Source: Bacillota bacterium
GTDB taxonomy: Bacteria; Bacillota; SHA-98; Ch115
DNA length: 64,000 nucleotides
Direction of reading: 5' to 3'
NCBI GenBank assembly: GCA_013178415.1
Contig: JABLXA010000003.1
Location: 126,815 to 190,814, forward strand
The notes below the pieces were generated by a model. That model had not been told where the DNA came from and searched no databases. It saw nothing but the letters and a program-made list of their open reading frames with translations. Both the position numbers and the translations under genes were made by a program. This document shows, in pieces, positions 1-64,000 of this stretch. Within the stretch, counting starts at the first letter, position 1. Each line of letters opens with the position of its first letter.

Positions 1-327
1 AGAGCTCACAGCTCTCATGAGATTCCATTCGACTGCGGCCAGCTTGAAGGCAAGGGACGGCCCTTCCAGGAGGCTTGCTCCTACAAAGGCATTGAGCTTA
101 GCCACCCTGTCCATGATGGTCCCGTCTTGCTCCTTGCCAAAAAGGTCTTTCTCCATCTGGCCAATCCGAGAAATAATGGCGCCACTGGATTCCCGACCAT
201 AGAGAAGCATTTCGGCCTGAGAGAGATTTGTGAGAAGTGGCGATTCCCCTAATGCGACGGGAGTTGCGGGCCCCAAAGTCAAAGCGCACATTATCGACAA
301 AACAACATAAAGTGATCTCGTCTTCAT
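1..327 (-). CDS. Exported protein of unknown function, 3' part outside window
   Basis: An open frame runs without a stop from an ATG at 327 to the window edge (109 codons). A strong Shine-Dalgarno GGAGGAG lies at 334-340. The first ~26 residues form a signal peptide (MKTR, then a hydrophobic stretch ending near PVALGES). The mature part carries two related segments, AEMLLYGRESSGAIISRI and KDLFGKEQDGTIMDRV, i.e. a repeated pattern (L/F)-(Y/F)-G-x4-(S/D)-G-x-I-x2-R-(I/V). I do not recognise a named family. It is co-directional with the SLH protein at 400-1566, so a cell-envelope role is an inference from position. The longer open frame at 98-361 in another phase is a shadow: it lacks both the signal peptide and this RBS. 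Confidence 0.75.
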   Translation of the reverse strand, partial: MKTRSLYVVLSIMCALTLGPATPVALGESPLLTNLSQAEMLLYGRESSGAIISRIGQMEKDLFGKEQDGTIMDRVAKLNAFVGASLLEGPSLAFKLAAVEWNLMRAVSS

Positions 328-399
328 ATACTACTCCTCCATATATACGTCTGGCGAACAACGGAAACCCGGCGCCGCAGATGTCAATGGCGTGATATC

Positions 400-1566
400 C
401 TAGAACCTTATTGTAAGCTCAGCGGTCGCCATATTGGTCCTGGTATGAGCCTGATCCGAATCGCTGATTTCGGTGAAATCAATAAGCTTATACCCAAGGC
501 TCAGGAGGGTGTCAGTGCCAAAAGAATAGCCGATCCCGAGGCTAGCCACCGATTTTGCGCTATCCTGCGACGGGTTGCTTCCGTCCTTGGCTAGAGTCTG
601 CCAAAGAAAAGGAAGATCCAATTCCAGGCTGACCCCTGCTCCCTTCCCCAGGTTGAGGCCCTGCACCGACTGGTTGCGAGAGCGCGAGTATGAATAGCCA
701 GCCTTTAAAAATGCACTATCGCCCAGTAGAAGGCTATAGTCGACACCCACTGTAGCAGTTCCTTTAGTAGAAGATTGCCCATCGTCTTGCGTCGCCGCCT
801 GAGATAAGACATAGCCAGCGGAAATATTGGCAAGCTTGGACAGCGCATACTCGAGCCCGACGGACGCTATCACATCCTCCTTGTCGTCCTGCTGCCCGTC
901 ACGGGAACTCCGCCCGGCGGGCGTTCCTTCAGGAGCAGCCCCGGGCTTGTCACTCTTTCCCTCCGGGTTCATGAGCACAGGGATCTTGAGTTCCGCCTTG
1001 ATACGATCTTGCGATAGCAGGGTGAATGTAGCCGGCTGGGCTTTCTCTTTGTCTTTCTTAGCCTCTGCCGGGGGAACAGCGGCAGGCAGATCTTCCTTGC
1101 CTGACAGCAAATCGGAAAGAGTAACTCCCGCGCCTGGATCCGCAAATGACCTGGGCAGCACCTGGGGGCTATGATCTGCAAATGAGATCTCCTGCACGGA
1201 TACCATGGCTAGTTCGCTAACAAATTCTGATCTCAATCGCTTTATAGCCTCTTTCTGCACGCTATTCAGCGCCACAGGGGGCTTTCGGGTCTCGATGGCG
1301 TTAGTGAGCCTAGATATGATGCATGCAATCTCGTACCGCGTGTAAAGCCTGTCACCGGAGAATGACCTCTCGCTATAACCTTCCACAAGGCCCATCCTGG
1401 CAAATTGGGCAATGTCATGGTAGATCCAGCTACCGCGCTCAACCAGAGCAAAGGGCCCCTCCCCTGAGATACCCGCGGGTTCCGGAGAAAAGGGGCCAGT
1501 TGAGGCCAGGGCTGCATAAGAATAAAGCGCACATATGAGCAAGGTCACAACCAATGTGGCCCGCAT
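400..1566 (-). CDS. SLH-domain outer-membrane protein with small C-terminal beta-barrel
   Basis: The protein has a signal peptide (MRATLVVTLLICALYSYA, cleavage near ALA-STG), then one SLH domain (about residues 40-85, with YHDIAQFARMGLVEGY and TRYEIACIISRL). A charged Pro/Lys-rich linker follows, then ~170 residues of alternating strands (GLEYALSKL, GYSYSR, GIGYSFG) ending ELTIRF, the C-terminal Phe typical of outer-membrane barrels. SLH domains bind peptidoglycan-linked polymer, so it probably tethers or spans the outer membrane. The frame is open further upstream (to 1830), but that part translates repeat DNA. I chose the ATG at 1566 because it begins the signal peptide; an ATG at 1611, preceded by AAGGGA, is the alternative. 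Confidence 0.75.
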   Translation of the reverse strand: MRATLVVTLLICALYSYAALASTGPFSPEPAGISGEGPFALVERGSWIYHDIAQFARMGLVEGYSERSFSGDRLYTRYEIACIISRLTNAIETRKPPVALNSVQKEAIKRLRSEFVSELAMVSVQEISFADHSPQVLPRSFADPGAGVTLSDLLSGKEDLPAAVPPAEAKKDKEKAQPATFTLLSQDRIKAELKIPVLMNPEGKSDKPGAAPEGTPAGRSSRDGQQDDKEDVIASVGLEYALSKLANISAGYVLSQAATQDDGQSSTKGTATVGVDYSLLLGDSAFLKAGYSYSRSRNQSVQGLNLGKGAGVSLELDLPFLWQTLAKDGSNPSQDSAKSVASLGIGYSFGTDTLLSLGYKLIDFTEISDSDQAHTRTNMATAELTIRF

Positions 1567-1700
1567 GATTGTAACCCATTTAGTTGTCTTTAGAGAAGCT
1601 ACGCCCACCATATATCCCTTCAGATGAGAATAATCAATACGCCCGGCCCGATATAGATATTCGAACGGACGCACCCAAATCCGGGCCTCCAATATCACGG

Positions 1701-1817
1701 GAACCGAATTCTCTCTGCTGGAATCGAATTCCCTCGCCGGAGGCGATTCCCTCTGCCAAGAGCGATTTCCTCCGCCGGAAATGGGTTCCCTCCGCTGAAA
1801 ATGGCATCGCTCCGCTG
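1701..1817. repeat. About six degenerate 18-20 bp tandem repeats
   Basis: Units begin near 1701, 1721, 1740, 1760, 1778 and 1798. They follow the loose pattern GAA-TCGAATTCCCTC-GCCG (for example at 1721-1739), with drift between copies. They lie in the 5' region of the SLH gene that starts at 1566. No function can be read from them. They make the upstream extension of that frame look coding by accident. Confidence 0.6.
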
Positions 1818-1884
1818 GCTCTATGATCATTATCTATGTAGATAGTATTAGATAATATTCTCCTTCTTGCCGCCAGATCCCTGC

Positions 1885-2352
1885 TCAAATAGGCCCGGGT
1901 AAAATCAGTTTTTCCTTCCATTTTCCGGCAAAAAACCTTTCTGCTAATATTATAGCAACATAATCGTCATATGGTCTATCCGGGACCCTCAACCCAGCGG
2001 GAATAAATCTTGTAATTCCTCTCCCCGGGTGTTCCTTCAAGTATCTTCGCCTGGCCTCCACGCTGGTGAGATGCTCATCTACCAGGAAGACCTCCGTGCC
2101 GGGCCCTCCTCCTTCCCCGCAACATCGCGCCAGAACGGAAAGAGCCCATCTAGATCCGGTGCGATCGCCTAAGACAAAGACAGCAAGTTTATACCTTGTG
2201 AGCAAATCTCGGATGGTCTCGTGCAATTCATGGGCATCTATGACCGCCCGGCACAAAATGTGACCATCCCGCCTTACCACAGCCACACCACATTTATCGC
2301 TACCTGGATCAATTGCTATCACAACATCTGCCTGTTTCGACAGAGACCTCAA
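1885..2352 (-). CDS. RuvX/YqgF-family RNase H-like nuclease
   Basis: 155 aa with the YqgF/RuvX layout. The N-terminal acidic motif is AIDPGSDKCGVAVV (about residues 13-26), followed by FVLGDRTGS in the position of the family's VGLP loop, VDEHLTSVEARRRYL for the DERxTT motif, and RPYDDYVAIILAERF for the C-terminal Asp motif. YqgF proteins process the 5' end of pre-16S rRNA or act as Holliday-junction resolvase-like nucleases. This one differs from the core housekeeping form in DEH for DER and in a GxGITRFIPAGLRVPDR insertion, so it may be a divergent paralogue. The TTG start at 2352 is the first in-frame start and has GGGGG directly upstream, which is unusually close. Its position between two SLH proteins gives no functional clue. 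Confidence 0.7.
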   Translation of the reverse strand: MRSLSKQADVVIAIDPGSDKCGVAVVRRDGHILCRAVIDAHELHETIRDLLTRYKLAVFVLGDRTGSRWALSVLARCCGEGGGPGTEVFLVDEHLTSVEARRRYLKEHPGRGITRFIPAGLRVPDRPYDDYVAIILAERFFAGKWKEKLILPGPI

Positions 2353-2461
2353 CCCCCTATTAGAATCCCGCCTGTGCTGGCGGCAATCCCGTCACTTAAG
2401 CCCAGCACACTCCATAAAACCTCTAACATGGATAATTCCATCCGGGAATTTTCCGCGGGCA

Positions 2462-2685
2462 ACATCGTCCGCTGGAAATAGTGTTCACTATTAGCACCGT
2501 CCGCCGATGATAATGCCTGCCATTAGCATTATCCGCTCGGGACAGTGTCCGTCATTAGCATCGTCCGCAATCAACAGTGCTGGTAGCCAGCACTATCCTC
2601 CTAAAACAGTGTCGATAGCCGACATCGTCCGCCAGCAATAATGTCAGTGGCTAGCACTATCCGCCACGGACCTATTGACATTGTC
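2462..2685. repeat. Seven imperfect 32-bp tandem repeats with hairpins at unit junctions
   Basis: Seven consecutive 32-bp units start at 2462, 2494, 2526, 2558, 2590, 2622 and 2654. Each begins close to (G/A)CA(C/T)(C/T/A)(G/A)TCC(G/T)C and most carry AA(T/C)A(G/A)TG in the middle. The middle of one unit pairs with the start of the next or with a nearby arm: ATAGTG/CACTAT, ATAATGC/GCATTAT, AGTGCTGG/CCAGCACT, TGTCG/CGACA. The arms change sequence together while pairing is kept. The array fills the non-coding stretch between the RuvX-like gene (start 2352) and the end of the ompM-like gene (2857). No gene is seen in it. Confidence 0.85.
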
Positions 2686-2778
2686 TCGAGTCTGGCTATA
2701 TATGATCATTACGAATCCCCGGGGACTTTAGCATGGCCTTGACCTTCCCATAGGATGTAATCTCGGCCCCAATAGGAT

Positions 2779-2813
2779 GAGCCCCGGGCCAGGTCATCCC
2801 TGAACCGGGGCTC
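2779..2813 (-). terminator. GC-rich hairpin downstream of the ompM-like gene
   Basis: GAGCCCCGG at 2779-2787 pairs perfectly with CCGGGGCTC at 2805-2813, a 9-bp GC-rich stem with a 17-nt loop. It lies 44 nt past the stop of the ompM-like gene. There is no U-run after it on the minus strand, so it is either a factor-assisted terminator or an RNA 3'-end stabiliser. Confidence 0.55.
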
Positions 2814-2856
2814 TCAACTCACTCAGCTTGCCTTCTTTAGTATGCCCTGAACCTGA

Positions 2857-5800
2857 TTAGAATGTCACCTTCAGGCCTGCAGAGATGATGTTCACCGAGT
2901 AGTCATTGTCCGTGTTTTGAGGATCAGACTTCTTATAGGTGTATCCAAGGTTTAACGTGGTATTGGTAGTGATGTCGTATTTGTATGTCACCTCGGCAAG
3001 GGTGTTGGCCACCGGCAGGGCTATGGTATGGACGCCCGAAACCACCTGATGGTTGCCATTATCATCGGTCTTGTCGAGTTTTCCATACTCCACCTTACCA
3101 GTCAAGGTCACCTTCGGTGTGAGCTTATGCTCGACGCTGGCCTTTACAATGCTCTTGTATGTCTTCATCTTGTTGGCATTGTCCAGGACATCGGCTGTGC
3201 GCTCATAGGTATAACCAGCGCCCAGCGTGGTCGCCTCGCTGACCTTGAGGCTCGCGTCAACGCCAGCCTTGATGGTGGCTTCAGCGGAGTCCTTGGCGCC
3301 AGGCTCGTCGTCGTCCCATGTCGCAGCGAAGAATTCCTTGGACCTATTGAGTTCATACCCGCCAGTTAGGGTGACGCCTTCAATAGGCTTGAACTCCAGG
3401 CCAAGGCCGGCCTTGGATGTGCTGTACCAGTCGCCGGTATCAGGAACGCCAAGATCCTGAGCCACGCCAGCAAAGTTATACCTCACCCTGGAATATTCAT
3501 AGCTGGCAGTCGCAGGGCCCCACTTGGCCTCGACAGATGTGCCAAGGGTTGTAGTCTTGGCGCCAGCTATATTAGTTTCCGGCTTCGTCTGGTCTGTGCT
3601 ATCCTCGTTAAGGGTGCAGGCAAAATAATTGTTAGCCTTGGCCTCAACCCCGGCGGTCACGTCAAATCCGAGGAGCTTAGTCGCCAGCTCAGCGCCGGCC
3701 TTGCCCTCAGATATCTTGCGCACGTTCCAGTCCTCGTAACCGCTTATCCCGTAGCCGCCACTCAGCGTAAGGGTCCCGCCAAGGATATTCTTCACGGGAT
3801 ACTTGGCGCCGAGGCTATATTCCTTGACATTGGGCTTTACATACCGATCAGCACTATCATCGCTGGTATTTGCGAGGACAGGCACAAAGTCCTTGCCTAC
3901 CAAGGTGTACTTAGCTTCCAGCCCGAGGTTGCCAATCGCCCCCTCGCCTTTCAGGCTATAAGCATTAGCGGTGGTATCATCTGACTCTTGAAGTTTCGCA
4001 GCCTCGCCGGTGATCTTCAGGCTCGGGGCGAGGACCGCTTCGCCATAAATGCCATAGACGCTCTGATCAGGATTGGCTGTCACATATTCGCCGATCTTGT
4101 ATTTATCCGCGTCCGCAAGAGATGTGAGATCATTTGCCACCCTCACCATGCTGGCACCAAACTTCACATTATCGGTGATATTCATCTTCACGTCAGCGCC
4201 AGCCGCATAGCGAGCATACTCTGCGGGAACTTCCGTTACTCCTGGCGAAGGAGCAACGCCCTTGACCGCATCATTTATCCTCGCCACCATGAGCGTACCG
4301 CCTAGTGGACCATATCCGAGCTCGGCGTAGGCGCCCTCATACAACGGGTTCTTGTCGGAATCCAGAAGCTTGTGCGGGGCAAGGGTGAATTTCTGGAATG
4401 CGGTATCAGCCAGTTTCACGTCGCCTGCGTGCACGTGCTTCAGGACGCCAGGCGTCACGACATCCAGCGACAGGCTGGTTATCTCGAACGACTCGGTCCA
4501 GGTACCTTTGAGGTCATTTTTCGCGCCCAGCCCTGCCTCCACCACGACGCCGGGAGCGACATCAGCCTTTAGTTTAAGCACCAGCTCATGGTAGAAATCA
4601 ATGCCGGTCGAATATGTGCCATCGCTATAGGGCCCATCATCGAAGATGTCATACGGGTCTTGCCATGCTACATTGGCGTTGCCCCTCACATCCGTGCTCT
4701 CATATTTCACTTCGCTGGAACCAGATAGGGATACCTTCTCGTGTCCGGCTATGTAGGCATCCAGCTTCTCGCCCACAGTAGACGCCTTTGTATCCACTGC
4801 TGTGATCTTCTGGTCCAGAGCGGCTATCCCGGCCGAGGTGGTGGCGATATGGCCCTCGAGCTTCTGGTCCACTGCCGTGATCTTCTGATCCAGGCCGGAT
4901 ATGCTAGCTGCGGTGCTAGCCACATGCTCGTCCAACTTCGCGCTGAGAGCATCGGCCTTCTCATTGGCGGCAGAAGCCTTGGAATCGACATCAGCTATCT
5001 GCTGCTTCATGGCGTCCATCTCGGACCGCATATCGTCTATCTTTGCATTGACAAAAGTGAGTTGCTCCTCAAGGGCAGAGACGCGAATTCCCAAAATGTC
5101 TAACTCCTTGCTGAATTCGTCCTTTAGAGCGTCAACCATGGCGATGAGCTCCACAGCCTTGTCATCGAGAGCTTTTTGCATAGCGCCAGTCAGCTCAACG
5201 CCCTTCTTGGCAAGGATATCCTTGATCTCAGCGTCAACAGCGGCGACCTGCTCAAGCGCCTTGCTAGCGTCAGCCTGGGCCGCAGCAGCTGCCTCGCCGG
5301 CCTTCGCAGCTTCAGAAGCTGCGGCGTCAGCCTTGCCGGCCGCTTCGTCGGCCTTGGCCACTGCGGTATCAGCCTTATCACTTACTTCCGATACCTGGCC
5401 TTCGAGACCTGTGACTTTCTCGTCTACGGCGCCGACCTTGCCCTGGACATCAGCCACAGCGCTTTCAAGATCAGATACCTTGCTTGCGAGCGCTTCTAGT
5501 TCGGTCTTGTCGAGTTTCTCCACTATGGTCTTCTCTACTACCCTCTCGACGGCAGCTTTTTCAGCCGGAGCTACTGGTTGCTCTGCAGGTTTTGCAGGCT
5601 CTGCCGGTTTTTCAGGCGTTGCCAGAGCCTCGGCCTTGAGCTCCTGCTTTGCCGCCTCTATCTCCGACTTTATCTGAGCGTCCAGAGAAACCAGGAGCCT
5701 TGCCACAACCATGGCCATCTGGTACCTGGTCATCGGTTCGTTGCCCTTGAAGGACCCATCAGGGAAACCTTCCACCAGGCCGTAGGCTGCAAGCTGTGAT

Positions 5801-5916
5801 ACGGCATTGTAGGCCCAGTGATTCGCCGGCACATCAGCAAAAGGACTTGCCATCGCCGGAATTGCCAGGGCAAACCCCAGCGTACATGCCAAAAATACGG
5901 CAAGCCATTTACTCAT
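2857..5916 (-). CDS. OmpM-like SLH porin tethering the outer membrane
   Basis: 1019 aa. The order is a signal peptide (residues 1-23, ending AIPAMAS), one SLH domain (about 24-75, with FADVPANHWAYNAVSQL and MTRYQMAMVVARLL), an Ala/Pro/Glu linker, a long coiled coil (about 110-395) and a ~620-residue beta-barrel ending in KVTF. This is the SLH-coiled coil-barrel plan of OmpM/Mep45 proteins of diderm Firmicutes, where the SLH domain grips peptidoglycan and the barrel sits in the outer membrane. Both coiled coil and barrel are much longer than in typical ~450-aa OmpM. The coiled coil ends with a ~25-residue internal repeat (two copies of LDQKITAVD about 25 residues apart). The ATG has GAGGGGG upstream. 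The gene stands alone behind a long structured leader, which suggests high, regulated expression. Confidence 0.9.
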   Translation of the reverse strand: MSKWLAVFLACTLGFALAIPAMASPFADVPANHWAYNAVSQLAAYGLVEGFPDGSFKGNEPMTRYQMAMVVARLLVSLDAQIKSEIEAAKQELKAEALATPEKPAEPAKPAEQPVAPAEKAAVERVVEKTIVEKLDKTELEALASKVSDLESAVADVQGKVGAVDEKVTGLEGQVSEVSDKADTAVAKADEAAGKADAAASEAAKAGEAAAAAQADASKALEQVAAVDAEIKDILAKKGVELTGAMQKALDDKAVELIAMVDALKDEFSKELDILGIRVSALEEQLTFVNAKIDDMRSEMDAMKQQIADVDSKASAANEKADALSAKLDEHVASTAASISGLDQKITAVDQKLEGHIATTSAGIAALDQKITAVDTKASTVGEKLDAYIAGHEKVSLSGSSEVKYESTDVRGNANVAWQDPYDIFDDGPYSDGTYSTGIDFYHELVLKLKADVAPGVVVEAGLGAKNDLKGTWTESFEITSLSLDVVTPGVLKHVHAGDVKLADTAFQKFTLAPHKLLDSDKNPLYEGAYAELGYGPLGGTLMVARINDAVKGVAPSPGVTEVPAEYARYAAGADVKMNITDNVKFGASMVRVANDLTSLADADKYKIGEYVTANPDQSVYGIYGEAVLAPSLKITGEAAKLQESDDTTANAYSLKGEGAIGNLGLEAKYTLVGKDFVPVLANTSDDSADRYVKPNVKEYSLGAKYPVKNILGGTLTLSGGYGISGYEDWNVRKISEGKAGAELATKLLGFDVTAGVEAKANNYFACTLNEDSTDQTKPETNIAGAKTTTLGTSVEAKWGPATASYEYSRVRYNFAGVAQDLGVPDTGDWYSTSKAGLGLEFKPIEGVTLTGGYELNRSKEFFAATWDDDEPGAKDSAEATIKAGVDASLKVSEATTLGAGYTYERTADVLDNANKMKTYKSIVKASVEHKLTPKVTLTGKVEYGKLDKTDDNGNHQVVSGVHTIALPVANTLAEVTYKYDITTNTTLNLGYTYKKSDPQNTDNDYSVNIISAGLKVTF

Positions 5917-5977
5917 CTTTTTATTCCCCCTCGATTACCTATTGATCATTCAGCGGCCATTCTTGCGGAAACAAATA

Positions 5978-6157
5978 GGAGAATACTGATGAGTGCCCTA
6001 GTTACCTCACCATTCTCCCTCGTTCCCCAGGAGGCCTATGTCCTGTCAGGACCTACCGGGTAATGCGGGGTGCACCTCCTTTCGCCCGTGATCCCTCTGG
6101 GACGTTTCTCTACTGTTAGTAACAACCTTCTTTATTTTTATTCTCCGTAGGATCCAT
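5978..6157 (-). promoter_or_regulatory. Structured 5' leader of the ompM-like gene, with a 13-codon ORF
   Basis: Read on the minus strand, the leader holds a short ORF from ATG 6157 to TAA 6116 (MDPTENKNKEGCY) with GGAGGAG upstream. Then come a hairpin at 6091-6103 (GTCCC/GGGAT), a multi-part element at 6029-6080 closed by AGGAGG/CCTCCT with an inner TCCTGACAGGA hairpin, and a 13-bp bulged stem at 5978-6018 (GGAGAAT/ATTCTCC). It ends about 60 nt before the porin start. I could not match it to a known riboswitch or T-box. The plus strand also has a 24-codon ORF here (5989-6063), which I regard as a by-product of the hairpin. Confidence 0.45.
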
Positions 6158-6293
6158 AACTCCTCCAGGATCACCAAAATTTTTACGCCATATTTACAGA
6201 ATTTCTTCACTTCATGCAGGGGATCCTTGCCTGATCAGCATGACATTACTTCGCAGACAAGTATTCTCTATTTTGGGACGGAAATGGAGATAA

Positions 6294-6380
6294 CAAAAAC
6301 CCCATACACCAGAGAAAACGATGGAATAATTACCGATCCCTGTCTCCATGGATAGTATTCCTCTGGTGATGGGGTTTTAT
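6294..6380 (-). terminator. Terminator of the LPS operon (long-loop hairpin)
   Basis: On the minus strand AAAACCCCATCACCAGAG (about 6361-6378) pairs with CTCTGGTGTATGGGGTTTTT (about 6295-6314) with a single bulge, and the run TTTTTGTT follows. The ~45-nt loop has further pairing. It lies just past the last gene of the array (stop at 6402). The symmetrical A/T flanks mean it could also act on the plus strand. Confidence 0.7.
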
Positions 6381-6401
6381 GGGCATCACGTAGCTAGATT
6401 T

Positions 6402-7835
6402 CTATTCTTTGTTCGTTTTCTTTTTTACCTCCAGGGTTACCTCGAGGGGGCCCTCTGTATTCCAGGTATCCTTGACAGCGCGGGCCAGAACCTCGACAGG
6501 CTTTTTCTCTTGCAGGATAGCCGTCTTGGCATCCCTCAGTTCCGAATATCCCAAGAGCCGCCCCACGGTCCCCTCCGCGTCAGAAATCATGCCCTTCTTT
6601 ATCGCGGCAGAGTTTACGTCTATAAGTAGTGCCATGAGTTGATCCTGGACGTAGTCGGGCCCTTTGGACCCATCTACTGTCCTTGAGGCGATCATATCGC
6701 CGGCCTTATAGATCATCTTCCGCTCAAAGACCTCGATATAGGCGTAGACTGGCTGCCCCTGCATGGCATTGATGGCAGAGACCATCCTCACCACGACGCT
6801 TCCCTTGGCGTCATGGATCCTGCGGTATGCTTCATCTAGATTATCAGCCAGCCATACTATGGCGTCCTTATCGCGCCCCTCTATCCTGGCGCCGCGTTTT
6901 AGAGCCGCCTGATTAGCTTCCACGAGAAACTCCTCCAGGGATTTCTTGATCTGCTCCATCGCTCCGCCGCCTTCCATGGTCGTGGCAAGGATGATTTCAT
7001 CCCGCCTGTAGGTTAAATCGCGAAGCGACATGCCTTGCACATATTGAGACATTCCCTGGAGATGTGAATAGAGGACGTTCACCGCGTTGGTAAGGTCCTT
7101 GATCTGGGTACTGAGGCCCATCTTCTCTTCCTGGAGGGATTTACGGTCTGCCTCCAGGCTCTTGATCTCTTTCTCAAGATCGCCGGCCCGCTTTTCTAGC
7201 TTGGCAATATCGCCTTTCGCCCTGGCGAGTGATTGCTTTGCCTGGGCATAATCCTTCTGGGCTATTTCATAGCGCATCTTCGCTTCAGCATACTGCGTTT
7301 TGAGAGTCTCGAGCTGTGAAGTGATCTCGCCCAGCTGCTTCGTTGCCTGCTGTCGCTGTTCAGCCGCCTTCTGGAGCTCCTTGCTCAACTGATCATTTCT
7401 AGCGACGAGCGTGGCATACTCCTTCGCCTTGGCATCCATCGCCTGGGAGAGAACTCCTATCTTCTCTGTGAGGGAATCTACTTTGGAGGAAAGCTCCTGA
7501 GCTCTGGCTTCCCTGATCTTCAGCTCCTTCTCCTGTTTTTGAAGCTTGACTTCCGCGTTCTTCAAATCTTGCTGGGTGGTAGCCAGGGTAGCCTGGATCT
7601 CATGCATGTGAAACAAGGCGGTGCGAACATCATTTGAGACAAAGCTGAGCACCACCAAAGTAGTGGTTGATACCATGATTCCGGTGATGATGGTGATAAT
7701 AATAGAAGTATACCTAGGCCGCAGGCCAAAGATTGTGAGCCTCCTGCGGCCAACCTTGCGTCCTATGCGGTCGCCTACGTAAGCTATGAGACCACCTGTC
7801 ACTATAAGTGCCAGGACAAGAGTAAAACCATACAA
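6402..7835 (-). CDS. DUF3084 protein: membrane-anchored coiled-coil protein
   Basis: 477 aa with two N-terminal membrane segments (about residues 2-20 and 45-68) joined by the conserved arginine-rich loop RIGRKVGRRRLTIFGLRPR. A coiled coil of ~180 residues follows, then a C-terminal globular DUF3084 domain (about 260-470). The family occurs in cyanobacteria and diderm Firmicutes; its biochemical role is not known to me. As the last gene of the LPS array, it may act in envelope organisation (inference). The TTG start at 7835 is supported by GGGGGTGAG five bases upstream; no ATG fits better. The gap to lptF is 36 nt, so it is co-transcribed. Confidence 0.8.
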   Translation of the reverse strand: MYGFTLVLALIVTGGLIAYVGDRIGRKVGRRRLTIFGLRPRYTSIIITIITGIMVSTTTLVVLSFVSNDVRTALFHMHEIQATLATTQQDLKNAEVKLQKQEKELKIREARAQELSSKVDSLTEKIGVLSQAMDAKAKEYATLVARNDQLSKELQKAAEQRQQATKQLGEITSQLETLKTQYAEAKMRYEIAQKDYAQAKQSLARAKGDIAKLEKRAGDLEKEIKSLEADRKSLQEEKMGLSTQIKDLTNAVNVLYSHLQGMSQYVQGMSLRDLTYRRDEIILATTMEGGGAMEQIKKSLEEFLVEANQAALKRGARIEGRDKDAIVWLADNLDEAYRRIHDAKGSVVVRMVSAINAMQGQPVYAYIEVFERKMIYKAGDMIASRTVDGSKGPDYVQDQLMALLIDVNSAAIKKGMISDAEGTVGRLLGYSELRDAKTAILQEKKPVEVLARAVKDTWNTEGPLEVTLEVKKKTNKE

Positions 7836-7871
7836 AATCGCTCACCCCCGGCATAGCTCACCCCACCGAAA

Positions 7872-8957
7872 TCAGCCCCGTCTAAGAGCAAGGAAGGCGC
7901 CGATTCCGCCAAACAGGAAATTTTGAAACCATGCCCCCAAAAATGGCGACACGCTGCCGCGCTCCGCAAAGGCCGTCCCCAGACTCATTATAACATAATA
8001 GATGAAGATCAATATTATGCTGGCGCCAAACCCTACTGATGTGGAAGATCTCCTGAGTCGGATACCGAGAGGGGCGGCAATGAGGGCGAAGACAATACTG
8101 GCAAAGGGTATAGCCAATTTAAGGTGAAACTTGACCCAGAGCTCTCGGACCTCCGCGCCTTGCCCAGCCAACACCCTTATATATCTGAACAACTCGCTTA
8201 TCCCCATTTCATCGGGGCCCTTCTGTCTCCTCATTATCTCGCTGGGGGCGCGGCGGATCCTGCTCTCATATGTGGAAAATCTGATAGACCCAACCCGGCT
8301 GCCATCCAAGATAGTATAGATTGTACCACCTATGAATTGCCAGTCATCGTCCCGCCAAATGGCGCGCGGCGCTGTGGTTATTCTCACCAGCCGGCCATCC
8401 TCAAAATCCTGGAGAGTCACATTGGTGAGTTTACCAGTAGAACCATCCAGTTTTTCGGCCACCACGAGGCGAGAGATCTTTCCATCCTTGAATTCTTTCA
8501 ATACGACATTGGTCTGAACCTGGACGGCGCTCTTTCCGCCGAGTTCCCATAGAATTTCCTGGACCTCGGAATTTGCCCGCGGCGCCACGACCTCGGTAAG
8601 GTATAATGATACGAAGGTAACTACAATGGCCAAGACGATTGCGGGGACAACGAGACGCCTCCTGCTTATCCCGCTGGTCACCATGGCGACCAGCTCATGG
8701 CTGTCAGAAAGCCTGCTAAAACAGAGGAGGGTGGCCATGAGGACAGACATTGGAAACGTCATCACTGCTATGCGAGGAAGGCCCAAAAAGAAAATCTTCA
8801 CCACGGTGGCAACCCCAGCGCTGCCGCCTGCAAGCAGCCTTGCCGCCTCAAATAGCAAATCTCCCGCCACGAAAATCCCCGTGAAGGCGGCAAAACTGAA
8901 ACCCAGGTATGACCTCAACTCTTTAGCTATATATCTATCCACGACCGATAAGGCCAC
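7872..8957 (-). CDS. lptF: LPS export ABC permease, LptF/LptG family
   Basis: 361 aa of the YjgP/YjgQ family. An N-terminal pair of membrane segments includes the amphipathic DRYIAKELRSYLGFSFAAF, and more segments lie at about 55-80 and 100-125. A periplasmic beta-jellyroll domain (about 130-260) is followed by three C-terminal segments. With a second family member at 25596-26708 and LptB it should form the LptB2FG complex that extracts LPS from the inner membrane. LptF versus LptG cannot be settled by eye; I call this LptF because it follows lptB. The GTG start at 8957 has only a weak GGTGAT upstream. The 91 nt between it and lptB show no other feature. Confidence 0.85.
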   Translation of the reverse strand: MALSVVDRYIAKELRSYLGFSFAAFTGIFVAGDLLFEAARLLAGGSAGVATVVKIFFLGLPRIAVMTFPMSVLMATLLCFSRLSDSHELVAMVTSGISRRRLVVPAIVLAIVVTFVSLYLTEVVAPRANSEVQEILWELGGKSAVQVQTNVVLKEFKDGKISRLVVAEKLDGSTGKLTNVTLQDFEDGRLVRITTAPRAIWRDDDWQFIGGTIYTILDGSRVGSIRFSTYESRIRRAPSEIMRRQKGPDEMGISELFRYIRVLAGQGAEVRELWVKFHLKLAIPFASIVFALIAAPLGIRLRRSSTSVGFGASIILIFIYYVIMSLGTAFAERGSVSPFLGAWFQNFLFGGIGAFLALRRG

Positions 8958-9048
8958 TTAAATCACCGTCGTATTCATCATCTATTTCGCATCCTGGCAG
9001 TGCATAAATAAAATAACTTGTAGCAGTGCAAATATAATAAGCTTGTGC

Positions 9049-9720
9049 TTACGATAATGTGAAACGCTCCCCCAGATAGAACCTCCTGGCCACCTCACTT
9101 GCGGCAACTTCGGCGCTGCTGCCGGAAACCAGTATCTCCCCCTGGTGCATAATATAGGCCCTATCTACAATTGCCAGGGTTTCCCTCACTGAATGGTCAG
9201 TGATGAGAATTCCGAGGCCATCCTGCTTGAGCACAGTTATGATCTCCTGGATATCCTGGACAGCGATGGGATCAACGCCAGTGAATGGTTCATCGAGCAA
9301 AATGAAAGAAGGAGATATGGCGAGGCATCGAGCTATCTCTGCGCGACGTCGCTCCCCGCCCGACAGGGTGTAGCCCATCTGATCGGCAAGATGGGCGATG
9401 TCCAGTTTCTGCAGGAGTTCATATGCTTGTTTCTTCCTCACAGAGGCAGGCACGCCCCTGAGCTCGAGGATCGCTTCGATATTTTGCAGGACAGTGAGCC
9501 TCCGAAAAATCGAGGGCTCCTGGGCAAGATATCCGACCCCACGTCGCGCTCTGAGATGAACGGGAAGTCTAGTGATCACCTCACCGTCCAGCAGGATCTC
9601 ACCCGCATCCGCCGCCTCGAGGCCGACAATCATATAAAAGGTCGTCGTCTTGCCTGCTCCATTCGGCCCCAGGAGACCTACGACCTCCCCCCTGCGGACG
9701 CAAAGGCTAACTCCCCGCAC
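9049..9720 (-). CDS. lptB: LPS export ATPase LptB (true start unclear)
   Basis: ABC ATPase with Walker A GPNGAGKTTTFYM, Q-loop region LAQEPSIFRRL, signature LSGGERRRAEIA, Walker B ILLDEPFTGVDP and H-loop TDHSV. The run GAGKTTTFYMI and the Arg-rich signature are typical of LptB, which powers LPS extraction with LptFG. The GTG at 9720 is the first canonical start in frame. However, the conserved N-terminus continues upstream without a stop: RAEGLEKRYRGRKVV is encoded at about 9718-9762. No ATG, GTG or TTG precedes it before an in-frame TGA inside the preceding lptA. Translation may begin at a non-standard codon (ATC 9765 or ATA 9840), or a frameshift may separate the true start. Confidence 0.9.
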   Translation of the reverse strand: MRGVSLCVRRGEVVGLLGPNGAGKTTTFYMIVGLEAADAGEILLDGEVITRLPVHLRARRGVGYLAQEPSIFRRLTVLQNIEAILELRGVPASVRKKQAYELLQKLDIAHLADQMGYTLSGGERRRAEIARCLAISPSFILLDEPFTGVDPIAVQDIQEIITVLKQDGLGILITDHSVRETLAIVDRAYIMHQGEILVSGSSAEVAASEVARRFYLGERFTLS

Positions 9721-9762
9721 TACCTTGCGCCCACGATATCTCTTCTCGAGCCCCTCTGCCCT

Positions 9763-9825
9763 GATCCCGGAATCCCTAGAATCCGTCTTGATTCCGGTAT
9801 CCTCAGAATCCGTCTGGATCCCGGA
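9763..9825. repeat. Two and a third copies of a 27-bp tandem repeat upstream of lptB
   Basis: On the plus strand, units at 9763-9789 and 9790-9816 share GATYCCGGWATC and AGAATCCGTCT; a partial third copy begins at 9817. The period is exactly nine codons in the lptB frame, reading (minus strand) GIQTDSEDT / GIKTDSRDS / GIRAEG. It lies between the end of lptA (9837) and lptB. Confidence 0.7.
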
Positions 9826-9836
9826 GAGCTCTAGAT

Positions 9837-10514
9837 CTATTGCTTTTGCTTCTCGATTGGGATTACCAGGCGTGTCCCCTCACTCCCCACTACGCGTTTT
9901 TCATTCAAGAATATGGTTATCTTCCCTCCCGAGAAAACCCTGCCGCCGCTCTTTACCTGAGCGTTGCCCGTCACTTGCGCTTTCCTGCTATTTCTATCAA
10001 AGTCGACTATATCGCCTGTCGCGGTGATATCCTCATAGACCAGGCGACAATTGCCCTGAAGGCGAGCTGTCCCCGCATGAAAGTCAGCCTCTAGGCTATT
10101 CCCTGATAATTGAGCGTTGTCCATGCTAGCCGATATCGCGCCGGTGGCAAATATACGGTTGTCATTTACCAGATAAGTCATCTCGTTGCAAGCCATGGCC
10201 CAGCCATTTGCAGCAGATTCCTTGATCCTGACCGAGCCAGTGACCATAAGTTTCTGCGATTTCTCCTCAAAGCTCATCCTGTCCCCTCTTATGGTCCTGA
10301 AGCCATAGACTGCCACAACGTTCTTATCCGCTGTGATCACCTTTTTTTGATTATCGTATTCGATATTTCCATCAGCTGTAATCTCTATTATCTCAACTGC
10401 AGAGCTTCCACCCTGCGTCTGGGCGGTCGCCGTCCAGGCATAGAGACCGGAAGAAACAATAGGAACTATAAAGATCAAGAGAATTGCAGGTATGTAGCGC
10501 AAGAAACGAATCAT
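9837..10514 (-). CDS. lptA: LptA/OstA-family periplasmic LPS-bridge protein (copy next to lptB)
   Basis: 225 aa from the ATG at 10514, which has a strong GGGGAGG six bases upstream. The frame is open to 10583, but that part lacks an RBS. A signal peptide or anchor (MIRFLRYIPAILLIFIVPIV) is followed by repeating OstA-type strands (ITADGNIEYDNQKKVITADK, RIFATGAISASMDNAQLSG, DFDRNSRKAQVTGNAQVKSG). LptA polymers form the slide that carries LPS across the periplasm. The order lptC-lptA-lptB matches the Escherichia coli arrangement, so this is probably the standard copy; a second one lies beside lptD at 21875-22561. Confidence 0.8.
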   Translation of the reverse strand: MIRFLRYIPAILLIFIVPIVSSGLYAWTATAQTQGGSSAVEIIEITADGNIEYDNQKKVITADKNVVAVYGFRTIRGDRMSFEEKSQKLMVTGSVRIKESAANGWAMACNEMTYLVNDNRIFATGAISASMDNAQLSGNSLEADFHAGTARLQGNCRLVYEDITATGDIVDFDRNSRKAQVTGNAQVKSGGRVFSGGKITIFLNEKRVVGSEGTRLVIPIEKQKQ

Positions 10515-10564
10515 GGCCAACCTCCCCTCTCCCTGAAAGAATTGCTTCAATAAAAAATATCTAT

Positions 10565-11254
10565 TCACGGAACTGTCGGACACTCGGCCGCTCTCCCCGC
10601 TGGGCGCGACCTCAGTATGGTCACCTTGCCCGGACCCATGGTCTTTACCAGGTGAAATCGGTCATCCACAGTCAGGGTATTTGAGGCCAGCGCAACTGTA
10701 GGCCCCTTGTAGCGTACCCCGCCCCCGAAGATAATGGTGTTCTGAGTTCCATCCCATGAGGCCCGGCCGGCCTCGAACCGCTCCCCTGACGGGGTAGTCG
10801 CGCTCACGCCTTCGTCGAATGAAAGCGTCCTCTTTTCCCACGAGACCACAGCTTTGGCAGCCTTTACACGAGAGATCTCCTTCCCTTCGCTATATTTCGC
10901 CGCCTCTACGCCATAGATACTTGCCATCATGGCATCATCCGAGGCCTCGATTTTATCGGCCTTCATCTCCCATTCTACCTCTCCGGATGGGTTGGTGAGG
11001 ATGATCTTCCCGCCTTTCACCGTTATCCCCGGCCCGGCATCTTTACCCACATGCTCGGAATCTGGGGCGGCTACATTGCCGCTTTCATCGCGCGACCCGG
11101 CAATCTTAGAGCTGGCTCGGGAACTAGCCCCGGTATCTGAGAGGATATGCCTTCCTGGATGCCAGGCATTATATGCCAAGCACCATATGAAGATGCCACC
11201 GACAATGATGAAAACGGCGAAGAAGGCACGCCTATACCACCTCTCGCCGCTCAA
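10565..11254 (-). CDS. lptC: LptC-family protein (copy next to lptB)
   Basis: Single N-terminal membrane helix (FFAVFIIVGGIFIWCLAY), then a Ser/Asp-rich linker and a beta-jellyroll domain of the LptC type (GGKIILTNPSGEVEWEMKADKIEA, then EGVSATTPSGERFEAGRASWDG). LptC sits on LptFG and hands LPS to LptA. The open frame starts at 11335, deep inside msbA, but the residues before the helix are unlikely to be translated. The TTG at 11254, giving SGERWYRRAFF before the helix, is the most reasonable start, overlapping the msbA stop by 23 nt. No clear Shine-Dalgarno is visible, so coupling to msbA translation is likely. Confidence 0.7.
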   Translation of the reverse strand: MSGERWYRRAFFAVFIIVGGIFIWCLAYNAWHPGRHILSDTGASSRASSKIAGSRDESGNVAAPDSEHVGKDAGPGITVKGGKIILTNPSGEVEWEMKADKIEASDDAMMASIYGVEAAKYSEGKEISRVKAAKAVVSWEKRTLSFDEGVSATTPSGERFEAGRASWDGTQNTIIFGGGVRYKGPTVALASNTLTVDDRFHLVKTMGPGKVTILRSRPAGRAAECPTVP

Positions 11255-12974
11255 ACTGAGCCTGCGAAAGCCTGCTATAAAGCCCGCCTTTCGCCAGAAG
11301 CTCCTTATGTGTCCCACTCTCCACGATCCTCCCATTTTCCAGCACGATGATCCTGTCAGAATTCCTGATGGTAGAAAGCCGGTGCGCGATGATGAATGTC
11401 GTCCTCCCTTGCAGAAGACGAGCGAGCGCCTCCTGGATCAAGGCTTCCGATTCCGCGTCCAGCGCCGAAGTAGCTTCATCCAGGATCAACAACCGGGGAT
11501 TCCTCAATATAGCCCTAGCTATCGCGATCCTTTGTCGCTGACCACCCGATAACGTCGCTCCCCGCTCGCCAAGGACAGTATCATAACCCTCGGGCAGCTG
11601 AGTAATGAATTCATGCGCGTTAGCCGCCTTCGCAGCCGCGACTATTTCTTCAAAGGATGCATTTTCCTTGCCATAAGAGATATTTTCTCTAACGGTCATG
11701 CCAAAAAGGATCGTGTCCTGTGGCACAAGTCCAATATGGCTCCTCAGCGACTCAATCTTGATACGCTTCAGATTGTAACCGTCAATATAGATACTTCCGC
11801 TGGTGGGGTCATAAAACCTCATGAGCAGGTTGACCAGCGTGGTTTTGCCAGCCCCACTAGGACCGACTATGGCAATGACCTCCCCAGGCCGCACGCGAAG
11901 GTTGATTCCAGTTAAAACCTCTTCACCGTTTCCATACCTGAATGAAACATCCCGGAATTCGATATGGCCCTTTATCGCCGGGAGTATTATGGCATTGGGG
12001 GCATCCACGATCTCTGGTTCTATAGCGAAGATAGATTCAACTCTCTCTAAAGCGCCGATCCCTTGCTGCATGGCCCCATAGGCCGCAGATATCCGGCCAA
12101 CTGGAGTAGATGCAGTGCCTGCGCATCCGAGAAATGCCATAAATGAACCCAGCGTAAGAGTACCCTTGAGCACCTGCCGGCCGCCAAACCACAGCACAAA
12201 GGCCATCCCCACTACAGAAAGGAATTCTACAAGTGGTGATATCAAAGCATAGATTTTTGCGCTCTTCATGCTGGTCACAAAACTGCCTTCATTCTCACGT
12301 CCAAATCGCTCGATCTCCCTGCGCTCCATATTGAACGCCTTTACGATCCGAATGCCAGTGAGAGTCTCCTGAAGCACCGTGGCTATATCAGCGATCTTAG
12401 CCTGGTTAGCCACGGCTATATTCCTCAGTCTGTCGCCCCCCCGGGCGATTACCCATCCTACCGCTGGCATTATAATCAAGGTGACCAGGCTGAGCTGCCA
12501 ATCTAGATAGAACATCATCCCAATGACCCCTGCCAATGTCACAGCCTGCAGCACCAATTCGGATAAGCCATTTACAAGGGTATTCTGGATGAGAGAGACA
12601 TCATTTGTCACCCTGGAAACCATCTCTCCAACATGCCTTGTATCATGAAATTGGATGGAAAGCCGCTGGAGATGAATATAAAGCCTGTTGCGCAGGTCAG
12701 CCGACGCGCGCTGCCCGGTAAAAGCAAGGAGATAACTCTGGCAATACGCAAATACGCCCTTCAAACCGAAAAGCGTCATAAGCCCCGGTATGAGAAGATT
12801 GAGGAGGTGAAGTCCCGTCCTCGATCCGGGGACAAGTATCTTATCCACCACCTCTTTCATTACCCAATAGAGGCTGAGGTTAGCTAGACTGACAAAGACG
12901 GCGCATACCATCGCCCCCGTCAGATGGTACCAATATGGCCGTAAAACGGCTTTTAGGGTATGAGGAATCTTCAT
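11232..12974 (-). CDS. msbA: MsbA-like lipid A export ABC transporter (fused permease-ATPase)
   Basis: 580 aa, the usual MsbA length. Six membrane helices occupy about residues 15-310, then an ABC domain with Walker A GPSGAGKTTLVNLLMRF, signature LSGGQRQRIAIARAIL, Walker B LLILDEATSALD and H-loop IAHRLSTI. MsbA flips core-lipid A to the outer leaflet of the inner membrane. Type IV ABC exporters are broad, and the call rests on the location between lpxB and lptC. The ATG at 12974 follows GGAGGAATAGAG. It begins two nt after the stop of the lpxB paralogue. Confidence 0.85.
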   Translation of the reverse strand: MKIPHTLKAVLRPYWYHLTGAMVCAVFVSLANLSLYWVMKEVVDKILVPGSRTGLHLLNLLIPGLMTLFGLKGVFAYCQSYLLAFTGQRASADLRNRLYIHLQRLSIQFHDTRHVGEMVSRVTNDVSLIQNTLVNGLSELVLQAVTLAGVIGMMFYLDWQLSLVTLIIMPAVGWVIARGGDRLRNIAVANQAKIADIATVLQETLTGIRIVKAFNMERREIERFGRENEGSFVTSMKSAKIYALISPLVEFLSVVGMAFVLWFGGRQVLKGTLTLGSFMAFLGCAGTASTPVGRISAAYGAMQQGIGALERVESIFAIEPEIVDAPNAIILPAIKGHIEFRDVSFRYGNGEEVLTGINLRVRPGEVIAIVGPSGAGKTTLVNLLMRFYDPTSGSIYIDGYNLKRIKIESLRSHIGLVPQDTILFGMTVRENISYGKENASFEEIVAAAKAANAHEFITQLPEGYDTVLGERGATLSGGQRQRIAIARAILRNPRLLILDEATSALDAESEALIQEALARLLQGRTTFIIAHRLSTIRNSDRIIVLENGRIVESGTHKELLAKGGLYSRLSQAQFERREVV

Positions 12975-12976
12975 CT

Positions 12977-14185
12977 CTATTCCTCCGTGCTCCGTGCGGC
13001 TATCTCTAGAACCATATCAACGAGCCGTTCAGATGCTCCCGGGGGCCCCATGACATCCCTGAGTTCTTTCGAAATCCCCCCAAGCCTGTCATGGTCTTGC
13101 AGCAATTCCAGGCCCGCGATAGCGACATCCTGAGGACTCACCTTACCAACAAGCTCGGGTACAATATACTTCCGCGCGCGCTTATTGGGTAACGCGAGAT
13201 ATTTCACCTTTTGAAGCGCCCACTTCACACCGAGATATTTCATTGCTCGTCCGATCCCCGGGACAGCCCCCAGCAGGCCGAATATGCCAGGGAGTGGCAC
13301 GACATCCCAATGCCGGAGCGGGACCGCTATAATCATAGGCGTTCCCAACACTGCCAGCTCAGCAGTGACCGTGCCGGGGAGAGCGATAGCCAGATCGCAA
13401 GCAACCATAGCATTGAACCTTTCTTCCGGTTTTACCTGTTCCATATCCAGATCATGCCTGATGAGGTAGCCAGGACTTTCTCCCCCCATTATAAACGGCG
13501 AAACCGAATAAAGAAATTTGACGCTTCTGTCTACAGACTTCATAGTCCTTGCCACTTCAAGCAAGAAAGGAACGAAGTATCTTGCTATTTTGGGCCGGCT
13601 TCCTGGGAGCAGGAGCACGCACTTCTCATCGTTTCCTATGCCGAATGCAGCCCTGGCTTCATTTTTCTCGAGAGAGGGTTTGACTCCGTCTATCATAAGG
13701 TTCCCAATCACCTGTATCGCATCAGGTCTTACCCCTTTGGCCGCCAGCTTGTCCCTCACCCTCTCATCTTCAACTGCAAAGGCCTCAAATGAGGAAATAC
13801 ATGTGGCGCTTCTATCTGAATAGGCAACAGCTCTAAATCCGAGACGTTTTGAAATTCGCGCAGAATACCAGAAATCACCGCCCAAATGCGCCACAATTCC
13901 CTTTAAAGCCGCATCAAACCCCCTGGGACGCTTTCCCGAAAGGATAAAGGAGATTGTCTGCGAAGGAGTGAAAACGCCGGAGACTCCTGGCAATTGGCGG
14001 GCGATTCCCATCTCATGCCCTGTCGAGAATGGACATGGGGTAAGAAATATCCATATTCTGGCCGCCCCGTTCCGCCGGTGCATACTGCGGCAAAAAGGAG
14101 TTACCCAACCAGCTACCTCTCCAGGGGCATTAGTAATGACAGCGACATCAATGGCGTTCAGCCGTCCCGGGCGTGGATCTTCCAC
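12977..14185 (-). CDS. LpxB-like glycosyltransferase paralogue
   Basis: About 402 aa, related to lipid-A-disaccharide synthase (GT19). The N-terminal Rossmann start is DVAVITNAPGEVAGWVTP, the middle has LLLPGSRPKIARYFVPFLLE (compare LLPGSRKQEIKRLLPVM in the neighbouring LpxB), and a C-terminal nucleotide-binding region contains ALPGTVTAELAVLGTPMIIAVP. The catalytic GExSGD motif of LpxB is replaced by GEVAGW, so it is unlikely to be a second disaccharide synthase. It may move a different sugar or have another role in lipid A or core assembly (inference). The GTG at 14185 follows GGAGGTG at good spacing, overlapping the lpxB end by 38 nt; the longer frame to 14254 has no RBS. Confidence 0.75.
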   Translation of the reverse strand: MEDPRPGRLNAIDVAVITNAPGEVAGWVTPFCRSMHRRNGAARIWIFLTPCPFSTGHEMGIARQLPGVSGVFTPSQTISFILSGKRPRGFDAALKGIVAHLGGDFWYSARISKRLGFRAVAYSDRSATCISSFEAFAVEDERVRDKLAAKGVRPDAIQVIGNLMIDGVKPSLEKNEARAAFGIGNDEKCVLLLPGSRPKIARYFVPFLLEVARTMKSVDRSVKFLYSVSPFIMGGESPGYLIRHDLDMEQVKPEERFNAMVACDLAIALPGTVTAELAVLGTPMIIAVPLRHWDVVPLPGIFGLLGAVPGIGRAMKYLGVKWALQKVKYLALPNKRARKYIVPELVGKVSPQDVAIAGLELLQDHDRLGGISKELRDVMGPPGASERLVDMVLEIAARSTEE

Positions 14186-15329
14186 CGCGCGCCACCTCCA
14201 GTATCTCCTGAGCTGCCCGTATAATGGCGCCCCCCTTCCCAAGGCTCGCCGCAACTTGCCTTAGATCCTCAATCATCTTGGCTCTCTCCTCATCCCTACC
14301 TAACAATTGTAAGGTTTTCTCAGATAGACTGTCAACCGTGGCCTCCCCCTGGAGAAGCTCCGGGACTATTTCCTTCCCTGCCAGGATATTCGGCAAGCCG
14401 ATGTAGGGGATCTTGATGAGTCGACGTCCGATCAGCCAGGTAACTGGAGAGATTGCATAGGTTATTACCATGGGCGCGCCCAGAATCGCCGCTTCAAGGG
14501 TTGCCGTGCCAGAGGCTATTAAGGCCATGTCACACGCCCTGAGACATTCATAAGCGCGCCCGTGATAAACCTCGATGGTGACACTGCTCCTGGATATATA
14601 TTCCTCGATATCCGACATTTCCATGTTAGGTGCCAGGGCAAGGATAGCCCTTGTATCAGGTTTCTTTTGTGAGACCTTCGCCACCGCTCCTACCATAACC
14701 GGCAGCAACCTCTTTATTTCTTGCTTCCGGCTCCCAGGGAGAAGCGCTATGACCGTTGAAGAATCATCGAGCCCCAATCTTTCCCTTGCCTCAGCCCTCT
14801 CCGGAAGTAGCCCCATTATATCAAGTATTGGATGACCAATGAATATCGCGTCAGCGCCAGCTTCGCGATAGATCTTCTCCTCGAAGGGGAATATACAAAG
14901 AGCTCTAGTGACGGAGCGCGCAATGGTTTTCGCTCTGCCGCGGCCCCACGCCCATACAGTCGGGCAGATGAAATATACAGAAGGAATCCCTTTCTGAGCG
15001 GCAAAGGTGGCAAATTTCAAGTTGAACCCAGGGAAGTCGATGAACACGATACAATCCGGCCCGAAAGCCAATATAGATGCCTTCAGGCGTGAAAAGGACC
15101 TGAGAGCTTGGGGTAATTTAAGGAAGGCCTCAATGAAACCCACGGTCGAAAGATAACTGAGGTCCTCTAAAATCTCGACTCCGGCAGCTTTCATGGAGGG
15201 GCCGCCAGCACCCGCGAGTTCCACATCCGGATCAAGTTCCCTGAGCCTTTTGGCAAGCTCTGCGCCATAGAGATCCCCTGACACCTCTCCTGTTATCAAT
15301 GCAATCCGCAGAGGCCGCCCTCCTTTCAT
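14148..15329 (-). CDS. lpxB: Lipid-A-disaccharide synthase
   Basis: LpxB joins UDP-2,3-diacylglucosamine and lipid X to give the tetra-acyl disaccharide, at the inner-membrane surface. Visible motifs are ITGEVSGDLYGAELAK at the N-terminus, VFIDFPGFNLKFA, CPTVWAWGRGRAK, IALLPGSRKQEIKRL and ASGTATLEAAILGAPMVI. Length (393 aa) is normal. The ATG at 15329 overlaps the lpxI stop as ATGA. A GGAGGG lies just inside the gene, with a CTG six bases further (15311), so initiation a few codons downstream is possible. It precedes a divergent paralogue at 12977-14185. Confidence 0.95.
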   Translation of the reverse strand: MKGGRPLRIALITGEVSGDLYGAELAKRLRELDPDVELAGAGGPSMKAAGVEILEDLSYLSTVGFIEAFLKLPQALRSFSRLKASILAFGPDCIVFIDFPGFNLKFATFAAQKGIPSVYFICPTVWAWGRGRAKTIARSVTRALCIFPFEEKIYREAGADAIFIGHPILDIMGLLPERAEARERLGLDDSSTVIALLPGSRKQEIKRLLPVMVGAVAKVSQKKPDTRAILALAPNMEMSDIEEYISRSSVTIEVYHGRAYECLRACDMALIASGTATLEAAILGAPMVITYAISPVTWLIGRRLIKIPYIGLPNILAGKEIVPELLQGEATVDSLSEKTLQLLGRDEERAKMIEDLRQVAASLGKGGAIIRAAQEILEVARGGRSTPGTAERH

Positions 15330-16141
15330 CTGTTCGCAGGCTGATATCCTACCACAGATACCCCCATCTCGTCCGCAAGTCGAAGCATTTCTTCCCGGTC
15401 CACCATAATGGCGTGACCCGCCTCCAGCGCGAGGCACCCAGCCCCTACCTCGACCATGCGCCTAATGGTTTCCGGGCCGACAGTTGGCACATCAAATCTC
15501 ATATCCTGAGATGGTCTGGAGACCTTCACCACCACTGAGCCAGGGCCTCCAAGTTGGCCACCGCGAAGGATCGTCGCATCAGTTCCCTCTATGGCCTCGA
15601 TGGCCAGCACGATCCTATCCTTCACCACGACACTCTGACCTATATCCATAGCCCCGATATGCTTTGCGACCTTGAAGCCAAATTCCACATCCAGAAGCTC
15701 ACGCTCGGAGGGGATCTTCTCCCCGAGGACGCCGCTGCCTGCCAGCTGATCGCCTGCATATTTGAGCTGAGAAGTAACTGTGATGCCAACGCTTTCGAAG
15801 TCTGACGCAAACTTCTGGAGGATACCCTCATCACTGCGCGGCCCATCATGGCCCATATAATCCACCATAAGCCCATTGAGGGCCATATCATGGAAGACTC
15901 TATTCTTCCATACCTTGCCCACCAGCACAACCTCAGTCACCTTTTCCTGTATGAAAAGCCTCAAGATCTCATATGGAGCGTGAAGCGGCAAACAGCAGAG
16001 TCTATCCGCAACGGATTCCAGTCCTGGCGCAAAATCATCCGTGACACAGCATACAACTACATATATACCCTGTTTCTTTGCGCCGCGCGCTATGGCAAGA
16101 GGGAGATTCCCTCCGCCCGCAACGATCCCCAATCTCCCCAT
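15326..16141 (-). CDS. lpxI: UDP-2,3-diacylglucosamine pyrophosphatase LpxI
   Basis: 272 aa of the LpxI (DUF1009) family, which cleaves UDP-2,3-diacylglucosamine to lipid X and UMP and replaces LpxH in many lineages. Motifs: LGIVAGGGNLPLAIA at the start, VVLVGKVWKNRVF, DEGILQKFASDFESVGI, DIGQSVVVKDRIVLAIEAIEGTD and FDVPTVGPETI. The ATG at 16141 gives the usual short N-terminus; a GTG at 16147 sits closer to the GGAGGAG and may be used. The gene lies between lpxA and lpxB, the expected place in diderm Firmicutes clusters. Confidence 0.93.
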   Translation of the reverse strand: MGRLGIVAGGGNLPLAIARGAKKQGIYVVVCCVTDDFAPGLESVADRLCCLPLHAPYEILRLFIQEKVTEVVLVGKVWKNRVFHDMALNGLMVDYMGHDGPRSDEGILQKFASDFESVGITVTSQLKYAGDQLAGSGVLGEKIPSERELLDVEFGFKVAKHIGAMDIGQSVVVKDRIVLAIEAIEGTDATILRGGQLGGPGSVVVKVSRPSQDMRFDVPTVGPETIRRMVEVGAGCLALEAGHAIMVDREEMLRLADEMGVSVVGYQPANR

Positions 16142-16179
16142 GATCACATTCTCAGTCTCCTCCGGGCACAATCAATCGC

Positions 16180-17067
16180 TCATTGTTCCGATGGCCCTTC
16201 ACCCTGATCCTTATAACCACCTTGGTCCTTGTAGCTCATGATGCCGCGGCTTGAACCATTGAGGAAATCAATTAAACTGGCTATCTCTGGGCAGGAACTC
16301 AATTCCTGAGCGATCTTGTGGTTCGCCTGAGAGACAGTAAGACCTGAATTATAGAGTATCCTGTAAGCTTTACGCAGCGTGGCCCTGGTCTCCGATGACA
16401 GGCCATGCCTGCGCATCCCTACGATATTCAAACCCATAACCCTGGCGGGGTTGCCGTCCACAAGGGCAAATGGCGGCACATCCTTGACGACCTTGGCCAT
16501 TCCCCCCACCATGGCCAGGCGGCCTACCCTACAGAACTGGTGGATACCGCACATGCCGCCCAGCACAGCCTCGTCTTCAACTATGACATGCCCCGCTAAT
16601 GCAGCTCCCGCGGTAATAGTGACTCCAGAACCAACAATGCAATCATGAGCAATATGGGCATATGTCATGATCGTGTTGCGGTTTCCTACCCTCGTTTCGC
16701 CTCGTCCCTCAGGTGTTCCCCTATGAATGGTCACGAACTCGCGTATCACATTTTCATCGCCAATTATGAGCCCCGTCTTTTCGCCCTTGTATTTGATATC
16801 CTGAGGGTCACCGCCGAGGCATACAAAAGGTGAAAGGACGCAATTCTTCCCTATCTCACATGGCCCGTGGATTACAACATGCGCCCCGATTTTGGTGCCA
16901 TCACCAATTGCTACATCGGGCCCTATCACACAATAAGGGCCTATTTCCACCCCAGCTCCCAACCTGGCGCTGGGATGAACGATAGCAGTGTGATGAATCT
17001 TGCGCGTCGGCCGCCCATGAGCTTCACCTGTAGGGGACACAAAACCCCTGTCAACTTTGAAAAGCAA
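16180..17067 (-). CDS. lpxA: UDP-N-acetylglucosamine O-acyltransferase LpxA
   Basis: LpxA adds the first acyl chain to UDP-GlcNAc. The protein is a left-handed hexapeptide beta-helix (repeats such as IGPYCVIGPDVAIGDGTKIG) with VTIHRGTPEGRGETRVG, the active-site AHIAHDC, GGMCGIHQFCRVG and VDGNPARVMGLN. The C-terminal helical part is normal, but the last ~15 residues (SYKDQGGYKDQGEGPSEQ) hold a short repeat and look like an added tail. The TTG at 17067 has AAAGGGGAAG upstream and directly follows the fabZ stop; the alternative ATG at 17106 overlaps fabZ. The true start could be either. Confidence 0.93.
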   Translation of the reverse strand: MLFKVDRGFVSPTGEAHGRPTRKIHHTAIVHPSARLGAGVEIGPYCVIGPDVAIGDGTKIGAHVVIHGPCEIGKNCVLSPFVCLGGDPQDIKYKGEKTGLIIGDENVIREFVTIHRGTPEGRGETRVGNRNTIMTYAHIAHDCIVGSGVTITAGAALAGHVIVEDEAVLGGMCGIHQFCRVGRLAMVGGMAKVVKDVPPFALVDGNPARVMGLNIVGMRRHGLSSETRATLRKAYRILYNSGLTVSQANHKIAQELSSCPEIASLIDFLNGSSRGIMSYKDQGGYKDQGEGPSEQ

Positions 17068-17068
17068 A

Positions 17069-17524
17069 TCATGCTTCCCCTTTCTGTGATTCCTCTTGCT
17101 CCCCATCTACCAAGGCAAATGTAAGCTCGCTATCAGCCACAAGCCTATCCTCTACATAAGCGCTGGCTGAAGCCCGGCCCATATTTTTCCGGACGTTTGT
17201 GATCTCAGCCTCGATACGAATCTGGTCGCCTGGTAGAACGGGTTTACGAAATCTGGCCCTGTCAATCCCAACGAAATACGGGATCTTCCCAAGAGCCTCC
17301 TGGGCGCTGAGCGCGGCAATGCCACATACCTGCGCCATAGCCTCGATTATCAGGACCCCGGGCATTATGGGTCTGCCCGGGTAATGCCCTTGAAAAAAGG
17401 GTTCTGTCGATGTGACGTTCTTTATGGCTACCGCCTTTTTCCCGGGCTTAAGCTCAATGACCCTGTCCACAAGCAGGAATGGAAACCTATGTGGAAGTAT
17501 TCTCTGTATCTCGATGCTCTCCAT
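17069..17524 (-). CDS. fabZ: 3-hydroxyacyl-ACP dehydratase FabZ
   Basis: 151 aa hot-dog-fold enzyme that dehydrates (3R)-hydroxyacyl-ACP in fatty-acid elongation and competes with LpxA/LpxD for the same acyl-ACP. Active-site residues are visible as His47 in FFQGHYPGRPIMPG and Glu61 in IIEAMAQ. N-terminal ILPHRFPFLLVDRV and C-terminal VEDRLVADSELTFALV are typical. The ATG at 17524 has GAAGGAGAG nine bases upstream; the longer frame to 17602 is not supported. It sits between lpxC and lpxA as in Negativicutes. The 140 nt between it and lpxC hold no clear gene; lpxD, often found nearby, is absent. Confidence 0.95.
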   Translation of the reverse strand: MESIEIQRILPHRFPFLLVDRVIELKPGKKAVAIKNVTSTEPFFQGHYPGRPIMPGVLIIEAMAQVCGIAALSAQEALGKIPYFVGIDRARFRKPVLPGDQIRIEAEITNVRKNMGRASASAYVEDRLVADSELTFALVDGEQEESQKGEA

Positions 17525-17664
17525 ATCACAAGACTCTCCTTCTAAGATAAACAAGAGCGTAAGAGTGGCAAACCCTTTACAGAGACCCTGGCAAGAGCGC
17601 AAGATCCGCCCATCCCCTGTGCATCGTGTTTAGGGTATCTAAGACGGCTAGGGCGCAAATACGT

Positions 17665-18522
17665 CTAAAGGGCAGGACAGCACGCCTCAATTATCTTGCG
17701 CGCCAACTCATGATTCATGGCATGTCCGGAGCCGATGCCTATGACATGAGCTACTACCCGTCCCGCTAAGGCAAGGTCCCCTACCAAGTCCAATACCTTG
17801 TGACGAGCGACTTCATCGGGATACCTCGGCTCGTTGAGATATCCATCCTTCCCCGCAACCAGGACCGTGTCAAGGTCACCGCCGAGACCCAGTCCAAGGG
17901 ACCGTAATGAAGCTATCTCTTGCTCAAATGCCACCGTCCTGGCCGGGGCGACCTCCCTTATAAAGATATCTTCATTGATATCGAATTCCACTTGTTGGGT
18001 GCCAGGGCATGGATCGTCCCCCACGAAACAGTAGGTGACCTTCAAGCACTGCCCATCATACGGCAGCGCCACCAGGTACCTGCTGCCTTTTCTTACCCAT
18101 ACAGGATGCCTCAATATATACTCTTTCGCGGGGCAGTCCTGAGAGATAATCCCAGCCCTTCGAATGAGGTCCACAAAAACAGCCGCGCTCCCGTCCCCCA
18201 TCGGGACCTCATCCGAATCCAATTCACATATCACATTATCTACAGATAGCCCTCTCAGCGCGGCCATAAGATGCTCAACAGTCCTGACCTGGACATGGCC
18301 CCTTCCCAATGTAGTGGCACGAGCGCCGTCGACGATATTCTCGACCCTGGCCGGGAGTTCTCTAAGCTCGCCGCCATCCCGCCTCAGGAAGATCACACCG
18401 GAACCCGCTGGCGCCGGGCTTAACGTCAATGTGGCCTTCCTGCCAGAGTGAAGACAACTCCCTCTAAAAAAAACCTGCTCCCTTATAGTTCTCTCGAACT
18501 TTCCATCAAGATTCTTGTCCAT
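17665..18522 (-). CDS. lpxC: UDP-3-O-acyl-N-acetylglucosamine deacetylase LpxC
   Basis: 285 aa zinc deacetylase that performs the committed step of lipid A synthesis. Zinc ligands are present: His84 in RTVEHLMAAL, His241 and Asp245 in ARHKVLDLVGDLAL. The general acid His267 is in GSGHAMNHELA. Other hallmarks are SGRKATLTLSPAP, DEVPMGDGSA and EVAPARTVAF. ATG start at 18522, overlapping the end of the upstream ABC ATPase gene by 17 nt, so translation is probably coupled. Confidence 0.96.
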   Translation of the reverse strand: MDKNLDGKFERTIREQVFFRGSCLHSGRKATLTLSPAPAGSGVIFLRRDGGELRELPARVENIVDGARATTLGRGHVQVRTVEHLMAALRGLSVDNVICELDSDEVPMGDGSAAVFVDLIRRAGIISQDCPAKEYILRHPVWVRKGSRYLVALPYDGQCLKVTYCFVGDDPCPGTQQVEFDINEDIFIREVAPARTVAFEQEIASLRSLGLGLGGDLDTVLVAGKDGYLNEPRYPDEVARHKVLDLVGDLALAGRVVAHVIGIGSGHAMNHELARKIIEACCPAL

Positions 18523-19303
18523 ATCTTTGATATATTCGACAATGATCGGTTTTTCCCTTTACCAATTTCGCATATCGCTTTCCCAACTCAGAGGAAGGAG
18601 AGAAGAGCACCGTTTCCGGATCTCCTTCCTCGATGATACTTCCGGATTCCATAAGTAAGAGGCGTGTCGCCACTCTTCGGGCAAAGTCCATTTCGTGTGT
18701 CACCAACACCATGGTAATGCCTTCGGTGTGAATCAGATCCTCGATCACATCTAGCGCCTCACCTACCAGAATCGGATCGAGGGAAGCGGTGGGCTCATCC
18801 CAAAGCATTAATTCTGGCTTCATCGCCAGCGCCCTGGCGATGGCCACCCTCTGCTGTTCACCGCCGCTCAAGGTGTCAGGCTTCCTGTAAAACATCTCCT
18901 TGCCTATCCCCACTCTTCCGAGGGCGCGCTCGGCATTTTCCCCGGCCTCCCCCCGCGGGAGGCCGGATACCTCAGCCCCCAGCAGGACATTCTCAAACAC
19001 CGAGAGTCTCCGCACCAGGTTGAAATGCTGGAAGACGAAGCCGATCCTGGATCTCAGACTCAAAAGCCCCCTGTAGTCCAGGCTCATGACATCCGTCCCA
19101 TCGAAAATCACTTTCCCGCCATCCGGCTGGACGAGCCTGTTGATGCAGCGGAGGAGCGTTGACTTGCCGCACCCGCTCGGCCCGGTGATAACTACTACAT
19201 CTCCTCGTTTACAGGTCATATCTATCCCGTCAAGAACGACCTTGCGCCCAAACCTCTTTCTGAGGCCTTCTATTTGCAGAAATCTCCCTTCATCACTTCC
19301 CAC
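18506..19303 (-). CDS. ABC ATPase of polar-amino-acid type, paired with the 858-aa permease
   Basis: ABC ATPase resembling GlnQ/HisP: Walker A GPSGCGKSTLLRCINRL, Q-loop FVFQHFNLVRRLSVFENV, signature LSGGEQQRVAIARALAM, Walker B LMLWDEPTASLDP, H-loop VTHEMDFA. Such ATPases normally drive amino-acid importers, but no binding protein or ordinary permease is here. Its partner is the overlapping 858-aa membrane protein, whose end carries a matching EAA loop. The location inside the LPS array suggests an envelope-lipid substrate, which is inference. Three in-frame GTGs exist (19321, 19312, 19303); the last is best placed after GGGGGTGG. The C-terminus overlaps lpxC. Confidence 0.85.
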   Translation of the reverse strand: MGSDEGRFLQIEGLRKRFGRKVVLDGIDMTCKRGDVVVITGPSGCGKSTLLRCINRLVQPDGGKVIFDGTDVMSLDYRGLLSLRSRIGFVFQHFNLVRRLSVFENVLLGAEVSGLPRGEAGENAERALGRVGIGKEMFYRKPDTLSGGEQQRVAIARALAMKPELMLWDEPTASLDPILVGEALDVIEDLIHTEGITMVLVTHEMDFARRVATRLLLMESGSIIEEGDPETVLFSPSSELGKRYAKLVKGKTDHCRIYQRYGQES

Positions 19304-21869
19304 CGGCGCCACCCCCAGCACCAGGTACCGGAGCCATCCTCAATGGCCTACCGGACCACGCCAGCCTATAAGGCCTCACCCCATAGCGCAGCTGGAGCCT
19401 ATTCAGTATCTGGAATATTCCAGGTCTGGCCTCGGGTATTATTATCTCTCTAACAATGGTTGAATATGGCATCCCCATGGCCTCGCACGCCTCGATCTCC
19501 GAGACATTGATCGGGTTGATCCTCCCGCTCAGCGTCCAAACTATGAGACCCAGGAAACCACCGAGGAATGCCATATAAGAAGGCCCGATCCATCCGAGCT
19601 TGCTTTCTTGTATAGCATAAATGAGGCTATTTGTCGATGCGCCAGATAAAATCATATAGACTGCCGCCGAAAGCCGCCAGATATTTCGACTTCTCTGCCG
19701 AGAATAGAAATGGTTCAATACCACCGCCACAATGGAATGGTCCAGGAGAAGCGTGAAAAGGGTGAAGATGACGCATACCAGGGTCCCGATGGCCGATCTT
19801 GCCTCCCGCATGATCCGGTAGACTTCGCTCCTGATACCGGGCTCTAGCATTCCCACGCGCATCAGGCTTACAGTGGCATCGAAATTTGCAGTCATCTCCT
19901 TCGAAATCATGAGAGCCTCCCGTTCCGGGACATCCGGACCCAGCAATATGTCGATCCTCTGGCCGGGTATGACTTGCCCCCCCATATAACTTTCGATCAG
20001 CTTGATGGAACGGCCTACCTTTTCATCCCCCAGATCTGGAAGGGATGATTTTATATCCGCCAATTGAGACAGCATGGCCTCTGTGTCCAGCTCCGAGACC
20101 TTCCTGAGGTCGCGAGCGATGGCATCGAGGTTGGACCTCAAGCCTCTCACATCAAGGTTCTGCAGCTCGATAAGCAACCTATCCGTGAGTCTCCGCAACC
20201 CATTCACGATGCCAGGAAGCTCACCCGTTTTCACCAGACTGGAAATTGTCCCGAGACCGGACGAAAGCTGTTTTGCCTTGTCGTGCCATTCATTCAAGGA
20301 TTTTACCAAGGCCGAAACATTGGGGCTTCGACTGCCTGACCTGTTGGATCCCAGAAACTCCCTAGCCTGGCGATCCAGAAAATCGAGAGTCTCAAGAGAG
20401 GCTGAGAACCTGTCAACGACCCTTGATACATCATTCAGCTTCTTCAGCATTTCACCAGATTTCGCCGGAGAGATAGGACCGGAGGTTTCATCCCCAAGGG
20501 AATCTAATGTGCGCTGTGCGGAGATGAGGCTGGACACTACATTATCATACAGGTCCAGGGCCTGCCTTGCCGATGAGATACTGCTCAAACCATCCTGGCT
20601 GTAGGTCTTGAGACCCTTTACCAGTGAAATGCTCTGGTCAACCACATAATTCAGGCGGAGTTTTTCGCTGATGACAGTTGCGCTCCCGATGGGCCGGTCC
20701 TGGCCTGCGCCCCCGACTGGATATACTGTGAATGGGCCCACAAAGTAGCCGGCCTGCCGGTCCGCGGAAATCTCTTGAAAACCGCGCGATATAGCTCCGT
20801 TCGATACAGCCCTATCCGATATAGCTCGAGGTGCAGCCCCTTCTAAGTTGCCGGCCACCACGAACCCCCTGGCCTTGCTCCCGGAGACCTCGCGAATCTC
20901 GACCCTGAGCTCATGAGGCCCGGCTGCTACCGGACGCGCAGATGACCTCGAATCCCCCTTCGGCCTCAGGATCACCTCATCACCGGGCTTTAATCTGACC
21001 CCCGGACCTATGGTTATCTCGGCCCGAGTAGCATAAGACTGAAGAAATTGTTTCATCTCGCCCAGAGTTGTCATGAGATCTTTGAGATCTGAATTGCGCC
21101 CGTAGGAGGTGATATCAAGGATGAGCCCGGTCGAAATGGATTTGAGCCGGTTGACAATGGAAGCCGCAGTTGCCGGCGCATCAGGGAATTCCTGTCCCAT
21201 AGGAAGGCGAATCTCCAGTACCCGGTAGGCATTCAAGATTTGATTTATCCTGCCTGTTATCCTTGGGAGTTCGTCGAGAGAATTCACGACCACGCCGATT
21301 GACGATCCATCCCGGAAACAAAACCGGACGCCAGGGATGTTTTCCACCTTTTCCATGAGGAATCCCATGGCCCCGGGTTCAATACCAGATATAATGGTCC
21401 TGGGCTCTATGATGAAGGTAGAACCTGAGGCCCCCGGCACGTCGGAAAAGGCGCGGGGCATAGCCTCCAATACATCGCGGTTCCTCAAGCCCTCAGGCAA
21501 ACCTATCAGGAAATTCGAACGGCCGGCAACTGACACGCTTTGCGTCACAACTGCTCCCGGGTAATTCGTCTGCACCACACGGGATATCTCTCTAGCGGCC
21601 TGGTCCTTGAATTCCTCCCGCACATGAACAATGAGGTCATATTTGCCAAATTGGCCAAGAATTCCGTCTATGGTGGACCCGAAATATCTATCTGATACCC
21701 CTGCTGCTGCTCCCGAAAGTAGGGCGCCGATAACGACACTTGTTGCAATAAGAAGCGCTAGATCCTTCCAAAAACCTTCCCTGAGAAGTAGAAGCAAGGC
21801 TAGACCCCCTTGCCGCGCCATAAAACCGCGCATGTCCATTATAGCATAGGGGGGCCCAGGAATAGCCAT
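19293..21869 (-). CDS. Large ABC permease-like protein with long periplasmic helical region
   Basis: 858 aa. One membrane helix near residues 36-58 (DLALLIATSVVIGALLSGAA) precedes a periplasmic alpha/beta region (about 75-300). A predicted beta part and a long helical region rich in Ser/Leu heptads (about 430-650) follow, resembling the tails of MCE or YhgE-type proteins. About three C-terminal helices come next (about 695-790), then an EAA-type loop ending in IPEARPG (about 793-817) that should contact an ABC ATPase. The Gly-rich tail GAGGGAGGK overlaps the ATPase gene. I do not recognise the family as a whole. The ATG at 21869 lacks a clear RBS; an extended -10 (TGCTATAAT) lies just inside. 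A role in moving a lipid or envelope component is inferred from the operon. Confidence 0.8.
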   Translation of the reverse strand: MAIPGPPYAIMDMRGFMARQGGLALLLLLREGFWKDLALLIATSVVIGALLSGAAAGVSDRYFGSTIDGILGQFGKYDLIVHVREEFKDQAAREISRVVQTNYPGAVVTQSVSVAGRSNFLIGLPEGLRNRDVLEAMPRAFSDVPGASGSTFIIEPRTIISGIEPGAMGFLMEKVENIPGVRFCFRDGSSIGVVVNSLDELPRITGRINQILNAYRVLEIRLPMGQEFPDAPATAASIVNRLKSISTGLILDITSYGRNSDLKDLMTTLGEMKQFLQSYATRAEITIGPGVRLKPGDEVILRPKGDSRSSARPVAAGPHELRVEIREVSGSKARGFVVAGNLEGAAPRAISDRAVSNGAISRGFQEISADRQAGYFVGPFTVYPVGGAGQDRPIGSATVISEKLRLNYVVDQSISLVKGLKTYSQDGLSSISSARQALDLYDNVVSSLISAQRTLDSLGDETSGPISPAKSGEMLKKLNDVSRVVDRFSASLETLDFLDRQAREFLGSNRSGSRSPNVSALVKSLNEWHDKAKQLSSGLGTISSLVKTGELPGIVNGLRRLTDRLLIELQNLDVRGLRSNLDAIARDLRKVSELDTEAMLSQLADIKSSLPDLGDEKVGRSIKLIESYMGGQVIPGQRIDILLGPDVPEREALMISKEMTANFDATVSLMRVGMLEPGIRSEVYRIMREARSAIGTLVCVIFTLFTLLLDHSIVAVVLNHFYSRQRSRNIWRLSAAVYMILSGASTNSLIYAIQESKLGWIGPSYMAFLGGFLGLIVWTLSGRINPINVSEIEACEAMGMPYSTIVREIIIPEARPGIFQILNRLQLRYGVRPYRLAWSGRPLRMAPVPGAGGGAGGK
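21838..21846 (-). promoter_or_regulatory. Possible internal promoter (extended -10)
   Basis: On the minus strand, TGCTATAAT (21846-21838) is a perfect extended -10 element just inside the predicted start of the large permease. No convincing -35 lies 17 nt upstream. If active it would give a secondary promoter for the lipid A genes downstream. Confidence 0.3.
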
Positions 21870-21874
21870 ACTAT

Positions 21875-22561
21875 TTATTTGCCTTCATTTCCGCTACTTT
21901 CCTCTTTCACGTCAAATTCGATGTCAACCCCCCCAGAGGCCTCGATGAGATCCTTGTCGGTATATACTTTCAATTCTTTAGAATTCAACCGTTCCTTTTC
22001 CGGACTCTCGGCTTTCACCGTTCCTGTCAGTATCAAAAGCTTCTCTTTTTCTGAATAAGTTGCCTTATCTCCCCATGCCTTAGTATCCTTCCTGGTGACA
22101 AAGACATTCCCCTCTGCAACGCACTGCTTCTTTTGTGTCCAATACTCAAGACGGTTCGCCTTAAGAGTGACATTTTCATCACTCTTGACGAGAGTCACAT
22201 TTCCCTGAGCTATCACCCTTTTTTCATTGAAATAGACTACGAGGGTGTCACTTTTTAAAAGCACATTAGGTTGAGATAGCTCTACAGCCCCGGTTATGGT
22301 AGCCACTTTCTTATCTGTGGTGATTTCGGCCCTCTGACATTTTATCGTCGTATCGTCTTGAATTATCCTCACATTGCCTTCTGCCACAAAGACCTTCCCT
22401 GCAAGGTCATAGCGAATCTTTTGATCGGCTGTGATCCTGACCGTACTGGCGCAATATCCGCGTCCAGTCGTCACGAGGCCCACTATTGACGCCATAAGAA
22501 GAAAAACGAAAATGGCATGCGTTCCGATGCCAGGCTTTACACAGAATATCCTCGCCCCCAC
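21875..22561 (-). CDS. lptA: LptA/OstA-family periplasmic protein (copy next to lptD)
   Basis: 228 aa. An N-terminal signal sequence (HAIFVFLLMASIVGLVTTG) is followed by OstA strands with the characteristic spacing: VRITADQKIRYDLAGKVFVA, EGNVRIIQDDTTIKCQRAEI, VVYFNEKRVIAQGNVTLV, KQCVAEGNVFVTRKD. It belongs to the LPS-bridge family. It sits directly after an lptC-like and lptD gene, so it may be the part of the bridge that docks to LptD, while the copy at 9837 serves LptB-FG (inference). GTG start at 22561 with GGGGTGGATAGAG upstream. The 90 nt to the preceding lptC contain nothing obvious. Confidence 0.85.
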   Translation of the reverse strand: MGARIFCVKPGIGTHAIFVFLLMASIVGLVTTGRGYCASTVRITADQKIRYDLAGKVFVAEGNVRIIQDDTTIKCQRAEITTDKKVATITGAVELSQPNVLLKSDTLVVYFNEKRVIAQGNVTLVKSDENVTLKANRLEYWTQKKQCVAEGNVFVTRKDTKAWGDKATYSEKEKLLILTGTVKAESPEKERLNSKELKVYTDKDLIEASGGVDIEFDVKEESSGNEGK

Positions 22562-22651
22562 CTCTATCCACCCCTTTGGCTCTGAACCCTTTTATGCTTC
22601 TCCACGGCTGAACCCGCAGAATCCCCCGAGGCCCGCATTTTGCCATTTCAC

Positions 22652-23380
22652 TTAATCAATTTGAAACTCGGCATCCGACTTCCCTTCCACCTCAAGAGCG
22701 CGATCTGAATATGAATATACGGCCTTCATAGCGGACATATTCCCCCTGATCCCGGGCTCTTTATACTTCAAAATAACGTTTCCGGTTATTATAAACTGAC
22801 GTTTATTGAAATCTAGCGTGGCCTGGTCCCCAGAGACTTCCGCCCCTTCTAAAACTAATCTCACAGGGCCAGAACATACAGCTCCGGAACTACGCCCGTC
22901 AATTGTGATTTTCATGTCTGCTGCATGAAATACCTGGCTCCCGTCAGGGGATTTCAGAGTGATTCCACCATCGAGATCGATGGTCTTCTTGTCCTGGCTG
23001 ACCAGAGCCCGCCCCGCGGTGAAGGTCATGGCCACCTTGCGCCCATCCTCATAGAAGATACCATTCTTTATATTGGAGAATTGGGTAACCCCAATCTCTT
23101 CGTCAATGCTCATAGACTCTGCCCGGAATTCCCACTGCAAAGTCCCAGCCTTTCTTCCCACCAGGTGAGTGCCTGAAAGATCCACCCCTGACGCCTCACC
23201 TGCGTCTGAAATCTTGCCCGGCGCAGGTTTGGGGGCCCGCACCTCTAGAATATACGGGATTGCCACCCCCGCCACAATGACAAGTAGAACCAGCAAGAGC
23301 GCCAGGTGGGCGGGCAAAGATCTCTGCCACATTTCCCGCCGTCTTTCCAGGAATGGGCGGCTCCGAAGCCTTCTCTTCAT
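22652..23380 (-). CDS. lptC: LptC-family protein (copy next to lptD)
   Basis: 242 aa with one N-terminal membrane helix (AHLALLLVLLVIVAGVAIPYIL) and a periplasmic LptC-type beta domain (LVGRKAGTLQWEFRAESMSI, TQFSNIKNGIFYEDGRKVAM, GITLKSPDGSQVFHAADM). The last ~90 residues (GDQATLDFNKRQFIITGNVI) look OstA-like, as if LptC and a piece of LptA are joined. It shares an ATGA overlap with lptD upstream. A second LptC-like protein is at 10565-11254. Confidence 0.85.
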   Translation of the reverse strand: MKRRLRSRPFLERRREMWQRSLPAHLALLLVLLVIVAGVAIPYILEVRAPKPAPGKISDAGEASGVDLSGTHLVGRKAGTLQWEFRAESMSIDEEIGVTQFSNIKNGIFYEDGRKVAMTFTAGRALVSQDKKTIDLDGGITLKSPDGSQVFHAADMKITIDGRSSGAVCSGPVRLVLEGAEVSGDQATLDFNKRQFIITGNVILKYKEPGIRGNMSAMKAVYSYSDRALEVEGKSDAEFQID

Positions 23381-25590
23381 TGGCTCTCACCCGGGGGTTT
23401 GAAGAGCACTCCCTGGTCCCCGAGACCAAACTTGAGCCCTTCGAATGGGAATGCCTTGATCCTGTATTCAAGCCATATCTCTTGTCGATCATAACTATAC
23501 AATAGAGCAAGCTCCCTGCAATGGAGATCCTTCACTATACCTACATCCAGCCTCTTCAATTCCTTTTGAGCGACTCCCCCATAGACAGCAGTAAGCCTTG
23601 CCTTCCATTCATCAGAGATTCGCACATCAACATCGCCTTCTATCCGGTCGATGGTCTGGGTGGGCGGGAGATATCGGGTGGCAAAACGCACATTGAAATC
23701 TTCGGTGGGGTGAGCATCAAGCCTGACCGTCACTTTGGTCAGAGTCGCCTCCTTGGGGTCTAGCTCACCTTCCAGGTCAAAGGAAATATCGTCTCGTGGC
23801 GTTATGCTCAGCTTTCCTGAAATATCTCCCATCTCCCGATTGTAGAGGTCATATTCCGTGCCGAGAGAGACCGACCATTTAGGCTGTTTGAACTGAAGTT
23901 TCGCTGCTATGAGCCCTTCAGGATCGAGTTTATCAAAAACGAATGGGGTCCAGCCCCAGATTCCACGGTAATGGTAAGCCCCAGAGGCGCTAAACGGCCC
24001 AAAGAGCTTGGCCTCGATCCCAGTTTCCGCTTCTAGGGTCAGCCGACGATCTTGAGTGCTGTATAAATCGTATGTCGCCCCGCCGGAGAAACTGCCATAG
24101 ATGCCCGGCAAAATTTGGCGTGAAATTCTCCCAAGGTCACCCTCGAGGTGAATCCTGGAGGCAGACAATACCCCTGGCGTCCAGCCGCCATGGACGGCAT
24201 TCTCCTGGTACTTCCCCCATGTGGCGCTGAATGTCAGGGGGATACGCAGCTGATTTAGTTTGATATCAACAGGCTTGCTGGTGAGTGATATCTCCGGCAG
24301 CCTTCTCAGGGCATTCCAGGGGATCTCCTCCTCGGGTTGCTCCTCCTCTTCCCCAGTTGCCTTAGGTTTCACGTAGTTTTCCACTACCAAATTGAGATCA
24401 GCCCATCCCAATGTTTGGGTTGTTCTTACCAGGTAGTTGAAATACCTGTCGGTAGGTTTGTCCGGCACGTTTCTATCAAGATAACTGGCGTCACAGCTGA
24501 GGGTGAGGGTCCTTCCTAATTCCCGCCGCATCCTTATGGAGGCGCTTCGCGATTGCCCATCATATTCTCCGCCAATCCAGGTCCCATCAAGGGTGAGATC
24601 CACATACCCCTTCATATCCTTTTGGTGTACGGTAAGAGATGAAGTCATACGAGTATCCATCTCTCCACTTTCTGCAAGGCTATCGTCATAAGTAGCATCC
24701 AACTTGATTTTGGTGTCGCTTCCTACAGGGATCTCATGGGAAACCTCGGCGCTCGTGTCTACATGGCCGGTATTCCGGTTCCCAAGCAAATAAAGGTATA
24801 GAAAGCCCTCCCCCAGCTTCCCGATGTGGTAGAGATGCTTGATACCGGACGCAGGGCCAAGGCGCTCCATATAGTCAAGATAGACTGAGCCATAAGAGTG
24901 TTCATTACGGTAATAGTTATATGTGGTCTTTACATACCATCCTTCCCTTGCGCCATATCCGACCTTTGGGAGCTCAAACTGGTTCTCCCGCTTGAGTGAA
25001 AAGACCAGATGTGGCCAATAGAAGACCTTGAATCTCCCCTCCCAGTATGAAACATTCCGGATCACGACGCGATCATCGAGATAGATCTTGATTTCAGAAG
25101 CTTCGATATGATAATGCGGCTTCTCGAGGTCACAGCTGGTAAGGGAACCATTCCTTATGGTGACAATGTCCTTTTCCACTTCTACCTGAGAACCCTTGAG
25201 CATCAACTCTCCCTTTATATCCGTGCCGGTAACGGTGGTAGAGGCATCGATGAGGCTTCCGCTCTTTCGTTTTAGATTGTAGGTGAGGGATGCGCTCTCT
25301 ACCTTGTCATCACCTCGCCAGAACTGCACAGGTCCTTCTGCCGCCAATTCATTTGTTGAGAGGTCCAGCCTCATGGCGCTGCACAGGATCTTGATGTCTT
25401 CGTAGACCAGCCTTACATTGCCACTGGCGATAAGGACACGTCCTCCAAGATCAAAATTCAATGAATCAGCCGAAAGAGATGCTGGGGTGCTGCCATCTTT
25501 TGCTATGACCGTCTGGCCAAAGAGGACCATTATCATCGCTGACGCTACCATGATGATGATCGATCCTCCGCTCTTTCTTGAAATGCTCAT
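23377..25590 (-). CDS. lptD: LPS-assembly outer-membrane protein LptD
   Basis: 737 aa. A signal peptide (to about residue 31) is followed by an N-terminal OstA/LptA-like jellyroll (about 35-180, with ASLSADSLNFDLGGRVLIAS and VESASLTYNLKRKSG), then a long beta-barrel (about 190-737) with conserved pieces WEGRFKVFYWPHLVF, YNYYRNEHSYGSVYLDYM and, near the end, DLHCRELALLYSYDRQEIWL. LptD is the outer-membrane gate that inserts LPS in the outer leaflet. No LptE-like lipoprotein is seen nearby, and the Cys pattern of proteobacterial LptD is absent (few Cys). ATG at 25590, RBS GTGAGGTAGG. It is 5 nt behind lptG. Confidence 0.92.
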   Translation of the reverse strand: MSISRKSGGSIIIMVASAMIMVLFGQTVIAKDGSTPASLSADSLNFDLGGRVLIASGNVRLVYEDIKILCSAMRLDLSTNELAAEGPVQFWRGDDKVESASLTYNLKRKSGSLIDASTTVTGTDIKGELMLKGSQVEVEKDIVTIRNGSLTSCDLEKPHYHIEASEIKIYLDDRVVIRNVSYWEGRFKVFYWPHLVFSLKRENQFELPKVGYGAREGWYVKTTYNYYRNEHSYGSVYLDYMERLGPASGIKHLYHIGKLGEGFLYLYLLGNRNTGHVDTSAEVSHEIPVGSDTKIKLDATYDDSLAESGEMDTRMTSSLTVHQKDMKGYVDLTLDGTWIGGEYDGQSRSASIRMRRELGRTLTLSCDASYLDRNVPDKPTDRYFNYLVRTTQTLGWADLNLVVENYVKPKATGEEEEQPEEEIPWNALRRLPEISLTSKPVDIKLNQLRIPLTFSATWGKYQENAVHGGWTPGVLSASRIHLEGDLGRISRQILPGIYGSFSGGATYDLYSTQDRRLTLEAETGIEAKLFGPFSASGAYHYRGIWGWTPFVFDKLDPEGLIAAKLQFKQPKWSVSLGTEYDLYNREMGDISGKLSITPRDDISFDLEGELDPKEATLTKVTVRLDAHPTEDFNVRFATRYLPPTQTIDRIEGDVDVRISDEWKARLTAVYGGVAQKELKRLDVGIVKDLHCRELALLYSYDRQEIWLEYRIKAFPFEGLKFGLGDQGVLFKPPGESQ

Positions 25591-25595
25591 AATGC

Positions 25596-26708
25596 CTACC
25601 TCACCCGCTCGCTGAGGATAACAAGGACAATTCCTGCGATGGCAAATACAACATCCGGCGTCCAGGCTGCCCAGAGTGGTGGGAGAACACTATTGGCGCC
25701 TAGAGATCTCATGACCGATGCGAGGATGAAGTAACCAAAGGAAAGCATGGCTGCCACGACGGCACCAAACATGCGCCCGCCGCGTGGCCTGCTTACCCCC
25801 AGCGGAGCGCCCGCGACAGTGAGTAATGAGGCAGCCACGGGCAGGGAAAGCTTCATATGATAATCAACCAGAAGAGGATCGACATTTATGCCGCTCCGGG
25901 CAAAAAGATCTATGTTCTCCTTGAGCTCTCTCCTGCTCATTTCCTGAGTTGTCTTTTGGTTCTCGAAGAAATTCGCAAGTTCCTTTTCTATAGGGATTTT
26001 CATCTGTTCAAAACGCGCTTCACATTCTACGAAACCCTCTGCGTTAAGATCATGGACCACCCCATTGTATAGATACCATACTGGCCCGTTTCCTCTGGCC
26101 TTTCGCGCCGTGATGATTCGAGGGAGATCGCGCCCGGTCTCATATATCATGACATCCTGCATCAACCTGGATGAAGGGTCCATTTTCCTGACGTAGAAAA
26201 ACCGATTTTGTGTGCCCCTGATAAAGACATTCTCCTCGACCTGTGGCATGCTCTCCTCGATGGCGATACGGCGAATTATGTTATAGGATTCATGATTTGC
26301 CCATGGGACCACCCATTCGTTGAGGGAGAAACTGCCCAGCGATATGAATATCGATAGACCCACAAACGGCAGGATCACGCGTTTAAAGGACATCCCGCCG
26401 GTCCTCATGGCCGCAAGCTCGCTATCCTTGGCGATCCTCGAAAGGGCGATGACGCAGCCGAAGAGCGAGGCAAAGGGCAAAGATTGGGCGATGGCATCGG
26501 GCAGTTTGTATGCCAATAGGCGCAAAACCATCCCGGCCTCTGCCTTTTTCACGATTATGAGGTCAGAAATCCAAAAGAGCTGCCCACTCAATACAATTAT
26601 AATGAAACCCAGGACACAGAGGGAAAAGGGCGCCAGGAATTCAAAGGCCAGATATGTATCGAGGATGGTTATCATCTTGGCATTTTGGCGGGCAAATCTA
26701 AGTCTCAT
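25596..26708 (-). CDS. lptG: LPS export ABC permease, LptG/LptF family
   Basis: 370 aa, YjgP/YjgQ family, first gene of the LPS array. Membrane segments lie near residues 22-48, 60-85, 100-130 and three at the C-terminus (about 280-365). Between them is a periplasmic beta domain. Motifs: ILDTYLAFEFLAPFSLCVLG, LPFASLFGCVIALSRIAKDSELAAMRTGGMS, and the C-terminal MKLSLPVAASLLTVAGAPLGV. It would pair with the LptF at 7872-8957 in the LptB2FG extractor. ATG 26708 follows AGGAAG; an internal ATG at 26675 would also give a plausible N-terminus. Confidence 0.88.
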   Translation of the reverse strand: MRLRFARQNAKMITILDTYLAFEFLAPFSLCVLGFIIIVLSGQLFWISDLIIVKKAEAGMVLRLLAYKLPDAIAQSLPFASLFGCVIALSRIAKDSELAAMRTGGMSFKRVILPFVGLSIFISLGSFSLNEWVVPWANHESYNIIRRIAIEESMPQVEENVFIRGTQNRFFYVRKMDPSSRLMQDVMIYETGRDLPRIITARKARGNGPVWYLYNGVVHDLNAEGFVECEARFEQMKIPIEKELANFFENQKTTQEMSRRELKENIDLFARSGINVDPLLVDYHMKLSLPVAASLLTVAGAPLGVSRPRGGRMFGAVVAAMLSFGYFILASVMRSLGANSVLPPLWAAWTPDVVFAIAGIVLVILSERVR

Positions 26709-26730
26709 ACACTTCCTGCTCCGGATTATG

Positions 26731-26762
26731 AAAAGGCGGACGAAGGCAGATCGCCATCCGCC
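26731..26762 (-). terminator. Rho-independent terminator of the opp operon
   Basis: On the minus strand, GGCGGA (26762-26757) pairs with TCCGCC (26740-26735) around an inner GGC/GCC stem, followed by TTTTCAT. It separates the oppABCDF genes from the LPS array, so the array presumably has its own promoter in the remaining short gap or relies on read-through. Confidence 0.75.
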
Positions 26763-26802
26763 CGCCCGGTATAGTCTCTTCTAAACTCTAAGCAGCGAAC
26801 TC

Positions 26803-27762
26803 TTACAGATAACATGCCAGCCAATGTCCGGGAGCGACCTCTTTTAACTTAGGTTCCTGCTCTGCGCAGATCTTCATTGCATATTTGCACCTGCTCCTGA
26901 ATCGGCATCCTGGCGGCGGATTGATGGGGCTTGGCACCTCCCCCTCGAGGATGACCCGCTGCCTTTCTTTTTCCAGCCGGGGGTCAGGAATAGGGATCGA
27001 AGATAACAATCCCTGGGTATAGGGATGCAGCGGATTCTTGTAGAGCTCATCACTGGATGAGAGCTCGACAAGATGGCCCAGGTACATCACACCCACATTG
27101 TCACTCAAGTGTCTCACCATTGAAAGGTCATGCGCGATGAAAATATAAGTCAGATTTCTTTCGCGTTGCAGGTGAGATAGGAGATTGACTATCTGGGCCT
27201 GCACTGAGACATCTAGTGCCGAGATGGGCTCATCGGCCACCAGAAACACAGGATCAACGGCCAAAGCGCGAGCGATTCCTATCCTCTGGCGCTGACCTCC
27301 GCTGAATTCATGCGGGAACCTGGCCGCATGTTCCGCGTTGAGGCCCACCACATGCAGCAACTCATGAATTCTATCGAGTCGCTCCTTACGTGAAGATGCC
27401 AGGTGGTGTATATCAATGGCCTCCCCGATTATGTCTCCCACCGTCATCCTTGGATTGAGAGATGCATAGGGATCCTGGAATATCATCTGCATACGTCTTT
27501 TGAATCTCTTGAGCGCCGCGCCAGAAAGATGAGTTGCATCTTCCCCTTCAAAGATTATCTGCCCTGCCGTAGGTTGATAGAGCCCGACAATAGTGCGTCC
27601 TGCAGTGGTCTTTCCACAGCCGCTCTCGCCCACAAGGCCGAAGACCTCGCCCCTGCGCACGGTGAAAGACACATCGTCCACTGCCTTGAGCACAACATTG
27701 CGCCCGAAGCGAAAGTATTTCTTCAGATTCTTGATCTCAAGAACCACTTCTGCTGCAGCCAT
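26803..27762 (-). CDS. oppF: Oligopeptide/dipeptide ABC transporter ATPase, OppF/DppF type
   Basis: 319 aa. Walker [21 protein letters not shown], signature FSGGQRQRIGIARALAV, Walker B LVADEPISALDVSVQAQ, H-loop IAHDLSMVRHL. The C-terminal oligopeptide-type extension has LHPYTQGLLSSIPIPDP and the Cys-bearing GCRFRSRCKYAMKICAEQEP, which in the family often binds a metal cluster. It energises peptide import with OppD. Its start overlaps the stop of oppD by one nucleotide (27762). Last gene of the operon, followed by a terminator. Confidence 0.93.
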   Translation of the reverse strand: MAAAEVVLEIKNLKKYFRFGRNVVLKAVDDVSFTVRRGEVFGLVGESGCGKTTAGRTIVGLYQPTAGQIIFEGEDATHLSGAALKRFKRRMQMIFQDPYASLNPRMTVGDIIGEAIDIHHLASSRKERLDRIHELLHVVGLNAEHAARFPHEFSGGQRQRIGIARALAVDPVFLVADEPISALDVSVQAQIVNLLSHLQRERNLTYIFIAHDLSMVRHLSDNVGVMYLGHLVELSSSDELYKNPLHPYTQGLLSSIPIPDPRLEKERQRVILEGEVPSPINPPPGCRFRSRCKYAMKICAEQEPKLKEVAPGHWLACYL

Positions 27763-28784
27763 TACCTCGCGCCTCCCATCGCCCGTGCCTGTTTGGCGTT
27801 AGCCTTCCTGGCCATGGGATGGCTGAGCCAACAAGTCACTGAATGATGATCACACGGCTCGGAAGGGCCCGGATCCTCCTCGAGACAGATTCTCATGACC
27901 TTGTCGCACCTAGGAGCAAAGGCGCACCCCTTCGGCGGGGTGAACAGGTCCGGAGGTGTTCCAGGGATCGCCAGTAGATCTCCCTTCCTCTCACCATGTA
28001 TCTTGGGAACAGACTGCAGTAGCGCCTTTGTATAAGGATGTTGTGGATTGTAGTAGATATCATCAGATACACCTGATTCGACCACCTTGCCTGCATACAT
28101 CACCATTACCCTGTCTGCCAAGCGCGCGACCACCCCAAGATCATGGGTTATCAGGATTATAGAGGTGTCTAGTTGAGATTGGAGGCTCTTCATAAGATCC
28201 AGGATCTGAGCCTGAATCGTGACATCCAGCCCTGTGGTGGGTTCATCAGCGATGAGCAATTTCGGATTGCATGACAGGGCCATTGCTATCATAACCCTCT
28301 GGCGCATACCGCCGCTGAACTGATGAGGGTAATGCCTGATGCGTTCCGATGGATTAGGTATTCCCACCATCTCGAGTGTTTCAATGGCACGCTTCTGCGC
28401 ATCAGCCAGACTCATCTTTTGGTGTTTGATGAGAACTTCTGTGATCTGCCGTCCGATGGTCATGGTAGGGTTGAGAGCTGTCATGGGATCCTGAAAGATC
28501 ATTCCCATTTCCGCTCCCCTGATGCGCTGCATTTCTGCTTCGGTAAGCTTGGTTATATCCTTGCCGTGGAATATTATACTCCCACCCTCGATCTTACCAG
28601 GAGGAGAGGGGATGAGCCTCATCACGCTAGAAGCAGTTACAGTCTTGCCGCAACCTGATTCCCCTACTATAGCCAGGGTCTCCCCGCGATCCAAGTAAAA
28701 GGAAACGCCCCTAACTGCATGGACCTTTCCGGCGTAAGTGTAGAATGAAACTTGCAGGTCTGTAACTTCCAACAGTCTACTCAC
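27762..28784 (-). CDS. oppD: Oligopeptide/dipeptide ABC transporter ATPase, OppD/DppD type
   Basis: 340 aa. Walker [21 protein letters not shown], signature [15 protein letters not shown], Walker [19 protein letters not shown]-loop [15 protein letters not shown], and the C-terminal [15 protein letters not shown] plus [20 protein letters not shown]. Partner ATPase of OppF. The protein keeps the usual GMRQR signature of the D subunit, which distinguishes it from the GQRQR of OppF. It starts 15 nt after oppC. Confidence 0.93.
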
Positions 28785-28799
28785 AAGACGTCTCCTCCT

Positions 28800-29735
28800 C
28801 TACTGCCGGAGCTTCGGGTCAAGGGCATCGCGGAGACCATCCCCAACGAAATTGAACCCGAGCATGATAAGACAAATGGCTATGGCCGGGAAGAAAAGCT
28901 GATATGGATATATCAGCAGGTACTGATATCCATCATTGGCCATTGAGCCAAGGCTCGCCAGGGGGAGTGGGACACCCAGACCGATAAAGCTCAGGAAGGC
29001 CTCGCCAAAAATAGCGCTTGGAATCGTGAAGGTAAGATTGACTATGATGACGCCCATGGCGTTGGGAACCAGATGCCGAGCTATGATACGAGCAGGACTC
29101 GCGCCCAAGACTTGAGCAGCTAGGACATATTCCTGCTCCTTGATCTGCAGGATTTGTCCTCTTACAAGCCTGGCCATCCCAATCCAGCCGGTTATGCTCA
29201 TTGCCAGGATTATCGTCCAGAGCCCCGGCGGCATGACCACCAGCAGCAGAATCACTATGATGAGCCATGGTATGCCGTAAAGAACATCAACCACCCTCAT
29301 CATGATGTCATCTACGATCCCGCCGCAATAGCCAGAGATTCCCCCATAAATGACACCGATCACAAGGTCCATGGTCGCTGCCATTATACCGATGAAAAGC
29401 GATATCCTGGCGCCATAGCACAATCGAGCAAAGATATCCCGGCCCAGATTATCCGTCCCCAACCAATGTTCCCGTGATGGTAACATATTACAGTAAAGCA
29501 GGCTCTGCTCCCGGTAATCATACGGGGTAAAATAGGGACCGAATATGGAGAGAAGCCCCATAAATATCAAAATGCCGAGGCCAAAAAGGGCCAGACGATT
29601 TTTCTTGAACCTCCGCCATGCATCCTGCCAGTAAGATATCACCGGCCGCGTCAGGGCCTCGGCCTCGCCTTGTTTCAATGTCACAGGTTCAAACATCTCT
29701 GGAGACAATTCCCGTGATATGGCCAACACCATCAC
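28800..29735 (-). CDS. oppC: Peptide ABC transporter permease, OppC/DppC type
   Basis: 311 aa. An N-terminal cytoplasmic arm (about 1-45) leads into a first helix (ALFGLGILIFMGLLSIFGPYF), the periplasmic PSREHWLGTDNLGRDIFARL motif of OppC/DppC, four further helices and the EAA loop (EYVLAAQVLGASPARIIARHLVPN). Overlaps the end of oppB by 4 nt (start 29735). Forms the membrane channel with OppB. Confidence 0.92.
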   Translation of the reverse strand: MMVLAISRELSPEMFEPVTLKQGEAEALTRPVISYWQDAWRRFKKNRLALFGLGILIFMGLLSIFGPYFTPYDYREQSLLYCNMLPSREHWLGTDNLGRDIFARLCYGARISLFIGIMAATMDLVIGVIYGGISGYCGGIVDDIMMRVVDVLYGIPWLIIVILLLVVMPPGLWTIILAMSITGWIGMARLVRGQILQIKEQEYVLAAQVLGASPARIIARHLVPNAMGVIIVNLTFTIPSAIFGEAFLSFIGLGVPLPLASLGSMANDGYQYLLIYPYQLFFPAIAICLIMLGFNFVGDGLRDALDPKLRQ

Positions 29736-30658
29736 TCCCTCTTCCCAGCTAGCCTGATGCGTGGATCAATGAATCCATATGAAATATCCACAAGAAGATT
29801 CATGATCACGAGGATCGTGGCATAAAAGACAGTGGTCCCCAGGATGAGGGTATAATCACGGTTGTATACGCTCTGCACATAATACTTGCCCAATCCGGGG
29901 ATGCCGAAAATCTGTTCGATGATCAATGTCCCTGTGGTTATGCCGGCCACGAGAGGCCCCATCATAGTGACGATGGGAAGTATGGCGTTACGAATCACAT
30001 GGCGCCAGGTGATCTCGGACTGAGAGAGCCCTTTAGCCCTGGCGGTGCGAATATAATCCTGATTTATCACATCCAGGACGCTCGTCCTCATCATCCTGGC
30101 CATTATGGCAAGGGTGCCAAGCCCAAGAGAAAATGCAGGTATGATAGATTGACTAAAAGTGCCCCATCTGGCTATAGGAAGCAATCTGAGTTTATAACCC
30201 ACCACATATTGCAGTATGGAGGCAGTGATGAAATTTGGCACAGAGATCCCTATGATAGCCACGATGATTGCAAGATAATCCCAGCCGCTGTTATGTTTCA
30301 GCCCCGCGAGTATCCCCAAAGAAAGCCCCGTCGTCAGGGCAAAAGCCAGGGCCTCGAGACCCAGGACGCAGGACACAGGGAACCCTTCCCTAATTAGATC
30401 ATTGACAGTGCGATTAGTCATCCTGAGGGATATTCCCAGATCTCCATGAAGGAGATTGCCCAGATAAACCAGATATTGTTGCCATAATGGCTTATCCAAT
30501 CCATATTTGCGTAACATGTTCTGGCGGATCGCTTCTGTCACTTTTTCACCCATGAAGGGATCTCCCGGGATCGAATGCATTAGCAGAAAGGTCAAGGTGA
30601 TAATGACCCAGAGAGTTGCCAGTGAAAAAGCAAGCCGCCTTGCGATGTAACGGCCCAA
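29732..30658 (-). CDS. oppB: Peptide ABC transporter permease, OppB/DppB type
   Basis: 308 aa, six membrane helices. The N-terminus IARRLAFSLATLWVIITLTF, then the FLLMHSIPGDPF motif of OppB, and an EAA loop (DYIRTARAKGLSQSEITWRHVIRNAILP). Ends with DISYGFIDPRIRL, typical of the family. Separated from the upstream binding-protein gene by ~108 nt containing a strong hairpin (30705-30740). Confidence 0.92.
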   Translation of the reverse strand: MGRYIARRLAFSLATLWVIITLTFLLMHSIPGDPFMGEKVTEAIRQNMLRKYGLDKPLWQQYLVYLGNLLHGDLGISLRMTNRTVNDLIREGFPVSCVLGLEALAFALTTGLSLGILAGLKHNSGWDYLAIIVAIIGISVPNFITASILQYVVGYKLRLLPIARWGTFSQSIIPAFSLGLGTLAIMARMMRTSVLDVINQDYIRTARAKGLSQSEITWRHVIRNAILPIVTMMGPLVAGITTGTLIIEQIFGIPGLGKYYVQSVYNRDYTLILGTTVFYATILVIMNLLVDISYGFIDPRIRLAGKRE

Positions 30659-30704
30659 ACTATTTCCCCCCTGCCATCCAGTTGCTGCTCTGTTTCAATA
30701 GGCA

Positions 30705-30740
30705 AGCCGTCGGGGCTGCCTCCTGGCTGCCCCAACGGCT
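30705..30740 (-). promoter_or_regulatory. Stable intergenic hairpin between oppA and oppB
   Basis: AGCCGT-T-GGGGC pairs with GCCCC-G-ACGGCT (12 bp, one G-U) around a 12-nt loop. There is no U-run after it, so it is more likely an mRNA stabiliser or partial stop that keeps oppA expressed above the permease and ATPase genes, a common pattern for binding-protein operons. Confidence 0.6.
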
Positions 30741-30766
30741 ATTCCGTCAAGCCAAGAAATGATGCG

Positions 30767-32422
30767 CTATTTAAGCGTATAGCCAAGCTCCTTCAAGCCG
30801 GCTTCCAGGAACTTCTTGGCCTTGGCAATATTTGCCCTCTCAGGTAGAACCTCGCCGACCCATTTCTCCTGGAAAGACGCGCCGTTATGGTCATGAATGA
30901 CGGGTGGAGTATAGGCCGTGGCCGGAAGCGAGCCATTCTTCAGGACCTGATCCACAAAGAGCTTCCTGTCTATGGCATAAGCAAATGCCTTCCTCATATT
31001 GGCATTCTTGAAGATGGGATCCTGGCAGTTGAACTCAAGGTACCAAGATACGCCATCAGCAATGGTCTTCATACCCCGGTCCTTGAACATCGGGATATGT
31101 GATCCAGGAACGCCTATGGCATCTAGCTGGCCCGCCTCGAACATGTTGATAGGGGTATTGATATCCTTGAACATGTCAAAGTTTATCTGATCCAATTTCA
31201 CATTCTTGGCATCCCAATAGTTAGGGTTCTTTTTCAGGACCATCTTGCTCTCATGCTTCCATTCGTCAATATAGAACGGCCCGCTGAAGACCATCTTATC
31301 AGCGTCAGCTGCGTACTTGTCACCCCACTTGTCAATGGCGTGCTTGGGCACAGGCAGGAAGCTGATGAATCCGCAGAGATCAAGGAAGTATGGAGTCGGG
31401 CGCTCGAGGGTGACCTTGAGCGTTTTGGCGTCAAGGGCCTTGATACCAACCGTATCCAGAGCCTTCTCGATGCCCTTGTCCCCTACTTTGCCGGGGTCCA
31501 TCATGTTGACGCTCTCAGCGTTCTTTATGATGTAGAACTGATATGCATATTGCGAGGCGGTGCGAGGATCGATGGCACGCTTCCACGCATATTCAAAGTC
31601 ATAGGCAGTGATGGGCTTGCCATCGCTCCACTTGGCGTCACGCAGTTTGAACGTGTAGACGGTAGCGTCCTTGGAAACCGTCCAATCCAGCGCAAGCCCG
31701 GAACCCTTTTCAATCTTGTGCTCCGGGTTTTTCCTGACGAGACCTTCCAGAACAGCGCCAAGAACCTCAAAAGATATCTGATCTGTACTGGTCTGGGGAT
31801 CCAGATCCGGCGGCTCTTCGCCAAGGTTCAGGTTTAGGTACTGGGGTTTGTCACCACCGGGCCTGCCTTCGGTATAAGCCCATTTCCATTCGATATCAGC
31901 GCCGGTAGCGCGCCTCACTATCCCTTTGACATATGGCTTCTCTATGTAGTTCCGAGGAGGCCAATAGATAGGCGCTATTGGCATCTCATCCAAGAGGATC
32001 TTCTCTGCCCTGGCCATGGCCTTCATCCTGAGGTTCTGATCGTTGGAGTTCTTAGCGGCCTTGATGAGCGCGTCATAGTTTTTGTTGCTCCATTTGCAAT
32101 CGTTGAAAGCGCTGCCCGTAATCCACAGGTCCGCGAAGGTCATGGGGTCATCATAGTCAGCGCCCCACCCGGCGAAAACTATCTGGAAATCGCCATTTCT
32201 CATCTTGGAAAGACGGGTTTTGAAGTCAACAGCAACGATCTCCATCTCAATGCCAAGGTTCTTCCTTATCATTTCCTGAATACCCTGTGCATAGAGTTTC
32301 GCGATCTGCGAGTCTCCACTCAAGAACTGTATCTTCGGAAGCGGCTTGGCTGCGCTCGCAAAGGAGACGCTCATCGCCAAGATAAGAATCGCCGCCAGCG
32401 CAAGAACCAAAAACCTTCTCAT
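30767..32422 (-). CDS. oppA: Peptide-binding protein OppA/DppA, circularly permuted
   Basis: 551 aa extracytoplasmic binding protein (SBP_bac_5). Residues 1-25 are a signal peptide (ending FASAA) without a lipobox Cys. Residues 26-185 correspond to the C-terminal part of normal OppA (LPKIQFLSGDSQIAKLYAQ, FAGWGADYDDPMTFADLW, EKILLDEMPIAPIYW, EWKWAYTE). After a short linker (GRPGGDKP), residues 193-551 correspond to the normal N-terminal part and run on to the break (YLNLNLGEEPPDLDPQ, KWSDGKPITAYDFEYAWKRA, GPFYIDEWKHESKMVL, AFAYAIDRKLFV), ending LKELGYTLK. In normal proteins LKE(L/M)G... is directly followed by LPKI.... So all parts appear present in rotated order. ATG with AAGGAGG upstream. 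First gene of oppABCDF. Confidence 0.9.
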   Translation of the reverse strand: MRRFLVLALAAILILAMSVSFASAAKPLPKIQFLSGDSQIAKLYAQGIQEMIRKNLGIEMEIVAVDFKTRLSKMRNGDFQIVFAGWGADYDDPMTFADLWITGSAFNDCKWSNKNYDALIKAAKNSNDQNLRMKAMARAEKILLDEMPIAPIYWPPRNYIEKPYVKGIVRRATGADIEWKWAYTEGRPGGDKPQYLNLNLGEEPPDLDPQTSTDQISFEVLGAVLEGLVRKNPEHKIEKGSGLALDWTVSKDATVYTFKLRDAKWSDGKPITAYDFEYAWKRAIDPRTASQYAYQFYIIKNAESVNMMDPGKVGDKGIEKALDTVGIKALDAKTLKVTLERPTPYFLDLCGFISFLPVPKHAIDKWGDKYAADADKMVFSGPFYIDEWKHESKMVLKKNPNYWDAKNVKLDQINFDMFKDINTPINMFEAGQLDAIGVPGSHIPMFKDRGMKTIADGVSWYLEFNCQDPIFKNANMRKAFAYAIDRKLFVDQVLKNGSLPATAYTPPVIHDHNGASFQEKWVGEVLPERANIAKAKKFLEAGLKELGYTLK

Positions 32423-32612
32423 TTCAAAATCCTCCTTAAATTATCAGCATCTCTTTCTTTCTCCTCGCTTCTCCTTACGTGGTAGTGAGAATTAGGAAGT
32501 AGGCATGAATAAAAAACAGAAAGAGCCGAACCTCCTCACGATCCCCCCTTTATCCCGAAACAGCTCCAATGATTTAAACAGGCAAAGTCCCCTGCATGGA
32601 ACACATCTAAAA

Positions 32613-32639
32613 ATTATATCTTCTTTGTTTGGCTTGCAA
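32613..32639 (-). promoter_or_regulatory. Candidate promoter of the opp operon
   Basis: On the minus strand, TATAAT (32618-32613) is preceded by TTGCAA (32639-32634) with a 15-nt spacer, which is short for sigma-A. It lies ~190 nt before the oppA start. The remaining leader (32423-32612) shows no clear element beyond the RBS. Confidence 0.4.
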
Positions 32640-32671
32640 TTCCTCCTTCTGCTGATGTAACTTTTAGCAGG

Positions 32672-32705
32672 GAAAAACTCCTAAATGCCGGTCCTCAGGG
32701 CATTT
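32672..32705 (-). terminator. Terminator overlapping the htrA stop codon
   Basis: AAATGCC (32705-32699) pairs with GGCATTT (32689-32683), followed by AGGAGTTTTT on the minus strand. The 5' arm begins inside the last codons of htrA. A short 7-bp stem makes it moderately convincing. Confidence 0.5.
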
Positions 32706-33843
32706 CACCTATTGTTACGGGTAGAACTAATTTCCTCTTGCCCCTCAAAATGTCGAGATTTATCACATGGCCTATGCCTGCAGATTCTATCTCCTTTGTG
32801 AGAGCGCTTATATCACGCAACTCTTTCTCATTAACGCCTATCAAGATGTCACCTTTTCTGATTCCGGAGACGTCAGCGGGGCTTCCCATCGCCACGCTCA
32901 GCACCACAAGTCCATGATCTATTGGAAGGTCATATTCCTTGACATCATCCGGCGTTATTGTCCAAAGCTCAACCCCTATCCATGGTCGCCTGACTTTCCC
33001 ATGGGCCAAGATTTCCTCTGCGACATGACGCGCCATATTGATGGGGATTGCAAATCCAATACCTTGAGCTTGCTGGATGATGGCTGTATTTATGCCGATC
33101 ACTTCTCCTCGGGAATTCACCAAAGCTCCCCCGCTATTGCCTGGATTGATGGGGGCATCGGTTTGAATCAGGTTTTCCAGATATATGCCTGCATTCTCGT
33201 CCAAAGGAAGAGATCTCCCCAGGGCGCTGATGACGCCGGCAGTCACCGTATGGTCAAATCCATAAGGGTTTCCTATGGCAACTGCAATTTCGCCTACCTT
33301 TATAGAATCCGAGTTCCCCAACCTGGCAGTCGGCAGGTTTTCTCCATCGATCTTCAAGATCGCGATGTCTGTATAATAATCGCCGCCAACGATCTTCGCA
33401 GGAAATTCGCGACCATCCGTCAGGACCACCCCGATAGTCTTGGCCTTTTCTATCACATGATAATTTGTGAGAATGTGGCCCCGGGGATCGATTATTACCC
33501 CTGACCCTAATCCTTCCTGGCGCTGGATGACTCTTTCAAAAAAGAGGTTGTAGACAATACGTTCTCTGAGCGTGGAGATCTTGACCACAGCAGGACCTAC
33601 TGCCTCTGCAACCCTCGTCACCACTGCTCCAGATGTAAAATCGGAAGCCTCATCTCCCGGGGGAGGAGCCTGCTCTCCCGACGCCCCAGGGGGACCTTGC
33701 CGCTTCAGGATCTCCATGACCTGTCTTTCCAGCAGGTTCGATGAAAATCCAATTACGACAAGCCCCCCTACCAAAGCTCCGATAAGACCCACGATAATAT
33801 AGCCCAGGTATCTTGGCATGCCTTCGCGGCTGGATATCCTCAT
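32695..33843 (-). CDS. htrA: HtrA/DegP-like serine protease with PDZ domain
   Basis: 382 aa envelope protease of family S1C. One N-terminal membrane anchor (GYIIVGLIGALVGGLVVIGF, about 14-33), then the trypsin-like domain with catalytic His129 (LTNYHV), Asp159 (YYTDIAILKI) and Ser237 (NPGNSGGALVN), and one C-terminal PDZ domain (about 290-380, with GSPADVSGIRKGDILIGVNE). Degrades or refolds damaged exported proteins. Placed right after walJ, as in many Firmicutes where htrC/htrA follows the walRK-yycHI-walJ block; walRK are not in this window. Shares its direction with rho and walJ. Confidence 0.93.
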   Translation of the reverse strand: MRISSREGMPRYLGYIIVGLIGALVGGLVVIGFSSNLLERQVMEILKRQGPPGASGEQAPPPGDEASDFTSGAVVTRVAEAVGPAVVKISTLRERIVYNLFFERVIQRQEGLGSGVIIDPRGHILTNYHVIEKAKTIGVVLTDGREFPAKIVGGDYYTDIAILKIDGENLPTARLGNSDSIKVGEIAVAIGNPYGFDHTVTAGVISALGRSLPLDENAGIYLENLIQTDAPINPGNSGGALVNSRGEVIGINTAIIQQAQGIGFAIPINMARHVAEEILAHGKVRRPWIGVELWTITPDDVKEYDLPIDHGLVVLSVAMGSPADVSGIRKGDILIGVNEKELRDISALTKEIESAGIGHVINLDILRGKRKLVLPVTIGEMP

Positions 33844-33871
33844 ATGCAGTCCCTCCTGACCTGCGTCTCGA

Positions 33872-34651
33872 TCATAAGGCTATTGGGGACGTCATCCGAT
33901 GATGATATGTGAGGCCGATCTTGAGATCTTCCCGCGCCGCGACCCCCCTGCGCTTCGTTGCGGCTATCGCTGTGAGGAGAGCGAGCTCAGGCAGATTATT
34001 ATGCTCGCTTATATGGGCCAGGAAGACCTGGCGGGTCCTCGATGTCACCACGGAGCTCAATAGTTCACCTGACTCCTCATTTGAAAGATGCCCCAGGCCT
34101 CCACGGATCCGACGTTTGAGAGGCCACGGATAGTTCCCCGACATTAGCATCCCCACATCATGGTTTGATTCTACGACAAAGAGGTCACAGTCAGTCAAAC
34201 CATCTCTGACCGCCGGGGTTACATGGCCTATGTCTGTGGCAATGCCGATACGAATTCCATGCGCGTTTATACGGAAACCCACCGGATCCGCGGCGTCATG
34301 AGGTATCCCAAAGGGCATTATATCCAGAGCGCCTATGGAGAAAGAAGATCCCAGCGCGGAAAAAGGTCTGATGAGGGGCTCAAGATGGCCGTAGCCATTG
34401 GAAAGCAATGCCCCGGCTGTGCCCTGGGATGCATAGATCGGGATTTCATGTCGGCTGGCGAAACCCGCAAGTCCACTTATGTGATCCGAGTGTTCATGGG
34501 TTATCAGAATCGCATCGGTGTCTTCTGGGTCTACATTCAAGGAAGATAGATCATTTACAAGCGTTTTGTAAGGGATACCCAGATCAATGAGAATCCGGGT
34601 CGGACCGCATGAAACATAGATGGAGTTCCCTGAACTTCCGCTGGCGAGCAC
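33872..34651 (-). CDS. walJ: Metallo-beta-lactamase-fold hydrolase WalJ (YycJ)
   Basis: 259 aa. The MBL motif is ITHEHSDHISGL, with further ligands in GIPHDAADPVGF, DIGHV, ESNHDVGML and the C-terminal LAHISEHNNLPELAL. The start LASGSSGNSIYV is the family hallmark. WalJ/YycJ is linked to coordination of cell division with DNA replication and is usually next to an HtrA protease, as here. GTG start at 34651; no ATG, GTG or TTG lies further up before the TAA that ends rho, and a weak GGGG is upstream. Confidence 0.9.
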   Translation of the reverse strand: MLASGSSGNSIYVSCGPTRILIDLGIPYKTLVNDLSSLNVDPEDTDAILITHEHSDHISGLAGFASRHEIPIYASQGTAGALLSNGYGHLEPLIRPFSALGSSFSIGALDIMPFGIPHDAADPVGFRINAHGIRIGIATDIGHVTPAVRDGLTDCDLFVVESNHDVGMLMSGNYPWPLKRRIRGGLGHLSNEESGELLSSVVTSRTRQVFLAHISEHNNLPELALLTAIAATKRRGVAAREDLKIGLTYHHRMTSPIAL

Positions 34652-34697
34652 TGATATGACTACCCCAAGGTTCTCATCCTCATCCCGATTGGTGTTT

Positions 34698-35987
34698 TTA
34701 TTGACTTATTGCCCTGACATTCTCCGCAAATTGCGATTTTAGTATCAGCTTTCTGAACTCCTCGTTATTTTTTGTGTGCTGCAAGCGGTCAAGGATCAGT
34801 TCCGTCATCTCAGCCACGCCAAGACTGGCAAGAGCCTTTCTGAGAAGCCAGGCCGTCTCCAGCTCTTCTTCTGTAAAGAGGAGTTCCTCTTTGCGGGTTC
34901 CAGATCTATTGATATCAACAGCTGGGAAGATTCTTCGCTCAGCGAGCTTCCTGTCCAGATGCAGCTCCATATTGCCTGTGCCCTTGAATTCCTCATATAT
35001 CACATCATCCATACGGCTACCGGTGTCAATAAGAGCGGTAGCGAGAATAGTCAGGCTCCCGCCCTCCTCGATGTTGCGCGCCGCGCCAAAGAAACGTTTG
35101 GGTTTGTGCAAGGCAGCCGGATCCAGCCCGCCTGACAGGGTCCTGCCGCTGGGGGGCTCCACCAGGTTATATGCCCTCGCCAGCCGCGTGATGCTGTCTA
35201 GAAGGATGACCACATCACGCTTATGTTCTACGAGCCTCTTTGCTCTCTCCAGCACCATTTCGGCCACTCTTATGTGGTTCTCAGCAGGCTGGTCGAAAGT
35301 AGAGCTTGTGACGATACCCTTGACGGATCGCTCCATATCCGTGACTTCCTCCGGCCTCTCATCGACCAGAAGCACAAGGAGCTCAACCTCAGGGTGGTTT
35401 TCAGTGATGGAGTTTGCGATCTTCTTCAGGACAGTAGTCTTGCCTGCTTTGGGTGGGGAGACGATGAGACCACGCTGGCCCTTTCCGAGGGGAGAAATGA
35501 TATCCATAATCCTGGTAGTGATATCATGCGCCGTGGTTTCCATTCTGAGCCTTTGATTCGGATAGATAGGCGTCAGATCCTCAAAATGAAGGCGTTTTCC
35601 CGCGGCCTCGGGATCTTTTGCATTTACTGCCTCAACCCTTAGCAGGGCGAAATATTTCTCGTTATCCTTAGGAGGCCTCACCTGACCTGACACGAGGTCG
35701 CCGGTGCGAAGATTGAACCTCCTGATTTGTGAGGGAGAAACATATATATCATCAGGGCTTGCCGACAGTCCAGCTACACGCAGGAATCCGAACCCATCGG
35801 CCATGATCTCGAGTATACCCTCTCCAAAGAGGAGTCCTTCCTTTTCGGCCTGGACCTTTAAGATCTCAAAGATGAGATCCTTTTTTCTCATCTTGCTATA
35901 CCCGGCTATATCGAGGGCCCGTGCAACCTCATAGAGCTCGGGTATCGTCTTCGCTTCTAATTCAGCAATATTCACTTTTCCTTCCAC
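34698..35987 (-). CDS. rho: Transcription termination factor Rho
   Basis: 429 aa. The order is an N-terminal helix bundle ([20 protein letters not shown]), cold-shock-like RNA-binding domain ([33 protein letters not shown]), then the RecA-like ATPase with Walker [48 protein letters not shown] and [26 protein letters not shown]. Hexameric helicase that ends transcription. GTG start at 35987 with GAGGTGG upstream. Separated from pyrG by ~175 nt without a gene. Confidence 0.97.
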
Positions 35988-36161
35988 AATTTATCCACCT
36001 CTGTAATCATAAACTCATATTCAATTCACAGTTGATGCAAAAACAGGGTTTGAAAATAAATCAACCGCAGGGAATCCCGGGACTATAGACCTTTATCAGG
36101 CAGGCCCTGAGCAAAAGGTGTGAATCGGTGAAATCAAGCAGGGACCGCGATATGCATCAGA

Positions 36162-37877
<1,716 letters not shown>

Positions 37878-37886
37878 CTACCCCCA

Positions 37887-37910
37887 GCGCCTCACTATCC
37901 CCTGAGGCGC
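37887..37910 (-). terminator. Hairpin between the YesL-like gene and pyrG
   Basis: GCGCCTCA pairs with TGAGGCGC (8 bp, perfect) around an 8-nt loop, 24 nt past the YesL-like stop. No U-run follows on the minus strand, so this is a hairpin of uncertain strength rather than a classic terminator. Confidence 0.45.
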
Positions 37911-37934
37911 CAGATGGCTTAGATGCGCCGCGTC

Positions 37935-38771
37935 TTACTTGCCGGATCCCGCCGCAGGATCAGAGCCCGTCTCGCCGGTCTCACCCTCAATGGTCCCAAT
38001 AGTCCCGCCCTCGACGCCGGGCTGCGCCTCGGCGGAAATATCAGATCCCTCTTCTCCCGCCCGGTCATCCTCACTCTTTTCCGGAGCGATAAGCCCATAT
38101 TTCTGAAACAAGACCCTCAATGCAGACATTTCCAAAAACGCGATCAACGCCGTAAATATCAACATAAGAGCTGGAGTAAACACGATGCATATACCAAGAA
38201 TGACTAGTGATGCTAAGGCAAGGATTGTGGTGAAAACCAAATTGTCAAGGACAAGCAGCGCGGATCTCTTAAATAGCTTTACGAGGCCCGGGTCCTGCAT
38301 TACAAGGATCGGAAATGTATAATTCGCCATCAAGGCAATGAACAAGAGACCATAGCCCAGCGGAATACCTATTGCTTTCACCCAGGGGTTGCCACTGGAA
38401 AGGAAGAAGATGATGTCGGCCACCAATATCAATATTATTATACCATATACCGCAGCCAGCCCCAACCCTTTGGACCAAAAACGTGAAAGTCCATTCAAGA
38501 AATCCCGGATCCCGACATCTTCATGCTCCAGTATCCTATTCACAGTGTAACAGACGGAAGCGAAGGCCGGAGCTGTCAAAATAAGGCCGCCCACCAGGGC
38601 GATGACCGACATCTTGGCTGGAAGCGAGACAAGGAATGATGCAGCCGTGAACCAAAGAAATGATACCGAACTCAGAATCAATACCGTGCCCATGTAAGCA
38701 TATGCATTCTTAAAAGTCCCAACGATCGTTTTCCATGCCTGCTGGGCCTCCGATCCAACCCGGGAAGGCAC
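37935..38771 (-). CDS. YesL/DUF624-like integral membrane protein
   Basis: About 278 aa. An N-terminal AWKTIVGTFKNAYAYMGTVLIL leads to five or six membrane helices (about 20-225) with the GLILTAPAFASVCYTVNRIL region characteristic of DUF624. A low-complexity acidic/Gly/Thr tail (about 235-278, repeats of GxxG and GETG) follows. Function unknown; YesL family members often neighbour sugar transporters, but here the gene follows argS. The GTG at 38771 sits six bases after GGGGGGA; the track-long ATG frame to 38834 overlaps argS and lacks an RBS. Confidence 0.7.
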   Translation of the reverse strand: MPSRVGSEAQQAWKTIVGTFKNAYAYMGTVLILSSVSFLWFTAASFLVSLPAKMSVIALVGGLILTAPAFASVCYTVNRILEHEDVGIRDFLNGLSRFWSKGLGLAAVYGIIILILVADIIFFLSSGNPWVKAIGIPLGYGLLFIALMANYTFPILVMQDPGLVKLFKRSALLVLDNLVFTTILALASLVILGICIVFTPALMLIFTALIAFLEMSALRVLFQKYGLIAPEKSEDDRAGEEGSDISAEAQPGVEGGTIGTIEGETGETGSDPAAGSGK

Positions 38772-38805
38772 AAACAATCCCCCCTTATCACTCTCATTGT
38801 TGTTT

Positions 38806-40491
38806 TCACATTTTCTCTGGCCTGGAAACTCCAAGGATTCTCAAAGCATTCCCAAGTGCGACCTTGGTGGCCCTTATAAGCGCTAGACGCGCCTGAGTGA
38901 GATCCCGGTTTTCAGAGATAACCCTGCACCTGTTGTAGAAATTATGAAAGATGCCGGCGAGATCCAATGCATATTTGGCTATCCGGTTAGGAGCGCGCTC
39001 CTTCATGGCTGCCACGATTTCATCCGGGAAAAAGCATATGGCCTTAGCCAGGGCTTTCTCCACATCCTCGGTCAATAGATCGAGCCTGCATTTCCTGGCA
39101 GATGGCTGGTCAATGGAAAGAGAGTCTGCCTGCCTCAAAATACTTGCAATCCTCGCGTAAGCATATTGAATGTAATATACAGGATTCTCCTGTGACTCCT
39201 TTTTGGCGAGCTCGATGTCGAAATCAAGGTGGCTGTCTGTGCTGCGGGCGACGAAGAAATATCTCGCGGCATCCTTGCCAACCTCATCTAGTAATTCGTC
39301 CATGGTGATGAATTCTCCTGCTCTCTTTGACATCCTTACTTGCTCTCCACCGGAGTATAGCGTAACTAGCTGAAGTATCAAGACCTCAAACACAGATTCA
39401 GGATACCCCATGGCAATGAGACCTGCTCTGGTCCTTGCCACATACCCATGATGATCAGGACCCCATATGTCGATGATATGTTCAAAACCGCGCTGGAGCT
39501 TATTCCGATGATACGCAAGATCCCTCAAGAGGTATGTGGAGGCGCCATCACTCTTGATGAGCACCCTGTCCTTATCGTCCCCGAATTGGGTGGAACGAAA
39601 CCACGTGGCCCCCTCTGCATCGTAAAGGTATCCATGTTCCTTCAAGTAGTCAAAGACTTGCTGGTCAGCCCCGGCTTCAACAAGGGTCCTCTCGCTAAAC
39701 CAGTTGTCAAATTTTACTCCAAATCTGGAGAGTGAAGCCCGCTGCCAATCAAGGATGGTTTTTAATGCGAACTCCCTGAAGAACGCCTTCTTTTCATCCT
39801 CGGCCATCCGAGAGATGGCATCACCGTGCTCTGACCGGGCAAGCCTGGCAAGATCGGTGATGTATTCGCCTCTGTAGCTTTGTTCAGGAAGTTCCACTTT
39901 TTCGCCCAGCAATTGACGGTACCTGATCTCCAGGGATTCTCCAAGGACATCTACCTGTCTGCCTGCATCGTTTATATAATACTCCCTGGTTATATCAAAG
40001 CCCGTGAAATCAAATAGATTGGCGAGAACGTCACCCACGGCGGCCGCCCTAGCATTCACCACGTTCATGGGACCTGTAGGGTTCGCGCTGACAAATTCAA
40101 TCTGGACTTTCCGGCCCTTCCCGAGATCGGTCCTGCCATAATCATCCCGCTCTTCATCCGCCGCTATTATGGCCTCATGCAACCAACAATCTCGAAGACG
40201 GAAGTTGATGAATCCGGCTCCCGCCACGTCCACCTGTTCTACGTATTGAGAGGGACAGTCCATCAACTTCATCAAGGACTCTGCTATCGATCTCGGCGGT
40301 TTCCTGGCCCTTCGGGATAATAACATGGCGATCGTAGACGCGAGATCCCCATGCCCCGGATCTTTTGGCACCTCAACAGGGATGCCCTCTAAATCAACCT
40401 GGGGCAACTCGGCCGAAGCAGTCCCGCGCTGGATAGCTTGTCCGAGAAGCTGCCGGATATGCTCCCTTACCTTTTCAGCGATATTCGACAC
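38806..40491 (-). CDS. argS: Arginyl-tRNA synthetase
   Basis: 561 aa class I synthetase. N-terminal Add-1 domain, then EFVSANPTGPMNVVNARAA (the HIGH-equivalent region is EFVSANPTGPMNVVNAR, with HIGH replaced by MNVV), YINDAGRQVDVLGESLE, VRMSKRAGEFITMDELLDEV (KMSKS-like RMSKR) and the C-terminal anticodon-binding DALR domain (LDLAGIFHNFYNRCRVI). Attaches arginine to tRNA. The GTG at 40491 has GGAGG at seven nt; the GTG at 40518 overlapping the previous stop is the alternative. Confidence 0.95.
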   Translation of the reverse strand: MSNIAEKVREHIRQLLGQAIQRGTASAELPQVDLEGIPVEVPKDPGHGDLASTIAMLLSRRARKPPRSIAESLMKLMDCPSQYVEQVDVAGAGFINFRLRDCWLHEAIIAADEERDDYGRTDLGKGRKVQIEFVSANPTGPMNVVNARAAAVGDVLANLFDFTGFDITREYYINDAGRQVDVLGESLEIRYRQLLGEKVELPEQSYRGEYITDLARLARSEHGDAISRMAEDEKKAFFREFALKTILDWQRASLSRFGVKFDNWFSERTLVEAGADQQVFDYLKEHGYLYDAEGATWFRSTQFGDDKDRVLIKSDGASTYLLRDLAYHRNKLQRGFEHIIDIWGPDHHGYVARTRAGLIAMGYPESVFEVLILQLVTLYSGGEQVRMSKRAGEFITMDELLDEVGKDAARYFFVARSTDSHLDFDIELAKKESQENPVYYIQYAYARIASILRQADSLSIDQPSARKCRLDLLTEDVEKALAKAICFFPDEIVAAMKERAPNRIAKYALDLAGIFHNFYNRCRVISENRDLTQARLALIRATKVALGNALRILGVSRPEKM

Positions 40492-40517
40492 ATTCTCCCC
40501 TCCATTTTCGCTCCCCA

Positions 40518-41783
40518 CTACACCCCAACTATACTACGTATCTTATCCCCATCTCTCTCTGGCCCCACGGCCGCTATATTCATCCGGTTCATATTCAGGA
40601 CATCCTCGGCCACTCGCTTTACATCAGAAGGGCTCACAGCATCGACTCTTCTGATGATCTCCTCAGTTGAAATCACGCGACCCGTCAAAAGGCTCGACTC
40701 GCCCATGCGGAGGGCCAGGTTGAGGGTATCTTCAAGGCGCAACTGGAGACTTCCCTTATAGAAATCTCTAGCTTTACGAAGTTCCGTCTCAGTTATTCCT
40801 GACGCAGAAATCCTGGAAAGCTCATCTATTATGACTTTTAGGGCCTCTGCAGCCTTTCCAGGATCGACCCCTGCATAAATCTTGAATTGACCGGTATCTA
40901 CGTAATAACTATACAGGGATCCTACCACATAAGCAAGGCCCCTTTTTACTCTTACCTCCTGAAAGAGCCTCGAGCTCATTCCCCATCCCAACGCTACATT
41001 TAGCATTTCGAGGACATAACGGTCTGGATGCAGACGAGGATACCCGACGAATCCGATGGCAAGATTGGTCTGCTTGGTCTGCCTATTCTCAAATGCCACC
41101 CTAGGCTTATCCTGCTGACTTACAGCCTTCTCTGGGGAGGGGATAACCTGCTTTTGCCTGTTGCTGAGCAATTTCCCAACAGAGTCGATGACCTGATCTC
41201 CCTTACACCTCCCGGCGACGCTGACCACCATATTACCGGCTGAATAGAACTTCTCAACATAATCGAGTATCTGCTCCCTGGTCAGGCTCCTTATAACTTC
41301 CTCGCTTCCTGCTATGCTTCTTCCGAAAGGCTGGTCAGGCCACATGATCTGGTCCAGCAGCACGTGCACCCAGTTATCAGGTTTATCGTGCACCATGCGT
41401 ATCTCTTCGATGACCACCCCCCGCTCGCCATCGATGGATTCCTGGAGAAAGAGGGAATTGGCAATCATATCAGAGAGCACGTCTATGCCAAGCTCAAAGT
41501 GTTCAGCTGGCACCTTTACTAAGTAGCATGTTACTTCTCTATTGGTAAATCCATTTATTGATCCGCCGACGCCTTCGATTTCCGCCGAGATATCCTGATT
41601 GCTCTTTCTGCGTTGGGTACCTTTGAATAGCATGTGTTCGATAAAATGGGAAATGCCATTATTGGCTTCAGATTCATATCTGGAGCCTACCCCGACCCAA
41701 ATGCTCACGGCGCAGGACTTCATGAAATCCATCTCTTCGACGACTACGCGAATCCCGTTTTCGAGTGATTGCATCAAGGGCAT
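40518..41783 (-). CDS. M16-family zinc peptidase (processing peptidase-like)
   Basis: 421 aa. Inverted zinc motif HFIEHMLFKG (HxxEH, His46 and His50 with the catalytic Glu49) and a distal Glu in ERGVVIEEIRM. The second half is the inactive M16C lobe (RVAFENRQTKQTNLAIGF, VLEMLNVALGWGMSSRLFQE). Resembles YmxG/MlpA/PqqL peptidases of Firmicutes, often near pnp or dapG; here it neighbours argS and a patatin. Acts probably in the cytoplasm, as no signal peptide is seen. A 21-bp palindrome precedes the gene. Confidence 0.92.
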   Translation of the reverse strand: MPLMQSLENGIRVVVEEMDFMKSCAVSIWVGVGSRYESEANNGISHFIEHMLFKGTQRRKSNQDISAEIEGVGGSINGFTNREVTCYLVKVPAEHFELGIDVLSDMIANSLFLQESIDGERGVVIEEIRMVHDKPDNWVHVLLDQIMWPDQPFGRSIAGSEEVIRSLTREQILDYVEKFYSAGNMVVSVAGRCKGDQVIDSVGKLLSNRQKQVIPSPEKAVSQQDKPRVAFENRQTKQTNLAIGFVGYPRLHPDRYVLEMLNVALGWGMSSRLFQEVRVKRGLAYVVGSLYSYYVDTGQFKIYAGVDPGKAAEALKVIIDELSRISASGITETELRKARDFYKGSLQLRLEDTLNLALRMGESSLLTGRVISTEEIIRRVDAVSPSDVKRVAEDVLNMNRMNIAAVGPERDGDKIRSIVGV

Positions 41784-41814
41784 CTGTGGGAAAGCCTCCC
41801 GTCTATCAACATTG

Positions 41815-41835
41815 TTCCAGCCATAATGGCTGGAA
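41815..41835. promoter_or_regulatory. 21-bp perfect palindrome upstream of the M16 peptidase
   Basis: TTCCAGCCAT-A-ATGGCTGGAA, with ten-base arms and a single central base, lies in the 65-nt gap between the patatin stop and the M16 start. The centre is too tight for a normal terminator loop, so it could be an operator, although an RNA hairpin with a 5-nt loop is possible. No U-run follows. Confidence 0.5.
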
Positions 41836-41848
41836 TCGTACCATCATC

Positions 41849-42835
41849 TTACTTATTCCCGCGCCGCTCCTGCGCTATTCGGAAAACTAGTCCGCTTGAA
41901 GGCGTATCCAAAGGTATGCCCCTGGCCCTCAAAAGATAAAGGATGTCAGGCAAAGCAGCCCTTGCCGCTTCACGTCCCCGTATTATACACTCCGGTATGC
42001 GGTCAAAATCCGTAAGGCCTACGTCGTAGATCTCTGGGTGAATTACAATGTCAGCATACTGGCGTAGCCGGATCTCTGCGAGTTCCCGCCCCATGATGTC
42101 AACGGACTGGGTAACGACCTCGAGTATGTTGTCCACGGGCTCCTTTCGCTTACCTGCATAGCCTAGATCTACTGCGATGACGGTCCCTACCCCCATACGC
42201 CGCAGGATCTCAGCAGGCACTATATCCTTGACTCCACCATCAACCAGAGTCCTTCCATGAACACTTATGGGCAAAAATACCCCCGGAATCGTGGAGCTGG
42301 CCTGGGCCGCCCTTGATACAGGGATATCTGTTATGAAAACGGAATTCGGAGGTTTTTCCGCAGGAATCATTGTTTCGCTAGTAAAAAACACCGTCTCCCC
42401 GGAATTTATGTCAGTCGCTACTAAAGCGCACGGAATGTCGAGTTGGCTGAAATACTTGCCGCAGCTCGCCTGTGACAACCTATGTTCCAGGGGACCCAAA
42501 TCAAGAAAGCCGATGGGCACATCATTAAAACCATTGCCAGAGATCCCCAATGAATCACGTAACACCTTGAGTATCATTCGGATGAGGGTCCTTGGGCTGA
42601 CCTTGAGACGTACAAGATCATTCACGGCGACTTTCGTCGCCATTTCCTCCATGCGGTCAGGATCGACGCCGGCCGCATAGAGACCGGCCACGATACTGCC
42701 TGCGCTGGTGCCTGAAATCACGTGGATTGGGACCCCAGCATCCCTGAAAACCTGCAGAATGCCAATATGGGCTGCCCCTCTGAGACCTCCACCCCCAAGA
42801 GCCAGTCCGAGCGTCGGTCCCTTGACGCCAAGCAT
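41849..42835 (-). CDS. Patatin-like phospholipase (RssA family)
   Basis: About 328 aa. Oxyanion loop LALGGGGLRGAAHIGIL, nucleophile elbow GTSAG (VISGTSAGSIVAGLYAAG), and catalytic Asp in LVDGGVKDIVPAE. This is the Ser-Asp dyad of patatin phospholipases/lysophospholipases. There is no signal peptide. ATG at 42835 with GGGGGGA at five nt upstream; the frame reaching 42856 is not supported. It is the last gene read from the V-ATPase direction, 46 nt after ntpD. Confidence 0.9.
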   Translation of the reverse strand: MLGVKGPTLGLALGGGGLRGAAHIGILQVFRDAGVPIHVISGTSAGSIVAGLYAAGVDPDRMEEMATKVAVNDLVRLKVSPRTLIRMILKVLRDSLGISGNGFNDVPIGFLDLGPLEHRLSQASCGKYFSQLDIPCALVATDINSGETVFFTSETMIPAEKPPNSVFITDIPVSRAAQASSTIPGVFLPISVHGRTLVDGGVKDIVPAEILRRMGVGTVIAVDLGYAGKRKEPVDNILEVVTQSVDIMGRELAEIRLRQYADIVIHPEIYDVGLTDFDRIPECIIRGREAARAALPDILYLLRARGIPLDTPSSGLVFRIAQERRGNK

Positions 42836-42902
42836 GCAAATCCCCCCGCACGTCATTATATTTACTTGCGGTTCTCCTGGTGAACGCCTGGATCGACTGG
42901 AC

Positions 42903-43544
42903 TTATGCCCCCTCGGCTCGCACGATATCTTTGAGCTTCATCAGCCTAGTTATATTACCTCTTTCCATCTCATCGAGTTTCATTGTAATATATCGCACTG
43001 TTTCAGATAGACGTGGTATGAGGACATATTCAAGAGCGTTGACGCGTCTCCTGGTTTTCTCGATTTCGTCGGCCAGCATCTCACAGCTCTTCTCCACCAT
43101 GGCGAGCTCTACCATTCGAGGCAAGATCTGCGACAAAATACTGGAGGCCTGATCCAAATCACTGGCCGTAGTGACCAGGCCATAGGGATAGGCCTCCACA
43201 CCAGCAGCGTCAGGAGAGGATTGCCACCTGAAGTCAGGGACACGCACGCTCATTATGGGAACCAACTTCACCGAAAGCTCCACAGATGTAGACTGAGACA
43301 TCAATGCCTCCTCTGCCGCTTCCCGGCTCATATTCATTTGGGCCATGACAAAACTTCTGGATGCCAGAGAAAGCTCATGTTCCACATCATCTCGAAGTGC
43401 CTTCGCCTTTTTGATCAACTCCATGAACTTCTTCATGAGTTCATCTCTTTTATCCTTCAGCAGCTTGTGCCCCCGGACAGCCATCGCAAGCCGTTTCCTG
43501 GTCCTCAAGAGCTGCATCCTTGTGGCGTTAACCCTGATTTCCAT
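42903..43544 (-). CDS. ntpD: V-type ATPase subunit D (central stalk)
   Basis: 213 aa. Long N- and C-terminal coiled coils bracket a short middle: NATRMQLLRTRKRLAMAVRGHKLLKDKRDEL at the start and EIEKTRRRVNALEYVLIPRLSETVRYI near the end, the two signature stretches of subunit D. It forms the rotating shaft with subunit F. Last gene of the operon ntpFIKECGABD (Enterococcus hirae naming). Confidence 0.95.
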   Translation of the reverse strand: MEIRVNATRMQLLRTRKRLAMAVRGHKLLKDKRDELMKKFMELIKKAKALRDDVEHELSLASRSFVMAQMNMSREAAEEALMSQSTSVELSVKLVPIMSVRVPDFRWQSSPDAAGVEAYPYGLVTTASDLDQASSILSQILPRMVELAMVEKSCEMLADEIEKTRRRVNALEYVLIPRLSETVRYITMKLDEMERGNITRLMKLKDIVRAEGA

Positions 43545-43593
43545 GTTATTTCGACCTCTCTTGGGTTTGTTCAGCTCCTATTGAATATCCGTC

Positions 43594-44997
43594 TCATCCT
43601 GCTTTTTCTGAACTCTCCAGCGGCGCAAGATATTTCTCCAGATATTCCTCACGAACTCGCTTAAGTTCTCTCCGCGGCAATTTCGCCATGAGTTCCCAAC
43701 CAATGGAGAGTGTTTCTTCTATCGACCGGTTTTCGTTCTCCCCTTGATTAACATATCTTCGTTCGAATTCATCGGCGAACCTTGCGAACTGCCGGTCTAC
43801 ATCGGTAAGTGCCGCATCCCCCAGGATAACAGCCAGTTCCTTGGCCTCCTTGCCACGCGCATAGGCAGCATAGAGCTGGTTCATATTGTCGGAATGGTCC
43901 TCCCTGGTCTTCCCAGCGCCGATACCCTTATCCTTGAGCCGCGACAGGGACGGAAGCACGTCTATAGGAGGATATATACCCCTCCTGTGGAGATCTCTCG
44001 ACAGAAAGATCTGACCCTCAGTAATATAGCCCGTAAGGTCGGCAATCGGGTGCGTCTTATCATCCTCAGGCATCGTGAGAATGGGGATCTGCGTGATGGA
44101 ACCCTTCCTGCCCCGTATCCTTCCCGCGCGCTCATAGATGGTGGCGAGGTCGGTGTACAAATATCCGGGGTAACCCCGACGTCCCGGGACCTCCTTACGT
44201 GCAGCCGATATTTCGCGAAGAGCCTCGCAGTAGTTGGTCATATCCGTAAGGATGACCAGGACATGCATGTCCTTCTCAAATGCCAGATACTCGGCAGCCG
44301 TAAGAGCCATCCGAGGGGTGGAAATCCTCTCGATGGCCGGGTCATTGGCCAGGTTGATGAAAAGGACAGCACGTTCAATGGCGCCAGTCCTGCGGAAGTC
44401 AGAGATGAAGTAGTCTGCTTCCTCAAATGTAATACCCATTGCCCCGAATACCACGGCAAATCTCTCACCGGTAGCCAGCACCCTGGCCTGCCTCGCTATC
44501 TGGGCCGCAAGAGCCGCATGTGGAAGCCCCGATCCCGAGAAAATTGGGAGTTTCTGCCCTCTCACCAGGGTGTTCATGCCGTCGATGGCGGAGATCCCCG
44601 TCTGGATGAATTCTGATGGATAATCTCTTGCATACGGGTTTATCGGGCTACCGTTGATATCGAGTCTTGCTTCAGGTATGATAGAAGGCCCGCCGTCCCT
44701 GGGACGCCCGAATCCATCAAACACCCTGCCGAGGATATCAGGCGAGACAGCAAGCTCGATCCCATGTCCCATGAATCTTACCCTTGCGCTGGCAAGATTC
44801 AGCCCGCCGGAGCCTTCGAAAAGCTGCACCAGAGCCGTGCTGCCTGAAGCCTCCAACACCCGGCCACGCCTCACCTCGCCAGTATGAAGCTGGATCTCCA
44901 CCAATTCACCATATTTCACGCCCTCAACCTGATCTACGAACATGAGGGGGCCTGCCACTTCTCTGATCGTAAGATATTCCTTAAGCAACTTCCTCAC
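43594..44997 (-). CDS. ntpB: V-type ATPase subunit B (regulatory, non-catalytic)
   Basis: 467 aa. [34 protein letters not shown], the modified P-loop region [23 protein letters not shown] (no GKT, as expected of B), and [31 protein letters not shown]. Forms the A3B3 head with subunit A. Start overlaps the end of ntpA by 17 nt. Confidence 0.96.
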
Positions 44998-46762
44998 CTC
45001 CGGCCCTGCTCACACCGGCCATCTCGCTTGCTATGTCTTGATATAGCTGGTCGAACTTATCTGATTCCGCTTCGGGTATATATTTCATCCTGGCAATCCT
45101 CTCCCTGACCGGAAGGTCGAGAATCTGTTCTAGAGAGCCGCCTGCCGCGAGGGCATCCATGGCTCTTGCATGAAATTCCAGGATCGCCTTGAGCATTTTG
45201 TACTGTTTCCTGTGCGAGCTATAGGTGTCCACTTCGTGATATGCATTTTGATGCAGGAAATCCTCACGAATAGACTTGGCTGTCTCCATCGTCAACCTAT
45301 CCTTGACAGAAAGGGCATCAATACCGACCAATCTCACGATTTCCTCCAGCTCGGCCTCTTCTTGCAGGATCCTCATGGCCTCAGACCTCAGATCCGTCCA
45401 TTCTTCCGATATGTGAGTCCTCGCATATTCCTCCAGCCGGTCGAGGTACAGTGAGTATGAAGTAAGCCAGTTGATGGCCGGGAAATGCCTCCTTGCTGCC
45501 AATGCCTCATCTAGCCCCCAGAAGACCTTGGCTATCCTGAGAGTATTCTGGGTGACTGGCTCGGATAGATCCCCACCTGGCGGAGATACCGCGCCGACCA
45601 CGGTCAGGCTGCCGATCCTATCATCGTCCTGCTCGGTGACAAGGCACTTCACCCTTCCGGCGCGTTCATAGAAGGCAGCGATCCGTGATCCAAGGTATGC
45701 TGGGTAACCTTCCTCTCCTGGCATCTCCTCGAGACGCCCCGACATCTCTCTCAAAGCCTCTGCCCACCTGGACGTGGAATCCGCCATCAGAGCTACGTTG
45801 TAACCCATGTCTCGGAAATATTCAGCTATCGTGATGCCGGTATATACAGAAGCTTCACGAGCGGCAACCGGCATATCGGATGTATTTGCGATCAATATAG
45901 TACGTTTCATAAGGGGTTCGCCGGTCCTCGGGTCCTGAAGCTCAGGGAAGTCCATGAGAACCTCCGTCATCTCGTTGCCTCGTTCACCACATCCTACATA
46001 AACGATTATGTCGGCGTCCGCCCATCTGGCAAGCTGGTGTTGGATAATGGTCTTACCACTGCCGAATGGACCGGGGACACATGCGGTCCCTCCTTTTGCC
46101 ACGGGGAAAAAAGTATCTATGACCCTCTGGCCCGTTATCAACGGCTCGACCGGAGGCAGCTTTTCCTTATATGGCCTGCCCTGCCTCACGGGCCAGCGCT
46201 GCATCATGGTCACCTCATGGGTGCCTGAGGCAGTTTCGATCCAGGCGATGACATCAGCAACCTTCGCCTTGCCCTGATGGACCTTTCGAACGATACCGGT
46301 TACTCCAGGCGGGACCATGATGCGATGCTCAACTATTGTGGTCTCCTTCACGATGCCCAATATATCCCCCGGGCCTACTCTGTCCCCCTGTTTTACTCTA
46401 GGGACGAACTCCCAGATCCGCTCGCGGTCGAGGGCGGGGGCCTCTACGCCTCGTTCAATCCTATCACCTGCTTGCTCTTTCAGTATCGATAGCGGCCTCT
46501 GGATCCCGTCATAAATCGTCTCTATGAGTCCAGGGCCAAGCTCGACGCTGAGAGGTTCCCCTGTGCTGACTACGGGGTCCCCGGGGCCGATGCCCGCCGT
46601 CTCTTCATATACCTGAATGGAAGCCTTATCCCCGCGCATTTCGATTATCTCGCCGATAAGCTTCGCATTCGCTACCCTTACTACATCGTACATCCTAGCT
46701 TCCGCCATGCCCTCCGCGACCACCAGAGGGCCGGAAACCTTGATTACCTTGCCCTCATTCAC
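44981..46762 (-). CDS. ntpA: V-type ATPase catalytic subunit A
   Basis: 593 aa. Walker [18 protein letters not shown], the A-subunit-specific insert (about residues 110-200), [41 protein letters not shown] and [27 protein letters not shown]. Performs ATP hydrolysis or synthesis. Start overlaps the end of the F subunit gene by 8 nt. Confidence 0.97.
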
Positions 46763-47090
46763 TATTACCTGCCCCTTCCTGGAATAGAATATCAGCTCCT
46801 ACCGCCTTTTCAACTATATGCTTGAGTTTCTCCCGCGCCAGACCGAGGCTGCCAGCGCCAGTCGGAATAAACGAAAGAGCGGGAAGAGGCCTTGCTGCAA
46901 ACTCCTCAAGCAGCGGCTTGAGATCTGAGACTAGATTTTCGGTCAAAAATATACATACATATCCTTCACCTGCAAGGGACCTCAGCAGCCTCTCGGCCTC
47001 CTCGGCCCCCTCAACGGGAAAGACCTCTACGCCTGTGGCGCGAAACATCAAAATCGAATCCCGGTCGCCGATGACAGCTATCTTAGACAT
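46755..47090 (-). CDS. ntpG: V-type ATPase subunit F (NtpG in E. hirae naming)
   Basis: About 111 aa. [20 protein letters not shown] at the start and VCIFLTENL in the middle are family hallmarks; ends [14 protein letters not shown]. Binds subunit D in the rotor. The ATG at 47090 lies just inside the end of ntpC; a GTG at 47099 is equally possible. Confidence 0.92.
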
Positions 47091-48105
47091 ACGTATCACG
47101 CAACCTCTCCCTGATGGCTTCCCGCGGCAATCCATTCGCTTTGCCGACCAGGAGCATTCTGATCAATTTGACCTCGTGCTCCTTGCCCAGCAAATACCCT
47201 ATCACCGGTTCCGGCCCAAAGGCCACATATTTGGAACCTTTGAGGTATTCTATCAAAAAGTCATCCGAGTCCCTTTCAAACCTCCATATGCCACGAGCCT
47301 CTCCATGTTGGGGCTTCAGCGTGATAGATGGAATCTTGGCATAGTCGGTATTCTGAAAGACGTCAGCCATGCCCTCTTCCGGGCCGGTATAGGCCGCTAG
47401 GAATTTCCCTTTATCTATATAGCCGCCCGGCACGAGGAAGCTGGCAAATGCATCGACCGGGAGATGCATATCCCTTGCCCTTGCCAGAGCCCTTATGTTG
47501 ACGACATCGGCATACCGCGAGATATACCCTGCGAGGAATTCCCCATCCGGTTCAGGGACGCGCGAGATGAGGGAGTGGAACATACGACTGTCTACGACCG
47601 CATCTACCGCGCCAAAACGCCCCGTTTGTGCAAAGGCGGACCTGCCAGATTCAGCTGCTTCCCTGAGATCCTCTGATAGATCAGTAAGGGCATTATTCCT
47701 CACAGAATCCAGCATCGTCTGCGCCGGCACATTGCCAAGCTGGCTTAGGGCGCTTGGAACCGGGTCACGGCTGGCCAGGGACGCCTTTAAGGCTACCTTG
47801 AGGTTATGGTAATCATATCGGGCCCGGAGGATGTTCACGGGCCAGTCGTCGGGGATCATGTCTTCCACCATCTGATAGATACGGGCCAATTCGCCGGTAA
47901 ACGACTGATCCCTTTCATCTGGGTTAGCGAGGGACGAGACGTAAGGCGCCCACTCAGTCTCCTGGAGGACCTTGGCAGCCTCTATGACGTCCCCGGCATC
48001 AAGCATCCGGCTGATTATATTCTTATCGATCATATGAGATTCCAGGGCCCTGATCCTGGCAACTGAATAGGCCCATTGCAATCTATCTCCTGGCATTTTG
48101 GCCAA
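47083..48105 (-). CDS. ntpC: V-type ATPase subunit C (Vma6/NtpC, rotor adaptor)
   Basis: 340 aa, mostly helical. YSVARIRALESHMIDKNII, NILRARYDYHNLKVALKASL, LAGYISRYADVVNIRALARA and PVIGYLLGKEHEVKLIRMLLVGKANGL are conserved. Connects the D/F shaft to the K ring. Ends overlapping ntpG. Confidence 0.94.
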   Translation of the reverse strand: MAKMPGDRLQWAYSVARIRALESHMIDKNIISRMLDAGDVIEAAKVLQETEWAPYVSSLANPDERDQSFTGELARIYQMVEDMIPDDWPVNILRARYDYHNLKVALKASLASRDPVPSALSQLGNVPAQTMLDSVRNNALTDLSEDLREAAESGRSAFAQTGRFGAVDAVVDSRMFHSLISRVPEPDGEFLAGYISRYADVVNIRALARARDMHLPVDAFASFLVPGGYIDKGKFLAAYTGPEEGMADVFQNTDYAKIPSITLKPQHGEARGIWRFERDSDDFLIEYLKGSKYVAFGPEPVIGYLLGKEHEVKLIRMLLVGKANGLPREAIRERLRDTYV

Positions 48106-48149
48106 TCCCTCTTATTCAAAAATCTCGGGCAGGGGCTTCTTATGATCCA

Positions 48150-48770
48150 TCACTCTGCGAAAAGAACCCCGGCCACTTCAGGTATCAGCTCATCTCTCTT
48201 ATTCTGGAAAATCGCCTCTACCGAACAATTGATCTCGATATTCCCGGATCTCAGGAGAAATCCGCCCCTAATTGGACGAGTCTCCTGAGACACGTCGATC
48301 CTTACATTTCGTCCTTGCCTTTTCAACAGATCCTGGACTTCGCTCACCAGGCCGGACGCCAGCTCGCTTCGGTCGCGCTCATTGAATATGACTTCCTGAA
48401 CGTCATAAGTCGCGGTTGCAGCCAGCAGCTCCCTCAGAAAATCTCTGTACCTCTGCCTGTATGAACTCACCATGGCATTCATTGCCTCGGCAAATACATC
48501 CTGCAGGGCTTGGTCTTTTGCGGCCAGCAGCATGCGCCGCCCATCCAGGCGGGCGAGAGTGATGAGACGCTGCTTCCGGGTTTCGCGCTCCTTCTGAGCG
48601 GCGCTCATGATCTCTGAATACCTGACTTCAGCCTTTGCCGACGCTTCCTTGAGGATCTCCTCAGCCTTGGCCTGAGCCGCATCCTTTATCCGGCTAGCTT
48701 CCTTTTCAGCATCATCAAGAATCCTGCGCTGTAGGCGCATAAGTCCATCTGCCGGCAGAGCAGTGCCCAT
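48150..48770 (-). CDS. ntpE: V-type ATPase subunit E (peripheral stalk)
   Basis: About 206 aa. N-terminal coiled coil (LQRRILDDAEKEASRIKDAA and on), C-terminal globular domain with YRDFLRELLAATATYDVQEVIF and RPIRGGFLLRSGNIEINCSVE. The ATG at 48770 follows AAAGGGG; the much longer frame to 48956 is a shadow of ntpK. Pairs with the subunit encoded at 51316-51651 to form the stator. Confidence 0.92.
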   Translation of the reverse strand: MGTALPADGLMRLQRRILDDAEKEASRIKDAAQAKAEEILKEASAKAEVRYSEIMSAAQKERETRKQRLITLARLDGRRMLLAAKDQALQDVFAEAMNAMVSSYRQRYRDFLRELLAATATYDVQEVIFNERDRSELASGLVSEVQDLLKRQGRNVRIDVSQETRPIRGGFLLRSGNIEINCSVEAIFQNKRDELIPEVAGVLFAE

Positions 48771-48787
48771 ATCAATCAACCCCTTTA

Positions 48788-49276
48788 TTAGAACGGGAGA
48801 CCGAATATCAGGAGTAGTGAAGACAAGAACGCCAAAACCGCATATGTCTCGACCATGGCGGCAAATGTCACTGGTTTGCCAAGCTCCTCCGGCCTCTTGG
48901 CGACCACCCCTACCCCGGCTGCCGCCGCCTTGCCCTGGCTTATGGCCGAATGCCATCCCACGAGAGCAATGGGAAGTGCAGCCATTATCACAAAGAGTCC
49001 CTGTTCGACTGTAAGTGGCTTGAGGTTGCCAAAACTGAATACATTAAGACGCATCATGAGAAGAAATCCTGTCAACAATCCATATATACCTTGGGTGCCG
49101 GGAATTACCTGCAGGAGGAGGATCTGTCCAAACTTGTCAGGATCCTCTGTCACTACCCCGGCTCCGGCCTGACCAACTAGGCCGACACCGATAGCAGATC
49201 CGATGCCCGGCAAAGCCACAGCAAGAGCTATACCAAAGAATCCCAAGATTGTTCCAAGCCAGCTTGTTGTTTCCAT
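48788..49276 (-). CDS. ntpK: V-type ATPase subunit K (proteolipid), Na+-type
   Basis: 162 aa, four helices (two hairpins). The Na+ ligands known from E. hirae NtpK are all here: Thr61 and Gln62 in IPGTQGIYG, Gln114 in AISQGKAAAAG, Glu143 in AAMVETYAVLAFL. There is no carboxylate in the first hairpin. Length and motif match the 16-kDa duplicated form. The ring would therefore carry Na+ (inference from residues, not measured). Confidence 0.95.
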   Translation of the reverse strand: METTSWLGTILGFFGIALAVALPGIGSAIGVGLVGQAGAGVVTEDPDKFGQILLLQVIPGTQGIYGLLTGFLLMMRLNVFSFGNLKPLTVEQGLFVIMAALPIALVGWHSAISQGKAAAAGVGVVAKRPEELGKPVTFAAMVETYAVLAFLSSLLLIFGLPF

Positions 49277-49279
49277 GAA

Positions 49280-51256
49280 CTATGCATCTCCCTTCCCAAC
49301 CAGTTCAACATATCGTGTTTTCCTCGCAAAGGGCATGAAGCGCCTGCCTCCGCCCTCGAAGAATTTGCTGAAAAACTCCACGTACTGTAACCTGCTGGAG
49401 TGAACATATGATCCCACTACATTTATCGCCAGGTTAAATAAATGTCCGCCGGCCAGAATGACAAAAGCTACTATCCAACCCAGGACAGGCACCCCGGTTA
49501 TCATGAGGGCCATCGTATCAATGACCCCTGCAATCACGCTCGACGCCAGGCCCAGGGCCAGCAGCCTCGAATATGAGAGCACGTCACTCAAATATCCAGT
49601 CACTCCATAGAGACTTAGGATGCCTGACCCAAGACGAGCGATGGGATTCTTTTGGTGCCTTCCCTGCGTTGCTATGAGTCCAAGAGCGCCGGCGATCGCC
49701 AGCACCGGGGCGGACCGCGATAGCCAGGCTATTCCTAGAGACGGACCCACAAGGAGGAAGATCAGCCCAGCCAGGAAGATCATCCAAAACCCCTGATCGA
49801 ACACCGCAGCCGAGGGATTGCCCTGCCTTACATTCATATAGAACTTTATCGCAAGGCCCACGTAAATCTGGACAATACCCAAAATAAAGGATACGATCAG
49901 CATCCTCATTGGGTCATCCAGCGGATTGAACCACAAGGGCGGGACTTTGATCAAAGTGCCAAGCCAGCCTCCGGTGAGAGCGCCAGCAATGGCCGATGAA
50001 ACCCCGCATATGGCGAGCAATGTAAAGAGCTTCTTTGCAATGCCAGCCATCCTGACCTTCTTCAAGAGAAGCAAGGAGATTGCTGTAAGGGCGATTCCAT
50101 ACCCAACATCCCCAAGGCAAAGTCCAAAGAATATGAAGAAGAATGGCGCCAGCATGGGAGTTGGGTCAATACTCTTGCGTCCTGGAAGGCTATATATTTC
50201 CGTTACCGCCTCAAATGGAGTAATCACAGGCGTATTTGCCAGGAGTACCGGCACATCTTCCCCCTCCTCCGGTTCACGGGCTAAAACACAGGTAGATTCG
50301 AACTTGCTCTCGAGTCCGCGCTTGAGCTGGTCAATCCTGTCACGGGGCACCCACCCCTCCAGCGCGAAGCTTTCCCGGGTGCCATACCATCTCGACCTGG
50401 CCAGCATCTTTTCCTTCTCCATCGAGTAGAAATCGTAAAGAGAATAAAGCTTCTCCCTGTGGACGAAGAGCTTTGTCACCTCTGCCCTGAGTTCTTCCTG
50501 CTCCCTCTGATTCCTGGCAAGTTTTTCTGTGAGTCGTCCAATTTCGTCCCGGACGGTCCCGGAAGGTCCCAGCGAAGGTATAATAGTAATATCATTTTTC
50601 TTCAAGATTTCCGTAAATTTTTCTTCGTCCTGTCTTGCGTAAAATGCCACAAACCTCGTTTCCTTGCGCTCTTCTGACACCACCTCCACAAGATGGGCTA
50701 TGCCGGCCTCTGCCGCTTCATTGACGGCGGCTTCAAGCGACTCCCTGGGGGAAAACCCGAGCAAGATTCCAGTCTTATTGGTCCCACGCAACTCCGATAA
50801 AGGTAAATCCAGCTGAATCCATGGCCTCAAAGAGTCTAAGAGAGTACTTGCCTGGGATTCCTGGGTCGTGAGTTCTGATAGACGAAAGTCGTATGAACGA
50901 CACTTTTCGTTTATCTCATCTACGAAATTGGCGTCGCTGGCCAGTTCTATGAACCTGCCCTGAGGCACCAGCACCTTGCCGCCACTGAATTGCTGGATCA
51001 GATTCTTCTTAGGTTTACCAAACCTGTCGAGGAAGTCGATGCAATATTTGAGCTGGGAGATCTTTCGATCCAGGTCAGAGATAGCCGTGTCTCTACCACG
51101 GCGCCCCTGGACGCCATCTTCTTCTTTTGCCTCCAGGATTTCAACGGCACCGACGTCATAAAGGAAATCCGCGACCCCTTTTTCTTCTGATATATGACCC
51201 AGCACTGTGATCTTGAGCATTTCCGCTATAGCCATCCCGGATTGCCGCGTACACAT
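49280..51256 (-). CDS. ntpI: V-type ATPase subunit I/a (ion channel stator)
   Basis: 658 aa. Cytoplasmic N-terminal half with coiled coil (about 1-340), then seven to eight membrane helices from PTPMLAPFFFIFFGLCLGDVGYGI, including RLLALGLASSVIAGVIDTM, where the conserved Arg faces the rotor, and GGHLFNLAINVVGSYVHSSRLQYVEFFSKFFEGGGRRF near the end. The ATG at 51256 has GGAGCC upstream; ATG at 51235 or 51220 are possible. Confidence 0.93.
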   Translation of the reverse strand: MCTRQSGMAIAEMLKITVLGHISEEKGVADFLYDVGAVEILEAKEEDGVQGRRGRDTAISDLDRKISQLKYCIDFLDRFGKPKKNLIQQFSGGKVLVPQGRFIELASDANFVDEINEKCRSYDFRLSELTTQESQASTLLDSLRPWIQLDLPLSELRGTNKTGILLGFSPRESLEAAVNEAAEAGIAHLVEVVSEERKETRFVAFYARQDEEKFTEILKKNDITIIPSLGPSGTVRDEIGRLTEKLARNQREQEELRAEVTKLFVHREKLYSLYDFYSMEKEKMLARSRWYGTRESFALEGWVPRDRIDQLKRGLESKFESTCVLAREPEEGEDVPVLLANTPVITPFEAVTEIYSLPGRKSIDPTPMLAPFFFIFFGLCLGDVGYGIALTAISLLLLKKVRMAGIAKKLFTLLAICGVSSAIAGALTGGWLGTLIKVPPLWFNPLDDPMRMLIVSFILGIVQIYVGLAIKFYMNVRQGNPSAAVFDQGFWMIFLAGLIFLLVGPSLGIAWLSRSAPVLAIAGALGLIATQGRHQKNPIARLGSGILSLYGVTGYLSDVLSYSRLLALGLASSVIAGVIDTMALMITGVPVLGWIVAFVILAGGHLFNLAINVVGSYVHSSRLQYVEFFSKFFEGGGRRFMPFARKTRYVELVGKGDA

Positions 51257-51315
51257 GAAAAGGCTCCGATTCTGCCTCCTTGCGCGCGGCTCACCCCCTC
51301 TACCACAAGCAGTTC

Positions 51316-51651
51316 TTATGACTCCATTATCTTATCGAGCACAAGCTTTATACCCTCGGCCCGTCTCTTCTGAATCAGCGAAGCGAGCTTTTGAATCTCG
51401 GCACGAGCCTGCATTTCCAGTTTTCGAGCCTCCTCGCGCCCTTCACTCTCACCAGACGCGATCATCGCATCGGCTTCCGCCCGGGCTTTATCGACGGCCT
51501 CCCGCAATAACTGCTCAGCCCTGGCATGTGCGTCCGCGACGATCCTCTTGGCATCAGCGCGGGCTCTCTCTATAACTTTATCGGCTTCCGCTTCTACTTT
51601 CCTTATCTCCCCCAGGATCTCCACTGCCAAAAGCGCTGCACCTCCAGACAT
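51316..51651 (-). CDS. ntpF: V-type ATPase peripheral-stalk subunit H/G-like (NtpF)
   Basis: 111 aa, almost fully helical coiled coil (VEAEADKVIERARADAKRIV through EIQKLASLIQKRRAEGIKLV). Small stalk subunits with this pattern are the first gene of ntpFIKECGABD operons. ATG at 51651; a TTG a few codons in has GGAGGTG at better spacing. Confidence 0.88.
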   Translation of the reverse strand: MSGGAALLAVEILGEIRKVEAEADKVIERARADAKRIVADAHARAEQLLREAVDKARAEADAMIASGESEGREEARKLEMQARAEIQKLASLIQKRRAEGIKLVLDKIMES

Positions 51652-51811
51652 CCTGTAAATAACAAAGTAAAACCCTCACAGCCTCGCAATTCTCACGGCT
51701 GCCAAAACATTAAACTCTCCTTTTCTCCACAAACGGCTAAATTCCTTCAGGGGATTTCAAAATCCGAGGGCAATTGAAAAGTTCGTTATATCAGTTCCCT
51801 CGCAAGACTTC

Positions 51812-51855
51812 GTAACTGTACGTTACTAAGTTTATACTAATCCCTTCGCAAATGC
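51812..51855 (-). promoter_or_regulatory. Promoter region of the V-ATPase operon with an adjacent inverted repeat
   Basis: Minus strand: TTGCAT (51855-51850) followed by TTAGTATAAAC, giving TATAAA at 51836-51831 (spacer 13 nt from that hexamer, so the -35 is doubtful). Directly downstream, GTAAC-GTACA-GTTAC (51826-51812) is an inverted repeat that may be an operator. The rest of 51652-51946 contains only a five-codon ORF (MFWQP, with AAAAGGAG upstream) and no gene. Confidence 0.4.
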
Positions 51856-51946
51856 AATATCCTGCCGGCCTTCTACGCACTGGATTTTACATGGACCGTC
51901 CGGCACCATCATCGCGCAGGCAGCCCGTTTTTGCAGATTGCAGACA

Positions 51947-52822
51947 CTATTTACCTACGCGGCTCAACACCACCTCTCTTATTACCTTAGCCGCCAAGAG
52001 CGATGTGATATCAGAATGATCAAAGGTCGGAGCCACTTCCACAAGGTCAAAACCCACCAGCTTAGTCTCGAAGAGCAAATAAAGAGCTGAAAACAGCTCG
52101 CGCGTGGTGCACCCCCCTGGCTCCGGCGTCCCTGTGCCTGGAGCATACGCAGGATCCACCACATCGATATCCAGTGTCACATATACGGGACGCTGGCCGG
52201 TTTCCCTCAGAATATGGCTAACACTTTCAACGATGTCTTTCCCCTCTATGAGCGAGCCAATTCTCTCGGCCTTCTGGAATTCATCCGCGGTACCTGACCT
52301 TATCCCGCATTGGAAGAGGTTCCCCTCCCCGACTGTCTCAATTACCCGGCGCATGACCGTGGCATGGGAAAAGACTTCGCCAAGATAATTGTCGCGAAGG
52401 TCCAGATGGGCATCCAATTGCACGACCAGGAGATCCGGGTAGACCTCGCGCATAGCCTTTATTACAGGGAATGTTACAAGATGCTCTCCACCGATGAAAA
52501 TAGGGAATTTACCGCCATTTACGATGATGCGCGTGGTTCTCTCGATGCAAGAGAGACTTTCCCCTACATTACCTATCGGCAGCACAAGATCGCCGGCGTC
52601 ATAAAGCATCTCCGGAATCAGAGAGCGTTTGAGGGCAGGGCTGAAGTCCTCCAGGGCATCGGACACCTGCCTAATTCGAGACGGGCCGGCGCGGGCCCCG
52701 GCCCGCCAGCTGGCGGTAAAGTCCATGGGAATTCCAGTGATGACTACTTTTGCGGTATTGTATGAATCACCAGAGGCAAAAAAATGCCCCTGGCGTTCAA
52801 GAAATGGGGATAATTCACGCAT
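51947..52822 (-). CDS. speB: Agmatinase-type ureohydrolase
   Basis: About 291 aa of the arginase family. Manganese motifs: GGEHLVT, LVVQLDAHLDLRDNYLG (DAHxD) and YVTLDIDVVDPAYAPGTGTPEPGG. Agmatinase converts agmatine to putrescine and urea. The context with pdaD (arginine to agmatine) and speE supports agmatinase rather than arginase. The ATG at 52822 overlaps the speE stop as ATGCGTGA; the frame opens at a TTG at 52846. Confidence 0.9.
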   Translation of the reverse strand: MRELSPFLERQGHFFASGDSYNTAKVVITGIPMDFTASWRAGARAGPSRIRQVSDALEDFSPALKRSLIPEMLYDAGDLVLPIGNVGESLSCIERTTRIIVNGGKFPIFIGGEHLVTFPVIKAMREVYPDLLVVQLDAHLDLRDNYLGEVFSHATVMRRVIETVGEGNLFQCGIRSGTADEFQKAERIGSLIEGKDIVESVSHILRETGQRPVYVTLDIDVVDPAYAPGTGTPEPGGCTTRELFSALYLLFETKLVGFDLVEVAPTFDHSDITSLLAAKVIREVVLSRVGK

Positions 52823-53678
52823 TGCCAGCACCAGCGTATTCACCAATCAATTCTTTCACAAATCGCGGAAGCGCAAAAGCCGCCTTATGGATTTCCGGTG
52901 TATAGTAACGGCATACAATATCATCAGGCATACTGCGCGCCGGTGAAATGGGATCATAGACTTTTGACCCTGTTGTGAAACTCCAAAGCCCGCTTGGATA
53001 TGTTGGAATCGGAGCGAGATAGAGCGCCGCCTTCGGAAATATCGACTTTGCGGAGGCATATACCCTCTGGATCAGATCCCGGTTAGAAAACGGCGACTCC
53101 GTCTGCGCTACAAACAAACCCTCAGGTTTTAGCGCATCGAAGACCCCCTGGTAAAATTCCTTTTCAAAGAGCCCTACGCCCGGGCCGATAGGATCGGACG
53201 AATCGATGATTATGACATCATATTGAGAAGTGGCCTTCTTTACAAATTCTATCCCATCACCTACAGCCACCCGCACTCTGGGATCAGAGAGAGACCGAGA
53301 TATCTCAGGGAAGAATCTGCGACAAACATCCAGGACCCGCTCGTCTATTTCCACTAAATCTACGTGCTCGACAGAGAGGTGCTTCACAATCTCCCTTACG
53401 GTGCCACCATCCCCTCCGCCCACAACCAGCACGCTCTTGGGATCCTCATGGGCCATCAGGGGAACATGAGCTATCATCTCATGGTAAATGAATTCATCGC
53501 TAACTGTAAGCTGAATTGCCCCGTCAAGGGCCAGGAGTCTTCCGTATTCAAGGGTATCCACCACAAGAAGGTCCTGGTATGGAGTCTTCTCCTGGGCCAA
53601 TGTTCGTGATATGCGCAAACCTAATTTCATATTCTGAGTCTGAAGCTCGTAAAACCACAATCCTATCTGATTGCCCAT
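52815..53678 (-). CDS. speE: Spermidine synthase
   Basis: 287 aa. SAM-binding VLVVGGGDGGTVREIVKH, VDLVEIDERVLDVCRRFFPE, catalytic IIIDSSDPIGPGVGLFEKEFY and the substrate motif TPYQDLLVVDTLEYGRLLALDG. Transfers aminopropyl groups to putrescine. SpeD, needed for the donor, is not in this window. Lies 74 nt after pdaD and overlaps speB. Confidence 0.95.
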   Translation of the reverse strand: MGNQIGLWFYELQTQNMKLGLRISRTLAQEKTPYQDLLVVDTLEYGRLLALDGAIQLTVSDEFIYHEMIAHVPLMAHEDPKSVLVVGGGDGGTVREIVKHLSVEHVDLVEIDERVLDVCRRFFPEISRSLSDPRVRVAVGDGIEFVKKATSQYDVIIIDSSDPIGPGVGLFEKEFYQGVFDALKPEGLFVAQTESPFSNRDLIQRVYASAKSIFPKAALYLAPIPTYPSGLWSFTTGSKVYDPISPARSMPDDIVCRYYTPEIHKAAFALPRFVKELIGEYAGAGNA

Positions 53679-53751
53679 GTTTCATCTCCCTACCCTATAT
53701 TGAGAATGGCGAGTTTGGCACCAGACCCGATCCTGAGAATGGAGGGCCGAT

Positions 53752-54210
53752 TTAATACCAGAGAGCTGCTCCTGCAAAAGCGCAGCCTATCTTCTCCACC
53801 TTATGTTCCACAGCTTTGACCTTGATGTCGGTGAGATCCATACCCCGGACTTCAAAGGCTTCCTTGACCATCTCTCTGATCTGCTCCTCAGCCTCAGCAG
53901 CGCTGCACTTACCTGAAAACTCCATTATGATCCCAAAAGTACCATCACTCATACCCACGCCGATAGCCGCAGAAATGATCTCCCCCGGGACGTCGCTAGT
54001 GATATAGCCGTATGCCGTAGGGGTGAGTGAAGCAGGCGGGATATCCAGCTTCTCCACGTATTGGGCTCCGGCAGGCAAAACGCTTGATACTTTGAGAAGA
54101 TTGAGATTACCTATCCCGGATGCCAGGAGCGCCTTGTCAAATGCCGTGAGCTTAGTTTTGCCCTCCGCGCTCCCCGAAACAAGGGTAAATTTCTTTGGTG
54201 TTGGAAGCAT
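53752..54210 (-). CDS. pdaD: Pyruvoyl-dependent arginine decarboxylase
   Basis: 152 aa. The self-cleavage motif is LLKVSSVLPAGAQ, where cleavage at Ser-Ser produces the pyruvoyl group; further marks are AYGYITSDVPGE and the C-terminal KIGCAFAGAALWY. Converts arginine to agmatine, first step of the operon pdaD-speE-speB. ATG with GAGGGGG seven nt upstream. Confidence 0.95.
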   Translation of the reverse strand: MLPTPKKFTLVSGSAEGKTKLTAFDKALLASGIGNLNLLKVSSVLPAGAQYVEKLDIPPASLTPTAYGYITSDVPGEIISAAIGVGMSDGTFGIIMEFSGKCSAAEAEEQIREMVKEAFEVRGMDLTDIKVKAVEHKVEKIGCAFAGAALWY

Positions 54211-54273
54211 AGTCTGGCCCCCTCTGACTCAATATTATTGTTACACCGATCTTGAACGCCTTATCATGATATT

Positions 54274-55647
54274 CTAACCTAACATGACGCGTTCCTCAGG
54301 AAACCTCACACCGTTGGCCTGTTGTTTTTGAGCCAAGGCCAGCGCAATACTGAGAGGACCGACACGACCGGCGAACATTATGAATATTATCACCAACCTG
54401 CCCAAGGTGGAAAGGGTGGGGGTTATCCCCATACTGAGCCCCACTGTTCCAAAGGCAGATACGGTCTCGAAAAGAACTTCCGGAAGGCTCTTTCCCTCAG
54501 ACACAGCCAATATGATGGCTCCCGTGAACACTAAAGCCGCTGAGATCATGGTTATTGCCAGGGCCCTCAAGACGGATCCTGTAGGCAATCTACGCTCAAA
54601 GACATCGACATCATTTCTGCCCCTGACCACAGAACGAACGGCCAGAATAAGCACGGCGAAAGTAGATGTCTTTATGCCGCCTCCAGTAGAGCCAGGAGAT
54701 GCACCAATGAACATCAGCAAGATCACGAGAAATATGGTGGCAGGACGAAGCGCCCCGATATTGACTGTGGAAAAACCCGCGGTCCTGGGGGTAACCGCCT
54801 GAAAATAGGCGGCCAGCAGTTTAGACCCAAATGGTAGCCTTCCCAGGGTATCAGGGTTGTCTGACTCTATAGCCAGGATAAGGATTGTTCCAAGCGCAAT
54901 CAAGATTGCAGTAGTGACCAGGACGACCTTTGTATGCAGGTGGAGCCGCCTCGTGCATCTATAGTGCAAAATATCCATCAGGACTGAAAAACCAAGCCCA
55001 CCAAGGACTATCAAAGATGCTATCGTAAGCGATACAAGGGGATCCCCCACGAAATCAGCAAGGCTCCTAAAGCCGCCGAACAGGTCGAATCCAGCGTTAC
55101 AAAAGGCAGATACAGCATGGTACACAGAGTAATAAATCCCTTTAGCCACCCCGAGAAGAGGAATAAACCGGATGGATAATAAGAGCGCTCCTATCCCTTC
55201 TATGATGACGGTAGCGATTATTACATTACGGATAAGACGAACCATCCCCTCAAGGGTCAACTGGTTCATGGCTTCCTGGATCAAGAGCCTGCCCTTGAGA
55301 GAAACTCGTCTTCCCAGCACCAAGAGCGCAAAGGTAGATATGGTCATTATGCCTAAGCCCCCAAACTGGATCAGGAGCATGGTAACTATCTGGCCGAAAA
55401 GGGAATAGGCATCATGAGTATCCACAACCACGAGCCCCGTCACGCAAACCGCCGATGTGGCGGTGAAGAGCGCGGTGAGAAATCCTACTGAATTGCCGCT
55501 TCGAGAAGCCACCGGGAGCGTCAGCAAGATCGCGCCGACGATGATCAATGCCATAAATCCCAGGACAAGTACCTGAGGTGGAGTAAGCTGTCTTAGTGAT
55601 GTCATGATCCGGCCAAGCAATGGGCCACCATCTGTCAAGTTTTCCAT
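54274..55647 (-). CDS. ktrB: K+ transport membrane subunit KtrB/TrkH
   Basis: About 457 aa with four repeated M1-P-M2 units. The four filter segments are SAVCVTGLVVVDT, SAFCNAGFDLFGG, TPRTAGFSTVN and SAFGTVGLSMG, each with the key Gly. Length and the lack of the long TrkH loops favour KtrB. No ktrA gene is seen beside it. ATG at 55647 with GAAGGGG upstream; the frame reaches 55701. Confidence 0.92.
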   Translation of the reverse strand: MENLTDGGPLLGRIMTSLRQLTPPQVLVLGFMALIIVGAILLTLPVASRSGNSVGFLTALFTATSAVCVTGLVVVDTHDAYSLFGQIVTMLLIQFGGLGIMTISTFALLVLGRRVSLKGRLLIQEAMNQLTLEGMVRLIRNVIIATVIIEGIGALLLSIRFIPLLGVAKGIYYSVYHAVSAFCNAGFDLFGGFRSLADFVGDPLVSLTIASLIVLGGLGFSVLMDILHYRCTRRLHLHTKVVLVTTAILIALGTILILAIESDNPDTLGRLPFGSKLLAAYFQAVTPRTAGFSTVNIGALRPATIFLVILLMFIGASPGSTGGGIKTSTFAVLILAVRSVVRGRNDVDVFERRLPTGSVLRALAITMISAALVFTGAIILAVSEGKSLPEVLFETVSAFGTVGLSMGITPTLSTLGRLVIIFIMFAGRVGPLSIALALAQKQQANGVRFPEERVMLG

Positions 55648-55800
55648 ATCAGTCCCCTTCTCTCGCGAGGGCAGGACGCCGAATATAAAATAGATGCCCA
55701 CCCCGATGTGGACTGCAGTCCTCTTTCATGGCAAGCACAAGATGTCAATTATAAACGGATCTCTTTCCGCAATATAGACGGATTTCTTTCCCTGAACTAT

Positions 55801-55841
55801 GAAAGACCCTCACCGGGAATCTCATCCCCGGATGAAGGTCC
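55801..55841 (-). terminator. Probable terminator of spo0A
   Basis: Minus strand: GACC-TTCATCCGGG pairs with CCCGGTGAGGGTC (one bulge), followed by TTTC. It lies ~80 nt beyond the spo0A stop and before ktrB. The short U-run lowers confidence. The rest of 55702-55920 shows no gene. Confidence 0.5.
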
Positions 55842-55920
55842 TCAGATGCGCTAGAATCCTTGCTCAATTATAGCATGCCGCGACAACCTGTCAACCGCTT
55901 TTTTGGCGCACACCTTGGGA

Positions 55921-56736
55921 TCAAGCGTTCTCAAGCATCTTCAGGCGAAGCTCTTCTGCTATCCGCGCGATAAAAAAAGAATTAGTAGGGGGTTTGCCCC
56001 CTCGGGAATGCGCGGCATGACCAAAAATCTGGTATATATAATCCAGATTCCCCTGAATCCATGTCTTCTGAATCGTATACCGGATGGCCGCTTCGATAAT
56101 TAGAGGCGTTGTGCCATGCTTCTCTGCAACCCTAGGATACAAACTCTTGGTCACTGAATTGAGAAGTCCCATGTCTTGCGAGACCATTGCTATAGAATCC
56201 CTGAGGTATGCATACCCTTTGAAGTAGGTAGGAACCCCCATCTTATAGAGTACCCTGGCTACCCTGTCCTCGAGGTCTTCTTCTTTATCTTTATCGACGG
56301 GCGGGTCAATGTCCCTCGAGGATTTCCTAAATACGAGTTTATCCAATGCATGTCCCTCACGCCCCAGCTGCCTGATGCGGTTCACCAGGCTTGCCCTATC
56401 AAACGGCTTGAGAAGGTAATAATCGGCGCCGAGACGCGATGTGGATCGGACCATGGCCTCCTCTTCAAACGCTGTAAGCACAATTATTCTTGGCCGTCTG
56501 GGTAGGTCCATTTCCTGCAGCTTTGAAAGAACCCCCATACCATCAAGATATGGCATGATCATATCAAGTAGAACAACATCAGGCCTTTGACTTACGATCT
56601 TCTCGAGGGCATCCAGCCCATCATAGGCCGCCCCGACCCACTCAAGGTCCGGTTCCCCTCTGATAATGTCCTCTAGCACATTACAAAGATCCCTGTTGTT
56701 TTCCGCCGCCAACACCTTGACTTTGTCGGTTTGCAT
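55921..56736 (-). CDS. spo0A: Sporulation master regulator Spo0A
   Basis: 271 aa. Receiver domain (about 5-125) with phosphoacceptor Asp58 in VVLLDMIMPYLDG, Thr in IVLTAFEEEA and Lys in YYLLKPFD. The DNA-binding domain (about 155-271) has VTKSLYPRVAEKHGTTPLIIEAAIRYTIQ, then KPPTNSFFIARIAEELRL, the Spo0A signature. Oddity: the usual DD acidic pair is replaced by Glu-Asn (VLAAENNRDL). The ATG at 56736 sits after GGGGGAGGAGG; the longer frame to 56772 is not supported. Confidence 0.93.
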   Translation of the reverse strand: MQTDKVKVLAAENNRDLCNVLEDIIRGEPDLEWVGAAYDGLDALEKIVSQRPDVVLLDMIMPYLDGMGVLSKLQEMDLPRRPRIIVLTAFEEEAMVRSTSRLGADYYLLKPFDRASLVNRIRQLGREGHALDKLVFRKSSRDIDPPVDKDKEEDLEDRVARVLYKMGVPTYFKGYAYLRDSIAMVSQDMGLLNSVTKSLYPRVAEKHGTTPLIIEAAIRYTIQKTWIQGNLDYIYQIFGHAAHSRGGKPPTNSFFIARIAEELRLKMLENA

Positions 56737-56808
56737 CTGCCTCCTCCCCCTCAACGTAAGGCCCAATGACATGAAACCGCGGGCGCCCCCTACCCATACG
56801 TCTAAGAT

Positions 56809-56835
56809 TTTCTATATTCATAGACAAATTCCTCT
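56809..56835 (-). promoter_or_regulatory. Candidate sigma-H promoter of spo0A
   Basis: AGAGGAATT (56835-56827), 11 nt, then ATAGAAA (56815-56809). This fits the sigma-H pattern RNAGGAWWW-N11/12-RNNGAAT except for the last base. In Bacillus, spo0A has such a promoter. The divergent gap to the BMP gene (56737-56953) shows no other clear element. Confidence 0.45.
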
Positions 56836-56953
56836 ATTGTCCCCGAAGATCCAAATGGAAACGTGAAAGGATTCCTTCCAGCAATGAAGAATAATCTCCT
56901 TCGGACAAAATAGAGCCAAACAAGGCTAATAAAACCAAAGGAGGAGTGTTGGA

Positions 56954-57958
56954 TTGATTCGCGGGAATAGGATTCTGTTGTGTATCCTGACTTGTCTTCT
57001 GATTCTTGCCCTCCTCGGCGTACCCTCGGCATGGGCCCAAAAGTCATTGAAGATCGCCATGGTCACTGACATAGGAGGACTTGGCGACCAGTCTTTCAAC
57101 GATGCAGCCTACCGTGGCATGCTTCAGGCACAAAGAGAACTAGGAGCAGAAATCAAGGTCATTGAGTCCAAGAAGATGGATGATTATGAACCCAATCTCC
57201 GTAACCTGGCGGAGCAGAAGTACGATCTGATATGGGCAATAGGTTTCCTGATGACCGATGCGGTTAAGAATGTAGCCAAACAATACCCTGATGTTCATTT
57301 CGGGATAATCGATAGTGTCGTAGAGGCACCCAATGTTATGTCAGTTACATTCAAGGAAGAAGAAGGATCATTCCTCGTGGGCGTGATCGCAGGCATGACC
57401 ACAAAGAAGAATATCATTGGATTTGTAGGCGGCATGGAATTCCCCTTGATACAGAAGTTTGAAGCCGGTTTCAAGGCAGGAGTAAAAGCGGTGAACCCCA
57501 AGGCAAGAGTGCTGGCGGCATATACCGGATCATTCAATGATCCTGCAAAAGGAAAGGAATTGGCATTGGCCCAGCACAGCGCCGGCGCGGATGTGATCTA
57601 CCATGCATCAGGCGCATGCGGCATCGGGGTAATAGAGGCTGCCAAGGAAAAGAAATTCTGGGCCATCGGCGTGGATTCTGACCAGCATCACCTGGCCCCC
57701 AACAATGTCCTAACCTGCATGATCAAAAGAGTCGATGTAGGAGTCTTTACCGGCGCCAAGGCGGTAGCAGAAGGGAAATTCAAGCCTGGATTAGTGGTCT
57801 TGGGACTCAAGGAAAATGGCGTGGGGTACTGCTCCAGTACATCCAAGACCGCATCCAGCCAGGCTATAGCAAAGGCTGATGAATGGGCTAAGAACATCAT
57901 TTCCGGCAAGATCAAGGTCCCGGAGGTTCCGAAGGACGTAGCGAACTGGAAGCCTTGA
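56954..57958 (+). CDS. BMP-family nucleoside-binding protein of an ABC importer
   Basis: 334 aa. Signal peptide with Ala cleavage (LLILALLGVPSAWAQ) and no lipobox Cys, so it is periplasmic. BMP/PnrA/Med marks: IAMVTDIGGLGDQSFNDAAYRG, GIIDSVVEAPNVMSVTFKEEEGSFLVG and GFVGGMEFPLIQKFEAGFKAG. Binds purine nucleosides in characterised relatives. The TTG start at 56954 has AAAGGAGGAG upstream. It is the first gene of an importer with the ATPase and two permeases downstream. Confidence 0.93.
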   Translation: MIRGNRILLCILTCLLILALLGVPSAWAQKSLKIAMVTDIGGLGDQSFNDAAYRGMLQAQRELGAEIKVIESKKMDDYEPNLRNLAEQKYDLIWAIGFLMTDAVKNVAKQYPDVHFGIIDSVVEAPNVMSVTFKEEEGSFLVGVIAGMTTKKNIIGFVGGMEFPLIQKFEAGFKAGVKAVNPKARVLAAYTGSFNDPAKGKELALAQHSAGADVIYHASGACGIGVIEAAKEKKFWAIGVDSDQHHLAPNNVLTCMIKRVDVGVFTGAKAVAEGKFKPGLVVLGLKENGVGYCSSTSKTASSQAIAKADEWAKNIISGKIKVPEVPKDVANWKP

Positions 57959-58136
57959 TCCGTTGGTTGCAGGGGATGGGTGCTCCTCTCGGTGGACGCA
58001 ACACTATCAGGGAACGCCGCTGGGCCGATACCACCCACACCCTCGTAGACCCGGGGTTGGGATACTCCGACCGGCGGCATTGATCCGAGGCCTTATAGCC
58101 TGAGGGCCGAGGATCACTGAGCAGCCTCTCAGCAAG

Positions 58137-58203
58137 GCTGCGTCCGCCGGGAGGAGTATCCATACCTAAGGCTGCTGCGTCCGCCGGGAGAAGTATCCAT
58201 ACC
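58137..58203. repeat. Two 30-bp direct repeats between the BMP gene and its ATPase
   Basis: GCTGCGTCCGCCGGGAGRAG plus TATCCATACC occurs at 58137-58166 and 58174-58203 (one mismatch, period 37). The 306-nt gap (57959-58264) holds no gene. The repeats may mark an RNA element or a relic of duplication. Confidence 0.7.
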
Positions 58204-58264
58204 CAGGTCAAAGTTACTGAGGATGCCACCGAAAGAGTGTCCCCAAAAGGAGTGAGGATGAATC

Positions 58265-59806
58265 TTGGCGGGTCGTGAGAACGCGGAAGTTATAAGCATG
58301 AGGGGTATCACGAAGCAATTCCCGGGGGTGCTGGCCAATGATCATATCGATTTTTCGCTGCGCCAGGGCGAAATCCATGCCCTCCTAGGGGAGAACGGAG
58401 CCGGGAAGACCACGTTGATGAAGATTCTCTACGGACTTTATCTGGCAGATTCGGGCGAGATTTATGTCAAGGGTGTCAAACAGGAGATTAATGATCCCGC
58501 CTGTGCCATCCGGCTTGGCATAGGCATGGTGCATCAGCATTTTATGTTGATCCCGCCATTTACAGTAGCAGAGAACATCATTCTTGGAATGGAGCCGTCC
58601 AAAGCGCGCATCCATCTGGACATTCGTGAGGCTGCCCGCCAGGTGACAGAATTGTCCGCGAAGTATGGACTCAAAGTAGATCCATTCGCGCGAGTGGAGG
58701 ATATTTCTGTAGGAATGCAGCAGCGCACGGAGATCCTGAAGGCCCTTTACAGAGGAGCGGAGGTCCTCATTCTAGATGAGCCGACTGCTGTCCTGACGCC
58801 ACAGGAAGTGGATGAATTGATGGAGACGATGCGGTCCCTCGCGCGTCAGGGAAAGTCCATCATTTTTATTACACATAAGCTGACCGAGGTGATGGCCATC
58901 GCTGACCGCGTGACCATCGTCCGGCGCGGCAAAGTTGTGGGCACTCTTGAAAAGCATAAGACAAATGTCAATGAACTCGCCACTTTGATGGTGGGTCGTG
59001 ATGTAAGCCTGGGGGTTCAGAAGAAGGAACAAGAGCCCGGTAGAGTGCTGCTCGATGTACATAACCTCACCGCTCTGAATAACCGGAGGCTCCCAGCGCT
59101 AAAGAGGGTGAGTTTCTCGCTTCGCGCTGGCGAGATCCTGGGGATCGCGGGGGTCGAGGGCAACGGGCAGACAGAGCTCGTGGAGGTCATCACCGGCCTG
59201 AGGCAAGCTACAAGTGGGCACATTTTTCTGGATGGAAAAGAGGTAACGAATCTTCCCCCTAGCAAGATAATTGCCTCAGGAATGGCGCATATACCAGAAG
59301 ATCGCGTGCGGAGAGGATTGATCGCGGACTTTACCGTAGCAGAAAATATGATCCTGGAATCCCATAACAAGAGCCCATTTGCGCGGGGCTTGAGGATACT
59401 GTGGGAAAATGTCCGGAGCGCCACCCTTGAGAGAATTCGCGAATTTGATATTCGTACTCCCAGCGAGGATGTTCCGGTGCGCTCCCTGTCGGGTGGCAAT
59501 CTGCAGAAGGTCATCCTTGCCCGTGAATTGTCGAGAGATCCTCTTGTGATAATAGCGGTTCAGCCGACACGCGGTCTGGATGTAGGGGCGATAGAATTCG
59601 TCCATAGCCGGCTCTTGGCTGCGCGGGAAGCCGGAAAGGCGGTGCTCCTGGTGTCTTTGGAGCTCGAGGAAATCCTGGCCCTCAGCGATCGTATCGCTGT
59701 AATGTATGAAGGTGAAATTGTCGGGGAGATGCCGGCGAAGCAAGCCACCGAACAGACCCTCGGCCTCCTTATGGCAGGGGCAATGCGGCTCCAAGACGCG
59801 TCGTAG
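58265..59806 (+). CDS. ABC importer ATPase with two nucleotide-binding domains (nucleoside type)
   Basis: 513 aa. First ABC domain complete (GENGAGKTTLMKIL, LILDEPTAVLTPQE). Second domain has the loose Walker A GVEGNGQTELVEV and signature LSGGNLQKVILAREL, Walker B VIIAVQPTRGLDVGA in which the catalytic Glu is replaced by Gln. This is the layout of RbsA/YufO (nucleoside) transporters, where the second domain is degenerate. The TTG at 58265 is preceded by GGAGTGAGG. Confidence 0.92.
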   Translation: MAGRENAEVISMRGITKQFPGVLANDHIDFSLRQGEIHALLGENGAGKTTLMKILYGLYLADSGEIYVKGVKQEINDPACAIRLGIGMVHQHFMLIPPFTVAENIILGMEPSKARIHLDIREAARQVTELSAKYGLKVDPFARVEDISVGMQQRTEILKALYRGAEVLILDEPTAVLTPQEVDELMETMRSLARQGKSIIFITHKLTEVMAIADRVTIVRRGKVVGTLEKHKTNVNELATLMVGRDVSLGVQKKEQEPGRVLLDVHNLTALNNRRLPALKRVSFSLRAGEILGIAGVEGNGQTELVEVITGLRQATSGHIFLDGKEVTNLPPSKIIASGMAHIPEDRVRRGLIADFTVAENMILESHNKSPFARGLRILWENVRSATLERIREFDIRTPSEDVPVRSLSGGNLQKVILARELSRDPLVIIAVQPTRGLDVGAIEFVHSRLLAAREAGKAVLLVSLELEEILALSDRIAVMYEGEIVGEMPAKQATEQTLGLLMAGAMRLQDAS

Positions 59807-59846
59807 AAAGCCCATCATAAGGGGCGACAGATTGGAGGGAATCGTT

Positions 59847-61100
59847 GTGAGAAATAGACGCGCCACGATCATCTCAGGCGCAGTCTTGGCATATCTTCTA
59901 CTCTGTATCCTACTAAAAGGGGACATAATAAAGGGAACTCTTTTTTCCATTCAGGCAATATTTTATATGATCCCCTTTATCTTCGTTGGACTAATATCCA
60001 TGATGGCTATGCGGAAAGGAATCGTTAGCGGACGGCTCGCCTCCCCGATCCTGGCCCTCATGCTGGCTCTTTCCACAGGAATCATACTTATCCTTTGGGC
60101 CGGGAAAGACCCTTTCAAAGCATATGGCGCCCTGCTAATTGGAGCGTTTGGCAACCTTCAGAATATCTCCGAAACACTGGTTGCCATGACACCGCTGGTC
60201 CTTACCGGTCTTTCCATAGCCCTGGCATTCCACTGCGGCCTTTTCAACATAGGTGCGGAAGGACAATTCATCCTGGGGCAGCTTGGGGCGGCGTGGATTG
60301 GTTATGCTCTCGCGGGATTGCCGATGATATTGCACCTACCAGTCACCTTGCTTTTTGGTATGGCTGCCGGAGCGCTTTGGGCGCTGATTCCGGGCCTGCT
60401 GAAAGCTTACAGAGGAGTTCACGAAGTCATCAATACTATTATGATGAATTATATAGCTCTCTACCTCGCGAATTATCTTGTCAACGGCCCGATGATGGCG
60501 AAAGGTTTTTTGCCCGTTTCGCCTGAGATCAGCCCGGCCGCCAGATTGCCTCGCCTCCTGGCTTTCATGGGCGCCAACTACCGCGCAAATGCCGGCATCA
60601 TCCTGGCTATCTCAGCGGCAATGGCTGTATATTACATCCTATGGCACACCACAATTGGTTATGAAATAAGGGCGGTTGGGCGAAATCCCCAGGCAGCTAG
60701 ATATGGAGGCATAAATGTGCCATCCAACCTTGTGAAGGCTATGCTCCTATCTGGCGCGCTTTCCGGAATGGCTGGCGCTATCCACATCATGGGAATCCAG
60801 TATAAATTCGTCGATATTTTCACCTGGACAGGCTACGGCTTCGATGGTATAGCCGTGGCTCTCCTCGGGGGCAATCACCCTGTTGGCGTGGTCCTGAGCG
60901 CGCTATTGTTCGGCGCTCTTACCTCCGGCGCCGCGCAGATGCAGATCCTTGCCGGGGTTCCAAAGCAGATTATCACCATTGTCCAATCCATAATCATTCT
61001 CTTCGTAGCTGCGGAGAAGTTTCTCAATTATCTTGTGAGAAGCCGTGGGAGGAATATATCATCGAAGTCCTCCCCGGCAAAGGAGGCCGAGGTCGCGTGA
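59847..61100 (+). CDS. Nucleoside ABC importer permease 1
   Basis: About 417 aa, BPD_transp_2 family (YufP type). Nine or ten helices; [21 protein letters not shown] and [21 protein letters not shown] are conserved. The GTG at 59847 has TTGGAGGGA upstream; the longer frame to 59706 overlaps the ATPase. Its stop overlaps the next start (GTGA). Confidence 0.9.
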
Positions 61101-62074
61101 TCGAATCATTCAAGGAAATCTTGAGCCAGATTTGGTGGCTGCTGAGCATACCCGGGCTGTGGATCTCCACCCTCCGTCTGGCGACCCCCCTGGCTTTGGC
61201 CGCCCTGGGTGGCGTCTTCTCTGAGCGCTCCGGAGTAGTCAATATTGCCCTCGAGGGGATCATGCTCGTGGCATCATTCTTTGCGGCCATAGTCTCCATG
61301 TATTCACAGAACCCATGGCTCGGGGTCCTCGCGGGAGTAGTCTCCGGCCTCCTGGTCTCCCTGATCCACGCCGTAGTCTGTGTAAATTTCCAGGCAGATC
61401 AGGTAGTCAGCGGCACGGCCCTTAATATGCTGGCCTTAGGCCTTACAGGATTTCTCCTCCAGAAATTTATCGGTCATCCAGGCCAGACGCCGCCCGTCCC
61501 GAAATTGCCTGATTGGGTGATACCTGGCCTCGACAAGATACCTGTGATAGGTCCCACGGCTTCTCAGATCCTGAGCGGACATACTCCTATAGTATATATC
61601 GCAATTTTCATCGCACTCCTTGCCCAGTATGTACTGTTCAGGACTCCCCTTGGTCTGAGGCTTCGAGCCGTGGGCGAAAACCCAGAGGCAGCTGAAACCG
61701 TCGGCATCAATGTATTTCATATGAGGTACCTAGGCGTTGCCATAAGCGGAATCCTGGGAGGGCTGGCCGGAACCGCCCTATCCATCGGCCTTTTGTCTAT
61801 CTTTCAAGAAAACATGACAAACGGTCGCGGGTTCATCGCGCTAGCCGCCATGATCTTTGGAAAATGGACACCACTCGGGGCTCTTGGCGCATCCTTACTG
61901 TTTGGTTTTGCCGACGCGTTTCAGATGAACGCCCAGACTGTCGGCCTAACTTTTATACCACGCCAGGTCTGGCTGATGCTTCCATATATCCTCACCATGC
62001 TGGCCCTTGCGGGCGTAGTTGGCCGCTCCACCCCACCCGCCGCAGACGGGGTGCCATACGAAGGCAAAAAATAG
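61097..62074 (+). CDS. Nucleoside ABC importer permease 2
   Basis: 325 aa, BPD_transp_2 family (YufQ type). [21 protein letters not shown] and [21 protein letters not shown] are conserved and parallel those of permease 1, as expected for the heterodimeric channel. GTG start at 61097 overlapping the previous stop by 4 nt. Confidence 0.92.
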
Positions 62075-62156
62075 GGCATTGTCTGCCGATGATTTTCGCG
62101 TGACAGTAGAATAATAAATACTGAAACCGAGTTCATTGCGCGAAGGTGTCATATTC

Positions 62157-63554
62157 ATGGGGCTATGGAGCAAGAAATCCGTTGAAACTCTCCGCAGGGA
62201 CAGCGCCTATCATAAAAGCGCCCTGAAACGTAATTTGGGCCCCACAGACCTTACCGCTCTTGGAATAGGCGCGATAATAGGGACAGGAATCTTCGTCCTG
62301 ACTGGCGTTGCTGCGGCGAGATATGCGGGGCCTGCCGTGCTTATATCTTTCATGATTTCTGGGACAGCAGCCGGGCTTGCGGCCCTGTGCTATGCAGAGC
62401 TCGCCTCGATGGTCCCGGTGGCAGGAAGCGCGTATACCTACTCCTACATAGCCCTGGGCGAGATAATCGCCTGGGTGATCGGCTGGAATCTCATCCTGGA
62501 ATATGCGGTATCCGCCGGAGCCGTATCCATAGGGTGGTCCGGATATTTCGTAAATCTCCTCCGTGCGGCGGGGATCCATCTACCCCGGTGGGCAATCGCA
62601 TCGCCGCTTTCAGGAGGAGTGGCAAACCTGCCGGCCGGCATCATAGCCCTGGCCATAACAGCGCTTCTCGTCTTCAGCACGAGGGAAAGCTCGCATGCCA
62701 ATAAGCTCATCGTGGCCATAAAGCTTGCGGCTGTCCTGTTCTTCATTGGAATAGGAATATTTCATATAAAACCTTCAAATTGGACGCCATTCGCCCCCTA
62801 TGGGTGGTCAGGAGTCATGCGAGGATCCGCCATTGTGTTCTTCGCGTATATCGGATTTGACGCAGTTGCGACTGCGGCTGAAGAAGTGGAACGACCTCAA
62901 CGTGATCTTCCAATCGGGCTAATCGCCTCTCTTGGCATCTCAACGATCCTATATATACTGGTGACAGTCATACTGACAGGGGTGGTAAATTATAGACGGC
63001 TCGACACCCCTGCGCCGGTGGCGTTTGCTCTTCTCCAGGCCGGCGTTCCCTGGGGCACGGCCATAGTCTCAGTCGGCGCCCTCACAGGCCTGACCAGCGT
63101 CCTGCTGGTAACCATTTTCGCCCAAAGCCGCGTCTTTTTCGCCATGGCAAGAGACGGCCTCCTGCCGGCAGCCTTCACCAAGATACATCGTAAATTCGGA
63201 ACCCAGTATATGGTGACGATAGTGACAGGGATCGTGGTAGCTCTAATCGGAATGCTGCTTCCAATCGGAATGGTCGCGGAGCTTGCGAACATAGGGACCC
63301 TGACAGCATTTGTGCTGGTTTCCATCGGAATACTCATCCTTCGCAAAACCCAGCCCAATCTACCCCGACCATTTAAGACACCATTCATGCCATATACGCC
63401 GATCTTGACGATAATCTTTTGTGGCTATCTTGCCGCCAACCTTCCCCGCCTGACGTGGGTTCGATTTGTCCTCTGGCTCATCATCGGGATGTTCATATAT
63501 TTCCTGTATGGAAGGAATCATTCCCTGGCGGGCAAAAAGAAGGAGGGAACGTAA
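62157..63554 (+). CDS. APC-family amino-acid permease
   Basis: About 465 aa, 12 membrane helices. GIGAIIGTGIFVLTGVAA in helix 1 is the substrate-binding motif; FFAYIGFDAVATAAEEVERPQRDLPIGLI in helix 6 is typical of the cationic amino-acid (CAT/YfnA-like) subfamily. The ATG at 62157 has GAAGGTG upstream; the TTG at 62136 opens the frame. Substrate is not determined by sequence alone. Confidence 0.9.
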   Translation: MGLWSKKSVETLRRDSAYHKSALKRNLGPTDLTALGIGAIIGTGIFVLTGVAAARYAGPAVLISFMISGTAAGLAALCYAELASMVPVAGSAYTYSYIALGEIIAWVIGWNLILEYAVSAGAVSIGWSGYFVNLLRAAGIHLPRWAIASPLSGGVANLPAGIIALAITALLVFSTRESSHANKLIVAIKLAAVLFFIGIGIFHIKPSNWTPFAPYGWSGVMRGSAIVFFAYIGFDAVATAAEEVERPQRDLPIGLIASLGISTILYILVTVILTGVVNYRRLDTPAPVAFALLQAGVPWGTAIVSVGALTGLTSVLLVTIFAQSRVFFAMARDGLLPAAFTKIHRKFGTQYMVTIVTGIVVALIGMLLPIGMVAELANIGTLTAFVLVSIGILILRKTQPNLPRPFKTPFMPYTPILTIIFCGYLAANLPRLTWVRFVLWLIIGMFIYFLYGRNHSLAGKKKEGT

Positions 63555-63581
63555 AAAAGCCTGCCGCGGATTTCCGGCAGA
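63553..63581 (-). terminator. Terminator of the tRNA operon
   Basis: Minus strand: CTGCCG (63580-63575) pairs with CGGCAG (63566-63561), then GCTTTTTTAC. It abuts the stop codon of the plus-strand permease, so the two convergent units end here. Confidence 0.8.
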
Positions 63582-63594
63582 CTGCGATAAACTA

Positions 63595-63671
63595 TGGTAG
63601 CGGCGACTGGATTCGAACCAGTGACGCCACGGGTATGAACCGTGTGCTCTGACCAGCTGAGCTACGCCGCC
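63595..63671 (-). tRNA. tRNA-Met (CAU), elongator type
   Basis: 77 nt including an encoded CCA. Acceptor GGCGGCG/CGCCGCT (G1-U72 wobble), anticodon loop TTCATAC closed by CACGG/CCGTG, T-loop TTCGAAT in ACTGG/CCAGT. The CAU anticodon and overall form match elongator Met; the lysidine-modified Ile tRNA cannot be fully excluded. Read on the minus strand after the initiator tRNA. Confidence 0.93.
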
Positions 63672-63716
63672 AGCACATTCATCATAGATTCAAAATGCTA
63701 CTTGAAATAAAAAAGT

Positions 63717-63792
<76 letters not shown>

Positions 63793-63841
63793 ATGACATT
63801 TGGCGACATCTTACTTGTGCGCGTACCAAGTGCCATAACTT

Positions 63842-63869
63842 AGTATAGCACAAATCTCAGGAACGTCAA
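63842..63869 (-). promoter_or_regulatory. Promoter of the Met tRNA pair
   Basis: Minus strand: TTGACG (63869-63864), 16-nt spacer, TATACT (63847-63842) with TGC before it (extended -10). A good sigma-A-type promoter ~50 nt before the initiator tRNA. The region right of it, up to 64000, shows no complete gene. Confidence 0.8.
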
Positions 63870-64000
63870 GACCCGGCTGCAGGATATTTGAAAGCCGCAG
63901 AGAAAAGTAAGAACGCAAAGCGGCGCTCCGACAGTCTCCACGGAATTCTTCAGCAGCATCTGATTTCAGGAGGTCTCGAAAGGAGAGCAGACATTGGGAA

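Follow-up and report, generated by a model that had tools for sequence, protein, structure and literature searches.

Phased operator and centromere-type arrays consist of tandem sites for one dimeric DNA-binding protein. REP, BIME and REPIN sequences are described as short (20–40 bp) dispersed intergenic palindromes that sometimes occur in tandem or in evenly spaced clusters (PMC3733652, PMC3116915), and the repeats of TIGR arrays carry UG and CCA motifs (PMC12045711). The array at positions 2459–2661 of the window, by which we mean the whole analysed stretch of 64,000 nucleotides, belongs to a family that shares traits with each of these systems, and no description of this family was found in the literature.

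Like REP, BIME and REPIN sequences, the arrays of this family are short, palindromic, intergenic, dispersed and of high copy number. They differ in having no constant GTAG/CGTC tag: among 118 units, linkers included, 7 have GTAG and 34 have CGTC, the latter mostly as one variant of positions 22–25. They also run head-to-tail at a fixed 32-bp period instead of forming the inverted doublets of REP and REPIN sequences, keep the purine/pyrimidine (R/Y) class alone while base identity is free, and show none of the compensatory changes that are reported for REPIN hairpins. MITEs of ISKra4/ISLre2-like insertion sequences (IS) are likewise small, non-coding and dispersed, and the ends and the 8-bp direct repeat seen in the genomes G003 and G002 match ISKra4-like IS; the body of the elements, however, is a phased palindrome array that is absent from the IS, and the arrays of the window's own genome (G000) are without such ends. 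With phased operator and centromere-type arrays the family shares palindromic sites, a regular spacing close to whole helical turns and mirror symmetry at the level of the duplex; it is set apart from them by its many dispersed copies and its unusually loose R/Y sequence requirement, the protein being putative here. The likeness to TIGR arrays (TIGR-Tas) lies in the tandem units of 30-odd nucleotides with TG and CCA and in palindromic elements as in the stem-loop type, whereas variable spacers and an adjacent Nop-domain gene are lacking and the period is another.

The repeat array of the window is real. Its 32-bp unit is composed of a 25-bp imperfect palindrome with the consensus RAYRRTGYTRR-CYR-YYARCAYYRTY and a 7-bp GC-rich linker, and six complete copies in 32-bp phase are preceded by one half copy. 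The latter is the right half of a degenerate first unit (2459–2469, plus strand, GCAACATCGTC), the corresponding 25-mer at 2445–2469 showing five departures from the R/Y pattern. Units 1 (2477–2501, AATAGTGTTCACTATTAGCACCGTC), 2 (2509–2533, GATAATGCCTGCCATTAGCATTATC) and 3 (2541–2565, GACAGTGTCCGTCATTAGCATCGTC) lie on the plus strand with one departure each, while units 4 (2573–2597, AACAGTGCTGGTAGCCAGCACTATC), 5 (2605–2629, AACAGTGTCGATAGCCGACATCGTC) and 6 (2637–2661, AATAATGTCAGTGGCTAGCACTATC), assigned to the minus strand and quoted as plus-strand sequence, have none. The centre of unit 4 is oriented opposite to that of units 1–3, and R1, a profile of sequence alone that spans two neighbouring units and with which we placed arrays, matches the minus strand at 2573–2629 with 40 bits. 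The linker of unit 6 and non-matching sequence (2662–2689) form the end of the array, with 14 R/Y departures in the 25-mer at 2669. Of the seven 32-bp repeats counted in the preliminary description, six are thus complete and one is the half copy at about 2459–2469, whereas no seventh follows on the 3' side, where 2669–2693 misfits the unit.

Scored against a consensus drawn mostly from arrays other than that of the window, the six phased units show 3 departures from the family R/Y pattern in 150 positions; applied to the rest of the window, this six-unit measure gives a mean of 72 departures (standard deviation 5.6, minimum 48). Tandem Repeats Finder at score 40 did not detect the window array because its units are too diverged. 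Every unit forms an inverted repeat, and on either strand the region folds better than shuffled sequences (z = −4.3 and −3.8). A long-hairpin alternative fold of the whole array was rejected as a consequence of the repeated palindrome. The array was correctly described before as non-coding, as lying between two minus-strand genes and as unlike CRISPR, since variable spacers are missing and one R/Y pattern runs through all palindrome columns.

To see what the units conserve, we took 117 of them from 18 arrays. Their spacing is exactly 32 bp in 96 of 99 neighbouring intervals, and array length varies as whole units are gained or lost. Deviations from the majority base amount to 700 transitions vs. 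114 transversions at palindrome positions, compared with 126 transitions vs. 164 transversions in the 7-bp linkers of the same arrays. A mutational explanation is therefore unlikely, as the linkers are free of the transition bias of the palindromes. On average 7.0 of the 25 bases per unit differ from the majority but only 0.97 depart from the R/Y pattern RRYRRYRYYRRYYRYYRRYRYYRYY, a rule derived from the same units that measure it, with the linkers as internal control. A2, T6, C19, A20 and T24 are each more than 90 % constant, and conservation is mirror-symmetric, as seen for the position pairs 2/24, 6/20, 7/19 and 12/14. The simplest reading is that the palindrome is constrained as duplex DNA. 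Part of the pattern reflects shared descent, since neighbouring units are slightly more alike (0.69) than units from different arrays (0.62).

The preliminary description had proposed that the hairpin pairing is kept by covariation, from which it argued for selection on structure rather than on sequence. The stems it quoted exist, but across the 117 units the two arms pair just as independently varying arms would: 810 of 1287 positions form Watson-Crick pairs, compared with 806 ± 11 after shuffling the right arms within arrays and 783 ± 15 after shuffling them across all arrays, so that the global excess is weak and vanishes within arrays. Consistently, 80.8 % of positions are paired in alignment A2 (80.3 ± 0.6 when shuffled), its covariation score is 0.327 (0.317 ± 0.012 when shuffled), an alternative stem across the linker gave no covariation signal, and RNAalifold predicted not one pair. 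About a third of the stem pairs, on average some 4 of 11 per unit, are non-Watson-Crick, with 160 A-C mismatches being nearly as many as the 219 G-U. Mismatches of both kinds, G-T and A-C, are common, so there is no special protection of either strand. The quoted stems are units whose independent transitions happen to match; the same R/Y pattern, kept in both arms while these change independently by transitions, gives them a compensated look. A constraint other than exact sequence therefore stands, whereas selection for pairing loses the covariation on which it had been based. The arrays provide a clean case of apparent hairpin covariation that arises from a conserved R/Y class and independent transitions in two arms, and a warning against covariation claims made by eye. 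The sole place showing a compensated subfamily change is an array extension on contig C4 of the window's genome (L092:17290–17410), in which GTAGC/GCTAC replaces GTGCT/AGCAC with both arms changed.

A search of the genome for other arrays of 32-bp period, as suggested in the preliminary description, did reveal further copies: the pattern drawn from the window array recurs many times elsewhere, with the same units in the same spacing. Full palindrome pattern matches (forward + reverse) number 57 + 38 in G000 and 29 + 20 in G003, which belongs to the same order, while a reversed control pattern gave no match in either. At least 13 intergenic arrays are present in G000 and at least seven in G003. 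Those placed by R1 in G000 lie at C3:16179, C3:129277 (the window array), C17:7597, C17:12363, C17:112413, C26:22138, C31:40039, C43:7703, C5:182571, C8:65468, C4:134040, C4:142193 and C39:125, and those in G003 on contigs C6, C10, C11, C13, C1, C2 and C42. With the same profile G002 yielded a short array remnant only, G001, the nearest relative from the same family as G000, yielded no array, and each of two further class members gave a single marginal match (E about 0.09). The pattern search found the family absent from the rest of the class, G001 included, and in a sample of the phylum G000 and G003 were the only 2 of 398 genomes to match. In all, the family comprises about 20 scattered arrays known from two bacterial genomes only, G000 and G003. 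The exact two-linker pattern, run against 84,980 species in a scan from which records of the window's own genome were possibly left out, had one match, a Geobacteraceae contig with a different palindrome sequence; in IMG/VR it had none, where such records may likewise be omitted. The Geobacteraceae match is a metagenome contig (L100:6146–6265) on which strong palindromes (AACGGTGCTCTGTGTGAGCACCGTC) likewise follow one another at about 32 bp, near genes of plasmid-like appearance, and is probably unrelated to the array family.

In the window, the array is preceded in the direction of transcription by a gene for a 1019-aa porin-like outer-membrane protein with an S-layer-homology domain (2857–5916, minus strand; Pfam SLH, 1.5e-12) and followed by one for a 155-aa RuvX/YqgF-like protein (1885–2352, minus strand; Pfam RuvX, 5.8e-07), homologues of which are found in 20 of 41 genomes. 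Across the class, relatives that lack the array also have these two genes side by side. In G001 their gap measures about 150 nt and holds a terminator-like hairpin and no array, compared with 504 nt in the window, where a GC-rich inverted repeat after the porin gene (2779–2813, minus strand, arms 87 % complementary) is the counterpart of that hairpin. The window array is thus an addition here or was lost in G001. No common flanking gene was found across the arrays, whose neighbours encode a glycosyltransferase with TPR repeats, DUF4351 proteins, streptomycin adenylyltransferase, alpha-mannosidase, a type I restriction subunit, PIN, small heat-shock, GntR and ROK proteins, among others. Convergent, divergent and tandem gaps are all occupied, with no fixed orientation to the genes.

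In G003 and G002, several arrays are flanked by IS ends of CTTAGCACGCATAAGG type inside small elements that hold 3 to about 9 units. The arrays on C6, C11 and C1 of G003 have in common a left flank of 45 bp (89–98 % identical) as well as right ends of ...CCCATCCCAAGGGTTATGCGTGCTAAG type. Ends matching an autonomous IS were recognized for these three, for C10 (right end) and C42 of G003 and for C3 of G002, and the array on C2 of G003 has variant ends. When the G002 C3 and G003 C6 copies are aligned, the alignment covers the element alone and the flanks are non-homologous; the former is bounded by an imperfect 8-bp repeat, ACTTGTTC/ACTTGTTT, whose near-identical halves were read from the sequence. 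An intact IS of 1.7 kb with the same ends is present on C16 of G003 (L147:4821–6532), flanked by the 8-bp duplication AAAGATTT and encoding a 484-aa product related to ISKra4 family transposases below the model cut-off. A transposase remnant furthermore adjoins the array on C10 of G003. No IS ends were recognized at the window array, the other G000 arrays or that on C13 of G003, no target-site duplication was found at the window array, and a Pfam search of array-flanking genes returned no transposase. From the dispersal of the arrays and the array-free relative, we infer that the window copy arrived by transposition. A fragment of an IS of the L147 type lies elsewhere in the window's genome (C12:87087–87436), and its last 74 transposase residues are 100 % identical to those of G003; between genomes of different families, such identity suggests a recent transfer.

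Judged from these sequences, we give about an even chance to the array being a phased row of putative duplex-DNA binding sites for a protein. The window array would be one copy of a small, mobile, dispersed intergenic repeat with a body of tandem 25-bp palindromes at 32-bp period, and in at least one relative such arrays appear to be carried by elements with IS ends. The most likely reader of each palindrome would be a symmetric, dimeric protein that recognises it in double-stranded form, the mirror-symmetric conservation being as expected for a dimer on duplex DNA. This putative protein may distinguish purine from pyrimidine at most positions, through purine N7 contacts or flexibility at regularly spaced Y-R steps, and may read exact bases at few, namely A2, T6 and G7 and their mirror positions C19, A20 and T24. 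As 32 bp correspond to roughly three helical turns, all sites would face one side of the helix, and with constant spacing binding could be cooperative. The negative pairing tests within units, across linkers and by RNAalifold make RNA or cruciform pairing an unlikely source of the constraint. Against a binding-site row stand the flip of centre orientation within the window array and the fact that neither a binding protein nor a gene linked to the arrays was found. Only tentatively would we go further and propose a new kind of phased DNA site array with R/Y-pattern recognition, spread between genomes of one order on IS-derived elements and serving one common protein, which would organise the chromosome, regulate or act in mobility. 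Should the sites be bound, the recognition code would be loose in base identity and strict in R/Y class and phase, and more than 100 natural unit variants exist for a binding assay.

The main rival to a binding-site row, which we consider possible but rather doubtful, is that the arrays form the minisatellite inside a MITE related to ISKra4-like IS, are purely selfish and have no host function, the palindromes mattering to the transposase at most or being merely inherited. It draws on the CTTAGCACGCATAAGG-type ends and 3 to 9 units per element in G003 and G002, the occurrence of one element at non-homologous sites, the intact IS with its duplication and transposase, the remnant next to the C10 array, and the half-site of the arm, which contains TTAGCAC, the sequence found at the tip of the IS end as well. 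The intact IS is, however, without the unit (its best internal match has four R/Y departures), the G000 arrays and that on C13 of G003 are without such ends, and R/Y class and spacing are kept despite saturated transitions, which is not expected of neutral sequence.

Transcribed tandem hairpins that are protein-bound or processed as structured RNA appear improbable. Both strands do fold better than shuffles, every unit is an inverted repeat and the L092 extension has arms changed on both sides, yet the missing covariation, the empty RNAalifold prediction, the similar numbers of A-C and G-U mismatches and the share of non-Watson-Crick pairs speak against it, as do the variable orientation relative to genes and the lack of any Rfam match beyond meaningless weak ones. 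A degenerate guide array, i.e. a decayed CRISPR or TIGR stem-loop array, is very improbable indeed: palindromic units some 30 nt long, in tandem and with TG and CCA as in TIGR repeats (PMC12045711), would fit, but linkers of just 7 GC-biased nucleotides leave no variable spacers, the arrays are many and dispersed, their period is 32 instead of 36 or about 65, and no Nop-domain or Cas gene was found among the flanking genes tested in Pfam.

Beside the arrays, some minor observations were made. A second degenerate repeat of TTCCCTCYGCYGGAA-like sequence and 19–20 bp period lies at 1728–1817 of the window, upstream of the next gene, and no further copy of it was found in G000–G003. Two paralogous genes of no known family, 85 % identical over 427 bp (L084:7220–7960 and L089:8283–9146), each have an array a few hundred bp upstream; as array-linked genes they were rejected, since their homology ends 200–270 bp short of the arrays. 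The RuvX-like protein, uninterrupted in the window copy, carries an in-frame insertion of about 20–30 residues in its middle in G001 (C161, L010) and G002 (C85, L018).
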